The translations under genes and the position numbers were made by a program. Below, piece by piece: positions 1 to 53,038 of a DNA stretch of 53,038 nucleotides. The stretch is taken from NCBI GenBank assembly GCA_947601495.1, contig CANQGE010000010.1, positions 1 to 53,038 of the forward strand, read 5' to 3'. The notes beneath the pieces are model-generated. The model saw only the letters and a program-made list of their open reading frames with translations. It was not told the DNA's origin and ran no database searches. How positions within the stretch are numbered: the stretch's first letter is position 1; every line of letters starts with the position of its first letter. The DNA is from an uncultured Clostridia bacterium. Lineage in GTDB: Bacteria > Bacillota > Clostridia > TANB77 > CAG-508.

Positions 1-108
1 TTTTAAAATTTTTGGTAGTTTAAAACTACCGCTTGGTTTCTCTTAAAGGATATTTATTGTTTACTTTTCAATGTACTCTTTTTTCTTGGTTCACATTTCC
101 TGTGAACA
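1..108 (-). ncRNA. Leader of a stable RNA operon (probably pre-16S rRNA leader), partial
   Basis: Read on the minus strand, the leader carries a 5' stem-loop (89-107), then ACATTGAAAAGTAAACAA (58-75), then AAACCAAG (32-39), then a near-perfect palindrome GGTAGT..ACTACC (14-30). A TTGAAAA block followed by AAACC(A/G)AG is the usual boxA/boxC-like arrangement of Firmicutes pre-rRNA leaders and spacers. The strong promoter and lack of an ORF agree. The rRNA itself is outside the window, so its identity is inferred. Confidence 0.6.
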
Positions 109-114
109 TTCATT

Positions 115-143
115 ATTTTAACACTCTTAAATTTAATTGTCAA
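115..143 (-). promoter_or_regulatory. Strong sigma-A promoter, probably of an rRNA operon leaving the window
   Basis: On the minus strand, TTGACA (138-143) and TAAAAT (115-120) are 17 bp apart, with TG one base ahead of the -10 (extended -10). A very A/T-rich tract lies upstream, like an UP element. The predicted transcript start near 108 is followed at once by a stem-loop (89-107, 7-bp arms). No protein gene follows before the window edge, so this drives something to the left of position 1. Confidence 0.8.
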
Positions 144-366
144 CACTTTTTTAAAAAATATTTTAAGTTATTTTTTAAATTTTTTTAAGCAACTAAAATT
201 ATCCTCAAATTGCTTTTATTTTGTAGCAAATTCTATAAGTAGTTCAATAATAATTTTAAGAAAATAAAATTTGAAAAACAGCATATAAAAAGTGATATTT
301 TATAAAAATACCACTTTTACCTTAACTTAATTTTTCATTTTCAAAATAATCTATTTCATTTTATAT
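144..366. other. Intergenic AT-rich stretch
   Basis: No ORF with a ribosome binding site was seen. The right part holds the terminator of the next gene (287-319). The left part is the A/T-rich upstream region of the rRNA-type promoter. Confidence 0.6.
287..319 (-). terminator. Rho-independent terminator of the 366-aa gene
   Basis: On the minus strand, AAAAGTGGTATTTT pairs with AAAATATCACTTTT around a 3-nt loop, with one G-T wobble or mismatch, and the 3' side runs into T-rich sequence. Confidence 0.6.
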
Positions 367-1467
367 TTATTTTACAGCATCTTCAAAACCTTTTCTTTTT
401 CGTGAATCTTTAGAGTCATCTTCTTTGCCATCTTTTCTTTTTTCAACAGCAGTTCTTCCTATTTCATATAATTGTGCTAAAGTTTCATTTCTGCAACCTT
501 TAAATTTATCTAAGCTCATACATAAAAAGCTATTAAATTCACTTATGTCAATAGGCTCTACTTTAAAGTTATCTAATTGACTCTCTAATCTTGAAAAATT
601 TCTAAAAAATTTCTCAGTTAAATTGTATTGAATTCTGTCTGTTTCTTCTTCTGTTTTAGCATTACTGTATCTGCCATATCTTCCAACTAAAAAGTCTGGT
701 GCTTTTATTGATTTTATGCCTGCTCCTTCAAGCATTCCCATAAAGATTCCTAAACTTGCTATAAAGCTTGGAGTTACTTCATTTCTATATTCTTTAACTC
801 CTGTGTTTACACCATTTATTGCTTTTTGCATTTTAGCTCCATATTCTTCATCGCTTGATGTTTCCATTCTTTGAATTCCATAAATATATGCAAGTTTCTC
901 TCCAAATCTATTTTGTGTAATTCCATATCTAATCCATGGCAAGTTATATATATGTTTTCCATCTGTAAGTGATAAATGCATAATATATGGCGTTTCAAAT
1001 CCATAGTCATCTTGACATCTTTGTGCCATAACCATACTTCCTCCAAAATTTCCAATTGGAGTTAATTCGTCAAATTCTGAAAAAGTTTGGTCTTTAATAA
1101 AATTTGTATATCTTAAAATAAATTTTTCTGGATTTTGGAAATCTGAAGCAGTTGCATTTTTCCATATATTAAATAAGAAATATCTATCTGTATGTCTATC
1201 ATCAAGTGTAGTTGATTTTATATCTGTGTATTTTATAGCATCTAAATATTTTTTCAAATTTCTTTCAAAAACATCTATGTCATTTATAATTATTTCTGGC
1301 ATATATTCTTCATGAATTCTTGGTACAATCGTAACTCTTTTTCCAGATCTTTGTACAAAAGCATGTCTATCTTCACCCTTGATTCCCTGTTCTCTAGCTT
1401 TTTCTTTATCTACTCCTAAGCTTTTTTTAAAATTGGTTATAACTTGTTCAGCTAAAACATTTTTCAT
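367..1467 (-). CDS. Uncharacterised soluble protein, 366 aa
   Basis: I do not recognise this family. The product has no signal peptide or membrane segment. It is rich in charged and aromatic residues, contains a glycine-rich stretch NFGGSMVMAQ near the middle, and ends in a strongly charged tail (KRKDGKEDD...SRKRKGF). The longest reading frame opens at 1551, but that position lies inside a consensus promoter: TTGAAT at 1546-1551 and TATAAT at 1523-1528 on the minus strand. The first ATG with a good ribosome binding site (AAAGGA) is at 1467, so I set the start there. It is a single-gene unit, with its own promoter upstream and a terminator at 287-319. A perfect Spo0A box core (TGTCGAA) lies about 27 bp upstream of the -35. 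Function unknown; conservation in related Clostridia would help. Confidence 0.75.
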   Translation of the reverse strand: MKNVLAEQVITNFKKSLGVDKEKAREQGIKGEDRHAFVQRSGKRVTIVPRIHEEYMPEIIINDIDVFERNLKKYLDAIKYTDIKSTTLDDRHTDRYFLFNIWKNATASDFQNPEKFILRYTNFIKDQTFSEFDELTPIGNFGGSMVMAQRCQDDYGFETPYIMHLSLTDGKHIYNLPWIRYGITQNRFGEKLAYIYGIQRMETSSDEEYGAKMQKAINGVNTGVKEYRNEVTPSFIASLGIFMGMLEGAGIKSIKAPDFLVGRYGRYSNAKTEEETDRIQYNLTEKFFRNFSRLESQLDNFKVEPIDISEFNSFLCMSLDKFKGCRNETLAQLYEIGRTAVEKRKDGKEDDSKDSRKRKGFEDAVK

Positions 1468-1522
1468 AAAATATTTATCCTTTCTTATAAAATTAGTAAA
1501 ATTTTTAGGTCTCTGTTTTTCC

Positions 1523-1551
1523 ATTATAACACAATTTCTCTCAAAATTCAA
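1523..1551 (-). promoter_or_regulatory. Sigma-A promoter of the 366-aa gene
   Basis: TTGAAT (1546-1551) and TATAAT (1523-1528) on the minus strand with exactly 17 bp between them. It overlaps the start of the longest reading frame, which shows that translation must begin downstream, at 1467. Confidence 0.8.
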
Positions 1552-1577
1552 CTCTAGATAGCATTATAAGAGTTTTT

Positions 1578-1584
1578 TGTCGAA
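1578..1584 (+). promoter_or_regulatory. Perfect Spo0A-box core (TGTCGAA)
   Basis: TGTCGAA lies in the short gap between the end of sdaA and the promoter of the 366-aa gene, 27 bp upstream of that -35. The motif is the known 0A-box core. About five chance occurrences would be expected in a window of this size and composition, so binding is only a suggestion. Confidence 0.35.
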
Positions 1585-1601
1585 TTTGATAAAATATTTT
1601 A

Positions 1602-2831
1602 TTATTCTTTCATATCTATATTATAGTATTTGTTCCTACAATATTTTTTTGCTAAGCCTCCTTCACTTGTCTCTCTATAGTGGCTTTGCAAGTCTTTTCC
1701 AGTTTCATACATTGTTTCAACTACAACATCAAAAGATACTTTTCTATCATCTGATAACATCATTGCTAAACTACTTGATTCTAATGCTCTCATTGCCCCA
1801 ATTGCATTTCTTTCTATACATGGAATTTGTACATATCCATATATTGGGTCACAAGTTAATCCTAAATGATGTTCCATTGCAATTTCTGATGCATTTTCAA
1901 TTTTTTTAATGCTTCCACCAAGCAAATATGTTGCGCCAGCTGATGCCATTGAACATGCTGTTCCTATTTCTGCTTGACAACCACATTCAGCACCACTTAT
2001 TGAAGCATTTGTTTTAACAAAATTTCCAATTACTCCTGCCACAGCTAACGCTTTTATAATTTTACTATCTTCAAAATTATATTTTTCCTTCATATAATAT
2101 AGTACTGCTGGTAATACTCCAGAAGCACCACATGTTGGAGCAGTAACTATAATTCCTCCACTTGCATTTTCTTCACTTGTTGCATAAGCATATGCACTTA
2201 CTAATCTATTTTGTTTTGTAACTTCATCTTCATTTTCAATATGTTTTTCAAATAATTTTTTTGCTCTTTTTTCTAAATGCAATTTTCCATGCATAATTCC
2301 TTCTGTTTTTAAACCTTTTTGAATAGTTTTTTGCATTGAATTCCAAACTTCTTGTAAATAATCATTTATTGAATCTCCTTCAACTTTGCAAACATAATCA
2401 TATAAATCGCAATTATTTTCTTCGCAATATTTTTCTATTTCACCAAAACTTTCTTCTTTATATATATTCTCAAATTCAAGTTCTTTTTTATTTTCTATTT
2501 GGAAAGTTCCACCACCTACCGAATAAACTCTCCATTTTGCAATTTCTTCATTATTTTTAATTGCAAAAATATCGAAAGTATTTGGGTGAACTTCACATTT
2601 ATAATCTGTGTCAAATATAATTTCTGTTTCATACTCTTTTAAAGTTTCTTCTATTATATAGTCTGTTAAATGTCCTTTACCTGTTAGGGCTAAAGAGCCA
2701 TATAATATTACTTTAAATTTATCTGCTTCTGGATATTTATTTTTAAAAATTTCAACAGCTCTCTTTGGTCCCATTGTATGTGAACTTGATGGTCCATTTC
2801 CTATTTTATATAATTCTTTTAAAGATTGCAT
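1602..2831 (-). CDS. sdaA: L-serine ammonia-lyase (serine dehydratase), iron-sulfur, single chain
   Basis: Converts L-serine to pyruvate and ammonia in the cytoplasm using a [4Fe-4S] cluster. The N-terminal part carries the SdaA beta-domain signature GNGPSSSHTMGPKRA. The C-terminal half is the alpha domain, with PTCGASGVLPAVLYY, GAECGCQAEIGTACSMASAG and LTCDPIYGYVQIPC; these cysteines include the cluster ligands. At 409 aa it is the fused single-polypeptide form, slightly shorter than the E. coli enzyme (about 454 aa), rather than the split SdaAA/SdaAB of Bacillus. It starts 37 nt behind deoD with AGGA ahead of the ATG and no terminator between, so the two are probably cotranscribed as nucleoside and amino-acid salvage genes yielding carbon and ammonia. 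Anaerobes commonly ferment serine this way. Confidence 0.93.
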   Translation of the reverse strand: MQSLKELYKIGNGPSSSHTMGPKRAVEIFKNKYPEADKFKVILYGSLALTGKGHLTDYIIEETLKEYETEIIFDTDYKCEVHPNTFDIFAIKNNEEIAKWRVYSVGGGTFQIENKKELEFENIYKEESFGEIEKYCEENNCDLYDYVCKVEGDSINDYLQEVWNSMQKTIQKGLKTEGIMHGKLHLEKRAKKLFEKHIENEDEVTKQNRLVSAYAYATSEENASGGIIVTAPTCGASGVLPAVLYYMKEKYNFEDSKIIKALAVAGVIGNFVKTNASISGAECGCQAEIGTACSMASAGATYLLGGSIKKIENASEIAMEHHLGLTCDPIYGYVQIPCIERNAIGAMRALESSSLAMMLSDDRKVSFDVVVETMYETGKDLQSHYRETSEGGLAKKYCRNKYYNIDMKE

Positions 2832-2868
2832 ATTTTTTTCCTAGAATATTTAATATTCTTTTCTCCTT

Positions 2869-3588
2869 TTATAATTTTAAAGTTGTTTCTAATGCTAATT
2901 TTATCATTTCATTCATTGAATTTTGTCTTTGCTCTGCAGTTAATTCTTCACTTGTACATAAAGAATCTGAAACTGTTAATAAGCAAGCTGCATTTTTTCC
3001 CAAATGCTTTGCTGTGAAAAATAATGCAAAACTTTCCATTTCTGAACCCATTAAATTATATTCTTTTGGAAGTCTATTTAAAAATTGTTGAGGGTCATCT
3101 AAGTATGGATCAAAACATTCTGTACATGCCATATTTCCCTTTACATATTTTTGATTTAACTCTTTTGCTGTTTCTTCTATTTTTTCATTTAAATAAGAAG
3201 ATGATTGAACCATATGACTTTCAGTTCCTGTCATATTTTTTGCAAAATTTCCTTCTGTATATGCATTATCTACTAAAACTATATCTAAAACTTTTAAATA
3301 ATCTACATGTCCTCCGCAAGAACCTATTCTAATAATGTTTTCTACTCCGTAAAATTTATATAATTCATAAGAATAAATTCCTATACTTGGCATTCCCATT
3401 CCAGATGCCATTACTGTTATTTCTTTTCCTTTATATTTTCCTGTAAAAGCATACATACTTCTTACGCTATTTACTAACTTATAATCTTCTAAAAAGTTTT
3501 CTGCAATATATTTTGCTCTCATTGGGTCTCCTGGCATTAAAACCGTTTTTGCTATTTCTCCTAACTTTGCTTCATTATGAACTGCCAT
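2869..3588 (-). CDS. deoD: Purine-nucleoside phosphorylase, DeoD type
   Basis: Phosphorolyses purine (deoxy)nucleosides to the free base and (deoxy)ribose-1-phosphate in the cytoplasm. It has the hexameric (PNP/UDP family) layout: MPGDPMRAKYIAE near residue 20 (phosphate site), ASGMGMPSIGIYSYEL, RIGSCGG, and MGSEMESFALF (ribose/base site with the conserved MEmE-like glutamates), then TVSDSLCTSEELT. The 239-aa length is typical. The start has a strong AGGAGG ribosome binding site. The gene heads a unit with sdaA and has its own promoter at 3621-3649. Structured repeat copy 1 lies just upstream of that promoter. Confidence 0.95.
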   Translation of the reverse strand: MAVHNEAKLGEIAKTVLMPGDPMRAKYIAENFLEDYKLVNSVRSMYAFTGKYKGKEITVMASGMGMPSIGIYSYELYKFYGVENIIRIGSCGGHVDYLKVLDIVLVDNAYTEGNFAKNMTGTESHMVQSSSYLNEKIEETAKELNQKYVKGNMACTECFDPYLDDPQQFLNRLPKEYNLMGSEMESFALFFTAKHLGKNAACLLTVSDSLCTSEELTAEQRQNSMNEMIKLALETTLKL

Positions 3589-3620
3589 ATTTAAAACCTC
3601 CTTACATTAATTTCAAATTG

Positions 3621-3649
3621 ATTATAACATGCAAGTTTTAGTATTGCAA
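3621..3649 (-). promoter_or_regulatory. Promoter of deoD-sdaA
   Basis: TTGCAA (3644-3649), 17-bp spacer, TATAAT (3621-3626) on the minus strand, with TG one base before the -10 (extended -10). It lies 33 bp upstream of the deoD ATG. Confidence 0.8.
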
Positions 3650-3732
3650 ACTATAATTATTAACTAGTGATTTATAATTTTTTATTGTTAAATAAATTTT
3701 TTATTAGCTAATAAATTTTTTCTTCTAATAAA

Positions 3733-3900
3733 TATTTTACTGTTATGCTTATATATTGTTTTATTTCATGACTTGGCGAAAGCAATCTTCTTTTTTAAAA
3801 ATAATCAAAATGAAGATTGCTCCAATCGCCCTCCGCTTACGCTTCGGTTGGTCGCTTACGCGTCATTCATAAAACAATATATAATCATAGCAGTAAAATA
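3733..3900. repeat. Structured palindromic repeat element, copy 1 (~168 bp)
   Basis: The left arm (3733-3772) and right arm (3862-3900) are inverted repeats pairing at about 35 of 39 positions. Between them lies a GC-rich core. The core contains a perfect 10-bp stem, AGCAATCTTC (3781-3790) with GAAGATTGCT (3812-3821), and then CGCTTACGCTTCGGTTGG followed by TCGCTTACGCG. The same core recurs at 41191-41280, but with arms of different sequence that pair with each other. The element lies between the spo0A terminator and the deoD promoter, so it is outside both transcription units. It could be a MITE/REP-like mobile repeat, a DNA cruciform site or a structured RNA. Confidence 0.85.
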
Positions 3901-4035
3901 CTGTACAAATTATAGATTATAATTTATAATTCGTAAATCACAACTTACAATTCACAGCCTATAATTTATAAGTCATAAATTACTGCTTACAACTCACAGT
4001 TTATAATTTACAAGTTACAACTTCTTATAAAATTA
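3901..4035. repeat. Degenerate ~40-bp direct repeats
   Basis: Two adjacent imperfect units begin CTTACAATTCACAG and CTTACAACTCACAG, each followed by a TATAATTTATAA-like stretch and about 40 bp apart. A weaker third unit precedes them. No ORF is present. The stretch lies directly beside structured repeat copy 1. Confidence 0.5.
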
Positions 4036-4038
4036 AAT

Positions 4039-4079
4039 AATGAACTCAAAATACTAATCTCTAGCATTTCAAGTTCATT
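4039..4079 (-). terminator. Terminator downstream of spo0A
   Basis: AATGAACT and AGTTCATT are the ends of a long imperfect stem-loop starting just after the spo0A stop. On the minus strand it is followed by ATTTAATTTT. Confidence 0.6.
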
Positions 4080-4089
4080 TTAAATTTAC

Positions 4090-4905
4090 TTATGCTGTTT
4101 TTAAATCTAAACGTAGCTTATCTGCTATCATTGCTATAAATTCTGAATTTGTTGGCTTGCCTTTATTAGAATTTACAGTATATCCAAATATGCTTTCAAC
4201 AGTTTCTATTTGTCCTCTATTCCATGCCACTTCTATAGCATGTCTAATTGCACGTTCAACTCTTGAAGGTGTTGTTTTATATTTCTTAGCTAAATCTGGA
4301 TAAAGTTGTTTAGTTATTTGATTAATAACTTCAATATTATTTACTACCATCATTATTCCATCTCTTAAATATTGATATCCTTTTATATGTGCTGGAACTC
4401 CGATTTCATGAATGATGTTTGTAACTTTTATTTCTAAAATTTCTTCTTTTGTAGCTTGATTATTAATATTTATATAATTTGGTTTTATATCTTTTATAAC
4501 TACTGGTTTGTTTAATTGTTTAGGTTGTGGAACATTAACTAACTCTCTTATTCTTTTCATTAAAACATCCATCTTAAAAGGTTTTAGAATATAATATTGT
4601 GCTCCTAAATTTATAGCTTGTGTTGTAACTGTGTCTTGTCCAACAGCTGATAACATAATGCAAATAGGCAATTCAACATTTGAAGATATTAGCTTTTCTA
4701 AAACTCCCAATCCATCTAAATGTGGCATAATAACATCTAATAATACCACTTGTGGTCTTTCCATTATTATTTTATTATAGGCCTCTTGCCCATCTTTAGC
4801 TGTTGCAACTATTTCTACATCTTCTTGTGTATTAAAATATGTAATTAATGTAGAAACAAATTCTAAATTGTCATCTGCTATAAGAATTTTGATTTTTTCG
4901 TTCAA
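4090..4905 (-). CDS. spo0A: Stage 0 sporulation response regulator Spo0A
   Basis: Master regulator of sporulation entry; its phosphorylated dimer binds 0A boxes (TGTCGAA). Residues 1-125 form a receiver domain: ILIADDN (acidic pocket), phospho-acceptor Asp in [13 protein letters not shown], then the conserved Lys in ILKPF. The C-terminal Spo0A-type DNA-binding domain is very typical: [16 protein letters not shown], the recognition region [21 protein letters not shown], and [13 protein letters not shown]-like residues near the end. At 271 aa it is full length. The start codon is TTG, set by an excellent AAGGAGGG site six bases upstream; no ATG is available. A perfect 0A box lies at 5028-5034, suggesting autoregulation. 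The usual neighbour spoIVB is not beside it. Its presence implies an endospore-forming lineage. Confidence 0.97.
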
Positions 4906-4949
4906 AATTTTCCCTCCTTAAAAAATTTCTGTAAATATTTACAAAACGA

Positions 4950-4978
4950 ATTATATTATTTAAAATTTTTTAATGCAA
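4950..4978 (-). promoter_or_regulatory. Sigma-A promoter of spo0A
   Basis: TTGCAT (4973-4978), 17 bp, TATAAT (4950-4955) on the minus strand, 45 bp before the TTG start. I could not find a convincing sigma-H promoter. Confidence 0.75.
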
Positions 4979-5027
4979 CGATTTTTGTTCATTTTAGAAA
5001 AGTTTCGAACATCATCATTCTACAAAA

Positions 5028-5034
5028 TTCGACA
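5028..5034 (-). promoter_or_regulatory. 0A box upstream of spo0A
   Basis: TGTCGAA on the minus strand, about 50 bp upstream of the spo0A -35. This is the consensus Spo0A binding core at a position suitable for autoregulation, which is known for spo0A in other Firmicutes. Confidence 0.55.
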
Positions 5035-5056
5035 AACATTTTTCACAAAAAAATAA

Positions 5057-5094
5057 ATATGATATTTAAATATTGTAATTTTAAATATCATATT
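5057..5094 (-). terminator. Terminator downstream of yigZ
   Basis: AATATGATATTTAA and TTAAATATCATATT form a 14-bp perfect stem. On the minus strand it is followed by a T-rich tract (TATTTTTTTG). Confidence 0.7.
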
Positions 5095-5114
5095 ATTTTA
5101 CAAAAAATGACAAC

Positions 5115-5738
5115 TTATAAATTTCTATTTATATATTTTTCTTTTACTATAGTTATATTTTTTATTTCAAAATTTAAATCTTGTTTAGTTTTAATTTTTT
5201 CAAGTTCTTCTTTTGGTATATCTACTATGCAATCTATATTTTCATTATATTCTGCTTCTATAAAATCTATATTTTGTTGTTTTAAATAATATTTAAATTT
5301 ATCTAAATCTTGATATGATATTGTTATTTTTGCTCTTACTCCTAGCTCTTTTAAAACTTCTCCTGCTTCCTTTAAAGCCTCTTTAAAAGACAATGTATAT
5401 GCTCTAACTAATCCCCCTGTACCTAAAAGTATTCCTCCAAAGTATCTAGTAACTACTACTAACACATTATATAGTTTTTGAGAATTAATTATATTAAGCA
5501 TTGGACTTCCTGCTGTTCCAGATGGTTCGCCATCATCACTAAAACGATTTATTTCTCCCTCTTCTGAAAAAATACTATATGCAAAACAATTGTGTTTAGC
5601 ATCATAATATTTTCTTTTCACTTCTTTTATTTTTTCTTCAGCTTCTTGCACGCTTTCAACATAAAAAACATTTGCTATAAACTTTGATTTTTTCTCTATT
5701 ATTTCAGCAGAGCTATTCTGAGAAATACTTTTAAACAT
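5115..5738 (-). CDS. yigZ: YigZ/IMPACT family protein
   Basis: Conserved cytoplasmic protein of the UPF0029/IMPACT family; family members are linked to translation, but no firm enzymatic role is established. The N-terminal UPF0029 domain has the hallmark segments EKKSKFIA, DAKHNCFAY, SDDGEPSGTAGSPML and VVVTRYFGGILLGTGGLVRAY; the C-terminal part is the smaller DUF1949-type ferredoxin-like fold. Its 207 aa match the family. The ATG has only a weak ribosome binding site. An AAGGAAGG site lies about 40 nt further upstream, separated from the ATG by a small stem-loop (about 5751-5776). It is the last gene before the terminator at 5057-5094, about 100 nt behind the HI0933-family gene. Confidence 0.9.
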   Translation of the reverse strand: MFKSISQNSSAEIIEKKSKFIANVFYVESVQEAEEKIKEVKRKYYDAKHNCFAYSIFSEEGEINRFSDDGEPSGTAGSPMLNIINSQKLYNVLVVVTRYFGGILLGTGGLVRAYTLSFKEALKEAGEVLKELGVRAKITISYQDLDKFKYYLKQQNIDFIEAEYNENIDCIVDIPKEELEKIKTKQDLNFEIKNITIVKEKYINRNL

Positions 5739-5839
5739 AATTTTCTAGTTTAATCAACCATATAAAAGCTGATTAATCCTTCCTTTTAATCTTTTTAATT
5801 TCTTATTGGGTTTGAAATTAATTAATAATTTATTAAAGT

Positions 5840-7096
5840 CTAATTAATTTGAAGTCCAGCAGTATATCCAGTAGAATAAGCTATTTGCAAATTAAATCCA
5901 CCAGTATATGCATCTATATCTATAATTTCTCCTGCAAAATATAATCCTTTCACTAACTTTGATTCCATAGTTTTAGGATTTATTTCTTTTGTAGATATTC
6001 CACCTGCTGTTACTATTGCCTCTTCAACAGGTCTAAAACCTTCTATGTTTATTTCAAAATTTTTAAGTAAATTAATTAAATTTTGTCTCTCACCTTTTGT
6101 AATTTCATTTACTTTTTTATTTGGATTTATTTTAGATAGTTCAATAATTGGATTTATCATTTTCTTTGGCAATAATTTATCTAAGCTATTTTTGAATTCT
6201 TTATTTTTAAATTCTTCAAAATCTCTTATTATTCTTTTGTCTAATTCTTCAGGTAGCAGAGCTGGTTTTAAATCTATAATTAATTTAATTTTGTTTTCTA
6301 ATAAAAGTCTATTAACATCCCTATATCTTAAAAGATGAGCTGAACTGCTTAATACTGTGGGGCCACTTACTCCAAAATGTGTAAATAGTAATTCTCCAAA
6401 ATCTTCATATATTTTTTTATTCTTTTCTGTATCTTTTATTACCATTTTAATATTCTTAAGCGATAAACCTTGTAAACTTTGACACAAGTATTTATCTGCT
6501 ATTAATGGAACTAAAGAGCCTTTTATGCTTTCTATGGTGTGTCCTAAATTTTTTGCCATTTTATATCCATCTCCTGTAGAACCAGTAAGTGGATAGCTTT
6601 TTCCACCAGTTGCTAATATTATTTTATCTGCTTCTAATTTTTCTCCAGATAGTAATAAAACTCCTTTTGCAGTGTCATTTTGAACAAGTATTTTTTCTAC
6701 TTTCTCGTTAAGTTTTATTTCGATATTTTTATATTTTTTAAGTTCTTTAATAAAGCAATTTAAAACATCTTGTGCTCTATCGGTAACTGGAAATATTCTG
6801 TTTCCTCTCTCTTCTTTTACTTTAAGTCCATTGCTTTCTATTAAATTTATAATATCTTTATTAGTAAAATTTTGAAAAGCACTATATAAAAACTTTCCAT
6901 TACCAGGAACATTTTTTATAAAATCATTAATATCTAATGAGCTTGTGATATTGCATCTGCCTTTTCCTGTAATTAAAAGTTTTTTTCCTAATATATTGTT
7001 TTTTTCAATTAATATTATTTCATTTTTTCCATTTTTAGCTGAAGAAACTGCTGACATTATTCCAGCAGGTCCTCCACCAATTATTATTATTTTCAT
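5840..7096 (-). CDS. HI0933/BaiN-family flavoprotein (NAD(P)/FAD-dependent oxidoreductase)
   Basis: Predicted FAD-binding oxidoreductase of the YhiN/HI0933/BaiN family. Some members reduce bile-acid intermediates; most have no proven substrate. Visible motifs are the N-terminal Rossmann dinucleotide site IIIGGGPAGIMSA (residues 3-15), GKGRCNIT near 45, ATGGKSYPLTGSTGDGY in the middle (the family signature), and the C-terminal FAD-contact region LYFAGEIIDIDAYTGGFNLQ. The 418-aa length is normal. Its ATG overlaps the stop codon of the WG-repeat gene by one base (TAATG), with AAGGA upstream, so the two are translationally coupled. The substrate is not predictable from sequence. Confidence 0.9.
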   Translation of the reverse strand: MKIIIIGGGPAGIMSAVSSAKNGKNEIILIEKNNILGKKLLITGKGRCNITSSLDINDFIKNVPGNGKFLYSAFQNFTNKDIINLIESNGLKVKEERGNRIFPVTDRAQDVLNCFIKELKKYKNIEIKLNEKVEKILVQNDTAKGVLLLSGEKLEADKIILATGGKSYPLTGSTGDGYKMAKNLGHTIESIKGSLVPLIADKYLCQSLQGLSLKNIKMVIKDTEKNKKIYEDFGELLFTHFGVSGPTVLSSSAHLLRYRDVNRLLLENKIKLIIDLKPALLPEELDKRIIRDFEEFKNKEFKNSLDKLLPKKMINPIIELSKINPNKKVNEITKGERQNLINLLKNFEINIEGFRPVEEAIVTAGGISTKEINPKTMESKLVKGLYFAGEIIDIDAYTGGFNLQIAYSTGYTAGLQIN

Positions 7097-8820
7097 TAAT
7101 TATTTCCTTCAATTTCTGTACAATATACAGTTTCTACTTCTTCAAGTAAGTATTTTCCTACAAAACTTGGAGAATAATATGTTTCTAATTCATAGCTTGG
7201 AACAACAATTTCTTCTCCTTTGCTATTTACTACTCCCCACTTACCTTCTTGATAAACACCTGCAAATCCATATTCATTAAGCTCTGTAACTACATCATAT
7301 TTAGCATTAACTACAATATTTCCTTCTTTATCTGTAAATCCCCATTTTCCATCTTCTGCTTGATATGAATATAGTTTTAAATCATCAAAAACTTCTGTGT
7401 TTTTAACTATGTTTCCTTTTTTATCTATATATTTTAAGTCATTTTTTGAATATACTGATATGTAGTTTTCATTTACACTTTCAACTACACCATCTGTCAT
7501 TGTTAATGTTTTTTCAAAATTTTCAGAATATATATCTACTTCATTTCCTTTTCTTGCTTCTAATGCTCTAGCATTTTCTAATAAAATTATATTATCATAT
7601 TCTGCTGGAACTTCATCACCTGTATAGATATTTAATACTCCTGATTTTCCTTCTTCATTAGTAAAAATGAAGAAATTGTCAAATGCATAACTTATATATG
7701 TATATTTATTATCTATTTGTACATCTTTACTTATGATGCTATAATATCCTTGCTCATTTTGAGCTATGAAAAATGCTGGATTTCCAGTTTCTAAAATGCT
7801 TACATAATTGTTTGTATTTACTAAGTTTCCATGTAAGTCATATAGTCTTGATTCATCTGCTTTTTTTACAGAAATATAATTTCCTGCAACTGAAAAACTT
7901 TCATATTCTGTTTTCAAAATTTCTTTTCCATTTTCATCTAAAAAGCCATATTTACCATTTTTATTTACAGCAAAAATTTTTGAATTTGTATAAAAATTTA
8001 TTCCTTGATATTTTGGTTTTACAATTATTTTTTCATTTTTAATAATTCCTTTTTTACCTTTATCCATAAAAATTAAGTAAATATCATCTTTATAATCTAC
8101 TACTCTACTTATAGATTCGTATTTTGGTTCTATTAATACTTTTCCTTTATAGTCTATGTATCCATACATAATTCCTGTTTTTGTTTTTTCTGAAATTATA
8201 TATCCTTCTCTTTCATAAGAACCATTTTCAGAAGAATATTCATCTCCTTTAACAGAATTATATTTTATATCAACTATTGTTTTTCCTTCAGAATCTAAAA
8301 CTCCATATAATCCATCTTTCTTTACTAATATACATCCTGGTTTATTTGCTAAACTAGAAACTTCATCATATATTGCATCTGTTAATTTTTTTTCAGAGTA
8401 ATCTACTAATCCGTATTTTCCATTTTCTTCATAAGAAAGAACATTTTTTTCCATTTCCATAGTAGTATCTGATATGTTTATTGGAATTACACTATTAAAG
8501 TCTTTAAAAATATCTTGTCCATTTTTATTTAAAACTGTATATTCTTCTTCACTTTTGAAGCAGAAGAATACATCTTTTGATTGATTAGGTATATATATTT
8601 GTGAATATTTATTATCAATAATTTTTTCACCATCTCTATTTATAATTCCTACTTTCTCATCTGGTGAATATACTGCAAAATATTCATAAGGATCTTGTTT
8701 AATTGTTTCAACTGGTTTTTCTTTATTTTTATTTAAAAAAATTATTACACCTACTACTAAAATTATAAGAATTACAAGAATTATTATAATTTTAAATTTA
8801 CTATTTTCTTTAAAATTCAT
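7096..8820 (-). CDS. Membrane-anchored WG-repeat protein
   Basis: Probably an extracytoplasmic protein: a single N-terminal membrane segment (about residues 9-29, mostly I, L and V) is followed by an ectodomain built of about nine WG repeats. Repeat cores seen in order include KVGIINRDGEKII, KYGLVDYSEKKL, LYGVLDSEGKTIV, MYGYIDYKGKVLI, KYGFLDENGKEIL, KWGFTDKEGNIVV and KWGVVNSKGEEIV. WG repeats are proposed to form beta-propeller-like or solenoid scaffolds; no ligand is known. The 574-aa product lies between ppaC (36 nt upstream) and the flavoprotein (one-base overlap), so it is part of that operon. Its role there is unclear. Confidence 0.88.
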   Translation of the reverse strand: MNFKENSKFKIIIILVILIILVVGVIIFLNKNKEKPVETIKQDPYEYFAVYSPDEKVGIINRDGEKIIDNKYSQIYIPNQSKDVFFCFKSEEEYTVLNKNGQDIFKDFNSVIPINISDTTMEMEKNVLSYEENGKYGLVDYSEKKLTDAIYDEVSSLANKPGCILVKKDGLYGVLDSEGKTIVDIKYNSVKGDEYSSENGSYEREGYIISEKTKTGIMYGYIDYKGKVLIEPKYESISRVVDYKDDIYLIFMDKGKKGIIKNEKIIVKPKYQGINFYTNSKIFAVNKNGKYGFLDENGKEILKTEYESFSVAGNYISVKKADESRLYDLHGNLVNTNNYVSILETGNPAFFIAQNEQGYYSIISKDVQIDNKYTYISYAFDNFFIFTNEEGKSGVLNIYTGDEVPAEYDNIILLENARALEARKGNEVDIYSENFEKTLTMTDGVVESVNENYISVYSKNDLKYIDKKGNIVKNTEVFDDLKLYSYQAEDGKWGFTDKEGNIVVNAKYDVVTELNEYGFAGVYQEGKWGVVNSKGEEIVVPSYELETYYSPSFVGKYLLEEVETVYCTEIEGNN

Positions 8821-8855
8821 AAGACCTTACTCTCCTAATCAAAATACATTAGATT

Positions 8856-9776
8856 TTATGCATTTTCTGTCATTATTGGAACTACTTGTTTTTTACGAGA
8901 AACAACACCTTTTAATAAAGCTGTGTTATTTTCTAGTTTTACTCCGTAAGATTTTTCTACAAGTGATGCTGATTTTCCTAATGCTATTACTTGTGAATTG
9001 CTATTTACTATATCTGTAATTAAAAGCATAAATAAGTCTAAATTTTCTTCAGCTATTATTTCATTCATTCTATCTTCTAAATCTTTTTTCATTTTCATAA
9101 CATCTGAAATATCTGCTGTATTTACTTGATTTACAATAGCTTTTACATTTTTAAAATCTATTTTTTTAGCATCTAAATGTAAAATTTCATCTATGCTAAA
9201 AGAAGATAAATCTGTTCCTGCTTTTAACATTTCTAATCCATAGCTTTCTGCATTTATTCCAGATATTTTTGATAATTCTTCAACTGCTTTTTTGTCATCT
9301 TCTGTTGTTGTTGGTGATTTTAATAAAAGAGTATCTGAAATAATTGCTGATAGCATTAAGCTTGCTATAGTTTTATCTATTGTGAAACCATTTTCTTTAT
9401 ATAGCTTGTACATAACTGTTTCAGTACATCCGACTGGTTCTGCTCTATAGAAAAGTGGATATGCTGTTTCTAAAGCAAGTTTGTGATGATCTACAACTTT
9501 TAAAATATTTACATTATTTAAATTATCTATTGATTCACTTGGACTATTGTGATCTACTAAAATAACATTTGCCCCATCTTCTACGTTTTCAATTAATTCT
9601 GGTGCTTCTATTTTTAAATAATTTAAAACATATTCTGTTTCTTTGTTTACATTTCCTAGTCTGCATGCTTTTGCTTCTGCATTTCCTAATTTTCTTTCAA
9701 AATCTGCCATTACCAAACTTGAAGTAATTGAATCTGTATCTGGATTTTTATGTCCAAAAATATAAGTTTTTCCCAT
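8856..9776 (-). CDS. ppaC: Manganese-dependent inorganic pyrophosphatase (family II, DHH)
   Basis: Hydrolyses pyrophosphate to two phosphates in the cytoplasm. The DHH/DHHA2 layout is clear: GHKNPDTDSITSS at residues 8-20 (metal-binding His and Asp), VILVDHNSPSES near 75, and the DHH motif VVDHHKL near 95. The C-terminal DHHA2 domain carries the substrate-binding SRKKQVVP at the end. The 306 aa match family II enzymes without CBS domains. GGAG precedes the ATG. It heads a likely operon ppaC - WG protein - flavoprotein - yigZ, divergent from the radical-SAM gene across a 162-bp gap. Confidence 0.95.
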   Translation of the reverse strand: MGKTYIFGHKNPDTDSITSSLVMADFERKLGNAEAKACRLGNVNKETEYVLNYLKIEAPELIENVEDGANVILVDHNSPSESIDNLNNVNILKVVDHHKLALETAYPLFYRAEPVGCTETVMYKLYKENGFTIDKTIASLMLSAIISDTLLLKSPTTTEDDKKAVEELSKISGINAESYGLEMLKAGTDLSSFSIDEILHLDAKKIDFKNVKAIVNQVNTADISDVMKMKKDLEDRMNEIIAEENLDLFMLLITDIVNSNSQVIALGKSASLVEKSYGVKLENNTALLKGVVSRKKQVVPIMTENA

Positions 9777-9938
9777 TTTTTATTTCTCCGTTTCTTTTAA
9801 AATTTGTAGTTATATTATAACAATTTGTTCTAAAAATCAATATCTTTCACATAGTATTTACAAATTCATTTTTCCTTATTTCAATTTCTTTAAATTTGTA
9901 TTATAATAGTGCCATAGCAAAATTTTAAGAGGTTTTTA

Positions 9939-10928
9939 ATGAACGATAGATATAATCATCTAAATACATATTTAAAAGAAAAATTTGGAGAAAGAACTTT
10001 AAAAATTTGTATAGATGCTGGATTTACTTGTCCAAATCGCGATGGAACAAAATCAAGTTCTGGTTGCATTTTTTGCACTGGACAAGGTTCTGGAGAGCAT
10101 ATAAAAAAATTCATTTTAAATAATTCTAACAAGTCTTTTGCTATAAATAATTCTTTGGAAAATCAAATTCAGAATATAAAATTTCAAATTGATACTTACT
10201 TTAATTCTTATAAATCAAAAAGGGCAAATAAATTTATTGCATATTTTCAAAATTTTACAAATACTTATGACACTATTCAAAATTTAAAATTAAAATATGA
10301 TTCTGTTTTAGAATATGATAAAATTGTAGCTCTAGATATAGCCACTCGTCCTGATTGCATAAATGAAGATATTTGCAAATTAATTGCTTCTTATAAAAAC
10401 AAGCTTTATGTTTTTGTTGAGCTTGGACTTCAAACTTCAAATGATTCCACTGGCAAATTAATAAATAGATGTTATTCTTCAAATGATTTTACAAACGCTA
10501 TTCAACTTTTAAATAAGTATAATATTGATGTGGTAACTCACATAATGATTGGTCTTCCAAATGAAAGTTCTGATGATTTAAAAAATACTGTAAATTTTTT
10601 AAATTTGCATAATATTCAAGGATTAAAAATTCATTCTACATACATTACTGTAAATACTGCTTTAGAAAAAATGTATATTCAAAATGAATATAAACCAATT
10701 ACTTTAGATTATTACATAGAGCAAGTATGCTTCGTTTTAACACATATAAATCCAAGCATTATAATTCATAAGCTTTCTGGAGATGCTCCAAAAGATTTGC
10801 TTGTTGCTCCAGAATGGAATAGTCATAAAAAGTGGATTTTAAATGGAATAGATAAATATATGAAAATTAATGATTTATATCAAGGAAAATATTTTAATTT
10901 AGGAGGTTTTTATGGAAATAGTAGATAG
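9939..10928 (+). CDS. Radical SAM protein, YhcC/TIGR01212 family
   Basis: Predicted [4Fe-4S]/SAM enzyme of unknown reaction. The N-terminus RYNHLNTYLKEKFGERTLKI and the signature DAGFTCPNRDGTKSSSGCIFC identify the family; the cluster cysteines form an unusual Cx(11)CxxC spacing rather than the common CxxxCxxC, as is typical here. A SAM-domain segment VELGLQTSNDSTGKLINR and GLPNES follow. The 329-aa length is normal. The ribosome binding site is AGAGG. The last 17 bases overlap the Nudix gene, indicating translational coupling. The likely promoter has TATAAT at about 9900-9905 with a poor -35. Confidence 0.9.
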   Translation: MNDRYNHLNTYLKEKFGERTLKICIDAGFTCPNRDGTKSSSGCIFCTGQGSGEHIKKFILNNSNKSFAINNSLENQIQNIKFQIDTYFNSYKSKRANKFIAYFQNFTNTYDTIQNLKLKYDSVLEYDKIVALDIATRPDCINEDICKLIASYKNKLYVFVELGLQTSNDSTGKLINRCYSSNDFTNAIQLLNKYNIDVVTHIMIGLPNESSDDLKNTVNFLNLHNIQGLKIHSTYITVNTALEKMYIQNEYKPITLDYYIEQVCFVLTHINPSIIIHKLSGDAPKDLLVAPEWNSHKKWILNGIDKYMKINDLYQGKYFNLGGFYGNSR

Positions 10929-11415
10929 GTATGATAAAAAAAGATTTCCACTAAACAAAACTAGTGAAAGACATGATAAAGTTCCTGGTGAGTACAGACT
11001 TTCTGTTCATGTTTGGATTATTAATAGTAAGGGTGAATTTCTATTACAAAAAAGAAGTCCTAAAAAGAAAAAATACCCTAATTGCTGGGCTATGCATGGC
11101 GGAGGAGTTGATACTGGAGAAAACACCGTTGAGGCTGGAATTAGAGAATGTTATGAAGAAATTGGCGTTACATTAGATGAAGATGATTTTGAATTTCTTC
11201 TATCATTTAGGCATGATCCTCTTGCATTTGTTGATGTATACCTTGCTAGAAAAGATGTTGAGTTAAAAGATTTGGTATTAGAGCCTAAAGAAGTTTGTGA
11301 TGCAAAATGGTATACTATGGATGAAATGGAAGCTATGGTTAAAAATGGTGAAATGGCTTCAATTGTTTGCAATTATTTTGATATGTTTAAAAAAGAAATG
11401 CATAATGAATTATAA
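10912..11415 (+). CDS. Nudix hydrolase
   Basis: Predicted hydrolase of a nucleoside diphosphate linked to another moiety; the substrate is unknown. The Nudix box is complete, G-VDTGE-(x7)-RECYEEIGV at about residues 63-83, with the metal-binding glutamates present. LLQKRS and WAMHGGGVDTGE just before it are typical of the YfcD/Idi-like Nudix subgroup. 167 aa. The AGGAGG site lies within the end of the radical-SAM gene, which it overlaps by 17 nt. Its 3' end overlaps the convergent methyltransferase gene by 6 nt. Confidence 0.9.
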   Translation: MEIVDRYDKKRFPLNKTSERHDKVPGEYRLSVHVWIINSKGEFLLQKRSPKKKKYPNCWAMHGGGVDTGENTVEAGIRECYEEIGVTLDEDDFEFLLSFRHDPLAFVDVYLARKDVELKDLVLEPKEVCDAKWYTMDEMEAMVKNGEMASIVCNYFDMFKKEMHNEL

Positions 11416-12321
11416 TTTTTTAATCTTGGCTATAAAAAAACCTTCATATAATTCATTTGGGCACACACAAAGTGTGCCTTTTATTTTTGTTGGTAGAATT
11501 TGCAAGGTTTCTATTCCGTCGAATTTAATTGGAACAATCTCTATTTTTGCTTCCTTCATAACTTTTGAAATTATTTCTTCATTTTCCGCACTTAAAATAG
11601 AACAAGTTGAATATACCATTTCTTGTCCCTTTTTTAATATTTTTATAGCTTTTTTTAGAAGACTATATTGTGATTTTGTAGATTTTTCAATAAGTTTTTC
11701 TGTAAAATATTTTCCTAAATTTTTATCATATATATTTAAAGTTCCACTTCCACTACATGGTGCATCTAATAAAATTTGGTCAAAAGAGAAAAAGTCATCA
11801 ATTTGCCTAGAATCCTTTTGCATAATATAAACACAAGTTGCACCTTGCTTTTGTACATTATATTTTAACTTTTCTATTCTTACATTATTCATTTCACAAG
11901 CTGTAATATGTGATTTATTGTTTGTTAAAGCTGCGATTTGAGTTGTTTTTCCGCCTGGAGCTGCTGTCATATCTAAAATATCTGTGTTTTCTTTTGGAGA
12001 TAATATAATAGGTGGCAACATTGAAGATAAACTTTGAAGATATATTTCTCCATTTTTATAAATATCTAAATTTTCTATACTTTCTTCTTTTGCATTAGAT
12101 AATATAAAAGCTTCTTTGCTCCATTTTACTTTTTCATATTTTATATTATTTTCTTCTAGAACTTTTTCTATATTTGAAATATTAGATTTTAAAGTATTAA
12201 CTCTAAAAGTAACTTTTCTTTCTTTACTATACCCTTCTAATATTTTTTCTACATCTTCACTGCTATATTGATTATTTAAATAATTTATTAAAAAACTTGG
12301 TATATTTTCTTCTATAAACAT
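11410..12321 (-). CDS. RsmB/NOP-family RNA m5C methyltransferase
   Basis: Class I SAM-dependent methyltransferase predicted to make 5-methylcytosine in rRNA or tRNA. It has a short N-terminal region RKVTFRVNTLK, the SAM-binding motif DMTAAPGGKTTQIAAL, then motif IV DAPCSGSG and motif VI YSTCSILSAENE, which supply the two cysteines of the m5C mechanism. At 303 aa it lacks the NusB-like N-terminal domain of RsmB (about 440 aa) and an obvious C-terminal PUA domain, so I do not assign it to RsmB or RsmF specifically. It converges on the Nudix gene with a 6-nt overlap. Confidence 0.88.
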   Translation of the reverse strand: MFIEENIPSFLINYLNNQYSSEDVEKILEGYSKERKVTFRVNTLKSNISNIEKVLEENNIKYEKVKWSKEAFILSNAKEESIENLDIYKNGEIYLQSLSSMLPPIILSPKENTDILDMTAAPGGKTTQIAALTNNKSHITACEMNNVRIEKLKYNVQKQGATCVYIMQKDSRQIDDFFSFDQILLDAPCSGSGTLNIYDKNLGKYFTEKLIEKSTKSQYSLLKKAIKILKKGQEMVYSTCSILSAENEEIISKVMKEAKIEIVPIKFDGIETLQILPTKIKGTLCVCPNELYEGFFIAKIKKL

Positions 12322-12386
12322 ATTTTACCTCTTATATTTAATTTATATCATAATAATATATTATTTTTTTATTTTAAGCTCTTTAA

Positions 12387-12449
12387 AAGGGAAAAGCCGA
12401 AGACCTGTAATATCTCCGACCCTGCCCGTCAGTTGTCAAGCTTTCCCTT
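12387..12449 (-). terminator. Long 3' stem of the 69-aa gene, possible terminator
   Basis: AAGGGAAAGC, inside the last codons of the gene, pairs with GCTTTTCCCTT about 40 nt downstream on the minus strand, with one bulged base. A GC-rich loop lies between. The downstream sequence is A-rich and then T-rich (TTAAAATAAAAAAATAAT), so this is not a textbook terminator. Confidence 0.4.
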
Positions 12450-12638
12450 CACCAGCCTGTAAAGGAGCGGATAAACCAATTCGAGTTCATCAAGCATCTG
12501 CCTAACTTCTTCGGCGGTTTTTCCTTCCAGCTTTGCGATTTCTTCGATGTCGTAACCCTCAAGCAATTGAGATGCCATTCGGCCTATTCGCATAAGCCTT
12601 TTCAGGGTTTCTTCATCGTATTCTCGTTTTTTCGGCAT
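12429..12638 (-). CDS. Small 69-aa protein, possibly helix-turn-helix-like, horizontally acquired
   Basis: I do not recognise the family. The protein is short, highly charged and predicted helical. The segment GYDIEEIAKLEGKTAEEVRQ (about 28-47) resembles a small helix-turn-helix, in which a 'DIEEIAKL' helix, a turn and a second helix align as in sigma/transposase-type HTHs; this is a resemblance only. Translation is well supported by GGAGGTGAGAAC directly before the ATG. Base composition and codon use differ sharply from all neighbours, the main sign of recent acquisition. Two palindromes upstream (12655-12667 and 12681-12695) could be operators, consistent with a self-regulating DNA-binding protein. 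Confidence 0.75.
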   Translation of the reverse strand: MPKKREYDEETLKRLMRIGRMASQLLEGYDIEEIAKLEGKTAEEVRQMLDELELVYPLLYRLVKGKLDN

Positions 12639-12654
12639 GTTCTCACCTCCAATG

Positions 12655-12667
12655 AAGAACAGTTCTT
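12655..12667. promoter_or_regulatory. Perfect 13-bp palindrome upstream of the 69-aa gene
   Basis: AAGAACAGTTCTT, 6-bp arms with a one-base centre, 17 bp upstream of the ATG and just ahead of the ribosome binding site. It is a candidate operator. The spacing does not fit the LexA box (GAAC-N4-GTTC). Confidence 0.45.
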
Positions 12668-12680
12668 AGGGTGATAGCTG

Positions 12681-12695
12681 GTGAATATATGTCAC
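12681..12695. promoter_or_regulatory. Imperfect palindrome GTGAATATATGTCAC
   Basis: GTGA and TCAC flank a partly symmetrical ATATAT centre, about 43 bp upstream of the 69-aa gene and inside the likely promoter region. Possible second operator; no direct evidence. Confidence 0.3.
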
Positions 12696-12742
12696 AAAGA
12701 CATTTTTATTTTAACATATTTTTTATGATTTTACTAGTAGTT

Positions 12743-13831
12743 TTATATTTCTATTCTTAATTTTTCACCCGTAAAAATCAAATTTACATTTTGTATATCA
12801 TTAAGTTTAGCAATTTCCTTAATAGTAGTTTTAAATTTTATAGCAAGTTTGCTTAAAGTATCTCCTTTTTTTACTGTATAAATAATATGATTACAATCAT
12901 ATAAATTATCATCTTGCATATTACTATTTATAGGTACTATTATTTTTTGATTAGGAAAAATAAGATTAGGATTACTAATATTATTTAAAGATACTAATTC
13001 TTTTACTGTTGTGCCATATTTACGAGCAATTTGGCTTAAAGTATTTCCTTTTTTAACAACATATGTAGTATCTTTACTAGGACTTTGTGGATTTTCTTTT
13101 TCTGGAACTTCTGATTCTGGCTTTTCCGCTTCAGGAGTTTCTGGAATTTCTGCATTATTTGATAAAAGTATATTTTCTGTAAATTTATCTCTATCAACTA
13201 ATCCTTCAATTCCATTTACTTTTCCACTGCTTGTATATTGAAATCCATCCCAAACTTCCCAATTAGTACTTCTTGGCACCTCTACCCCATATTCTGCAAT
13301 CCAAAGTGGATATTTTAGAGCTAAATTTTTTCCAAAAACATTTTTTGCATTTGATGCATCGCTATATATTATTACTTCTTTTCCCGTAAGCTCTATTACT
13401 CTTTGCAGAAATGCTTCTGAAATATTATTAATTTGTTCTATGTTTAAATTTCCAAATTGTTCAAAATCCATTGCCAGCTTACAATCTGGTACAGTATTAG
13501 AAATTGTTGAAACGAAAAAGTCTGCTTGTTTTATTGCCTCTTCTTCACTTCTAGCTGTTAAAAAATGATAAAAGCCAACTTGAAGTCCATTCGCTTTTGC
13601 ATTCTCATAATTTATTTTAAAATAAGCATCAACAATGTTATTTCCTTGACTAGATTTTATATATACAATATTTATTCCATTTGCTTTTACTTCGCTATAA
13701 TTAATATAACCCTGCCAATTACTAACATCTATACCATTATAAATTGTACTGCTTGATGCTACTGTAGCAAGTACACTAACTGGTAAAAACATTAATATTA
13801 GCAAGGTTATACTTAAAATTTTTAATTTCAT
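12743..13831 (-). CDS. Secreted GH25 lysozyme with two LysM domains
   Basis: Predicted secreted N-acetylmuramidase cutting peptidoglycan. Residues 1-22 are a signal peptide (MKLKILS then a hydrophobic core, ending VLA). The GH25 domain (about 33-222) shows GIDVSNWQG with the first catalytic-pocket Asp, IKSSQG, GFYHFL, and MDFEQFG, where the DxE pair holds the catalytic Glu. A Pro/Glu-rich linker (about 228-252) is followed by two LysM peptidoglycan-binding modules, [19 protein letters not shown] (about 257-300) and [19 protein letters not shown] (about 318-362). The reading frame extends five codons further to a TTG at 13846, but GGAGGTG overlaps those codons and points to the ATG at 13831. 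It follows upp by 86 nt with no clear terminator. Confidence 0.92.
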
Positions 13832-13917
13832 TTTTATCACCTCCAATCTCTTTTTATAGTATGATTGAAGGTTTTGCTGTGAAACTTGTTTATTATTTCT
13901 TATCTTATTTCTAATAT

Positions 13918-14544
13918 CTATTTCGTTCCAAAAATTCTATCTCCTGCATCTCCTAAACCTGGAACAATATATCCATTTTCATTTAATTTTTCATCAATTG
14001 ATGTTGTATAAATATCTACATCTGGATGAACTTCTTGCATTCTTTTTATTCCTTCTGGTGCTGCTATTATACATAAGAATTTTAATTTTTTTGCTCCACT
14101 TTCTTTTAAACTTGTAATAGCATCTATTCCTGAGCCACCTGTTGCAAGCATTGGATCTAATACTATTACTTCTCTTTTATCTAAATCTTTTGGTGTTTTA
14201 TAATAATATTTTACTGGTTTTAAAGTTTCTTCATTTCTATACATTCCAATATGACCTATTTTTGCATTTGGCATTACTTTTATAAGACCATCTAGCATTC
14301 CTGTTCCAGCTCTTAATATTGGTATAAAAGCATATTTATCTTCATCTAATTTTTTTCCTGTCATCTTGCAAATTGGCGTTTCTATTTCTTTATTCTCAAG
14401 TTTTGCATCTTTCATTGCCTCATAGCAAAGTAAAGTAGATAGCTCTCCAATAATTTCTCTAAATTCTTTTGTTCCTGTTTTTTTATCTCTTAGTATTGTT
14501 AATTTGTGTTCAACTAATGGATGATTTAGTTTGATAACTGCCAT
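13918..14544 (-). CDS. upp: Uracil phosphoribosyltransferase
   Basis: Salvages uracil: uracil + PRPP gives UMP + PPi, in the cytoplasm. The family motifs are all present: [23 protein letters not shown] at the N-terminus (split here as a run of conserved residues), the PRPP site [11 protein letters not shown], and the uracil-binding tail [18 protein letters not shown]. With the ATG at 14544 the product is 208 aa and lines up with E. coli and Bacillus Upp; an ATG four codons upstream (14556) is also possible, and neither has a strong ribosome binding site. It is 42 nt downstream of the double-AAA gene and probably cotranscribed with it. Confidence 0.94.
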
Positions 14545-14598
14545 TTTTAATACCATTCTTATAATAAATATAAGCCTTTCTTTTTATAAAATTTTAAA

Positions 14599-17500
14599 TT
14601 AAAATCCTATTCTTTTCTTTGACTCTTCAGCTTTTATTTCTGATACGTCCTCTTCTTCGAATGTAAGTAGTCTTTCCATATCTGTAACTTCTCTTGTTTT
14701 TCTTGCATGTTCTATAATAATTTTTTGAACTAAATTTTCTACAAATCTACCATTACCAAAATTTTCTACTTCTTTTGCATTTTTTAAAATATTTTCAACT
14801 TTAGCTCTTGCTTGTTTACTTGATTTAAAGCCTTTATCTTTAACTTTTTTATCATAAATTTTTAATAGTTCTTCTAAAGAATAATCTTCAAAGTTTATTT
14901 CATATCCAACTCTAGATTTTAATCCAGGGTTTAAATCTCTAAATCTTCTCATTTCTTCAGTATATCCAGCAAATATTATTATAAGTCTTCCTTGATAATC
15001 TTCCATTGCCTTTAAAAGAGTTGCTACACATTCTGCAGAATAACTTGCATTTGTTCCATTATGCTCCATTATTGCATAGGCTTCATCTATAAATAGAACT
15101 CCATCTAATGCACTTTCAATTACTGCTTGCGTTTTTGGACCTGTTTGTCCTAAAAACTCACCAATCAAATCTTGTGATTGAACTTCAACTAGTTTATTAT
15201 TTTTTATATATCCTAAATTATAATAAATTTCTGCTAATAATCTTGCCACTGTTGTTTTTCCAGTTCCTGCATTTCCTTTAAAAATCATATGCATATTAAA
15301 ATCTGGAACACGATTTAATTTTTTGTTTAATTCTATAATTGAAACAAATCCGTCTAATGTTTCTTTTACTTTTTCAAGTCCTATTAAAGAATTCATTTCT
15401 TCTAAAATTTCATCAACAGTACGAGCTTTGTCTTTTTTAGTTTCATTATATATTTCAACATCTCTATTTGTTATAATTTTAAGATTATTTTCGTCTTCAC
15501 AGTTTCCTGCATGTGTTACAACTAATCTATCAAATAAATTCATAACAAATCTAGCATTTCCAAAGTTTCTTCCAATTTTGTTTTTCATAATGATTTTTTC
15601 TATTTTAGAAATTACTCCATCTTCTAAAGTAAATTCATTTTCTTTTACTTCATTATTAAAAATTTGAACTAATTCTTTTTGTGAAAAATCTGGAAATTCT
15701 AATTCATAACCTATTCTTGACATTAATCCTTGGTTGCAATTTATAAAATCGTTCATTTCTTTAGTGTAGCCTGCAAATATTACTATTAGTCTATTTTTAT
15801 ATAAATCCATTGCTCTACATATTGTTGCCATACACTCTGCTGGATAATTTGAAGTATTTCCACCTTTACTTGCCATAATAGTATGAGCTTCATCAATAAA
15901 TAAAACTCCATCTAATGCACTATCTATTATTGCTTGAGTTTTTGGTGCAGTTTCTCCTAGGTGACTTCCAATTAAATCTTTACTACTAACTTCAATTATT
16001 TTATTTTCACTAACAAATCCCAATTGATAGAAAAGTTCTGCAAGAAGTCTTGCTATTGTAGTTTTTCCTGTTCCAGAATTACCCTTAAATATCATATTAA
16101 GATTAGCAAAGCCTTCTACATTAATTTTTTTGCTGTAATCTAAATATTTTAAAAGCTCATTTATTTTATCTTTAACATCTGCTAGACCTACCAAAGAGTT
16201 GATATCTTTCATTATTTCTTTTATTTCTCTTGCATCGTCTTTTTTTGGCACGTCTTTCTTTTCAAAAGAATTATTTATACTTAAAAGTTTAAATTTGTTA
16301 AATACAATTTCATAATAAAGTTTATCTATGTAAGCATATTCATCCATTGTTTCCGGATTATATGTGTTTTCAATATACTTTTCTAAGTCATCTAAAAACT
16401 CTTTATTTGGTTTCATTATATTATTTAATTTTTGAACTATTTTGTCTTTAATAATTTGAGAGCTGAAACCATCTATGTATATTTTTTTATTTATTACAGA
16501 GCTTTCTATTGAAGGATGCTTTTGAGTTACATCTTTAAAAACATCTTCACATTCAACAAATATACTAATAGATTTAGGATTTCTTGAATTATATTTTTCT
16601 ATTGCAGTTAATAATCCTTCTAATCTATACTCATTTAAATTTTTGGTTTTTCCTAAATTTTCAAAAATTAAAAGGTCATTTTTAGAATACATTGATTCTA
16701 CTTGCATAATCATATCACAAGAATCTTTTGTTCTTTTAACTAACATTTCTGTATCTACCCACAAAGTTGGTTTGTTTGTTATGTAATTAAAAGTTCTAGC
16801 ATATTTGCTTATAATATTAATTACTTTGTCTGATATAATATTATTTTTTGTATATAGTGCAATATTAAAATGAATGTATGGTAAGTCTTCATTAAAATAA
16901 TAGTTTCTTATATATGTAAGAATTGATATAATTTCTTCTTTTTCCTTATCTCCACACTCTAATTCTTGAACAGCATGTACATATTGATTATAATAAGAAA
17001 CTCTAAATTCACTTTCTTTAAATTCTCTTTTTTCAAGTATTTTATTTATTAATTCTTGTTCTGATAAATTATTTTGTGAGCATAAATATCTAATATAAAC
17101 AGCAAGTTCAATTGGAGATTTATCAAAAATATATGAGAAATTGCTTTCAAATTTTACTTCTTTTACATCAAATGTTTTTTCTATTCCTTTGTTTGAAAAA
17201 TAATCATTTAAATTATTGAAAAATGAATTGTTTTTCACGTTATAATCTATAGTTTTATATGTTATTTTTTCATCATTAATGCTTTCTATCATAATACTGT
17301 TTGAAACAAGTATCATTTCTGCTCCAACAACATCTATTGAATTATTTATATAAGTATTTACCACATTAGCAATTGAATCTATTAAGTAATCATCACTTAC
17401 ATAATTGTGAGGTCTTTCATTACTTAACATATCATATACTCTTCTTAGATTAAATTTATTATCTACAGCACATTTATTTATATATGCAACTAATTTAAAT

Positions 17501-17856
17501 GGACATGAATTACAATTAGCACTACAGTATGTGCATTTTGCTCTTAAACTTGTTTCTAAATTATTCAAATTTAATCTCCAAGTATTTCTATACTCACTTA
17601 ACGTATATCCTATATAAGTTAAAAATATTTTTTCTAGCAAATTATCTGAATCATCAAAATTTTTAGCACATAGTTTTAAATATGATAAATCTAATATATT
17701 AGTAGGTTTAGTAATTTCTTTATCATTTTCTACAATAGTTTCATTAATCATAGAATATGTTAATAGATTTGTGTCATAAATATATTTTACTAAGCTAATT
17801 TCTTTTTTTGTAAGTTTTTCTTTTAGAAATAAAATAAAATTCTCTGTTTCGTCCAT
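14599..17856 (-). CDS. Large protein with two SpoVK/CbbX-type AAA ATPase domains
   Basis: The C-terminal half holds two consecutive AAA+ domains of the SpoVK/CbbX/EccA type. Domain 1 has Walker A GNSGTGKTT (about residue 590), Walker B GVLFIDEAHTI (about 650) and sensor region IVIFAGYTKEM. Domain 2 has Walker A GNAGTGKTT (about 858), Walker B GVLFIDEAYAI (about 920) and IIIFAGYTEEM. Both keep an Arg-rich GRNFGNARFV/VENFGNGRFV sensor-2-like segment. The first ~560 residues are not recognised; they contain a CxxCxxxCxxC cluster (C108, C111, C115, C118) that could bind zinc or iron-sulfur. SpoVK has one such domain and about 320 aa, so this is an expanded relative of unknown role. Its start has AGAGGT. 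It follows the amidase gene by 31 nt. Confidence 0.85.
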   Translation of the reverse strand: MDETENFILFLKEKLTKKEISLVKYIYDTNLLTYSMINETIVENDKEITKPTNILDLSYLKLCAKNFDDSDNLLEKIFLTYIGYTLSEYRNTWRLNLNNLETSLRAKCTYCSANCNSCPFKLVAYINKCAVDNKFNLRRVYDMLSNERPHNYVSDDYLIDSIANVVNTYINNSIDVVGAEMILVSNSIMIESINDEKITYKTIDYNVKNNSFFNNLNDYFSNKGIEKTFDVKEVKFESNFSYIFDKSPIELAVYIRYLCSQNNLSEQELINKILEKREFKESEFRVSYYNQYVHAVQELECGDKEKEEIISILTYIRNYYFNEDLPYIHFNIALYTKNNIISDKVINIISKYARTFNYITNKPTLWVDTEMLVKRTKDSCDMIMQVESMYSKNDLLIFENLGKTKNLNEYRLEGLLTAIEKYNSRNPKSISIFVECEDVFKDVTQKHPSIESSVINKKIYIDGFSSQIIKDKIVQKLNNIMKPNKEFLDDLEKYIENTYNPETMDEYAYIDKLYYEIVFNKFKLLSINNSFEKKDVPKKDDAREIKEIMKDINSLVGLADVKDKINELLKYLDYSKKINVEGFANLNMIFKGNSGTGKTTIARLLAELFYQLGFVSENKIIEVSSKDLIGSHLGETAPKTQAIIDSALDGVLFIDEAHTIMASKGGNTSNYPAECMATICRAMDLYKNRLIVIFAGYTKEMNDFINCNQGLMSRIGYELEFPDFSQKELVQIFNNEVKENEFTLEDGVISKIEKIIMKNKIGRNFGNARFVMNLFDRLVVTHAGNCEDENNLKIITNRDVEIYNETKKDKARTVDEILEEMNSLIGLEKVKETLDGFVSIIELNKKLNRVPDFNMHMIFKGNAGTGKTTVARLLAEIYYNLGYIKNNKLVEVQSQDLIGEFLGQTGPKTQAVIESALDGVLFIDEAYAIMEHNGTNASYSAECVATLLKAMEDYQGRLIIIFAGYTEEMRRFRDLNPGLKSRVGYEINFEDYSLEELLKIYDKKVKDKGFKSSKQARAKVENILKNAKEVENFGNGRFVENLVQKIIIEHARKTREVTDMERLLTFEEEDVSEIKAEESKKRIGF

Positions 17857-17887
17857 TTAAACCTCTTTTCTTTTAATCTTTTGAATA

Positions 17888-19204
17888 TTAAAAATTATTT
17901 TCAATAGCTTCTGTAATTGCTCTTATATAGCTTTCTTTTTCATCTCTTATAATGTTTAAATCATTTTTTATATATCCCAGCTCAATTTGATAACATTCAA
18001 TTCCTTGATTTGAATTATAATATTCATTTTTTGAATAAGCTTTATTTCTTCCATCAACATAAGCACCTGTAGCAATTCCACCAACTTCTCTTATAGTATA
18101 TAAATATGGTGTATCTAAACTTATGTTATATGGTTCATATCCCTTTTTATTTGCTGTGCTTTCAAGTTCTTTTATTACAGATTTTGTATAATTTCTCACA
18201 TAAACTCCATCTGCTTCTTTAAAAGAATTATTATTTGAATAATTAATACTTGAATATTCTTTTATTTTTGTTGCCATTTCTTTTGCAAAATCTAAGTTTG
18301 ATTTACTTGGAGAATAAATTTCAAATCCGTTTAATCCTCTAACTCCATTATTTATGTGGAAAGAAATCATAAGCTTTGCTTTCGACTTACATGCAATTGT
18401 TATTCTTCCATTTTCATCATACATATTTGTTTCTGTAAAAGTACTGCTGTTTTCATCATCTCTAGTTAGTTTAACTTTGTATCCTGATTTTTCTAAACTT
18501 TCTTTTAAACTTTTTGCATAGTCTAAAGCTACATCTGCTTCTGTAATAGGTCCAGCATTTTCGCCTTGATCTTTTCCACCGTGTCCTGCGTCTATAATTA
18601 TATCATATATATCATCAGGAAGGTTTGTATCTTGTAAATTTATTTTTAAAAAATTATAATTTTCATTATTAATTTCTTCTTTTAAAAATTCTATATTTGC
18701 TTTTCTATTTTTTCCATCTTTTGTTGTTGTGTAATATTCAATATTTCCATAGTTTGAAGTATTAATAAAAGAATAATATTTTGGTTCTGCACTATTATTT
18801 AATTTAAGTCTTAGTAAACAATAATATTCTTTATTTTCTAAGTTATCTATTATGATTCCTGAATTTATTTCTATATCTGAAGAAAATTTTAATTTACCAT
18901 CTTCTAAATTATAGTTTAAAGTATATTCTTCTTCATATTCACCGCCATCTGTTATTACTAATTTTGCACCTTCAAAATTATCTTTGCTAATATTGTTTAC
19001 TTCACCACTTAAATTTAAAGCTCGCCCATAAGTATAAATTTCTGTTACATTAGCTAATCTTGTTTGTACTCGATTAATAATATTTAGCTCACTTTCTTCT
19101 TTTTTCATTTCTGGTATTTGTTTCTTTACAGTTATTGAAATGCCAAAGCAAATACCTATAATTACTAATATTATTATTACAAGCTTAAATACTTTATTTA
19201 TCAT
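17888..19204 (-). CDS. N-acetylmuramoyl-L-alanine amidase (Amidase_3), membrane-anchored
   Basis: Zinc amidase predicted to cut the bond between MurNAc and L-Ala in peptidoglycan outside the membrane. An N-terminal membrane segment (about residues 7-26) anchors it. A ~180-residue region of beta-rich sequence follows. The Amidase_3 domain begins at DIIIDAGHGGKDQGENAG, where the His is a zinc ligand. It continues with a Glu ligand in ITEADVALDYA, KLTRDD, SFHINNG with the second His, and the C-terminal catalytic Glu in CYQIELGYIKN. The family includes CwlD and CwlB/LytC; the long N-terminal region sets this apart from short CwlD. GGAG precedes the ATG. It lies 28 nt behind rimO in a long operon. 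Confidence 0.9.
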   Translation of the reverse strand: MINKVFKLVIIILVIIGICFGISITVKKQIPEMKKEESELNIINRVQTRLANVTEIYTYGRALNLSGEVNNISKDNFEGAKLVITDGGEYEEEYTLNYNLEDGKLKFSSDIEINSGIIIDNLENKEYYCLLRLKLNNSAEPKYYSFINTSNYGNIEYYTTTKDGKNRKANIEFLKEEINNENYNFLKINLQDTNLPDDIYDIIIDAGHGGKDQGENAGPITEADVALDYAKSLKESLEKSGYKVKLTRDDENSSTFTETNMYDENGRITIACKSKAKLMISFHINNGVRGLNGFEIYSPSKSNLDFAKEMATKIKEYSSINYSNNNSFKEADGVYVRNYTKSVIKELESTANKKGYEPYNISLDTPYLYTIREVGGIATGAYVDGRNKAYSKNEYYNSNQGIECYQIELGYIKNDLNIIRDEKESYIRAITEAIENNF

Positions 19205-19231
19205 AAGTTTTAACTCCGTCCATTTTATTTA

Positions 19232-20540
19232 TTATACGAGTTTTCCAATTAAATCATAGTTTTCTCTTGCAGAAATTATTTCGCACTTAATAAATTCCCC
19301 TTGCTTTACTTTTCCATTATTTTTTATAAAAATAGTGCCATCTTCATTTGGAATATCCATATAACTTCTTGCACATATGTATTCATTATTCTCTGAAAAG
19401 CCATCAACTAATGCTTCATAAACTCTTCCAATTTTTTCTTCTAATTTTATTTTAGAAATTTTTTCTTGCATTTTCATTATTTTATCATATCTTGCTTGTT
19501 TTGTTTTATAATGAACCTGCTCTTTTATTTTTGAAGCTGGTGTTCCGTCTTCTTTTGAATATTTAAACACGCCTAGTTTTTCAAATTTTGTTTCACTAAT
19601 AAATTCATATAATTCGAAAAAGTCCTCTTCTGTTTCACCAGGAAATCCAACTATCATTGTTGTTCTAATTATTACATCTGGAATTTCTTTTCTTATTTTT
19701 TCTATTATATTTTTAATAGAATTGCTATCACTTTTTCTGTTCATTCTTTTTAGAACTTTATTTGAAAAGTGTTGAAGTGGAATATCAAAATATTTACAAA
19801 TTTTATCATTATTTTTTACAACTTCTATAAGTTCATCTGTTATACTTTCAGGGTATGCATATAAAAATCTAATCCACCTAATTCCATCTATTTTACAAAG
19901 CTCTTTAAGAAGTTCTGGAAGTTTTAGTTCTCCATAAATATCTATTCCATATTTAGTTGTATCTTGTGCTATAACGATTATTTCTTTAATTCCACTATTA
20001 GCAAGAAGCTTTGCTTCTTCTAAAATGTCTTCCATTTTTCTACTAACATATGGCCCTCTAATATATGGAATTGCACAATATGTACATCTATTGCTACATC
20101 CTTCTGCAATTTTTAAATATGCAGTTGTGTTTCCTGTTGAAACAACTCTTTCTAAATAATCTAATGTATTTGCAGACTTTGTTTGTTTATTTATAAGCGT
20201 TGATATTTTTTCCCACAAGTTATCATATTCATCTATGCTTAAAAACAAGTCTACTTCTGGAAGGGCCTTTTCTAATTCTTTTTTATATCTTTGAACTAAA
20301 CATCCCATAGCAATTAAAAATTTACAGTTACCTGCTTTTTTATATTCTGCCATTTCTAATATGCAATTAATTGCTTCTTGTTTTGCAGATTCTATAAAAC
20401 CACATGTGTTTATAATAATAATTTCAGCTTCTTTAGGATTATTTACTATTTCAAATTTTTCTTTTTTAAATATTCCTATACACATTTCTGTATCTACTAG
20501 ATTTTTACTACAACCGAAGTGATACAAATCCTACTTTCAT
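19232..20540 (-). CDS. rimO: Ribosomal protein S12 methylthiotransferase RimO, with a one-base frameshift near the start
   Basis: Radical-SAM enzyme that methylthiolates an Asp of ribosomal protein S12. It shows the UPF0004 domain (GCSKNLVDTE, NTCGFIESAKQE), the cluster motif CSNRCTYC, GFPGETEEDF and a C-terminal TRAM domain; about 435 aa in total. The expected start is the ATG at 20540, with AAAAGGA upstream, encoding MKVGFVSL. In that frame, however, the next codons are CGG TTG TAG, a stop. Removing the single C at 20516 (coding strand) restores MKVGFVSLGCSKNL, the family N-terminus. The intact frame otherwise begins at a TTG (20527) with no ribosome binding site at a useful distance. Either a sequencing/assembly error or a real lesion; the rest of the gene shows no decay. 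Confidence 0.93.
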
Positions 20541-20594
20541 AATTTTTTCCTTTTAAAAATATTTAGGTTTTTTAAGGATTCCTATAACCTTTAT

Positions 20595-21764
20595 TTAAGA
20601 TTCTTTTTTGCTGTTTATATGTTTTCTAGTTAATTCCATTAAGTTTAATTTGGTAAATTCTTCCACCTGAACTTTTGATCTATCTTTTTTAGAATTTTTA
20701 ATTATTTCATCAATAACTGCTTTTTTGTTTTCTTCTTTATGCATATCTATAAAATCTATTATAATAATTCCGCTTATGTCACGAAGTCTTAATTGTTTAC
20801 AAATTTCTTTTGCAGCCTCTAAGTTCACAGTTAAAATTGTTTCTTCAACATCTTTTTTTCCTATAAACTTTCCAGAGTTAACATCAATTGCAACTAGTGC
20901 TTCTGTTTTATCTATTGTTATAAATCCACCGCTTTTAAGCCAAACCTTATTTGTTTCTAAGGCTCGCAATTGCTTTTTAAAAGAATATTTTTCTAATATT
21001 TCATTATCTATTTCAATATTTACTTTTGCATTTATTTCGTTTAAAATATTTTTTACTAAATCTAAATTTTCTTCTTCTTTTAAAACAATTTTGTCAAGAT
21101 TATTATCTACTAAATCTATTAATGTTTTTTTCAAAATTCCACCTTTATCATATATTTTTTGTGGAATTTTATCTACACTTATAGATTGTATCTCATTCCA
21201 TCGTTTTACGCATTTTTCTATATCTTTCTTTATTTCTGTTTCACTTCTGTTTTCTGATGTAGTTCTAATAATTGCTCCAGTATTTTTAGGCAAATACTTT
21301 TCAGCAATTTTTTTAAGTCTTTCTTTTTCTTTCTCATCTTCTATTTTTTGAGAAACTGTTATAAATGTTGCATTAGGCATAAATACTATAAATCTACTAG
21401 TTAAACTAATATGCGTTGAAAGTCTAGGCCCTTTTTTGTCAACAGCTTCTCTTTTTACTTCTACAATAATTGGATCTCCTGGTTTTATTAATTTATTAAT
21501 TGGCACTTCTTCTTCCACAGTTTCTTTTGTTATATCAACTTTAGGAAGAATATCTTTTGCATGAATAAATGCTGTTCTTTTTTCTCCAATGTTAACAAAA
21601 GCAGATTGAAGTCCAACTAACACATTTTGAACTTTTCCTACATAAATATTTCCTTCGATTGTTTTATTGTTTTCATCTTCTTCGTAAAATTCAACAAGTT
21701 CTTCATTTTCTAGAAGTGCTATTTCTTTTTTATTTTGATTATTAAAAATTATTAATTCTTTCAT
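20595..21764 (-). CDS. rng: Ribonuclease E/G family protein without the zinc-link
   Basis: Predicted endoribonuclease of the RNase G/E family, acting in rRNA maturation or mRNA decay. The S1 domain lies at the N-terminus (GNIYVGKVQNVLVGLQSAFVNIG, FIHAKDI). The RNase H-like core follows, with GPRLSTHISL and RTTSEN, and then the DNase I-like catalytic region with TEALVAIDVNSGKF and IIIIDFIDM; the latter two carry the metal-binding aspartates. The 389-aa protein stops right after LMELTRKHINSKKES, where homologs usually continue into the CPxCxG zinc-link that supports tetramer or dimer assembly. No zinc-link is visible downstream before rimO. It lies 14 nt behind pth, in operon. Gene name by family, not by proven identity. 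Confidence 0.88.
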   Translation of the reverse strand: MKELIIFNNQNKKEIALLENEELVEFYEEDENNKTIEGNIYVGKVQNVLVGLQSAFVNIGEKRTAFIHAKDILPKVDITKETVEEEVPINKLIKPGDPIIVEVKREAVDKKGPRLSTHISLTSRFIVFMPNATFITVSQKIEDEKEKERLKKIAEKYLPKNTGAIIRTTSENRSETEIKKDIEKCVKRWNEIQSISVDKIPQKIYDKGGILKKTLIDLVDNNLDKIVLKEEENLDLVKNILNEINAKVNIEIDNEILEKYSFKKQLRALETNKVWLKSGGFITIDKTEALVAIDVNSGKFIGKKDVEETILTVNLEAAKEICKQLRLRDISGIIIIDFIDMHKEENKKAVIDEIIKNSKKDRSKVQVEEFTKLNLMELTRKHINSKKES

Positions 21765-21778
21765 TTAAACATCTTTCT

Positions 21779-22336
21779 TTAATTAAATTTATTCATAGCT
21801 GAATCTACATTGTTTTTAATAATTTCAATAACAGCCTCTTTTGCTTTTTCAACGCCTTTGTTTAAATTTTCTAATTCCTCTTCTGGAACATATCCTATAA
21901 CATAAGAAATCATATCTGTATTTTCTTTTGGCTTTCCAATTCCAATTCTTATTCTAGTAAATTCTTCTGTATGTAAATTGTTTACAACAGATTTCATTCC
22001 ATTATGACTTCCTGCTGAACCGTTTTTTCTAATTCTAATTTTTCCTGGTTCTATATCAACATCATCATATATAACAATAAGATTTTCTAATGGAATTTTG
22101 TAAAAGTTTATTACTTCAATAATAGATTCTCCGCTTAAATTCATAAAGGTTTGTGGTTTTAGTAATATTACTTTTTCATTTTCTATTGTTCCACTACCTA
22201 TCAATCCTTTAAACTTTGACTTATTAACTTCTATTTCATATTTTTCAGATAGTTTATTTATAACATTAAAACCCATATTGTGTCTTGTTTTTGAATAATC
22301 ACTTTCTGGATTTCCTAAACCTACAATTAAATACAT
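21779..22336 (-). CDS. pth: Peptidyl-tRNA hydrolase
   Basis: Releases tRNA from prematurely dropped peptidyl-tRNA in the cytoplasm. The family residues are present: YLIVGLGNP at the N-terminus, TRHNMGFNVI with the catalytic His, LLKPQTFMNLSGES, IYDDVDIEPGKIRIRKNGSAGSHNGMKS split around the substrate site, and RIRIGIGKP. 185 aa, as expected. The open frame runs 13 codons further up, but GAGGAGA lies seven bases before the ATG at 22336 and the -10 of its promoter is at 22364-22369. It is the first gene of a long unit: pth - rng - rimO - amidase - AAA - upp. Confidence 0.96.
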   Translation of the reverse strand: MYLIVGLGNPESDYSKTRHNMGFNVINKLSEKYEIEVNKSKFKGLIGSGTIENEKVILLKPQTFMNLSGESIIEVINFYKIPLENLIVIYDDVDIEPGKIRIRKNGSAGSHNGMKSVVNNLHTEEFTRIRIGIGKPKENTDMISYVIGYVPEEELENLNKGVEKAKEAVIEIIKNNVDSAMNKFN

Positions 22337-22363
22337 AAATTTTATCTCCTCTAAACTTCTTTT

Positions 22364-22392
22364 ATTATAAAGCAAAATTCGTAAAAAGACAA
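22364..22392 (-). promoter_or_regulatory. Promoter of the pth operon
   Basis: TTGTCT (22387-22392), 17 bp, TATAAT (22364-22369) on the minus strand, 28 bp before the pth ATG. Confidence 0.75.
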
Positions 22393-22420
22393 TATATATC
22401 CTTTGGTTTAAGTTACAAAA

Positions 22421-22453
22421 AAATAAATGTAAACTTTTTATTTACATTTATTT
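22421..22453 (-). terminator. Terminator downstream of the histidine phosphatase gene
   Basis: AAATAAATGTAAA pairs perfectly with TTTACATTTATTT across a short loop, followed by a T tract on the minus strand (TTTTTTTG). It separates the phosphatase from pth. Confidence 0.75.
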
Positions 22454-22478
22454 TAATCATTTCTTATTAATAATTGTT

Positions 22479-23099
22479 TTAAAATTGTAAATGACTTTTG
22501 TCATTTAATACTAATATATCAAATTTTCCTTGTTCATCATCATATTCCACAATGTTTAGTGATGTATTTTTTTGACTATATTCTTCTCTTAAATCTGAAA
22601 ATGGAACCTTTGTTATTTGCCTTAAAAATGATTCTATTGCAACACCATGTGAGCAAATTAAAACTGTTTTTCCAGCATTTTCATGAACAATATCTAACAT
22701 TTTTTTATATACTCTTTTAGCAACATCTTCCATAGATTCCTGCTCTGGTATATCTTTTATTTCATTTATTTCATTTTGTACTTGCTTTATTTTTGGATTT
22801 ATTTTATTTACTTCTTCCCATGTTTTTCCATCATAAATTCCAAAATATATTTCGCATAAATCTTCATCTTCTATAATTTTCAAATTATTTAAATCTGCTA
22901 ATTTTTGAATAGTTTTTCTAGTTCTTCCAGATGTACTGCTATATGCAACATCAAATTTTACTTTACTTAATTTCTTAGTTAATCTTTCTACAAGCTCTTT
23001 TCCCTCATCTGTTAGTTCATAGTCGCATCTACCAGTTAATCTTTTTTCTATGTTTCCTACTGTTTGAGTGTGCCTTACTATATATAATTTTGTTTTCAT
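22479..23099 (-). CDS. Histidine phosphatase family protein (phosphoglycerate-mutase-like)
   Basis: Branch-1 histidine phosphatase; substrate unknown. It carries the catalytic YIVRHTQTVGN motif at residues 6-16 (phosphorylated His), GRCDYELTDEGK, YSSTSGRTRKT (phosphate-binding Arg), a Glu in EIYFGIYDGKTWEE, and the second catalytic His in LICSHGVAIESFLRQ. 206 aa, typical of CobC/GpmB-like phosphatases. GAGGAG precedes the ATG. It is a single gene between two strong terminators (22421-22453 and 23138-23170). Confidence 0.9.
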   Translation of the reverse strand: MKTKLYIVRHTQTVGNIEKRLTGRCDYELTDEGKELVERLTKKLSKVKFDVAYSSTSGRTRKTIQKLADLNNLKIIEDEDLCEIYFGIYDGKTWEEVNKINPKIKQVQNEINEIKDIPEQESMEDVAKRVYKKMLDIVHENAGKTVLICSHGVAIESFLRQITKVPFSDLREEYSQKNTSLNIVEYDDEQGKFDILVLNDKSHLQF

Positions 23100-23137
23100 A
23101 TTATTTCTCCTCTATTTTAAACTATTTTTATAGACAA

Positions 23138-23170
23138 AAAAAGTTGCATTTTTATATAATGCAACTTTTT
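23138..23170 (-). terminator. Terminator downstream of the GT2 gene
   Basis: AAAAGTTGCATT and AATGCAACTTTT make a GC-containing stem with a short AT loop, flanked by A and T runs. It directly follows the GT2 stop on the minus strand. Confidence 0.8.
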
Positions 23171-23175
23171 TACTA

Positions 23176-24213
23176 TTAGTTATCGAATTTAAATAATTTC
23201 TTCTTTTCATCATCAATGCTTGAAGCTGCAACACTAGGTTCTACTTCTGGAATATTAACTTGTTTACCAAAACCTGTTTCCTGATTAGTTTCTTCTTGAA
23301 CAGTAGCTACAGGTATTACTTTAGGATTATTTACTATAACATTTGGTTCTCCTTCAGTAAATACATATTGTCTCTTAGGTATTACAGGTGAAAAAGTTTT
23401 ATCCTTCATTGATTTTAAAACAGCATCTAATCTCATAGGAATACTATAAGTTTCATTTTTTATAAAACTCATAAGATAAGGTTGTAATCTTTCTGGTGTT
23501 TCTTCATATAATTTCATAAGATAATACATTACTAAATACATATCTGTACATCTTTTTAAATTAGGAGTAGACATTATACTACCCTCTCTGTTTCTGTAAT
23601 AAACATAAATAGGATATTCTCCATATTTTAATGTTTCTGCTAATATTGCTGCTTTGATTGAATATACCATATCTTCATAATACATTCCACCAATAAATTT
23701 TATATCATTTTTATTTAAAAACTCTCTTCTCCAAACTTTACTTGCAACAGGAAAATGCATGTCGCATACTATTCTAGCTTCTCTTGTTGAGTTTTCTGCT
23801 GTTGGTATGTAAGATTTATTACTTCCACCAACATATTGAACACCAAAATAAGTTACGTCTGCACCATCTTTTCCTAATGTTTTGTCAATATTTTTTAAGG
23901 TTTCTTTATTATATAATGTGTCATCACCATCTAGGTAAACTATGTATTCTCCTACAGCTTTTTCTACTGCAATATTTCTTGATATACTTGGACCTGAATT
24001 TTTTTCGTTAGCTATTACTTTTACTCTTGGATCTTCTTTCTCAAATTTTCTTAAAACTTTTAAAGTATCATCTGTTGAACAATCGTCTACAACGATTAAT
24101 TCAAAATTTTTATATGTTTGCATTAATATACTTTCTATTGATGTATGTACTATTTTTTCTAAGTTATATGCACATACTATAACGCTAAATCTAATATTTT
24201 TCGATTCATCCAT
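23176..24213 (-). CDS. Glycosyltransferase family 2 protein
   Basis: Predicted GT-A fold sugar transferase, likely acting on cell-surface polysaccharide or teichoic acid at the cytoplasmic face. It has FSVIVCAYNLEKIV at the start, ELIVVDDCSTDDT (nucleotide site), GPSISRNIAVEKAVGEYIVYLDGDDTL with the DxD-type metal motif, then KVWRREFL and the acceptor-side YEDMVYS. After about residue 265 there is a low-complexity tail without a known domain. No membrane segment, 345 aa. AGGAGG precedes the ATG. It starts 34 nt behind tsaC without a terminator, so the two are probably cotranscribed. Confidence 0.88.
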   Translation of the reverse strand: MDESKNIRFSVIVCAYNLEKIVHTSIESILMQTYKNFELIVVDDCSTDDTLKVLRKFEKEDPRVKVIANEKNSGPSISRNIAVEKAVGEYIVYLDGDDTLYNKETLKNIDKTLGKDGADVTYFGVQYVGGSNKSYIPTAENSTREARIVCDMHFPVASKVWRREFLNKNDIKFIGGMYYEDMVYSIKAAILAETLKYGEYPIYVYYRNREGSIMSTPNLKRCTDMYLVMYYLMKLYEETPERLQPYLMSFIKNETYSIPMRLDAVLKSMKDKTFSPVIPKRQYVFTEGEPNVIVNNPKVIPVATVQEETNQETGFGKQVNIPEVEPSVAASSIDDEKKKLFKFDN

Positions 24214-24247
24214 AAATTCCTCCTATAAATACCTTTTCGATATTTAA

Positions 24248-25288
24248 TTATTTTTCAATATAATCATATTCACATGTTCTTAGTAATCTGTTCATAATTG
24301 CTAGTCCCATGCCTTCCTTTTTCAAGCCTTCGATAAGTATTATTTCAGGTTTTATTTCATCTGCTTGCCTCAAAGCTGAGAAAATGTTTCTTGCTATTTC
24401 TTCATAGTTATATTGTGAACCTACACTAATAAATCTTCCTTCTGATACAAGAAGCTGATCTTCATGTTCTTTAAATCCAACTATAACTACGTTTCCTTTG
24501 TATTCTTTTACATACTTTTTTAAATAGAAAATTTGATCCAAATCATCCTTACAGTATATAAGTTTGCATTTTGTGTTTGGAGAATAATGTTTATATTTCA
24601 TTCCTGGGCTTTCTACTTTAGCAGAATAATCGACTTTTTTGAAAACATTGCCATCTATTATAACATTGCCTACTACTTCGTCTATTTCTTCTGGTGTAAT
24701 TGCTCCTGGTCTTAAAATAATTGGAATTTCATTAACAACTTTTACAACAGTGGATTCTAAACCTATTCTGGTTGGTCCTCCATCTACAATAGCAGAAACT
24801 TTGCCTTCAAGCTCTTTTCTAATATCTTTAATATTAGTTCCACTTGGCTTTCCGGATATATTTGCACTTGGTGCCGCTACTGGAACTCCTGCATAAGTTA
24901 TTATACCTCTTGCAATTATATTATCTGGTATTCTAATTGCTACTGTATTTTGTCCTGCCGTAACAATATCTGGAATAACATCTTTCTTTTCTAATATAAG
25001 TGTAAAAGGTCCTGGCATGAAATTGTCAATTAATTTTTGTTCAACTTCGGTAATATTTTGAGCAATATCTTCAATTTTTCTCTTATCTGCCAAATGAACT
25101 ATGATTGGGTTGTCTGATGGTCTTCCTTTTGCTATGAATATTTTTCCAACTGCATTTTCATCTAGTGCGTTCGCACCAATTCCATATACTGTTTCTGTTG
25201 GAAATATTACTAGCTCTCCATTTTTTATTAAGTTACATACTACTTTTAACTCATCAGTATTAGTCTTATCTTCCCAATTATAATACAT
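24248..25288 (-). CDS. tsaC: Threonylcarbamoyl-AMP synthase, Sua5 type
   Basis: Makes threonylcarbamoyl-AMP from threonine, bicarbonate and ATP for the t6A37 modification of ANN-decoding tRNAs. The YrdC domain (about residues 10-200) shows GELVIFPTETVYGIGANA, IFIAKGRPSDNPIIVH, MPGPFTLIL, VAIRIPD and APSANISGKPSGT. The C-terminal Sua5 domain follows, with GMKYKHYSP and RLLRTCEYDY at the end, so this is the long Sua5 form (346 aa). The frame is open to 25330, but that point is inside a consensus promoter (25308-25337); GAGG precedes the ATG at 25288. Confidence 0.94.
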   Translation of the reverse strand: MYYNWEDKTNTDELKVVCNLIKNGELVIFPTETVYGIGANALDENAVGKIFIAKGRPSDNPIIVHLADKRKIEDIAQNITEVEQKLIDNFMPGPFTLILEKKDVIPDIVTAGQNTVAIRIPDNIIARGIITYAGVPVAAPSANISGKPSGTNIKDIRKELEGKVSAIVDGGPTRIGLESTVVKVVNEIPIILRPGAITPEEIDEVVGNVIIDGNVFKKVDYSAKVESPGMKYKHYSPNTKCKLIYCKDDLDQIFYLKKYVKEYKGNVVIVGFKEHEDQLLVSEGRFISVGSQYNYEEIARNIFSALRQADEIKPEIILIEGLKKEGMGLAIMNRLLRTCEYDYIEK

Positions 25289-25307
25289 ATAAATAACCTC
25301 AGTGTAT

Positions 25308-25337
25308 ATTATACCATATTTTAACAACAAATGTCAA
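25308..25337 (-). promoter_or_regulatory. Consensus promoter of tsaC-GT2
   Basis: TTGACA (25332-25337), 18 bp, TATAAT (25308-25313) on the minus strand; both hexamers are perfect. Confidence 0.85.
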
Positions 25338-25383
25338 TTCTTACGGGTATACATAATTCTTAATATTTCATTTTTAGTAAATT

Positions 25384-25417
25384 AAAAGTATCCTACCACT
25401 GATAGTAGGATACTTTT
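25384..25417 (-). terminator. Terminator downstream of the F420-type oxidoreductase gene
   Basis: AAAAGTATCCTAC and GTAGGATACTTTT form a perfect 13-bp stem with an 8-nt loop, flanked by A and T runs, 34 nt after the stop codon. Confidence 0.85.
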
Positions 25418-25450
25418 TAAGTCTTTTTCTTTATACTTTTAAATAAAAAT

Positions 25451-26554
25451 CTAAGATTGTTTTTTAACATACTTTTCAAATAAATCTTCTAAGCTTAAAT
25501 TATTTAAGTCTTCAAAAAAGTTTTCTCTTTCTTCTTTTAATTCTGGAGATTTTGTCATACTCGGATTTTTTTCAATTGCTTTTTCGAAATCTACTTTTTC
25601 AAATTTTATTTTTGGTTTTATACTTTCTAGAATTTCTTTACCATTTTCAGAGTTTACAATTAAAAGTGATGTTCCTTTTTCATCATTCATTTCTGGAATA
25701 ATTTCATTTATTCCCCAAAAATCTGCAAGAGTTATATCTGAAATTCTTTTCTTTTTCTTAAATTTACAACTATAACAAGAATCTCTTAATGCAATATCAC
25801 TTAAAAATATTTTCATAAACATGTCTTCTGTATGATTTATAAACTTTTTAGAGTTTTTGTATTTAAATAAAAGCTCATATCTATTCCATCCATTATTTTC
25901 TTTATCTCTAAAAGAAACATTTTCTAAAACATCATTATCTTCTTTTTTTCTATATTCTAAATACTTTTCCCAAACTTTTTTAGAAGGAACCCCATGGCAA
26001 ATAATATCTTGTAAATATAAATTTTCATAGTCTTTCATTAAGTAAGTTTTTAGTCCTTCTACTTGGCAAGGTGTTCCAGTAAATAAAACTTTTTTTCCTT
26101 GATTTAAGAAATCTCGTGCTTCTTTATATGTTTTTTTAATATTACTTTGTATATATTTTGAGCCTCTCATTTTGCTAATTTCTGATATGTTTTCTGCTTT
26201 TACATGATTTACTAAAAAATTCTCGTCAAATACTGCACCAAAAACGATTCCGTCATTATTTAAAATATATTCTGCTATTAATGAAAATAGCCCACCAGAT
26301 GAGCTATTCATTCTTATTTTTTCATTAATATTAAATGCAGCATAAGCCTCAGCTTCAAAAGTTTTATTTTCCAAAGCGCAATTATTGATAGGACAAACCT
26401 TTTCACAAAGATTGCAATTAATACAATAATTATAATTTACTCTTGGATATTTAAAACCTTTTTCATCTTCAATCATTGATATTGCATTTCTAGGGCATAT
26501 GTTTTTACATGCAGAGCAACCACAGCAGTTTGCTTTATTTTCTACTTCTATCAT
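25451..26554 (-). CDS. Coenzyme F420 hydrogenase/dehydrogenase beta-subunit-like iron-sulfur protein
   Basis: Predicted iron-sulfur flavoprotein-type oxidoreductase. The N-terminus has two 4Fe-4S ferredoxin motifs, CCGCSACKNICP and CINCNLCEKVCP. The FrhB-type domains follow: SSSGGLFSLIAEY, FTGTPCQVEGLK, LQDIICHGVPS, CYSCKFKKKKR and ADFWGI. 367 aa. Bacterial members usually sit in polysaccharide loci beside pyruvyl transferases, and here the upstream neighbour, 3 nt away, is exactly such a protein. This suggests a shared role in surface glycan modification rather than F420 metabolism. The electron partner is unknown. Confidence 0.88.
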   Translation of the reverse strand: MIEVENKANCCGCSACKNICPRNAISMIEDEKGFKYPRVNYNYCINCNLCEKVCPINNCALENKTFEAEAYAAFNINEKIRMNSSSGGLFSLIAEYILNNDGIVFGAVFDENFLVNHVKAENISEISKMRGSKYIQSNIKKTYKEARDFLNQGKKVLFTGTPCQVEGLKTYLMKDYENLYLQDIICHGVPSKKVWEKYLEYRKKEDNDVLENVSFRDKENNGWNRYELLFKYKNSKKFINHTEDMFMKIFLSDIALRDSCYSCKFKKKKRISDITLADFWGINEIIPEMNDEKGTSLLIVNSENGKEILESIKPKIKFEKVDFEKAIEKNPSMTKSPELKEERENFFEDLNNLSLEDLFEKYVKKQS

Positions 26555-26557
26555 ATT

Positions 26558-27622
26558 TTAACCTTCTACTTGTAAATTTTCTTTATTTAAATCTAATGCA
26601 TTTTTTAAAAATTCAATTACTTTTTCTTGCTCTTTCCTTAATATACTAGCAATATTTTCATAATTTGTTTCTAAATGTTTCTCAGAAATGTTATTAATAA
26701 ATTTTTTATTCTTTAATTCAAATTTTTGAAGAAGTGTTTCTACTCTAGAGTTCATATCTCTCATTCCATCTTCATCTCTATCAAAAATTAAAAATGGTCT
26801 ATCAAAAATAATTGAAAATACACATGAATGAAAAGAATCTGTAAGTACTAAAAAAGCATTTTTTATTAAATATAAAAATTCAGCAGGTCCACTTGCATAA
26901 AAAGAATTTTTATCTAATATGTCTATAACATCACAGCCATTTTCTTTAGCGAATTTTTCAATTTCTTCATTTTTTTCTTTTGAAACATTTCCTAGAAAAT
27001 ATTTTAATATATATTTTTTGCTTTTTAATTGTTCAGGTTTTTTCATTACAGATGCCCATTTTTCTGCTGATAGCATCATTGTTGGGTCTAGTAAAACTAT
27101 GCAATCATCTCTTCCTGTAATTCCTTTTACAATATCTTTTCCTATATTTTCCCTAACAGAGATAGCCTTCATTTCATTTAGTGCTTCATATTTTTCATAT
27201 GTATTATTTGGAACATGGCTTATTCCAAAACTTGCTGAAAAAGATATTCTTTTTTCCTTTGGAGCAAATCTGGCAAATGAAAAATCGCTAAATCTCTCAG
27301 TAAAATTGTAATTCCATATTTGATCACTTCCAATTATAAAGTAATCATATTTTTCATGAAAATTTTCTGGAATATCATCATGATATATTATTTCATTTGA
27401 TAACTGTATATTTTCTGAATTAAATTCTAAAAATTTTTCTCTTCTTCCAGAAAAAATATTTTTAGCTTCTTCTAAACAATTTCTATCATTTACAATTTTA
27501 ACGTTTTTTATTGTTTCTGGATCTAAATTTAGAGATTTTAAAACTTCTTGCACAGCATAGTTTTGTAATCTATTTCCATAATTATTTTCATCAAATATTG
27601 TTATGATTCCAACTTTTTTCAT
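26558..27622 (-). CDS. Polysaccharide pyruvyl transferase family protein
   Basis: Family members transfer ketal-pyruvate from PEP to sugars of exopolysaccharides or wall polymers, although many are unproven. Visible: KKVGIITIFDENNYGNRLQNYA at the N-terminus (split family signature), FIIGSDQIWN, SFSASFGIS, VRENIGKDIVKGITG, LDPTMML, and LTDSFHSCVFSIIFDRPF near the C-terminus, where DSFH is the conserved family motif. 354 aa. GGAGG precedes the ATG. It forms a two-gene unit with the iron-sulfur protein that follows by 3 nt. The 41-codon small gene and its terminator lie upstream. Confidence 0.88.
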   Translation of the reverse strand: MKKVGIITIFDENNYGNRLQNYAVQEVLKSLNLDPETIKNVKIVNDRNCLEEAKNIFSGRREKFLEFNSENIQLSNEIIYHDDIPENFHEKYDYFIIGSDQIWNYNFTERFSDFSFARFAPKEKRISFSASFGISHVPNNTYEKYEALNEMKAISVRENIGKDIVKGITGRDDCIVLLDPTMMLSAEKWASVMKKPEQLKSKKYILKYFLGNVSKEKNEEIEKFAKENGCDVIDILDKNSFYASGPAEFLYLIKNAFLVLTDSFHSCVFSIIFDRPFLIFDRDEDGMRDMNSRVETLLQKFELKNKKFINNISEKHLETNYENIASILRKEQEKVIEFLKNALDLNKENLQVEG

Positions 27623-27685
27623 TTTACTACCTCCTGTTCCTCATAATATAATCATTTTTATGTAAATTATTTCAAATAAAAAAAT

Positions 27686-27720
27686 AACACCTAATTTATC
27701 TTTTAGATTAATTAGGTGTT
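27686..27720 (-). terminator. Terminator of the 41-aa small gene
   Basis: AACACCTAAT (27686-27695) pairs perfectly with ATTAGGTGTT (27711-27720), followed on the minus strand by ATTTTTTTATTT. It lies 34 nt after the small ORF's stop codon. Confidence 0.85.
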
Positions 27721-27753
27721 ATAAAATTATATTTTTAAATATATATTACTTTA

Positions 27754-27879
27754 TCATATACCTACCTTTAATCTAATACTTTTTAAAATATGAAAATTAA
27801 GCGTAATATGGGCGACGCTAATATTACTACTATAAGTTATATTATTATGTTTTAAATTTCTTCTCATATTTGTACTCAT
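27754..27879 (-). CDS. Small basic 41-aa protein, unknown
   Basis: Not a known family. The predicted peptide starts MSTNMRRNLKHN and ends ILKSIRLKVGI; it is basic (three Arg, four Lys, three His) and has no clear membrane segment. Support comes from its complete transcription unit on the minus strand: a TTGATT-17-TATAAT promoter at 27916-27944, an AGAGGAAAA ribosome binding site about nine bases before the ATG, the ORF, then a strong terminator (27686-27720). The middle of the gene includes a GC-rich segment in which AGCGT and ACGCT could pair, so the transcript might be a structured RNA rather than, or as well as, an mRNA. It lies alone in a 480-bp gap between the TagO-like gene and the pyruvyl transferase gene. 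Confidence 0.55.
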   Translation of the reverse strand: MSTNMRRNLKHNNITYSSNISVAHITLNFHILKSIRLKVGI

Positions 27880-27915
27880 TTAAAAATTTTCCTCTTTACT
27901 TTAATAACTATTTAA

Positions 27916-27944
27916 ATTATACAATAAAACTTTAAATAAATCAA
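27916..27944 (-). promoter_or_regulatory. Promoter of the 41-aa small gene
   Basis: TTGATT (27939-27944), 17 bp, TATAAT (27916-27921) on the minus strand, 36 bp before the ATG. Confidence 0.7.
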
Positions 27945-28040
27945 TAGGAAATATATTATTTCTATTTTTTTCCATTTCTCTTATTTAATCTCAATTAATC
28001 TCATTTTTTTATACTTTTTCACTTTTATATTTTAAAAAAG
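27945..28040. other. AT-rich intergenic stretch
   Basis: Between the small-gene promoter and the terminator of the TagO-like gene I see only T-rich sequence, with no ORF or repeat of note. Confidence 0.5.
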
Positions 28041-28080
28041 CAAAATAAAAAAACTTGTAAAACCATTGATTTTACAAGCT
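28041..28080 (-). terminator. Terminator downstream of the TagO/WecA-like gene
   Basis: CTTGTAAAA (28054-28062) pairs with TTTTACAAG (28070-28078); the minus strand then reads TTTTTTTATTTTG. Confidence 0.85.
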
Positions 28081-28100
28081 TTTGCTCGATTTTATTCTAA

Positions 28101-29228
28101 TTATGATTTTTCTTCTCTAGTTGCGTGCTCTTCTTTTTCTTCCTCTGTCATATCATCTAATAATCTTTGTTTGAAAAATTCTTTATATCCTAATGCAATA
28201 ATAATTATAATAATTATTGCAAAAGATAATGCTTTCCAAATACCACTATCCATAAGAATTATTGCAAACATTCCAAAAATTGCACTTAATCCATAAAGAA
28301 TTAAAACAGCCTGTCTTTGAGTAAATCCTTTCTTTAGCATTTTATGATGTAGATGCTCAGCATCTGGTTCAATGATAGATTTTAAAGACTTTCCATGTAT
28401 TATTCTTCTAATTATTGCAAATAATGTATCAAATATTGGAAGAGCAAGTACCATAATTGGTGCTACTATTACAATAGCTGTATAAGTTTTTGCAATACCT
28501 AAAATTGAAATTATTGACAAGCAATATCCCAAAAAATTTGATCCTGTATCTCCAATAAATGTTTTAGCTGGATTAAAGTTATATGGTAAAAATCCACATA
28601 AAGCTCCACCTAAAGCAGTTATAAGTACTATTGAAATTATTGGTGATGCATTTAGGGAAAATATTATAAGTAGTGACAAGCATGAAATTAAAGATATTCC
28701 TGTTGATAGTCCATCTAAACCGTCAATTAAATTCATTGCATTTGTTATTCCAACAATCCAAGCTACTGTAAGTATTGTATAAAAAATTTCTCCAGCGTTA
28801 TCTAAATTAAAAAATGGAATGTCCAAATGATCGATTTTTATTCCAAATTTTACTACAACTAATGCAGATACTATTTGTGCTAATAGTTTTACAATTGCTT
28901 TTACCCCTTTAACATCATCTATAAAGCATACAATTCCTATAATTAGAGCACCCAAAAGAAATCCTATTATTTTTCCAATGTAATTATCTTCATATAAGTT
29001 AATTTTACTTTCAATGCTCATTACAATTAATAAGTACACTATTGACACAAAAAAACCAGCAATAACAGCTAGTCCGCCTAGTCTTGGCATTGTAATTTTA
29101 TTTATTCTACGTTCATCTTTTGGCGTGTCCATAGCACCTAATTTTTTTGCTAATTTTATAGTATGTGGTGTTGCCATAAAAGCTGTTAAAAAGGCTATTA
29201 AGAAAGCTATTGCTATATCTCCCCACAT
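28101..29228 (-). CDS. Undecaprenyl-phosphate sugar-1-phosphate transferase, TagO/WecA type
   Basis: Polytopic membrane enzyme that transfers (N-acetyl)hexosamine-1-phosphate from UDP-sugar to undecaprenyl phosphate, starting teichoic-acid or surface-glycan synthesis. About 10-11 membrane helices. Motifs: DTPKDERRINKITMPRLGGLAV (split; substrate loop), CFIDDVKG with the DDxx metal motif, NAMNLIDGLDGLSTG (the hallmark NxxNxxDGxDGL), FIGDTGSNFLGY, and the His-rich EPDAEHLHHKML loop that distinguishes TagO/WecA from MraY. 375 aa. It lies 14 nt behind rpiB and ends at a strong terminator. The nearby GT2, pyruvyl transferase and iron-sulfur genes suggest a dispersed surface-polymer set. Confidence 0.92.
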   Translation of the reverse strand: MWGDIAIAFLIAFLTAFMATPHTIKLAKKLGAMDTPKDERRINKITMPRLGGLAVIAGFFVSIVYLLIVMSIESKINLYEDNYIGKIIGFLLGALIIGIVCFIDDVKGVKAIVKLLAQIVSALVVVKFGIKIDHLDIPFFNLDNAGEIFYTILTVAWIVGITNAMNLIDGLDGLSTGISLISCLSLLIIFSLNASPIISIVLITALGGALCGFLPYNFNPAKTFIGDTGSNFLGYCLSIISILGIAKTYTAIVIVAPIMVLALPIFDTLFAIIRRIIHGKSLKSIIEPDAEHLHHKMLKKGFTQRQAVLILYGLSAIFGMFAIILMDSGIWKALSFAIIIIIIIALGYKEFFKQRLLDDMTEEEKEEHATREEKS

Positions 29229-29242
29229 GATATGTGTCCCCT

Positions 29243-29689
29243 CTATTTCATATTATTTTCTTCTATTTTTTCTATCATTTGTATTCTTTCTAAGTGTCTT
29301 TCTCCTGAAAATTCTGCACCTATCCAAGCTCTAATTATTTGAACAGCTTTGCTAATATTTATTGTTCCACCTGCTAATGAAATTACATTTGCATTTAAAT
29401 GTTCTTTTGCTTGTTTTCCAGCATTCTCATCTGTGCAAGGTGCACATCTAATTCCTTTAAATTTGTTTGCTGTGATTACCATTCCTGAACCTGTTGTGCA
29501 AATAAGAATTCCTCTATCACATTCTTTATTTTGAATTGCTTCTGCAACCTTTTTTGCATATATTGGATAGTCTGTTCTTTCTTCACTGTAAGTTCCATAA
29601 TCTTTATATTCAATATCTAATTCATCTAAATATTTTTTTATTTCTTCTTTTAGTTTATACCCTCCATGATCTGAACCTAAAGCGATCAT
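29243..29689 (-). CDS. rpiB: Ribose-5-phosphate isomerase B
   Basis: Interconverts ribose-5-phosphate and ribulose-5-phosphate (or related sugar phosphates). RpiB/LacAB motifs: ALGSDHGGYKLKEEI at the N-terminus, YGTYSEERTDYPIYA, CDRGILICTTGSGM with the catalytic Cys and anion hole, and NVISLAGGTI. 148 aa, as usual. AGGAGG precedes the ATG. It heads a two-gene unit with the TagO-like gene. Divergent rpsT lies 250 bp away. Confidence 0.94.
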   Translation of the reverse strand: MIALGSDHGGYKLKEEIKKYLDELDIEYKDYGTYSEERTDYPIYAKKVAEAIQNKECDRGILICTTGSGMVITANKFKGIRCAPCTDENAGKQAKEHLNANVISLAGGTINISKAVQIIRAWIGAEFSGERHLERIQMIEKIEENNMK

Positions 29690-29863
29690 TTTAATTCCTC
29701 CTTGGTTTTAATTTGCCCATAATATATCACAGAATTGCTTATAATACAATATTATTCTAGACTATAAATGTGAATTTTGTGTGAAATTATTACTAAATTA
29801 TTCTATTTTTCTATAAAAAAATCCTTTTAATTTTTATTAAATTTATGATTTTTTAAAAATTGC

Positions 29864-29892
29864 TTGATTTTTAAATATATTCATGTTAAAAT
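29864..29892 (+). promoter_or_regulatory. Promoter of rpsT
   Basis: TTGATT (29864-29869), 17 bp, TAAAAT (29887-29892), with TG one base ahead of the -10 (extended -10), 46 bp upstream of the ATG. Confidence 0.75.
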
Positions 29893-29938
29893 ATTTGAAG
29901 TAAAATTTACTTATGAATTAAGAGGAGGTGCTAAATAA

Positions 29939-30202
29939 ATGCCAAACATTAAGTCAGCTATAAAAAGAGTTAGTGTTATAGAAACAAAAACACTACAAAA
30001 TAATATGGTAAAATCTGCATACAAAACAGCTGTTAAAACATTCGAAGCTGCAGTAGCAGAAGGAGATAAATCAAAAGCAGAAAAAGCTTTCAAAGAAGCA
30101 GTTAAAAAAGTTGATCAAGCTTGCACAAAAGGTGTTATAAAAGCTAACACAGCTTCTAGAAAAAAATCAAACTTAGCAAAAAAATTAAATACATTAAAAT
30201 AA
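29939..30202 (+). CDS. rpsT: 30S ribosomal protein S20
   Basis: Primary 16S-rRNA-binding protein of the small subunit. It is 87 aa, very rich in Lys and Ala, starting MPNIKSAIKRV, with the family segments NNMVKSAYKTAVK and GVIKANTASRKKSNLAKKL; the helical-bundle pattern matches S20. The Ala/Lys-rich coding sequence is more G+C-rich than its surroundings, as expected for a highly expressed gene. The ribosome binding site is AGGAGGTG. It is monocistronic, with an extended -10 promoter at 29864 and a terminator at 30202. Confidence 0.96.
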   Translation: MPNIKSAIKRVSVIETKTLQNNMVKSAYKTAVKTFEAAVAEGDKSKAEKAFKEAVKKVDQACTKGVIKANTASRKKSNLAKKLNTLK

Positions 30203-30230
30203 TCGTATTAAATACGATTATTTTTTTTGC
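30201..30230 (+). terminator. Terminator of rpsT
   Basis: AATCGTATT and AATACGATT pair across a very short loop, immediately followed by ATTTTTTTTG. The stem begins right after the stop codon. Confidence 0.85.
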
Positions 30231-30311
30231 AAAAATTTCCTTTTTTTCCATTATTCTCATTTGTTTTATGTATTTTAAAATGCTATCATAAATAAAAGGA
30301 GATATTAGAAT

Positions 30312-30551
30312 ATGGACAATTTCAAAATAACAATAAAAAGCAAAAAAGTAAAAAAATTAGTAAAAATAAATTTACTAATTTCTTTTATTACTTGTGTTTT
30401 GGCTATTATTATGCTTGCTGTTTATAATGCATATTACATATCAATTTACTTATTCAAATCTAGTATTATAGTTTTTAGAACTGGTTTATTTATTGGAACT
30501 TTTTCTATAATCTGCGGAATATTTTTTGAAAATTATTTAAATTGTGATTAA
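30312..30551 (+). CDS. Small membrane protein, 79 aa, unknown
   Basis: Not recognised. A short basic N-terminus (KSKKVKKLVK) is followed by two predicted membrane helices, about residues 18-40 (LLISFITCVLAIIMLAVYNA) and 50-72 (IIVFRTGLFIGTFSIICGIF), with a very short C-terminus; by the positive-inside rule the N-terminus is cytoplasmic. Translation is supported by AAAGGAGA about ten bases before the ATG. It lies between the rpsT terminator and an 18-bp stem terminator, so it is its own unit. No conserved motif gives a function. Confidence 0.6.
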   Translation: MDNFKITIKSKKVKKLVKINLLISFITCVLAIIMLAVYNAYYISIYLFKSSIIVFRTGLFIGTFSIICGIFFENYLNCD

Positions 30552-30575
30552 AAACAAAAAACTAAACTATTAAAG

Positions 30576-30617
30576 TGAGCTCAAATTGTTAAACTTTCAT
30601 TTAACAACTTGAGCTCA
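30576..30617. terminator. Strong stem-loop between the small membrane gene and rubrerythrin
   Basis: An 18-bp stem (30576-30593 with 30600-30617, one mismatch) contains a GAGCTC centre in each arm and has a 6-nt loop. It lies between convergent genes and probably stops transcription from both sides, though the T tracts are weak. Confidence 0.65.
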
Positions 30618-30659
30618 TTTCATTCTAATGCTTTAGGTTTTTATTATGCTTATAAATTA

Positions 30660-31202
30660 TTAATAGTTTTCAGCTTTTATTTCGAAAAATGCTTTTGGAT
30701 GATTGCAAACTGGACAAACTTCTGGTGCCTTTTGTCCAACACAAATGTGTCCGCAATTTCTGCATTTCCAAATTCTGTCTCCGTCTTTACTAAATACTAA
30801 ATCGCCTTCAACATTTTCTAATAATTTTTTATATCTTTCTTCATGCTCTTTTTCTATTTTTCCAACTGCTTCAAATAAATAAGCTATTTTGTCAAAGCCT
30901 TCTTCTTTTGCTTCTTTAGCCATTCTTGCATACATGTCTGTCCATTCAAAGTTTTCTCCTTCTGCTGCAGCTTTTAAGTTTTCTGTTGTTGTAGGAACAT
31001 CTCCATCATGTAATAATTTGAACCATAATTTTGCATGTTCTTTTTCATTATCTGCTGTTTCTAAAAATATGGCAGCTATTTGCTCATATCCTTCTTTTTT
31101 AGCTTTGCTAGCAAAATAAGTATATTTATTTCTTGCTTGAGATTCTCCTGCAAAAGCCTCCATTAAATTTTTTTCTGTTTTTGTACCTTTTAATTCTGGC
31201 AT
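30660..31202 (-). CDS. Rubrerythrin
   Basis: Cytoplasmic non-haem diiron peroxidase that protects anaerobes from peroxide. The N-terminal ferritin-like four-helix bundle carries the diiron ligands in [21 protein letters not shown] and [13 protein letters not shown]. The C-terminal rubredoxin-like domain has CRNCGH and CPVCNHP (the FeCys4 site). 180 aa; typical Clostridial rubrerythrin. AGGAGGA precedes the ATG. A promoter (31246-31273) and a pentanucleotide repeat (31301-31335) lie upstream; a PerR box was looked for but not seen clearly. Confidence 0.95.
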
Positions 31203-31245
31203 TATACATTCCTCCTCATTTATATTTTTTAAAGATTTTTCAGTT

Positions 31246-31273
31246 ATTATATCATATTAAATTTTTAAATCAA
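31246..31273 (-). promoter_or_regulatory. Promoter of rubrerythrin
   Basis: TTGATT (31268-31273), 16 bp, TATAAT (31246-31251) on the minus strand, 43 bp before the ATG. Confidence 0.65.
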
Positions 31274-31300
31274 GTTTTTATTTATCATAAAAAGTTAAAT

Positions 31301-31335
31301 AATTTAATTTAATTTAATTTAATTTAATTCAATTC
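31301..31335. repeat. Pentanucleotide microsatellite (AATTT)5(AATTC)2
   Basis: Five perfect AATTT units followed by two AATTC units. It begins about 28 bp upstream of the rubrerythrin -35, where an A/T-rich UP element would lie. Each unit is half a helical turn, so length change would alter promoter geometry. Confidence 0.8.
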
Positions 31336-31354
31336 GTAATTTTTTATAAAGTTA

Positions 31355-31915
31355 TTATATATTTTTATTTTTTATATAACTTCCGTTAAACTCATCTTTC
31401 AATATATCCATTTCAATACTATCATAATATTTGCCATTAATATATTTGCAGTTTCTTCTCCTTCCATATTCTTTAAATCCGCATTTTATATAACACTTTA
31501 GTGCTCTTTCATTAAAACTCATTAAATCCAATTTTATATTATGTAAGTTCAAATAATTAAATCCATAGTCTAATAACATTTTAATTGCTTCTGTTCCATA
31601 TCCTTGATTTCTGTAATCTTTATCACCTATAAATATTCCTAAGGTAGCTGTTCTGTTAATTGAATCATAATTATTTAATCCTACTGAACCAATTAATTTG
31701 TCTTCTTGTAATGTTACTATAAAGAAGTTATAATTTTTATTTAAGCTTTCTTCAAAATATTGCTTTTCCCCATCTACTGTAGCAATATAAGCACTTTTTC
31801 CAATATAATCTGTTGTTTCAAAATCATTAAGCCATTCTGTAAATTTTTCTGCTTCCTCACTATTTCGTGGTGATAAATAAATTCTTTCTCCTACTAATTT
31901 TTTAAAATATTTCAT
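31355..31915 (-). CDS. GNAT family N-acetyltransferase (RimJ/RimL-like)
   Basis: Acetyl-CoA-dependent transferase; substrate unknown. The GNAT fold is indicated by YLSPRNSEEAEKFTEWLND at the N-terminus, IGSVGLNNYD and LGIFIGDKDYRNQGYGTEAIKML (acetyl-CoA loop, QGYGTEA), and NERALKCYIKCGFKEYGRRR near the C-terminus. 186 aa, without a fused domain. RimL-like members modify ribosomal proteins, spermidine or antibiotics; nothing here decides among them. It lies upstream of rubrerythrin on the same strand, with the microsatellite between, and has AGGAG before the ATG. Confidence 0.87.
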   Translation of the reverse strand: MKYFKKLVGERIYLSPRNSEEAEKFTEWLNDFETTDYIGKSAYIATVDGEKQYFEESLNKNYNFFIVTLQEDKLIGSVGLNNYDSINRTATLGIFIGDKDYRNQGYGTEAIKMLLDYGFNYLNLHNIKLDLMSFNERALKCYIKCGFKEYGRRRNCKYINGKYYDSIEMDILKDEFNGSYIKNKNI

Positions 31916-32045
31916 TTTATTTACTCCTTTTATTTCTAAATCTTATATTATTTATTTTATAATTCATAGTTATTATATTTGGCATTTTAATTATATCAAG
32001 TGGTTATTTATTATGCAAGAATCTTATAATTTTTTATTAATAATC

Positions 32046-32091
32046 TTGACACAGACAAAAGTATGTGTAATAATATAAACAGACAATTGTC
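32046..32091 (+). promoter_or_regulatory. Promoter/operator of the blaI-like unit
   Basis: TTGACA at 32046-32051, and an AT-rich -10 (TAATAATAT, 32068-32076; register uncertain). ACACA (32049-32053) and TGTGT (32064-32068) form a dyad over the spacer. GACAATTGTC (32082-32091) is a perfect 10-bp palindrome after the -10. CAGACAA occurs twice, 28 bp apart (32052 and 32080). These are likely BlaI-type operator sites. Confidence 0.6.
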
Positions 32092-32107
32092 GATATGGAG
32101 GTACCTT

Positions 32108-32488
32108 ATGTGTGAAAATATAAAAAGCTTGCCTGATTCTGAGTTTAGAGTAATGAAAATAATTTGGGATAACAACAAATCAATGTCTACTGGTGAAATT
32201 CTTTCAATTTTAAAAAATGATGTTGATTGGAAATTATCTACATTGCAAGTTATTTTGTCAAGACTTACAGAAAAAGGTTTCTTAATTAATGAAAAGATTG
32301 GGAGAATTAACTATTATTCTTCAAATGTAGATTCTTCTAAATACACTAAACAGGAAACAAAGAGTTTCATAAAAAAGTTATATAATAACTCTAGTAAGAA
32401 ATTAATTGCGTCACTTATAGAAAGTGATGATTCTTTAACAGATGAAGATATCCAAGAAATTAAAGAAATGTTAAATAGGAGTAAATAA
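32108..32488 (+). CDS. BlaI/MecI/CopY-family transcriptional repressor
   Basis: Predicted winged-helix dimeric repressor. The DNA-binding half matches the family: LPDSEFRVMKIIWDNNKSMSTGEIL, with the recognition helix in WKLSTLQVILSRLTEKGFLINEKIGR. The C-terminal half (KLIASLIESDDSLTDEDIQEIKEML) is the dimerisation part, where BlaI/MecI is cleaved when the sensor is active. The open frame extends back to 32063, but GGAGGT is just before the ATG at 32108. 126 aa. Its stop overlaps the ATG of the M56-M23 gene by one base (TAATG), the usual blaI-blaR1 order. No beta-lactamase gene is near. Confidence 0.92.
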   Translation: MCENIKSLPDSEFRVMKIIWDNNKSMSTGEILSILKNDVDWKLSTLQVILSRLTEKGFLINEKIGRINYYSSNVDSSKYTKQETKSFIKKLYNNSSKKLIASLIESDDSLTDEDIQEIKEMLNRSK

Positions 32489-33984
32489 TGTTAAGTGGCA
32501 TTTTTTATAACATAGTTGTTTTGGGAACTATTATGAGTATTATTATATTTCCTCTATTAATTTTCTTAAGCAAAAATAAATATAAATATAATTTTAAAAG
32601 TGTTTATAAAATTTCTATAATTATATTATTAATGCTTATTATCCCTATTAATACAATTAATTTTTCTAATATTAAAAACATTTTTAAAATTAAAAGAGGA
32701 AATGAATTAACTACTACTCAAGTTTTAGAAGAACCTCAAATTAAATTTAAATCTGAAAATTTTGTTGTAGAAGTGAATAAAGATATTGAAAATATTAATG
32801 TTAAAAGTAATACTTTCTTTAATATTTATAAAATTTTGCCTTATATTTGGCTTGCTGTTTTCTTATGCTTAATAATATTTAATTTTATATGTTATATAAT
32901 ATTTTTACATAAATTAAAAAAAGATTATATAGATTCTTCGAATCCAACTACTCAGAATATGTTTAACAATATTTGCAAAAATTTAAATTTAAAGAAAGTA
33001 AATTTAAAAATATCTAATACAATTTCATCTCCTATGACAATAGGAATATTAAGAAAAAAAGTGATTATTCCTAAAAAAATTTTTAATGATGAGCAATATG
33101 AAATGATTATAAAACATGAATTATTTCATATAAAAAATAAAGATATAGAATATAAATTTTTATTGCTTATTTTAAATTGCATTTATTGGTTTAATCCAAT
33201 TGTTTATATGTTTGTAAATCAAGTAAATGAAATATTAGAATTAAATTGTGATGAATATGTTTTAAAAAATCAAACTCATAAATACAAAATAAGCTATGCA
33301 GAAATACTTTTAAACCAAATTGAAGCAAATAAAAATATGCAATTTAAATATTCTATAAATTTTGCAAATAGGAGGAAAAATATAATGAAAAGATTTTCTA
33401 ATATTATAGATAATGAAAACAAAAAGCAAAATATTGTTGCTATTGCTACAGTTACTGCTTTACTATTAATAGTTTCAACATTATTAATAATATTAATTCC
33501 AAATATAAATTTTGCAACTTCCGAAGCTTTAGAAAGCTCTAATGATTTGGAAGTAGAAACTAATTTAGAGCCTATTATAGAGGAATCAAAAGACTTAGAA
33601 ATTTCAAATGAAAAGTTTATTACACCTTTAGATAATTATGAAATAACAAAAAAATTTGATTATTTTTCTACACCTAATCATACAGGAATAGATTTAAAAG
33701 CAAGTTCTAATACTGAAATTCATTCTGTAGCTAGTGGAAAAGTAATTTATTCGGGTTTTAAAGGTTCTTATGGAAATTTTATAATAATTGAGCATGAAAA
33801 TGGCCTACAAACAAGATATGCACATTGTGCAGAATTATTAAAAAATGTTGGAGATACTGTAAATCAAGGTGATGTAATTGCATTAGTTGGATCAACAGGA
33901 GAATCAACTGGTGCACACTTACATTTTGAAGTAGCAGATAGCACAAACACTCAGGTAGATCCAGAATTATATATTAATTTTTAA
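32488..33984 (+). CDS. BlaR1-like M56 metallopeptidase fused to a C-terminal M23 peptidase
   Basis: Predicted membrane sensor-protease. Three N-terminal membrane helices (about 7-28, 40-57 and 115-140) are followed by a cytoplasmic M56 zinc-protease domain with HELFH at 210-214 and ELNCDEYVL near 252 (third ligand). A fourth helix (about 315-336) is followed by an external M23 (LytM-type) endopeptidase domain: HTGIDL (H398, D402), YAHC and HLHF (H477, H479), so all four zinc/catalytic positions are present. In BlaR1 the external domain is a penicillin-binding sensor; here it is replaced by a peptidoglycan hydrolase-type domain. Paired with the BlaI-like repressor, this suggests a cell-wall-state sensor that relieves repression by intramembrane signalling. 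Confidence 0.9.
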   Translation: MLSGIFYNIVVLGTIMSIIIFPLLIFLSKNKYKYNFKSVYKISIIILLMLIIPINTINFSNIKNIFKIKRGNELTTTQVLEEPQIKFKSENFVVEVNKDIENINVKSNTFFNIYKILPYIWLAVFLCLIIFNFICYIIFLHKLKKDYIDSSNPTTQNMFNNICKNLNLKKVNLKISNTISSPMTIGILRKKVIIPKKIFNDEQYEMIIKHELFHIKNKDIEYKFLLLILNCIYWFNPIVYMFVNQVNEILELNCDEYVLKNQTHKYKISYAEILLNQIEANKNMQFKYSINFANRRKNIMKRFSNIIDNENKKQNIVAIATVTALLLIVSTLLIILIPNINFATSEALESSNDLEVETNLEPIIEESKDLEISNEKFITPLDNYEITKKFDYFSTPNHTGIDLKASSNTEIHSVASGKVIYSGFKGSYGNFIIIEHENGLQTRYAHCAELLKNVGDTVNQGDVIALVGSTGESTGAHLHFEVADSTNTQVDPELYINF

Positions 33985-33990
33985 CATAAA

Positions 33991-34050
33991 AAAGGTGCTT
34001 ATAATTGAAGTGATCCCCAAAATGTTCACTTTAAATATAGCACCTTTTTA
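33991..34050. terminator. Bidirectional terminator between convergent genes
   Basis: GGTGCT...AGTGA pairs with TCACT...AGCACC in a long stem with small internal loops. AAAAAA lies on one side and TTTTTT on the other, so it works in both directions. Confidence 0.8.
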
Positions 34051-34076
34051 TCTTCCTGTTTCAGTTTTATGTTTTT

Positions 34077-35819
34077 TTATGAATTATCTTGTTCGTCATG
34101 ATTTATCGGTTGTTCTTCCATTTTTTCTTTTATTTCTACTTGGTCTACTTCTTTTACATCTTCTAATGTTGTTTCTTGTAAGGCTCTTTTTGCTTCTTGT
34201 GATATATGTATAACTGGAGTACTTTTTTCTACTTTTTGCACAGATATAGCTGGAGCACTTTTTGTTACTTCTTGCACAGGTATAACTGAATATCCTAATT
34301 TTTTTGCAATGCCATCAAAAAATTTTTCGTCTTCTTCTAATATTTTTACATATTCTGCCATTATTTTATCAACATAGTCTTTCTCTTTTGGATTCGCATC
34401 ATACAATAATTTCTTTAAAAAGTTTTGTTCATCTTCTGTTAATTCTCTTTTTTGCCATAAATCAGACCCTTCTATCAAATCAACTTGTTCTTTAGATAAG
34501 TTCAACCTTTTTGCTACATCTGGCATACTTCTATAAAATTGTGATTTCTTTGTTTTACCACTTTGTACTCTATCTGCATAATCTGATATGTAATGCAAAC
34601 CATCTACTTTACTTTTATCTTCTGATTCAACTGTTCTTGATTCTAAGTCCTTCTTAAGCAAACTTGAGTGCATTAGAAAATCCGCATACGTTTGCCCTAA
34701 TCCATCTTCTAATGAAAAATCTCTTGCTTTTATAACTCTTTTTGCCATTTCTACATATTCAGGATATTTTGTTTCATCTATATCAACTACTTGTGGATCA
34801 ATTGCCCTTATCATTGCTCTTGCAGTTTGTTCAACAAAACCTTCTGTTATTATATTATGCATTCGAGTTCCAATTTCAGTTCCTTTGTTTTTAATTACTT
34901 CTTCTGTTATAAGTCCTGTTGAAAAGCAATACTCTGTTTCTAATTGTTTTTTTTCTAACCCAAAGCTAAATTCGTCTGCTGGTATCAAATTTCCTTCTTT
35001 ATCTTTAAAATAGTATTGTCCATCTTGTGTAAGCCTTATATATTGTGGCTCTTGAATACTGCCAATATTTTCAGTCGTAACATAGTTTCTTACTCTTTCA
35101 TAGTTTCTATATGTTTTTTTATCTGGGCCTTCATATTCATAATCTATGCCTGTAGTTCCATCTATCTTTTCATTCTCTGAACTATGAGTCCACTCGTGAA
35201 AAACTGTTTGTCTTAAATTAGTTAACAATGATTGTCCTCTACTTAAATCACCAAAATCAATACCTTCTGTTTTCATATCTACTGGGTTACCATGTTCATC
35301 TTGCGCAAATCCTTTTATTGTTCCTTTTTCATAGATAAAAACTGCTCCTGTAGGTTTTCCATCTTTAATATATTCTAAATGTTGTGCTCCTGCATGCATT
35401 TTTATTCTATATAATTTAGAAGTAACAGGTATTGCAGTTGGGTCATTCAAACTCTTGCTATACAAACATTCATCATCCATACCTGGCACTGGATTACCAA
35501 TTCTAAATTTCTGCACTCCTTCAAACAATTTATCTAACATTGATTCAAAAGGTACTTTTCCATGCGTTATTCTCTCAGTTGCTAAGCAATACTCATAAGC
35601 TAATAATTGTGAAATATCTATGCTTTCTGTAGAATTTTGACTTACTAAATTTATTGTAGTATCCCAATTACCTTTTGTTTGTTCTATTTTCTTTTTCACT
35701 AATTCAAATCTTCTTGCATCTGTTTTTTGATAAACTGCTAGTAACTTTTCTATTTTTTCTTTGAATTCTTTATATTTTTCTTTTGTTACATCATCTAGTT
35801 TATCTAAATCTATATTCAT
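34077..35819 (-). CDS. Large 580-aa protein with a zinc-protease-like HEWTH motif, unknown family
   Basis: Not recognised. No signal peptide or membrane segment. The central part holds FHEWTHSSEN (HEWTH at 208-212), the HExxH pattern of zinc metallopeptidases, and 115 residues later TEGFVEQTARAMI (E327, E330), a possible third-ligand glutamate as in gluzincins. The N-terminal ~100 residues and the region after ~450 are helical and charged. The C-terminal ~110 residues include two similar short units, SVIPVQEVTKSAPAIS and SVQKVEKSTPVIHIS, and then an acidic tail. The frame opens at a TTG (35831), but GGAGGAA just before the ATG at 35819 fixes the start there. Its neighbour is the sortase gene, 118 nt upstream on the same strand. 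An active-site test would decide whether it is a protease. Confidence 0.8.
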   Translation of the reverse strand: MNIDLDKLDDVTKEKYKEFKEKIEKLLAVYQKTDARRFELVKKKIEQTKGNWDTTINLVSQNSTESIDISQLLAYEYCLATERITHGKVPFESMLDKLFEGVQKFRIGNPVPGMDDECLYSKSLNDPTAIPVTSKLYRIKMHAGAQHLEYIKDGKPTGAVFIYEKGTIKGFAQDEHGNPVDMKTEGIDFGDLSRGQSLLTNLRQTVFHEWTHSSENEKIDGTTGIDYEYEGPDKKTYRNYERVRNYVTTENIGSIQEPQYIRLTQDGQYYFKDKEGNLIPADEFSFGLEKKQLETEYCFSTGLITEEVIKNKGTEIGTRMHNIITEGFVEQTARAMIRAIDPQVVDIDETKYPEYVEMAKRVIKARDFSLEDGLGQTYADFLMHSSLLKKDLESRTVESEDKSKVDGLHYISDYADRVQSGKTKKSQFYRSMPDVAKRLNLSKEQVDLIEGSDLWQKRELTEDEQNFLKKLLYDANPKEKDYVDKIMAEYVKILEEDEKFFDGIAKKLGYSVIPVQEVTKSAPAISVQKVEKSTPVIHISQEAKRALQETTLEDVKEVDQVEIKEKMEEQPINHDEQDNS

Positions 35820-35937
35820 ATATTCCTCCAACTATTATTTTTATAGTATTATTTTAACAAATTTTTCTTTAAAAATAAAGTATTTCTAACTATATTCTAA
35901 GTTTTTGCATTTTTTATAATCTATTTTTATACTTTTA

Positions 35938-36546
35938 TCACACTACTTCTTTTGCTTTTATAATAATTCTTTTCTTAGAATCATTTGTGCATGTAATTAA
36001 AGTTACTTCTTTTTTTCCACCAGTTTCTTGAGATAAACAATCAACATCTGTTGGTAATACTTCAAATGTATCATAAATTTCATATTCTACTTTTCCTATT
36101 TTGTTATCTAATAAAAAAAATTTATCTCCTATCGCTAATTTTTTTAAATTATGAAACATATTTTTATTTATAAAATTATGTCCTGTTATGCAAAAGTTAC
36201 CTGTTTCATTTGGATTTGGCCCCCAAAATTTTGTAACAGATACACTTAAAGCACTTATAGAATGATTTGAAAGTACATAAGTTTCTAATTCAATTTTTGG
36301 AATTTCTAGTTTTGCAGATACATCATAACCTTTATATTCACTTATTATTTCTTCTTTAGGATATTCTTTTTCTTCAATATTTGTTTTTTCTGCTTCATAG
36401 GTTATATTTTGACTTTCTATTTTATTTTTTAACACAATCTCTTTTTCTTGAATAAATTTAGTTTCTCTATATTCTTCTATTACCATTACAATTATTAATA
36501 TAAGAGATAAAAAAATAAGAATTATATTAAAAATATATTTTTTCAT
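35938..36546 (-). CDS. Sortase (class D-like), membrane-anchored
   Basis: Transpeptidase that cuts LPXTG-type signals and links the protein to the cell wall. One N-terminal membrane helix (about residues 5-23) is followed by a coil and then the sortase beta-barrel: AKLEIPKIELETYVLS, GNFCITGHNF with catalytic His123, and VTLITCTNDSKKRIII with Cys186 and Arg193, giving the His-Cys-Arg triad (TLxTC). 202 aa, a size and layout near class D or B. AAAGGA precedes the ATG. The gene directly upstream on the same strand encodes an LPKTG protein, its obvious substrate. Its neighbour downstream is the HEWTH protein. Confidence 0.9.
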   Translation of the reverse strand: MKKYIFNIILIFLSLILIIVMVIEEYRETKFIQEKEIVLKNKIESQNITYEAEKTNIEEKEYPKEEIISEYKGYDVSAKLEIPKIELETYVLSNHSISALSVSVTKFWGPNPNETGNFCITGHNFINKNMFHNLKKLAIGDKFFLLDNKIGKVEYEIYDTFEVLPTDVDCLSQETGGKKEVTLITCTNDSKKRIIIKAKEVV

Positions 36547-36592
36547 TTTAAAACTAATCCTTTAATTTTTAAACTTTTATCATATATTATGT

Positions 36593-36621
36593 AATGAAGA
36601 TGTTTTAAAAACATCTTCATT
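36593..36621. repeat. Perfect palindrome between the LPKTG gene and the sortase gene
   Basis: AATGAAGATGTTTT and AAAACATCTTCATT form a perfect 14-bp stem with almost no loop. It lies just after the LPKTG gene. No T tract follows on the minus strand, so it may attenuate transcription into the sortase gene or protect the upstream mRNA rather than terminate fully. Confidence 0.6.
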
Positions 36622-36627
36622 CTAATT

Positions 36628-37614
36628 TTATTTCTTTTTCATACTATATACTGAATAAGAAATAACTACTAATAAAATTATTGCAACTGGCATATAAATA
36701 TTTATACCTGTTTTTGGTAAAACTGCTGGTTTAACTTCATTTGTTGGTGCCACATTTTCTGATTCTCCTCCAACATTAAAATTAAAAGTACTTTCTGCTA
36801 TAGTTTGATTTTCTCTTGTTAAGTCTATTAATTTTAAAGTAATAGAATAACTTCCTGCTTCACTAAAAATACCTCTTAAATCTAATTCTTGAGATACATT
36901 AGGTCCACCTATTCCATATCCTTGAGTGTCTCCCCATCCTTCTTCTATAATGTCATATTCTTTTTCTTCTAAATCTTTTCCTAATAGTTTAACAGTTGCA
37001 CCTTCTGGTGTAGTTGCTGTTGCTACTAATCTTGCTTTTTCATAATAACGTCCTATTGTTGAAGAATAAGAAAGTTTCATAGGAATTTCTTTTCCTTTTA
37101 CAATCTCTTCTTCTGCTGTTAAACTTAAAGTGTAAGGTACATATTCTGGTTCTACTAATATTTGCTTATCTATTGTTAATTCATTATAATCTTCTGAATC
37201 ATTTGCATCTTTAATTTGTTTTCCTGTTATTTTAAACTCTGTTGTATTAGAAGTTGTAAGCTCTTCTTTTGCTTTAAAAGTTACTTTCATTGTTCTTATT
37301 GGTGTTCCATCTTGATCATAATTAATTGTTAATTTTTTTGTTTTAGAATCACCTAATCCTGCATCAGCATCGCTTCCTGTTCCATTGTTTACACTTACAT
37401 AATCAAATAATTTACTATCATATAAAATTTCAAAAGTATATTTTTTTAGTTTTACTGATCCAAAATTAAAGAATAATTCTACATTTTCACCAGGTCTTGC
37501 AATTGTTGGTACATCAACAGTAGCTCCTAAGTCTTCTGTTGCAAAACTTAGTATATTAAAAGTAAACATACTTATTAATACTAATAATGCAAAAATACTT
37601 ATTATTTTTTTCAT
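36628..37614 (-). CDS. Cell-wall-anchored protein with LPKTG sorting signal
   Basis: Secreted surface protein, 328 aa. A signal peptide (residues 1-25, MKKIISIFALLVLISMF then ending SFA) is followed by a beta-rich ectodomain that resembles a cohesin-like module (VDVPTIARPGENVELFFNF, YTFEILYDSKLFDYVSV) and a second Ig-like part with SYSITLKLIDLT near 255. The sorting signal is complete: LPKTG at 299-303, a hydrophobic helix (MPVAIILLVVISYSV), then the tail KKK. Sortase adds it to the wall by cleavage between Thr and Gly. The sortase gene follows by 81 nt. GGAGG precedes the ATG. The binding partner is unknown. Confidence 0.9.
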   Translation of the reverse strand: MKKIISIFALLVLISMFTFNILSFATEDLGATVDVPTIARPGENVELFFNFGSVKLKKYTFEILYDSKLFDYVSVNNGTGSDADAGLGDSKTKKLTINYDQDGTPIRTMKVTFKAKEELTTSNTTEFKITGKQIKDANDSEDYNELTIDKQILVEPEYVPYTLSLTAEEEIVKGKEIPMKLSYSSTIGRYYEKARLVATATTPEGATVKLLGKDLEEKEYDIIEEGWGDTQGYGIGGPNVSQELDLRGIFSEAGSYSITLKLIDLTRENQTIAESTFNFNVGGESENVAPTNEVKPAVLPKTGINIYMPVAIILLVVISYSVYSMKKK

Positions 37615-37717
37615 AAGAATTTCCTCCTTGTTTTATTTTTACATTTCTAGTATTATCATTTTTCAAAAATTTATATTAGCAAATTTTTCAAAAAATATAA
37701 TATTTGCATAAAAAATA

Positions 37718-37760
37718 CAAGCATATTTTAAATGTATGTTTTCACTTAAAATATACTTGC
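37718..37760 (-). terminator. Terminator downstream of gatB
   Basis: CAAGTATATTTTAA and TTAAAATATGCTTG on the minus strand pair with one mismatch around an ~15-nt loop, then TATTTTTTATG. Confidence 0.75.
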
Positions 37761-37781
37761 TTTTTTAATTATACTTTAAAA

Positions 37782-39221
37782 TTATTTTTTTAACTCTTCT
37801 AAAAACAATTTGTTTAAAAGTTGTGGATTTGCTTTTCCTTTTGTTTCTTTCATTGCTTGACCTACTAAAAATCCTAATGCTTTATCTTTTCCTGCTTTAT
37901 AATCTGCAACTGATTGTGCATTATTTTCCAAAATTTTCATTACAACTTCTTTAATTGCACCTTCATCTGAAATTTGAACCCAGCCTTTTTCTTCAATAAT
38001 TTTACTTGGCATTTTTACTTCATTAAATAATTCTTCTAAAACTTTTTTTGCAATAGCTGAACTTATAGTTCCTTTATCGATTAAACTTACAAGTTCTCCA
38101 AGTTCTTTTCCTGTGAATTTCAAAGAATCTGGTTCTTCTTCTCTTTCATTTAAAATTCTTGCAATATCAGACATTATCATATTTCCAACAGTTTTTGGAT
38201 TATTACAAATTTTAGTTGCTTCTTCAAAAAGATTTGAATAATATTTTGATGAAACAGCAAAATTAGCTGCTTTTTCTGTTAATCCATAGTTTTCTATATA
38301 TCTCTTTTTTCTGCTTTCTGGTAATTCTGGTAAACTTTTTCTAATATTTTCAATATATTCATCTGAAAGTTTAATTGCTACTAAATCTGGTTCTGGAAAA
38401 TATCTATAATCTTGTGCATCTTCTTTATCTCTCATTGAAAATGTTCTTCCAGAAATGTCATCCCATCTTAAAGTTTCTTGCATTATTTCGTTTCCATTTT
38501 CAATTTCTTCAATTTGTCTTTGTGCTTCATAATCAATTGCTCTTACTATACTTCTAAAAGAGTTCATATTTTTCATTTCTGTTCTTGTTCCAAATTCTTT
38601 TGCTCCTTTTTTTCTAACAGAAACGTTAACATCTGCTCTTAAAGATCCTTGCTCCATTTTACAATCAGAAATTTCTATATATTCAAAAATTGATTTTAAT
38701 TTTCTCATATATGCTTCGACTTCTGCTGAGCTTCTCATATCTGGTTTTGAAACTACTTCTATAAGTGGAACTCCAGCTCTATTTAAATCTACAAAACTTC
38801 CTCTTCCATATTCATCATGATTTAATTTTCCTGCATCTTCTTCTATGTGAATTCTTTCTATTCTAATTTCTTTTTCACCATTTTCAGTTTCTATTGTTAC
38901 ATGGCCATCATAGCAAAGTGGTTTATCAAATTGAGATATTTGATATGCTTTTGGTGAGTCTGGATAAAAATAATTTTTTCTATCATTTTTACTATTTTTT
39001 TCTATACTGCAATTTGTTGCAAGTCCTGCTTTTACTGCATATTCAACAACTTTTTCATTTAAAACGGGTAATGTTCCTGGCATTGCCATGCAAACTGGAC
39101 AACAATGTGTGTTTGGTTCTCCACCAAATTCTGTTGAACATGAACAAAATATTTTTGTTTTAGTTGAAAGTTCACAGTGAACTTCTAGTCCTATTACTAC
39201 TTCGTAATCATCTCTTACCAT
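37782..39221 (-). CDS. gatB: Asp/Glu-tRNA amidotransferase subunit B
   Basis: Subunit of GatCAB, which converts Glu-tRNA(Gln) and/or Asp-tRNA(Asn) to the amidated forms. GatB binds the tRNA and carries the kinase site. Seen: EVVIGLEVHCELSTKTKIFCSC, HCCPVCMAMPGTLPVLN, FYPDSPKAYQISQ (split family signature), EDAGKLNHD, RAGVPLIEVVSKPD, EMKNMNSFRSI. The YqeY-like tail ends LLNKLFLEELKK. 479 aa. The gene starts at the last base of gatA's stop (TAATG), so the two are coupled. Implies a lineage lacking at least one of GlnRS/AsnRS. Confidence 0.97.
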   Translation of the reverse strand: MVRDDYEVVIGLEVHCELSTKTKIFCSCSTEFGGEPNTHCCPVCMAMPGTLPVLNEKVVEYAVKAGLATNCSIEKNSKNDRKNYFYPDSPKAYQISQFDKPLCYDGHVTIETENGEKEIRIERIHIEEDAGKLNHDEYGRGSFVDLNRAGVPLIEVVSKPDMRSSAEVEAYMRKLKSIFEYIEISDCKMEQGSLRADVNVSVRKKGAKEFGTRTEMKNMNSFRSIVRAIDYEAQRQIEEIENGNEIMQETLRWDDISGRTFSMRDKEDAQDYRYFPEPDLVAIKLSDEYIENIRKSLPELPESRKKRYIENYGLTEKAANFAVSSKYYSNLFEEATKICNNPKTVGNMIMSDIARILNEREEEPDSLKFTGKELGELVSLIDKGTISSAIAKKVLEELFNEVKMPSKIIEEKGWVQISDEGAIKEVVMKILENNAQSVADYKAGKDKALGFLVGQAMKETKGKANPQLLNKLFLEELKK

Positions 39222-40696
39222 TAGTTATCCCCTCCTTTAAATGTTGGTTTGTTTTCTTTAAAATTAGAGTTTTGCTCATAAGTATAAGCTGCTCTAAATA
39301 TAGTTTCTTCATCAAATGCTTTTCCTATTAATTGGAAACCTATTGGTAATCCTTTACTATCTAAAGCACAAGGTATACTCATTCCTGGAAGTCCACCAAT
39401 ATTTACAGGAACTGTGCAGATATCTGCTAAATACATTTCTAGAGGATTGCTTGTTTTTTCTCCTATTTTAAATGCAGTTGTTGGTGAAGTTGGTGTTAGA
39501 AGTAAATCATATTTTTTAAATAACTCATCATAAGCATTTTTTATAACAGTTCTTACTTTTTGAGCTTTTTTATAATAAGCATCATAATATCCTGATGAAA
39601 GAACATAAGTACCTAATATAATTCTTCTTTTTACTTCTGGCCCAAATCCTTCACTTCTAGAGTTTCTATAAATATCTTTTAAATTATCATATTTTTCTGT
39701 TCTATATCCATATCTGATTCCATCGAATCTACCTAAGTTTGAACTTGCTTCAGCACATGCTATTATGTAGTAAACTGCTGTTGCATATTTTCCAACATCC
39801 AATGAACATTCTTCAACTGTTGCACCTAACTCTTCATATTTTTTTGCAACATTTAATATGGCTTGTTTTACTTCTTCATTTATTCCTTCACCAATATATT
39901 CTTTTGGAAGTCCTATTTTCATTCCTTTTACATCATTTACTAAACTCAAAGTGTAGTCTTTCTTTTCCATATCCATTGATGTTGAATCTTTTTCATCGTG
40001 TCCTGCAATTAAATTTAAAAGTAAAGCAGAGTCTGTAACATCCTTAGTTATTGGTCCAATTTGGTCAAGTGATGATGCAAAAGCAACTAGTCCATATCTT
40101 GAAACTAGTCCATAAGTAGGTTTTAGTCCTACTACACCACACAAAGAAGCTGGTTGACGAATACTTCCTCCTGTATCACTTCCTAATGTCCAAGGAGCCA
40201 TTTCTGCAGAAACGGCTGCTGCACTTCCTCCAGAAGAACCTCCTGGTACTCTTTCTAAATCCCATGGATTATGAGTTTTAAAGAATGCAGAATGTTCTGT
40301 AGAACCTCCCATTGCAAATTCATCCATGTTTAATTTTCCAAGATAAACCAAATCTTCTTTATTTAATTTTTCTATAACTGTTGCATTATAAGGAGAAACA
40401 AAATTTTCTAGCATTTTTGAACTGCAAGTTGTTTTTGTTCCTTCGATGCACATATTATCTTTTATTCCTATAGGAATACCTGCAAATTTTGAAACTGGTT
40501 TTCCTTCTTTTCTTTTTTCATCTATTTCTTTAGCTTTTTTCATTGCTGATTCTTCTAATGTAGAAACATAAGCTTTAACTTTATTATCTTTTTCTTTTAT
40601 TCTATCAAAATAACTTTTTGTTAATGTTTCAGAAGTTATTTCACCTTTTTCAAGTTTTTCTATAAGTTCATGAACAGTATATTCATAAAGTTCCAT
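39221..40696 (-). CDS. gatA: Asp/Glu-tRNA amidotransferase subunit A
   Basis: Amidase subunit of GatCAB that frees ammonia from glutamine. The amidase-signature triad is present: Lys in [12 protein letters not shown], cis-Ser and nucleophilic Ser in [15 protein letters not shown] and [17 protein letters not shown]. Further family segments are [16 protein letters not shown] and GLPGMSIPC. 491 aa, as usual. GGGGGAAA precedes the ATG. It lies 18 nt behind gatC and overlaps gatB by one base. Confidence 0.97.
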
Positions 40697-40714
40697 TTGA
40701 ATTTCCCCCTATAA

Positions 40715-41002
40715 TTAATTTAATACTTTTGGAATTCTAAACATTCCTTCATCTTGACTTGGTGCATTTTGTAATAAGCCATCTCTATTGCCAAATTCAA
40801 CAACCTCATCTTTTCTTAAAACATTAACTTTTTCATTTGTTCCAATGGTTTCGCCCATTCCTTCTGTATTAACATTATTAATTGTGTTTGCAAATTCTAT
40901 AATTTCTTGCATATCTTTAGTGTATTTTTCAATTTCTGCTTCAGATAAATTCAAGTCTGCAAGTTTTGCTATATGAATTATTTCTTCTTTGCTAATTGCC
41001 AT
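40715..41002 (-). CDS. gatC: Asp/Glu-tRNA amidotransferase subunit C
   Basis: Small subunit that stabilises GatA-GatB. ISKEEIIHIAKLADLNLSE at the N-terminus and the tail VVEFGNRDGLLQNAPSQDEGMFRIPKVL (split; typical GatC ending) identify it. 95 aa. The frame is open to a TTG at 41020, but AAGGGAG overlaps that region and sets the ATG at 41002. First gene of gatCAB, with promoter at 41032-41060. Confidence 0.95.
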   Translation of the reverse strand: MAISKEEIIHIAKLADLNLSEAEIEKYTKDMQEIIEFANTINNVNTEGMGETIGTNEKVNVLRKDEVVEFGNRDGLLQNAPSQDEGMFRIPKVLN

Positions 41003-41031
41003 TTGCTTCACTCCCTTCAAACAATAGATTT

Positions 41032-41060
41032 ATTATATACTGAATTATAAAAAATTACAA
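41032..41060 (-). promoter_or_regulatory. Promoter of gatCAB
   Basis: TTGTAA (41055-41060), 17 bp, TATAAT (41032-41037) on the minus strand, 30 bp before the gatC ATG. Confidence 0.75.
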
Positions 41061-41151
41061 GAAAAATAAGTTTAATTTAACCTTAGAATTTTCTCATAAA
41101 TTATTTTAAGTTTTATAATTTTATAATCTTTATTTTTTAAATTCTTATTTC

Positions 41152-41317
41152 TAATTCTTATGATACTTATATATAGCTTTATTGCGTGCCTTGGCGCCTA
41201 AAATCTTCTTTTTTTTAAATAAACAAAAGGAAGATTGCTCCAATCGCCCTTCGCTTACGCTTCGGTTGATCGCTTACGCGGCACTTCTAAAGCTATATAT
41301 AAATATCATAAGAATTA
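41152..41317. repeat. Structured palindromic repeat element, copy 2 (~166 bp)
   Basis: The left arm (41152-41190) and right arm (41280-41317) pair at about 33 of 38 positions. The core (41191-41279) matches copy 1 almost base for base, with AATCTTC/GAAGATT, CCAATCGCCCT, CGCTTACGCTTCGGTTG and TCGCTTACGCG. The arms differ from copy 1 but stay complementary; for example TTGT/ACAA in copy 1 is TAGC/GCTA here, and GAC/GTC is GCC/GGC. It lies between the AIM24-family gene's terminator and the gatC promoter, in the same orientation to its neighbours as copy 1. Confidence 0.85.
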
Positions 41318-41410
41318 CGGTATAAATATTAATTTTTAATATTTAAATAATTTTTCAGAATAATTAAATAAATTTTAAAAATTCATTTTACTCTAAAAAA
41401 TTGCATAAAA

Positions 41411-41444
41411 AATCCCAAAATTTATAAATCTAATTTTGGGATTT
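41411..41444 (-). terminator. Terminator downstream of the AIM24-family gene
   Basis: AATCCCAAAATT and AATTTTGGGATT form a perfect stem; on the minus strand TTTTTTATG follows. Confidence 0.85.
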
Positions 41445-41469
41445 CTTATATTTTTATATTAAAGTTTTA

Positions 41470-42330
41470 TTAGTTTATCATTCCTAAAACATTTTTAATT
41501 GCAGAGTTTGCATTAGAAGCAGTTCCTGAATTTGATGGTGCTGCTGAACCATGTGTTTGAGCCATTGCTTGAGTATTTATAGGAGCTAATAATATTTTTC
41601 CAGATCCTCTATAAACATTTACTAATCCTTCTCCTGATAAACCAGAACCTATTAAAGATTTTGTAGATTTTTCTACTGAAAAGTTTAATGTTCCAGACCA
41701 TGCTACTGCAAAATTTCCATCTATTCTCATTACATCATTTTCTAATGTAATTTCTATTAATTCTTCTCTTGGAACACAGCTCTCTAAAGCAACAATTCCA
41801 TTTCCAGATAGTTTTAAATTGAATAAACCTTCACCACCAAAAACTGCTGATGACAAATTAGAACGTGCTACAACTTCTTGATTTATTGTAGATTCACATG
41901 CTAAAAACATTCCATCATCTAAAACAATTCCATCTGGCCATTCTGCCATATCTTCTAATAGAATATGTCTATATGTAGGTTCTAGCATTAAAAGACCTTT
42001 ACCTTTATATTTAGGTTTAACAGCAGATTCTTTTGTTACAGCTCCTTTTATAGCTTTTCCTAAAAAATCTCCAACACCTTTTACATCACTGCTTATTTCT
42101 ACATTTCCTAATGTCCATTGCATTGCACCTGCACTAACTGTATATTCATTATCATTTACTTCAATTAATACTTGTCTTTTTCTAACATTCATTTTATTAG
42201 AAAAATATGCATTTATAGAAGAATATGGTGTAACACTTAGGTCATTAACATATTCAATTATTCGCATTCCTTCTTTTTTGTCAAGTGTTTTTACATTTTC
42301 ATTTTTTAATAAATTTTTAATTTTATACAT
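41470..42330 (-). CDS. AIM24-family protein
   Basis: AIM24/TIGR00266-type beta-sandwich protein of unknown biochemical role. The domain (about residues 25-245) shows VNDLSVTPYSSINAYFS, a GxG-rich pattern (GVGDFLGKAIKGA, GKGLLMLEP, GGEGLFNLKLSGNGIVAL) and GEGLVNVYRGSGKILLAP, which repeat a short beta/glycine pattern as in the family. The C-terminal ~40 residues are Ala/Ser/Thr/Asn-rich, probably disordered. 286 aa, no membrane segment. AAGGAGG precedes the ATG. It follows the TM2 gene by 69 nt on the same strand and ends at a strong terminator. Confidence 0.85.
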   Translation of the reverse strand: MYKIKNLLKNENVKTLDKKEGMRIIEYVNDLSVTPYSSINAYFSNKMNVRKRQVLIEVNDNEYTVSAGAMQWTLGNVEISSDVKGVGDFLGKAIKGAVTKESAVKPKYKGKGLLMLEPTYRHILLEDMAEWPDGIVLDDGMFLACESTINQEVVARSNLSSAVFGGEGLFNLKLSGNGIVALESCVPREELIEITLENDVMRIDGNFAVAWSGTLNFSVEKSTKSLIGSGLSGEGLVNVYRGSGKILLAPINTQAMAQTHGSAAPSNSGTASNANSAIKNVLGMIN

Positions 42331-42399
42331 TTTTTCCTCCTTAGTATATCAATAATTATAAAACTCTGTAATACTAAATAGAGCTTTATATGTTTTTTT

Positions 42400-42699
42400 C
42401 TATTGTCTATATAAATCATCTGATGACATTAATTTTCCATAGCAGTCTTTAAATTGTCCAAGTGCTATAACAGCAAAATCATTTACTACTAATGCTAGCA
42501 TTGTTATTAAGCACATTTGTCCTACTGGTGCACAAATTAATAATAACAATATTGATACTATAGTTCCATATAAGAATAAAAATCCTGAACCTAATTTTCC
42601 AGCATATAAACGATGTACTCCAAAAAATCCTAAAAACCAGCATAGCATTAATGCTGTGAATCTGTTTTTAGTACTTACATTATTTTCTTCATCATTCAT
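42400..42699 (-). CDS. TM2 domain protein
   Basis: Small membrane protein (99 aa) with the TM2 domain: a charged N-terminus, then a first helix around LMLCWFLGFFGVHRLYAGKL (the GxFGxHRFY-type TM2 signature), GSGFLFLYG, and a second/third helical stretch IVSILLLLICAP...ITMLALVVNDFAVIAL. The function of bacterial TM2 proteins is unknown. AAGGAG lies 12 bases before the ATG. It precedes the AIM24-family gene and probably shares its transcript. Confidence 0.88.
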   Translation of the reverse strand: MNDEENNVSTKNRFTALMLCWFLGFFGVHRLYAGKLGSGFLFLYGTIVSILLLLICAPVGQMCLITMLALVVNDFAVIALGQFKDCYGKLMSSDDLYRQ

Positions 42700-42808
42700 C
42701 TTCTTTTGTTTCTCCTTTTAATAAATACAATTATCTAATATAATATTAATATTAAATAAGTTTTATTGTCAATAGAAATTCTAAAATGTTACTAAAATGA
42801 AAAATACA

Positions 42809-42834
42809 AAAAAGATGGCGTTTTGCCATCTTTC
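42809..42834 (-). terminator. Terminator of the M23 gene
   Basis: AAAGATGGC and GCCATCTTT form a 9-bp stem with a 4-nt loop, followed on the minus strand by TTTTGTATTTTTC. Confidence 0.9.
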
Positions 42835-42837
42835 TTT

Positions 42838-43929
42838 TTAATATAAATAATTTTGTGGATTAACTGGTGTTCCGTTAATTCTTATTTCTAAATGTAAGTG
42901 TGGACCAGTTGAATTTCCTGTTGAACCAACAGCACCGATTGTTGTAGTTGAATCTACTGATTGACCAGCGGTTACATAGATTGCACTACAATGTGCATAA
43001 TAAGACTCAATGCCATTGCCATGATTAACTATTATTAAATTTCCATAAGAACCTTTATAACCAGCATATGTTACTGTTCCTTGTGAAATAGTTCTTATTC
43101 CTGTTCCATTAGAAGTTGATATGTCTAATCCAGTGTGTGCTGTTGACCTTGATCCACTTCTAGAACCAAATCTTGAACTAACAGAACCATTTACAGGTGT
43201 GCAAAGTGGCATACCACTTAAGTTTCCAGTAGCAGGAGTTTGTGCTGTTGTTGCTATGCTTTTAGATATACTAAATTTTGCTTTTTGTGCTTCCATAGCA
43301 GCTTTTGCAATTCTTATTTCTTCTGCTTTTTTGTTTTCATATTCTGTAACTTTATTAGTTTTTAAATCATTTAATATAGTTTTTGCTTCATCTAATGAAT
43401 TTACTTTATATTCTGTTGAATAAACATCAGCTATTCCTAATTTTAAGTCGACGTTTTCATTCAAATTCTCTTTTATTTGGTTTATTATGTTTTCAGCCTC
43501 TTCTTGAGTTGAAACAACTGCTTTTTGCTCTCCATCTGAAGTTATAGCATAAGTTTTATATGTTGTTGTTGTCAAGTCCTTTATTGCTAACATAACCTTT
43601 TTTTCTTCAAATTCTTTATCCCTATTTACTAATTGTAATTCATACTCTGGTAATTCTTTTATTTCTCTAAAGGCTATATTTCCAGTAGTATCATTAATAT
43701 ATTTGTCTATTTTTGCTTTTATAATTTCCTCATTATATACAAAGCCAATTGTCTCACCTGATATTGTGACTTTATATGCAGGTTTGTATTTTATACATAC
43801 CATAGTTATAATTATGGCAGAACCAATTGTGACAAGTTTTAGGGTTTTGAAAGTTTCTTTTGTGTAATATTTAACCCAATTTATTAAAATAAAATTCACT
43901 CTCCTTTTCTGCTTAAAAAAAATCGTCAC
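42838..43929 (-). CDS. Membrane-anchored M23 peptidase, start codon uncertain
   Basis: Predicted peptidoglycan endopeptidase. An N-terminal membrane helix (about residues 33-47, LVTIGSAIIITMVCI) is followed by a ~170-residue mixed region and then an M23 domain with AHTGLDI (zinc His and Asp), SYYAHC and GPHLHLEIRI (HxH), all intact. The frame opens at GTG 43929, which is only ~2 nt from the start point expected from the promoter at 43938-43966, so it is unlikely. A good AAGGAGA site lies just before GTG 43899, but that is only one base away. The next in-frame codon with ideal spacing is ATT at 43890, which would be a rare AUU start. Which codon is used cannot be settled by reading. Its M23 domain resembles that of the M56-M23 fusion. 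It ends at a terminator. Confidence 0.9.
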   Translation of the reverse strand: MTIFFKQKRRVNFILINWVKYYTKETFKTLKLVTIGSAIIITMVCIKYKPAYKVTISGETIGFVYNEEIIKAKIDKYINDTTGNIAFREIKELPEYELQLVNRDKEFEEKKVMLAIKDLTTTTYKTYAITSDGEQKAVVSTQEEAENIINQIKENLNENVDLKLGIADVYSTEYKVNSLDEAKTILNDLKTNKVTEYENKKAEEIRIAKAAMEAQKAKFSISKSIATTAQTPATGNLSGMPLCTPVNGSVSSRFGSRSGSRSTAHTGLDISTSNGTGIRTISQGTVTYAGYKGSYGNLIIVNHGNGIESYYAHCSAIYVTAGQSVDSTTTIGAVGSTGNSTGPHLHLEIRINGTPVNPQNYLY

Positions 43930-43937
43930 TAAAAAAT

Positions 43938-43966
43938 ATTATACTATAAACTTAAGGTCTTTTCAA
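43938..43966 (-). promoter_or_regulatory. Promoter of the M23 gene
   Basis: TTGAAA (43961-43966), 17 bp, TATAAT (43938-43943) on the minus strand. Transcription should start near 43931. Confidence 0.75.
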
Positions 43967-44170
43967 GCAAAGTAATTTCAGATTAACCAATTTTAACCAC
44001 TTTTAATCAAAACTATCTTTTTAAAGTTTTCAAAAATAATAACTTTGCTTTACTATTCTCTTTTTTTCTCTTTTTTTCTTCATTTTACTATGTAACTTGT
44101 TTTTAGTATTTTTGTATCAAAGTGGGTATAAAACATTATTTTTACATATTTTTTTAATAGTGATTCCCAA
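43967..44170. other. Intergenic stretch between the M23 gene and smc
   Basis: T-rich sequence with pyrimidine runs and no ORF with a ribosome binding site. AAGCAAAG and CTTTGCTT occur ~80 bp apart, but the loop is too long to be meaningful. Confidence 0.5.
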
Positions 44171-44172
44171 AA

Positions 44173-44208
44173 AATAAGTGGAAATTTTAAAAAATATTTC
44201 CACTTATT
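44173..44208 (-). terminator. Terminator of smc
   Basis: AATAAGTGGAAAT and ATTTCCACTTATT form a 13-bp stem, followed on the minus strand by TTTTTTGGG. Confidence 0.8.
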
Positions 44209-44233
44209 TTTCATAATATTTAATTTTTTATAA

Positions 44234-47200
44234 CTATTTTAATTTCATTGATAGTAGCTTGCTTATACCTTTTTCTTCCATTGTAATACCATATACAGTG
44301 TCTGCTACTTCCATAGTTCCTTTTCTATGTGTAATTACTAAAAATTGGGACTCTACTGCAAATTTTTTCAAATATTCTGCAAATCTATAAACATTAACAT
44401 CATCTAGAGCTGCTTCAATTTCATCTAATACACAAAATGGTGCTGGGTTTATTTTTAGTATTGCAAACAATAATGCAATAGCAGTAAAAGCTCTTTCTCC
44501 TCCTGATAACAACATCATGTTTTGAAGTTTCTTTCCTGGTGGTTGAACAGCAATTTCTATTCCACATTCTAATATGTTATTCTCATCAGAAAGAATTAGC
44601 TCTGCCTTTCCTCCACCAAATAATTCTGAAAATACTTCTCCAAAGTTTTTATTAATTATTTTGAATTGTTCTGCAAATTGCTTTTTCATTGTTTCTGTCA
44701 TTTCGTTTATAACTTTTTTAAGCTTACTACTTGAGTCTTCTAAATCTAGTCTTTGTTCGCTCATAAAATCATATCTTTCTTTAAGCTCTTGGTATTCTTT
44801 TATTGAGTCAACATTTATACTTCCTAAATCCTTTATGTCATTTCTTAAAGAATTTACCTTTTTCTGCACTTCTGAAGGATTTTCTGTTTTCTTAATATCA
44901 CCAACATTATTTGGTGTTAGTTCATATTCATCCCACATTTTATTAATAATTTGATTTAGTTCAAGTTCTATTTTTGATTTCTTTAAATCTAGTTTAGAAA
45001 TATGTACTTTGATGTCTTCTAGTTTTGAATTTTGATCTTCTATGTTTTTTTCTATTTCTAATAGTCTTTCGCTATTTTTAGTTCTGTCTTCTTTTAATTT
45101 TTGAACTTTTTCACTGCTTCCTAAAATATCTTTTTCTAGTTCTTCTATTTTTAATGTTATTTCTTGTATTTTTTCTTCTAGTTTTGCATTTTCTTCTAAG
45201 CTTTTTTCTCTTAACGCTTTTTTATTATTTATACTTGTCAAGTTATTTTGAATATCTAAATTTATTCTATCTACCATTTCATTTATTGATGTTTCACTTT
45301 CATCAAAAGAAGAAACTGATATTCTTAAATTTGTTATGTCAAAGTTTAAATCGTCAATATATTTTTGATTATCTTTATTTAAGTTAGTAAATTCTTCAAT
45401 TACTTTTCCAAGCTCTAAGTTTTCTTGTTCAATTTTTTGAAGTTCAATCTGCTCTTCACTTTGTCTTGACAAATTCTCTTCTTTTTCTACTTTTAATTTT
45501 TCTAAATCTTCTCTTAGTTTTGAAAGTTTAGCATCATATTTCAATATTTCAAGTTCTAAATTGTCTATTTTTTGCTTTTCTGTTGCATAAACTATTTCTA
45601 GTTCTTGAACTTCTTTTTGCTTTTCTTCAAATTTATTTACTATATCTGAAATACTATTTTCATAATCTTGTTTTTCTTGCTCTGCTTTTTCTATTTTAGA
45701 TTTAATCTCTTTTAGTTCTTTTTCTAATTGTTTAATTTCTTTCCCTCTACCTAAAATACTAACTGTTTTTGTTGCTACTGAACCACCACTAATGCTTCCA
45801 GAAGGATTTATTACATCACCTTTTAAAGTAACTATTTTAAATTTGTATCCATTTTGCTTTGCAAGTTTTATACTGCTATCGATGTCTTCTACAACAACTG
45901 TTTTTCCTAATAAATTTAAAATTATTCCTTCATATTTTTTATCACATTTTACTAAATCAGAAGCGATTCCAATTACTCCATTTATTCCTCTAGTATTAAT
46001 GCCAGAAATTTTTTGTCCTTTAACAGATGTTATTGGTAAAAATGATGCTCTTCCTAAATTATTATCTCTTAAATAATTTACTAATTTTTTTGCATCTTCT
46101 TCAGTTTCTGTAACTATATTTTGAATTGTTCCTGCTAAAGTCATTTCTATTGCTGTTTCATACTCTTTATCTACTTGAATTAAATTTGCAAGTACTCCAT
46201 GAACACCTCTTGACAAAGAAGAATTTCTTTCTACTGCTTCTAATAATGATTTTACACTTCTAGTGTAGCCTTCTTTTTCTCTTTCAGTTTCTTGCAAAAA
46301 TTTATATCTTGATTCTTTTATTCTATACTCAGATTGATAACTATTTATTCTAACTTCAAATTCTTTAATTTTTTCAGAACTTTTTTCCTTTTCTGACTTC
46401 ATTTCTTCTAGTTGTTTTGATAAAGTATTTCTATTTTTTTCTACTTCGTAAAAACTTCTAGATTTTTCTTCTTTAGTTGTTCTAGAATTATCTAAATCTG
46501 ATATTGTCTCTTGAATTTCATTTTTTAGAGAAGTTTCTCTTTTTTCTAAATTTTCAAAATTTGCTTTTTCAGTATTTGTTTGTGCTATAATTTCATATTT
46601 TTTATCTACATTTGTTTGTACAATTTGCTTTTTGCCTTCTATTTCTATTTCTTTATCTGATAGTGTTTTAGTATATTTTTCAAGTTCTAATTCTTTTTCC
46701 TTTAAATCTGTTTCAAATTTTTCCTTATTTAAATATAAGTTGTTTTTCTTTTCTTGCTTTTTATTTTTCTCATCTTCTAATTCTTGATTTCTTTTTTCAA
46801 GTTCTTCTATTTCAACTGCATATCTTTCAAAGTTTTCTTTATTATTAGAAATTCTTTCAGTTGCTATTCCTATTTCACTGTTGAATTGCTCTTTTCTTTG
46901 ATTTCCTTCTGAGCTTAAATTTTGAGTTTTTTCAATTTCTTCGATTAATTTGTTTATTAATTCTTTTACTGTGTCTCTTTCTGTTTGAATATTAGAAACG
47001 TTTTCTTCTTCTTTTGTTTTTTGTTCTTCAAGCAAATTCATATTATCTAATATTTCTTGTGTTTGAGCTTTATAATTATCTATATTATATAAAAATAGTC
47101 CAACTTCAATATTTTTTAATTCTTCTCTTAAACTTAAAAACTTTTTAGCTTTTTCTGATTGAATTTTAAGTGGTTCTATATTGTTTTCTATTTCTGCTAT

Positions 47201-47782
47201 AATATCATTTATTCTAAGTAGATTTAATTTTGTTTGCTCTAATTTTTTTTCTGATTCCATTTTTCTTGTTCTATATTTTACGATTCCAGCAGCCTCTTCA
47301 AAAATGTGTCGTCTATCTTCTGATTTATTACTTAATATTTCATCAATCTTTCCTTGTCCAATAATAGAATATCCATCTTTTCCTATACCTGTATCCATAA
47401 ATAGTTCTTGCACATCTTTTAATCTACAAGGTGTTTTATTTATAAAATATCCAGATTCACCGGTTCTATATAATCTTCTTGTAACAACAACTTCAGTATA
47501 TTCAATTGGTAATTTTGAATCAGAATTGTCTATTACTAAAGATGCTTCTGCATAGCCTAATGGTTTTCTATTTTGTGTTCCTGAAAAAATAATATCTTCT
47601 GATTTTGCTCCTCTTAAAGATTTTAAACTTTGCTCTCCTAATATCCATCTAATACAATCTGATATATTACTTTTTCCAGAACCATTTGGTCCGATTACTG
47701 TTGTTATTCCTGGCATAAAATCTAAAACTGTTTTGTCAGCAAAAGACTTAAATCCATACATTTCTAATCTTTTTAAGTGCAT
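44234..47782 (-). CDS. smc: Chromosome segregation protein SMC
   Basis: Core of bacterial condensin; with ScpA and ScpB it organises and separates the chromosome. The N-terminal half-head has HLKRLEMYGFKSFADKT and Walker A GPNGSGKSN (about residue 32). Long coiled coils (about 170-500 and 670-1000, with heptad Glu/Lys/Leu patterns) flank a hinge (about 515-665; GVHGVLANLI, GRASFLPI, SGGSVATKT). The C-terminal half-head has the signature LLSGGERAFTA and Walker B PFCVLDEIEAALDD. 1182 aa, standard. It is a single gene with its own promoter (47816-47844) and terminator. scpB lies 2.6 kb away on the same strand. Confidence 0.97.
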   Translation of the reverse strand: MHLKRLEMYGFKSFADKTVLDFMPGITTVIGPNGSGKSNISDCIRWILGEQSLKSLRGAKSEDIIFSGTQNRKPLGYAEASLVIDNSDSKLPIEYTEVVVTRRLYRTGESGYFINKTPCRLKDVQELFMDTGIGKDGYSIIGQGKIDEILSNKSEDRRHIFEEAAGIVKYRTRKMESEKKLEQTKLNLLRINDIIAEIENNIEPLKIQSEKAKKFLSLREELKNIEVGLFLYNIDNYKAQTQEILDNMNLLEEQKTKEEENVSNIQTERDTVKELINKLIEEIEKTQNLSSEGNQRKEQFNSEIGIATERISNNKENFERYAVEIEELEKRNQELEDEKNKKQEKKNNLYLNKEKFETDLKEKELELEKYTKTLSDKEIEIEGKKQIVQTNVDKKYEIIAQTNTEKANFENLEKRETSLKNEIQETISDLDNSRTTKEEKSRSFYEVEKNRNTLSKQLEEMKSEKEKSSEKIKEFEVRINSYQSEYRIKESRYKFLQETEREKEGYTRSVKSLLEAVERNSSLSRGVHGVLANLIQVDKEYETAIEMTLAGTIQNIVTETEEDAKKLVNYLRDNNLGRASFLPITSVKGQKISGINTRGINGVIGIASDLVKCDKKYEGIILNLLGKTVVVEDIDSSIKLAKQNGYKFKIVTLKGDVINPSGSISGGSVATKTVSILGRGKEIKQLEKELKEIKSKIEKAEQEKQDYENSISDIVNKFEEKQKEVQELEIVYATEKQKIDNLELEILKYDAKLSKLREDLEKLKVEKEENLSRQSEEQIELQKIEQENLELGKVIEEFTNLNKDNQKYIDDLNFDITNLRISVSSFDESETSINEMVDRINLDIQNNLTSINNKKALREKSLEENAKLEEKIQEITLKIEELEKDILGSSEKVQKLKEDRTKNSERLLEIEKNIEDQNSKLEDIKVHISKLDLKKSKIELELNQIINKMWDEYELTPNNVGDIKKTENPSEVQKKVNSLRNDIKDLGSINVDSIKEYQELKERYDFMSEQRLDLEDSSSKLKKVINEMTETMKKQFAEQFKIINKNFGEVFSELFGGGKAELILSDENNILECGIEIAVQPPGKKLQNMMLLSGGERAFTAIALLFAILKINPAPFCVLDEIEAALDDVNVYRFAEYLKKFAVESQFLVITHRKGTMEVADTVYGITMEEKGISKLLSMKLK

Positions 47783-47815
47783 TTTTCTTTCCTCTACTTT
47801 ATTACTTTGAAGATA

Positions 47816-47844
47816 ATCATATTATATAATTTTACTTTTTTCAA
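47816..47844 (-). promoter_or_regulatory. Promoter of smc
   Basis: TTGAAA (47839-47844), 17 bp, TATGAT (47816-47821) on the minus strand. It is back-to-back with the HD-GYP promoter (47863-47891). Confidence 0.65.
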
Positions 47845-47862
47845 GCATTTATTTAAATTCAC

Positions 47863-47891
47863 TTGACCAAAATTTTATTAAGATATAAAAT
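47863..47891 (+). promoter_or_regulatory. Promoter of the HD-GYP gene
   Basis: TTGACC (47863-47868), 17 bp, TAAAAT (47886-47891), 38 bp before the ATG. Confidence 0.75.
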
Positions 47892-47928
47892 TAGTTATAT
47901 AGTTATTTATACAAAAGAGGAGTATTAA

Positions 47929-48870
47929 ATGAAAGAAACTTTTGATTTTTATAATAGCACTTCTATAAAGTCTTATAACTTAGATGAAAAAATACGTTAT
48001 CAATTAAAAATGTTAGATGGACTTGACAATTTTACTAGAAAACATAGTGAAAATGTTGCTAATATTTCTTGTAGACTTTGTGAAAAGCTTGGCTTAGATA
48101 AAACTTTTACAATTTATTGCACAACTTGTGCATATATACACGATATTGGAAAAATGTTTATTCCGCCATCTGTTTTGCAAAAACCTAGTAGACTTACTGA
48201 TGAAGAGTTTGAAATTATGAAAACACATACAACAATTGGTTATAAAATGTGTATGAATGATTTAAAACTTCGTCCTTATTCTGAAGGTCCTTATTATCAT
48301 CATGAATCTTTAAATGGTTCTGGATATCCAAATGGAATCACTGGAGATAAAATTCCTTATGCTTCCAAAATAATAAGAGTAGCTGATGAGTTTGAAGCAA
48401 TAACTGCAAAACGTCAATATAAAAGCCACATTGGTATTGTTGATGCTTTAAACATTTTAATTGAAGATGCAAGACCACCTAAAGTAAAAAATGCATCTGA
48501 TGTTGTTCAAAATTATAAAACTGGAAATGTTGGAAAAATAGATAAAAAAATATTAAAAACACTTTTCAAAGTTATAATTGAAGATACAGAGTATGAAATT
48601 GTTGCAAGAACAGACTATGTAAACTTTTTAAAAGACGAAATTAAAAGAATTGAAAGTGCTCAAAAGTATTATAATAAAATGGTTGCACAAAAAAATCCAG
48701 AAAAACGTGAATACTTTAAAGAAGAAGTTAACTGTTTCTTACATCCAAATGAAGATGCAGAAAAAATTCCTCAAATGCTAGAAGAATTTAAAGCAGCTTA
48801 TAAGGCAAGAGAAGAACATATTACAAAACTATATGATGAAATAAAGCAAATTAAAAAATTAAAAATATAA
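47929..48870 (+). CDS. HD-GYP domain protein (putative cyclic-di-GMP phosphodiesterase)
   Basis: HD-GYP proteins hydrolyse cyclic di-GMP (some cGAMP). The metal residues are present: H39 in RKHSENV, H71-D72 in HDIGK, the second pair HHESLNGSGYP (H124-P134, the HHExxxGxGYP signature) and D153 in RVADEFEA. No receiver or sensor domain precedes the HD-GYP domain; the first 27 residues are short. After about residue 200 the protein is helical with coiled-coil character. 313 aa. GAGGAG precedes the ATG. It is a monocistronic plus-strand gene among minus genes, with its own promoter and terminator. What it senses is not visible. Confidence 0.88.
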   Translation: MKETFDFYNSTSIKSYNLDEKIRYQLKMLDGLDNFTRKHSENVANISCRLCEKLGLDKTFTIYCTTCAYIHDIGKMFIPPSVLQKPSRLTDEEFEIMKTHTTIGYKMCMNDLKLRPYSEGPYYHHESLNGSGYPNGITGDKIPYASKIIRVADEFEAITAKRQYKSHIGIVDALNILIEDARPPKVKNASDVVQNYKTGNVGKIDKKILKTLFKVIIEDTEYEIVARTDYVNFLKDEIKRIESAQKYYNKMVAQKNPEKREYFKEEVNCFLHPNEDAEKIPQMLEEFKAAYKAREEHITKLYDEIKQIKKLKI

Positions 48871-48921
48871 GATTTAAAATTTTATTTGAAAACATTAAAT
48901 TTATTTTTTAAGTAAAACAAA

Positions 48922-48947
48922 AACGCGTAATCAATAGATTACGCGTT
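48922..48947. terminator. Bidirectional terminator between the HD-GYP gene and proS
   Basis: AACGCGTAATC and GATTACGCGTT form an 11-bp GC-containing stem with a 4-nt loop, with A runs on the left and T runs on the right, so it serves both convergent genes. Confidence 0.85.
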
Positions 48948-48961
48948 TTAATTTTGATTTA

Positions 48962-50398
48962 TTAATATTGTCTTCCCCAAACTACCATCTTTTCTGCTTT
49001 TTTTCCACAAATTGGGCAAACATCTGCTAAATGTTCTTGTTTAAATGGTATGCATCTAGAGTGTGCTCCTGTAACTTCTTTAATTTTATCTTCGCACTCT
49101 ACATTTCCACACCACATTGTTTTAACATAACCTTGATTTTTCTCTAAGTTTTGGGTTATTTCTTCTAAAGAAAATGCTACTGTTGTTTTTTCAGAAACTA
49201 TTTTTTTACAAGCTTCAAACATATTGTTTTGAATATTTTCTAAAACCTCTCCTAGTTTTTCTTTTAAATTGTTTAATTCTACAGTTTCTTTTTCTCCTGT
49301 GTCACGTCTTACTAAAACTGCAACACCATTTTCTAAATCTCTTGGTCCTATTTCTATTCTAACTGGAACACCTCTCATTTCCCAATCATTAAATTTAAAT
49401 CCAGTTGAATAATTATCTCTATCGTCTAATTTTACTCTAAAATCATTTTTCAATTCTTCAAAAATTTTATTTGTTTTCTCTAAAACGCCTTCTTTATGCA
49501 TAGCAATTGGAACTATAACTGCTTGAATTGGAGCAACTCTTGGTGGTAATTTAAGTCCTCTATTATCTCCATGAGCCATTATAACAGCTCCTAATAATCT
49601 TGTACTTAATCCCCAAGATGTTTGATATGCATATTCTTCTTTTCCTTCTCTATTTTGAAATTTAATTTCAAATGGCTTTGTAAAATTTTGTCCAAAGTAA
49701 TGTGAAGTTCCTGCTTGAAGAGCTCTTCCATCATGCATTAATGTTTCTACTGTATATGTAGCTTCTGCTCCAGCAAATTGTTCTTTTGGAGTTTTTCTTC
49801 CTTTTAAAACAGGTATAGCTAAAAGATTTTCTATGACGTCTGCATAAATATCTAGCATCATCATAGTTCTTTCTTCTGCTTCTTTTGCTGTTTCATGTAT
49901 TGTATGTCCTTCTTGCCATAAAAATTCTCTTGAACGTAAAAATGGTCTTGTTTCTTTTTCCCATCTTACAACACTACACCATTGATTTCCCAAAATTGGT
50001 AAATCTCTCCAAGATTTAATCCATCTAGAATACATTGTTGACATCATAGTTTCTGAAGTTGGTCTTATGCATAATCTTTCTTCTAGTTTCTCTCCACCTC
50101 CAAATGTAACCCAAGCTACTTCTGGAGCAAATCCTTCAACATGATCTTTTTCTTTTTGTAGCATACTTTCTGGAATAAGAAGTGGCATATAAAGATTTGT
50201 TACACCTACTTCTTTAAATTTTTTATCTGTATAATTTTGTATATTTTCCCATATTGCATATCCATAAGGTCTTATTGCTATAAAACCCTTTGTATCTGTA
50301 TAATCTGCAAGTTCTGCTTTTCTTACAACATCTGTGTACCACTGAGCAAAATCTTCTTCAATATTTGTAATTTCTTTAACAAATTCTTCTTTTCCCAT
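48962..50398 (-). CDS. proS: Prolyl-tRNA synthetase, archaeal/eukaryotic type
   Basis: Charges tRNA-Pro. Class II synthetase with motif 2 VVRWEKETRPFLRSREFLWQEGHT and TSWGLSTRLLGAVIMAHGDNRGL (motif 3), split as indicated. There is no bacterial-type INS editing insertion, and the C-terminal domain has zinc-type cysteines (MWCGNVECEDK, CPICGKK) and ends in GRQY, where the terminal Tyr is characteristic of the archaeal/type-3 ProRS. 478 aa. GGAGG precedes the ATG. It lies 26 nt behind scpB and probably forms an operon. This type is scattered in Firmicutes and may need a separate editing protein. Confidence 0.95.
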   Translation of the reverse strand: MGKEEFVKEITNIEEDFAQWYTDVVRKAELADYTDTKGFIAIRPYGYAIWENIQNYTDKKFKEVGVTNLYMPLLIPESMLQKEKDHVEGFAPEVAWVTFGGGEKLEERLCIRPTSETMMSTMYSRWIKSWRDLPILGNQWCSVVRWEKETRPFLRSREFLWQEGHTIHETAKEAEERTMMMLDIYADVIENLLAIPVLKGRKTPKEQFAGAEATYTVETLMHDGRALQAGTSHYFGQNFTKPFEIKFQNREGKEEYAYQTSWGLSTRLLGAVIMAHGDNRGLKLPPRVAPIQAVIVPIAMHKEGVLEKTNKIFEELKNDFRVKLDDRDNYSTGFKFNDWEMRGVPVRIEIGPRDLENGVAVLVRRDTGEKETVELNNLKEKLGEVLENIQNNMFEACKKIVSEKTTVAFSLEEITQNLEKNQGYVKTMWCGNVECEDKIKEVTGAHSRCIPFKQEHLADVCPICGKKAEKMVVWGRQY

Positions 50399-50423
50399 AA
50401 TATTACCTCCAATAAATTAATAA

Positions 50424-51026
50424 TTAGTTTTTATTTTCTTCATTAACTTCTTCCCTTTCGGGCATTGGAGCCTCTATTACATCATCTATAACTATTTGTT
50501 CATTTTCATCTAATTTATATCTTGGCAAATCTGGTAATTCATCTAAACTAGATATTCCAAACATTTTCATAAACTTATTTGTTACTTTATACATAGTAGG
50601 TTTTCCAGGGGCATCTAATTTTCCAGCTTCTTCTATTAAATCATATTCTAATAGTTTATATACTGTGCCATCTGCATTTACTCCACGAATTGCCTCTATT
50701 TGCGCTCTTGTTATTTTAGGATTATATGCAATTATTGACAAAGTTTCCAAAGCAGCATTAGAAATGTTTGGTTTTGCTCTATTATCAAATAATGGATAAA
50801 TATATTCATAGTATTCTTTTTTTGTGCATAGTTGATAACAGTCATTTACTTTTATTATTTCAATACCACTATTTCTTGCTTCATAATCAGCTTTCATTTT
50901 TAAAATAATTTTGTCAATATCTTCTGCTCCAATTTCTAATGCATTCATTATTTCTTTTGAGCTTACTTCTCTTCCAGCTGAAAAAAGCATTGCTTCAATT
51001 ATTGATTCTTCCTTACTAAATGCCAT
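50424..51026 (-). CDS. scpB: Segregation and condensation protein B
   Basis: Winged-helix partner of ScpA/SMC in condensin. SKEESIIEAMLFSAGREVSSKEI, then LETLSIIAYNPKITRAQIEAIRGVNADG (split; family core) and the second wing GRPTMYKVT-like LDAPGKPTMYKVTNKFMK. The acidic C-terminal tail (EEVNEENKN) is common. 200 aa. AAAGGAG precedes the ATG. scpA is not in the window, so the scpA-scpB pair is broken here; the neighbour downstream is proS. Confidence 0.93.
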   Translation of the reverse strand: MAFSKEESIIEAMLFSAGREVSSKEIMNALEIGAEDIDKIILKMKADYEARNSGIEIIKVNDCYQLCTKKEYYEYIYPLFDNRAKPNISNAALETLSIIAYNPKITRAQIEAIRGVNADGTVYKLLEYDLIEEAGKLDAPGKPTMYKVTNKFMKMFGISSLDELPDLPRYKLDENEQIVIDDVIEAPMPEREEVNEENKN

Positions 51027-51123
51027 AATCCTTCTCCTTTCACAGTATTTATATATTATTACATAAAAAGTCTAAAATGTCAAACAATGTAAGTGTTTTA
51101 AAGTATTTTTGTAATTCAAATAT

Positions 51124-51152
51124 TTGACTAAATAACCTCAATATGCTATAAT
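51124..51152 (+). promoter_or_regulatory. Promoter of the 75-aa gene
   Basis: TTGACT (51124-51129), 17 bp, TATAAT (51147-51152), with TG one base ahead of the -10 (extended -10). Confidence 0.8.
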
Positions 51153-51183
51153 TGAAATGTAATTTTAAAAAAGGAGTAAGAAA

Positions 51184-51411
51184 ATGAGTGAAGATAAGAA
51201 TATTAATAAGGATGAACATAAATTAGAAATAATTACTAACGACACTTCAGCATTACATATTTCAGAAGTTAGCGATTATATGAATCCATTACGTCCAAGT
51301 GCTTCTCCCAAAAAACAAGTTATTATTCCTGTAAATAAGAAAAAATTAGAAAAAAAGAAAGAAACAAAAAGAGAAATAAAGCTTAATTTAAAGAAACCTA
51401 AAAAAAGCTAA
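51184..51411 (+). CDS. Small 75-aa protein with a very basic C-terminus, unknown
   Basis: Not recognised. The first ~30 residues are acidic and polar (MSEDKNINKDEHKLE), a middle stretch NPLRPSASPKKQVIIPV is proline-rich, and the last ~25 residues are almost all Lys, Arg and Glu (KKKLEKKKETKREIKLN...KKPKKS). No hydrophobic segment. Such a tail would suit nucleic-acid or ribosome binding, but this is only composition. The unit is complete: extended -10 promoter, AAAAGGAG site seven bases before the ATG, and a terminator directly after. It is divergent from scpB. Confidence 0.65.
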   Translation: MSEDKNINKDEHKLEIITNDTSALHISEVSDYMNPLRPSASPKKQVIIPVNKKKLEKKKETKREIKLNLKKPKKS

Positions 51412-51418
51412 AAAATAG

Positions 51419-51450
51419 CCCCATTTTGCTAAATGGGGTTTTTATTTTTT
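51419..51450. terminator. Bidirectional terminator at 51.4 kb
   Basis: CCCCATTT and AAATGGGG form a stem with a 4-nt loop, followed by TTTTTATTTTTT on the plus strand and TATTTTTTAGC on the minus strand. The plus-strand T tract overlaps the last codons of the 258-aa gene. Confidence 0.85.
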
Positions 51451-52225
51451 ATCTATAAGTTTCTTCTGCATCTATATATTTTTTATCATTTAATTTTCTA
51501 AATAGTTTTAGAACTTCATCATATTTTGCTACTCTTTGTTTTCTTTCTTGTAGAACTTGAGTTGCAAGCTCATAGGCACTAACTTTACCACTTTCAACCG
51601 AAATTGCTTTTTCAGTTTGAGATTTTTGTTCTTCTTTTGGAAGAGTTTTTAATATTTCAAAATACTTTTCAAGTTCAGATATTAAAAATGTATCTTCTAT
51701 TCTACAAGCTCTTGTTGCATCTTCTGAATCTATTACTTCTGAAATTCTATCTTTTCTTTCTAATAATTTATCAGAAATTCTTTTAGCTTCTTCAAAATAC
51801 CCTGTACGAGCTACTAATGATTTTTTAAATTTTGTTTGTTGAGACATATATAAATTGTAATCTTCAGGTGATATTTTAGTTTCTATATCTTTTCCAAAAG
51901 AAGGATATACTTCTCTTATTTTTGAAAACATTTTTTCTAAAGCATCAACTCTTTTATCTAACTTTTTACTTAACCTAATATTTTTTTCGAAGTTTTTCTT
52001 AAATACATCTTTATCTTGTTCATAGTCATTATCACGTTCCATTTGAGATCTTGGATCGTTAAAATATACTATAGGTGCATGCAAAACAATAGACGAATCT
52101 GCTGTTGCCATTACAAATCCCATATCGAAAAATCTATTTATTAATAAGTGTTGCTTATTTGAAATATTTCCACCTATTGATATGACATTAGGATTTCTAT
52201 ATATATCTAAATCTCTTTTTATCAT
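51449..52225 (-). CDS. Uncharacterised helical protein, 258 aa
   Basis: Not recognised. Cytoplasmic, no membrane segment. After an N-terminal ~60 residues with short strands (NPNVISIGGNISN, MGFVMATADSSIVLHAPIVY) the protein is largely helical and charged, with coiled-coil-like stretches (NIRLSKKLDKRVDALEKMF, RISDKLLERKDRISEVI). The longest frame opens at 52279, but that lies on a TTGAAA-17-TATAAT promoter (52248-52276), and GGAGG is before the ATG at 52225, so I start there. It shares the lineage-specific, soluble, highly charged character of the 366-aa and 580-aa unknown proteins, but no clear sequence similarity to them. Bounded by a terminator and divergent from tRNA-Met. Confidence 0.75.
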   Translation of the reverse strand: MIKRDLDIYRNPNVISIGGNISNKQHLLINRFFDMGFVMATADSSIVLHAPIVYFNDPRSQMERDNDYEQDKDVFKKNFEKNIRLSKKLDKRVDALEKMFSKIREVYPSFGKDIETKISPEDYNLYMSQQTKFKKSLVARTGYFEEAKRISDKLLERKDRISEVIDSEDATRACRIEDTFLISELEKYFEILKTLPKEEQKSQTEKAISVESGKVSAYELATQVLQERKQRVAKYDEVLKLFRKLNDKKYIDAEETYR

Positions 52226-52247
52226 AAAAAAATTCCTCCGCCCCAAT

Positions 52248-52276
52248 ATTATACTATACTTTGGCATTTTTTTCAA
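52248..52276 (-). promoter_or_regulatory. Promoter of the 258-aa gene
   Basis: TTGAAA (52271-52276), 17 bp, TATAAT (52248-52253) on the minus strand, 22 bp before the ATG. Confidence 0.8.
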
Positions 52277-52313
52277 CATATATATTAATTATTTTAACTT
52301 TTTGCATTTTTAC

Positions 52314-52342
52314 TTGACAAAATGAGATAATACTATTATAAT
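52314..52342 (+). promoter_or_regulatory. Promoter of tRNA-Met
   Basis: TTGACA (52314-52319), 17 bp, TATAAT (52337-52342), both perfect, ending 14 bp before the tRNA. Confidence 0.85.
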
Positions 52343-52356
52343 AATACTTGCATTAT

Positions 52357-52433
52357 GGCGACGTAGCTCAGTTGGCTAGAGCATCCGGTTCATACCCGGC
52401 AGGTCGTAAGTTCGAATCTCACCGTCGCTACCA
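52357..52433 (+). tRNA. tRNA-Met (CAT), elongator type
   Basis: 77 nt including an encoded CCA. The acceptor stem GGCGACG pairs with CGTCGCT (G1-U72 wobble, common in Firmicute elongator Met), the D-arm includes GCTCAGTTGGCTAGAGC, the anticodon loop TTCATAC gives CAT, and the T-arm has GTTCGAATC. The first pair is not the C1-A72 of initiators, and the anticodon stem lacks the initiator three G-C pairs. A CAT anticodon could also be tRNA-Ile2, but the body matches elongator Met. Confidence 0.93.
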
Positions 52434-52436
52434 ATA

Positions 52437-52473
52437 AAAAAAGCTAGATTTCAATAGATTTCTAGCTTTTTTT
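52437..52473 (+). terminator. Terminator of tRNA-Met
   Basis: AAAGCTAGA and TCTAGCTTT form a stem followed by TTTTTTATTTTT, starting a few bases after the CCA. Confidence 0.9.
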
Positions 52474-52579
52474 ATTTTTAAAAAATCATTCTATATTTTC
52501 TCATTTTTCTATTCAAAAAGTTGTCAAATTTTTTATAATTTTTTTAAATTATTATTTATATAAATTATTTAAAATATCA

Positions 52580-52608
52580 TTGACTTTTGCGAACAGTTGT
52601 TTTATAAT
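52580..52608 (+). promoter_or_regulatory. dinD promoter with LexA (SOS) box
   Basis: TTGACT (52580-52585), 17 bp, TATAAT (52603-52608). Between them lies CGAACAGTTGTTTT (52590-52603), matching the Gram-positive LexA box CGAACRNRYGTTYC at all but two positions. LexA bound here would block RNA polymerase. The gene downstream is a DNA-damage-inducible family member. Confidence 0.75.
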
Positions 52609-52646
52609 TATAAGCATAAAAATATATTACAATGGAGATGATATAA

Positions 52647-53038
52647 ATGAAAGAAATAGATAAAAAAAATAAAACATTTGAAGATATTAAGCATATTGAT
52701 GAAAATGGAGTTGAGTTTTGGTATGCTAGGGAACTTATGAAAATTTTAGAATATAATAAGTGGGAAAATTTTGAAAAAGTAATCAATAAAGCTAAAGATG
52801 CATGTGAAAATAGTGGTATTAGTGTATTTGAACATTTTCCTGATGTCAGGAAGTTGTCAAAACGTGCTAATAATGCTGAAATTGAAATCAAAGACTATAA
52901 ACTAACTCGTTATGCTTGCTATTTAATAGCACAAAATGGAGATAGCAGAAAAAAAGTTATAGCTTTAGCTCAAACATATTTTGCAGTTCAAACAAGAAAG
53001 CAAGAAATTACAGAAAAAGAATATACTATGCTAACAGA
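52647..53038 (+). CDS. dinD: DinD-like DNA-damage-inducible protein, 3' end cut by the window
   Basis: About 130 residues are visible; the gene runs out of the window. The N-terminus ENGVEFWYARELMKILEYNK and WENFEKVINKAKDACENSG is the Bro-N/DinD pattern, and LSKRANNAEIEIKDYKLTRYACYLIAQNGD with ALAQTYFAVQTRKQE matches the middle of DinD (split here). E. coli DinD inhibits RecA filaments after damage; Firmicute homologs are not well studied. GGAGATG is correctly placed before the ATG at 52647. The LexA box in its promoter supports SOS control. Confidence 0.88.
   Translation, partial: MKEIDKKNKTFEDIKHIDENGVEFWYARELMKILEYNKWENFEKVINKAKDACENSGISVFEHFPDVRKLSKRANNAEIEIKDYKLTRYACYLIAQNGDSRKKVIALAQTYFAVQTRKQEITEKEYTMLT

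What the first reader, a model, noticed from the sequence alone, without database searches (positions are those of the whole stretch)
3733..3900. Structured repeat copy 1: conserved GC-rich core inside long covarying arms
Seen: 39-40-bp arms pair with each other (about 35 of 39) around a GC-rich core in an otherwise very AT-rich region. The core is almost identical to 41191-41279, but the arms differ between the two copies while staying complementary within each. In the part of the arm that can be aligned, TTGT/ACAA became TAGC/GCTA and GAC/GTC became GCC/GGC; the outer ~12 bp are unrelated in sequence yet still pair. Inference: selection or a copying mechanism keeps the fold, not the letters. 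Explanations are a mobile palindromic repeat (REP/MITE-like, perhaps moved by a transposase elsewhere), an element that inserts into or copies existing palindromes, or a structured RNA or cruciform with a function. Both copies lie between a terminator and a promoter, outside known transcripts.
Basis: partly seen in the sequence, partly recalled or inferred. Interest (0 to 1): 0.85.

Follow-up and report, generated by a model that had tools for sequence, protein, structure and literature searches.

The report
Flipping palindromic repeats with unique arms
A gut bacterium's genome carries dozens of copies of a short DNA element whose conserved middle part flips in place between two mirror-image arms, and the arms change their letters but stay matched to each other, most likely because DNA copying uses one arm as the template for the other.

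Summary
A covariance model finds 64 copies in the own genome (G000), 63 in G016, 27 in G019, 4 in G011, 1 in G009 and none in the other 33 of 38 genomes. Plan in 116 measured copies: core (mostly 82-93 nt), 5-bp inner stem, 4-nt loose internal loop, about 27 bp of nearly perfect arm ending near position 36. Arms mostly differ between copies but pair within each. New: the core inverts in place. Of 43 orthologous G000/G016 pairs (tandem many-to-one pairs left out), 25 have the same orientation and 18 are flipped, with arms and flanks unmoved. Arms co-evolve in place. Mismatches show no G-U preference, so pairing is kept at DNA level. Six empty alleles hold no palindrome. Best reading: a MITE-like dispersed palindrome whose arms are homogenised and whose spacer is inverted by template switching or recombination between arms, a mechanism described for yeast genes and rRNA hairpins. 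The mobilising enzyme, the core's function and the persistent internal loop are unexplained.

The parts
3737..3897 (+). Copy 1, whole element (arms plus core)
   Evidence: orthologous copy in G016 (C3:3864) in the same orientation
3737..3763 (+). Copy 1 left outer arm (positions 36-10)
   Evidence: arm geometry from 116 copies
3764..3767 (+). Copy 1 internal loop, left side (positions 9-6)
   Evidence: 53-77% paired in 116 copies
3768..3772 (+). Copy 1 inner 5-bp stem, left side
   Evidence: 99-100% paired in 116 copies
3773..3861 (+). Copy 1 conserved core
   Evidence: alignment A1, 30 invariant columns in 80 copies
3862..3866 (+). Copy 1 inner 5-bp stem, right side
3867..3870 (+). Copy 1 internal loop, right side
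3871..3897 (+). Copy 1 right outer arm (positions 10-36)
41155..41315 (+). Copy 2, whole element; the core is flipped at the orthologous site of G016 (C3:39334-)
41155..41190 (+). Copy 2 left arm
41191..41279 (+). Copy 2 conserved core
41280..41315 (+). Copy 2 right arm

Best explanation
The element is a MITE-like dispersed palindromic repeat of about 160 bp: a conserved core between two arms of about 36 bp. Once in place, its arms act as local inverted repeats. During replication or repair one arm serves as template for the other (template switching or recombination between inverted repeats). This does two things: it makes the arms complementary again when a mutation has separated them, so the fold is kept while the letters drift; and when the exchange runs through both arms it turns the spacer (core, inner 5-bp stem, internal loop) round in place. 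New copies arise rarely and carry their arms with them; copies are also lost by deletion. Shown: copy number, in-place inversion, paired arm evolution, lack of RNA wobble preference, two losses and two probable gains. Inferred: that template switching (and not selection or a dedicated enzyme) is the cause, and how copies spread.
For: In-place inversion: 18 of 43 G000/G016 orthologous pairs flipped, 25 not (95% interval 0.28-0.60 for 18 of the 41 with measured arms); against G019, 11 of 18 comparisons flipped. The loop asymmetry travels with the core in flipped pairs (11 move, 1 stays, 6 ties) and stays in unflipped ones (18 stay, 1 moves, 4 ties), so the exchange lies outward of position 9. 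Arms co-evolve in place: in 12 of the 18 G019 comparisons (8 G019 loci, some counted with both G000 and G016), 14 paired two-sided changes against 0.6 expected if independent; 7 of the 14 are in the seven G000 comparisons. Between G000 and G016 outer-stem paired changes number 10 in 18 flipped pairs (5 of them one block) and 2 in 23 unflipped pairs. Matched multi-base changes in both arms: a 5-bp block at C17:15529, and a 2-nt/3-nt loss at C8:52278, both in flipped pairs. Mismatches do not favour wobble: G.T 38, A.C 51 of 4590 pairs; relative to transcription at tandem-gene sites G.U 19, A.C 20. Arms (10-36) diverge 2.8% in unflipped and 6.2% in flipped pairs against 10.0% and 12.5% at positions 37-60; PMC8604942 (passages) states that inverted repeats in proteobacterial non-coding DNA are more conserved than their surroundings and that template switching between arms homogenises them and inverts the spacer.
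Against: Simple hairpin template switching should also repair the internal loop, yet positions 6-9 are unpaired in 23-47% of 116 copies, in every core-length class, though 26 of 116 have no loop mismatch; the inner 5-bp stem inside the flipping block is 99-100% paired. One-sided outer-stem changes outnumber paired ones between G000 and G016 (52 against 12), and one-sided indels in the outer arm (6 pairs, my count) outnumber matched ones (1 pair). Flipping and paired changes are not significantly linked by locus (6 of 18 against 2 of 23, p 0.11). The core too is conserved in place (right part 2.2%, left part 4.5%), which arm copying does not explain. The spacer or loop inversions in the papers are 2-5 bp and 4-8 nt, far shorter than the roughly 106 bp here.
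Confidence: 0.55

Rival explanations
1. Selection on DNA structure: the folded hairpin or cruciform is bound by a host protein at most sites (chromosome organisation, gyrase or recombinase site), so mismatches are purged or compensated; inversion is a neutral by-product of the long arms.
For: Same geometry (5 bp, 4-nt loop, about 27 bp) in all core-length classes of 116 copies; arms and core evolve more slowly than flanks; 0 of 116 measured copies lie inside an ORF of 80 aa or more; one-sided arm changes outnumber paired ones.
Against: Requires selection at tens of loci per genome; G016 lost two copies; a 5-bp block and an indel changed in both arms are hard to reach by two independent mutations; the family was not found in 20 of 25 same-genus genomes.
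Confidence: 0.22
2. A dedicated inversion and transposition system: a recombinase recognises the core or the internal loop and exchanges strands within arms of any sequence, so flipping is programmed.
For: Orientation is close to evenly split between sister genomes; inner stem and loop form a constant border of the flipping block; probable gains in single lineages.
Against: No candidate singled out: tyrosine recombinase domains occur in 27 of 27 genomes searched, and Y1 transposase has no match in G000, G016 or G011. But linkage was not tested systematically and serine recombinases and other transposase families were not searched. By my own arithmetic about one flip per 0.1 substitutions per site suffices, so no fast enzyme is needed.
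Confidence: 0.15
3. A structured RNA or RNA-level signal (terminator, RNase III site, regulatory RNA) whose stem is kept by compensatory mutation.
For: Strong predicted RNA fold; covariation.
Against: No wobble preference on the transcribed strand (19 G.U against 20 A.C), 25 of 107 copies between divergent genes and 12 between convergent ones; inversion of the core; no Rfam match on the element at gathering score and only two chance microRNA matches at E 1.2 and 2.2 around copy 1.
Confidence: 0.05
4. The core inserts into pre-existing palindromes, or duplicates the target flank as an inverted repeat.
For: Arms are unique to most copies.
Against: None of the six empty alleles aligned has a palindrome or arm at the site (read by eye); two of these sites look like gains; one new copy (C1:24183) carries the arms of a copy 29 kb away.
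Confidence: 0.02

Closest known systems
Template switching between inverted-repeat arms (arm homogenisation and spacer inversion), PMC8604942 (passages read)
   Same: Arms made identical, spacer inverted in place, inverted repeats more conserved than surroundings.
   Different: There: single inverted repeats in yeast genes with spacers of 2-5 bp. Here: a multi-copy repeat family with a spacer of about 106 bp, flipped at 18 of 43 shared sites.
Template-switch origin of compensatory changes in RNA hairpins, PMC8794818 (passages read)
   Same: Compensatory pairs and whole-loop inversions attributed to one event.
   Different: There the hairpins are functional RNAs with short loops and loop inversion is rare; here it is common and RNA function is not supported.
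Hairpin-associated minute inversions of chloroplast DNA (search listing only; detail recalled)
   Same: Stem stays, loop turns round between relatives (recalled).
   Different: Not a dispersed family (recalled).
Stem-loop repeat families of bacteria such as ERIC, RUP and Correia/NEMIS (PMC2267715 passages read; family details partly recalled)
   Same: Short, mostly intergenic, non-coding, many copies, predicted stem-loop.
   Different: As recalled, those families keep arm sequence between copies; here arms are unique to most copies and the core flips.
Invertible switches of Clostridia (PMC5903667 passages read)
   Same: Short intergenic segment between inverted repeats, inverted in place; the inverted repeats differ between most sites of one genome.
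   Different: Here the inverted segment is what the copies share, copies number tens per genome, and no recombinase has been tied to them.

Membership tests
MITE (miniature inverted-repeat transposable element) | Short, non-coding, many copies, inverted-repeat ends | tested here: met
   64 copies in G000, about 160 bp, paired ends
MITE (miniature inverted-repeat transposable element) | Terminal inverted repeats alike between copies | tested here: not met
   Left arms of two random copies are 44% identical on the median; swapped arms do not pair. So called MITE-like, not a MITE
MITE (miniature inverted-repeat transposable element) | Transposase-bearing parent element | not tested
   Only PF01797 and PF00589 were counted in relatives; no search for a larger element with this core and a gene
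MITE (miniature inverted-repeat transposable element) | Fixed-length target-site duplication | tested here: inconclusive
   By eye, four of six indels end in direct repeats of 7-11 bp at varying distance from the arms, more like deletion or microhomology
REP/BIME moved by RAYT (Y1) transposase | Y1_Tnp gene in the genome | tested here: not met
   0 matches in G000, G016 and G011, 2 in G009; G000 is only 72.7% complete; G019 was not among the 27 genomes searched
Inverton (site-specific recombinase switch) | In-place inversion between flanking inverted repeats | tested here: met
   18 of 43 orthologous pairs flipped
Inverton (site-specific recombinase switch) | Both orientations within one population, and a recombinase that makes them | not testable with these tools
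   No reads; PF00589 is in 27 of 27 genomes and was not tied to the element
Template-switched inverted repeat | Coordinated changes appearing in both arms | tested here: met
   14 paired changes against 0.6 expected; one matched block and one matched indel
Template-switched inverted repeat | Whole arm, internal mismatches included, repaired | tested here: not met
   Internal loop at positions 6-9 has a mismatch in 90 of 116 copies
Structured RNA (cis-regulatory or sRNA) | Wobble-tolerant covariation on the transcribed strand | tested here: not met
   19 G.U against 20 A.C at tandem-gene sites

The most novel reading that the evidence does not exclude
A homology-directed inversion and dispersal system: a host or element factor recognises the conserved core or the constant inner stem and loop and exchanges strands within arms of any sequence, so that each copy carries its own private recombination site and flips as one of tens of switches across the genome.
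Probability: 0.15. Interest if true: 0.88.

Novelty: new variant of a known kind. Interest (0 to 1): 0.62.

Why it matters
It is a natural replicate experiment: 27 to 64 loci per genome in three related species, each with its own arms and a core that can be read forward or reversed. It would allow the rates of arm homogenisation, spacer inversion and loss to be measured in a bacterium, and it warns that strong covariation (here far beyond shuffles) can arise without RNA selection.

Tried and rejected
Insertion into existing palindromes and inverted duplication of the target flank: rejected from empty alleles and probable gains. RNA selection as main cause: rejected from the wobble test and context. 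REP/RAYT: not supported. Rfam: nothing on the element at gathering score; two chance microRNA matches. Phage records, plasmid records and viral contigs: no match. My first ortholog comparison ignored orientation and gave false flank divergences of 24-30%; that anomaly led to the inversion, and the figures were redone. A first arm measurement with lax penalties overran the arm ends and was replaced.

Limits and dropped rows. The six filled/empty sites were picked by eye, not exhaustively; 11 of the 126 listed copies had no flank hit there. Two sites stayed unpolarised: C18:20488 (absent in G016 and G019, whose spacers differ) and C3:28204 (a three-copy array at that place in G019). The G016 list used 62 of 63 matches (one was not printed); arms were measured in 116 of 126 listed copies; 41 of 54 orthologous pairs entered the divergence counts (several-to-one tandem pairs and unmeasured copies left out). 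The 116 copies count most orthologous sites twice. In one search, 6 of 18 G019 comparisons were left out after I had seen them: two at L070 (contig end cuts the left arm), and one at L100, two at L102 and one at L076 (arms not alignable by eye). Those at L100, L102 and L076 speak for site reuse or arm replacement and were not counted.

Full report
What is there. The two window copies (cores 3773-3861 and 41191-41279) are members of a large family. A covariance model built from 80 copies gave 64 matches in G000, 63 in G016, 27 in G019, 4 in G011 and 1 in G009, and none in the other 33 of 38 genomes (own genome included; 25 of the 38 are of the same genus). An exact core pattern over one genome per GTDB species hit 50 stretches, all in contigs of two assemblies of uncultured Clostridia with isolate names beginning 'Lapin' (the tool may leave out the window's own genome); equal contig lengths show that these are G016 and G019. 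Phage, plasmid and viral collections gave no match.

Architecture. Measured from the core outward in 116 copies: positions 1-5 pair in 99-100%, positions 6-9 in 53-77%, positions 10-24 in 93-100%, positions 25-27 in 85-90%, positions 28-34 in 95-99%; pairing then falls to 80% at 36, 53% at 37 and 20% at 41. The same plan holds in four core-length classes from 61 to 106 nt. Two G011 copies show it by eye (L114, L119). Own arms score a median of 29, arms swapped between copies 3; left arms of two random copies are 44% identical on the median. The covariation count lies far above both controls of the tool.

The core flips. G000 and G016 are syntenic around most copies, mostly at 92-99% identity. 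When orthologous copies are oriented by their flanks, 27 pairs have the same and 27 the opposite orientation; leaving out pairs in which several G000 copies map to one G016 copy, 25 same and 18 flipped. Window copy 1 is unflipped, window copy 2 flipped. Against G019, 11 of 18 comparisons are flipped. An assembly error is unlikely (inference): arm and flank are unique, both ends of the core agree, and the loop asymmetry moves with the core in 11 of 12 informative flipped pairs and stays in 18 of 19 informative unflipped pairs. Standing mismatches agree: in flipped pairs 2 move, 0 stay, 1 other; in unflipped pairs 6 stay, 1 moves, 1 other. One moved mismatch is at position 25, so the exchange there lay further out.

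Arms co-evolve at DNA level. In 12 of 18 comparisons with G019, paired two-sided changes number 14 where 0.6 are expected from independent change; 20 changes are one-sided (8 G019 loci, several counted against both G000 and G016; the seven G000 comparisons alone give 7 paired changes). Between G000 and G016 there are 12 paired and 52 one-sided outer-stem changes, as expected if mismatches arise and are later resolved. Matched multi-base changes occur at C17:15529 (5-bp block) and C8:52278 (loss of 2 and 3 nt); six other pairs have indels in one outer arm only. Mismatches do not favour G.U over A.C by core orientation (38 against 51) or by transcription (19 against 20); wobble pairs are 7 of the 1439 cells of the 80-copy alignment, A.C cells 14 (counted). 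Of 107 copies with a gene called on both sides (my own ORF calling), 70 lie between tandem, 25 between divergent and 12 between convergent genes; 0 of 116 lie inside an ORF of 80 aa or more.

Gain and loss. Six sites filled in one of G000/G016 and empty in the other were aligned; no empty allele contains a palindrome. Two (C7:50890, C1:114879) are filled in G019, so G016 lost them. Two look like gains: C1:24183 is absent in G016, G019, G007 and G021 and has the arms of C1:53578, 29 kb away; C4:123136 of G016 is absent in G000 and G019. The other two are unclear. By eye, four of the six indels end in direct repeats of 7-11 bp, mostly A-rich, at varying distance from the arms, which looks like deletion or microhomology joining and not a fixed target duplication.

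Mechanism. PMC8604942 (passages) states that template switching between inverted-repeat arms homogenises the arms and can invert the spacer, and reports earlier work that short inverted repeats in proteobacterial non-coding DNA are more conserved than their surroundings. Here arms diverge 2.8% (unflipped) and 6.2% (flipped) against 10.0% and 12.5% just outside. PMC8794818 (passages) proposes the same process for RNA hairpins, with loop inversion rare. So each part of the behaviour has a described mechanism; I did not see the combination in a high-copy bacterial repeat in the listings of my paper searches, which cover only open-licence papers.

What does not fit. The internal loop should be repaired by simple hairpin copying and in 90 of 116 copies is not; the inner 5-bp stem lies inside the flipping block and is still almost perfectly paired, with paired variation between copies. 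The core itself is conserved in place. Elements at three orthologous places of G019 (L100, L102, L076) have arms that I could not align with those of G000/G016, which means site reuse or arm replacement. A structure-recognising enzyme or selection on the folded DNA would explain some of this, so both remain as rivals.

Verdict. Observation confirmed; interpretation partly right and extended by the inversion. New variant of a known kind.

Noticed in passing
window 3914-4015: A/T-rich minisatellite (42-bp unit, 2.3 copies; also read as 21-bp) between copy 1 and the Spo0A-like gene.
   Followed up: no
G000 C9:28509-28850, C9:36536-36755, C7:4545-4773; G019 C13:50417-50872, C4:134384-134918: Tandem arrays of two or three copies; the G000 ones whose core length is visible have short cores of 61-62 nt.
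   Followed up: partly
G019 L102:151-278, L076 near 6582, L100 near 2849: Element present at the orthologous place but with arms that I could not align to those of G000/G016: site reuse or wholesale arm replacement.
   Followed up: partly
G000 C14:10155-10703 and G016 C4:65441-65989: A 343-aa tyrosine recombinase gene lies about 3.3 kb from a copy of the element in both genomes (C14:6721, C4:62123); genes of similar length occur in relatives without the element. Linkage not tested.
   Followed up: no
window 4090-4905 (-): Spo0A homologue with receiver and C-terminal domains: this small-genome relative of the Clostridia keeps the sporulation regulator.
   Followed up: no
window 48902-48967: 31-bp inverted repeat, 77% complementary, with GATTACGCG at the centre, between the 3' ends of two converging ORFs: possibly a terminator.
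   Followed up: no
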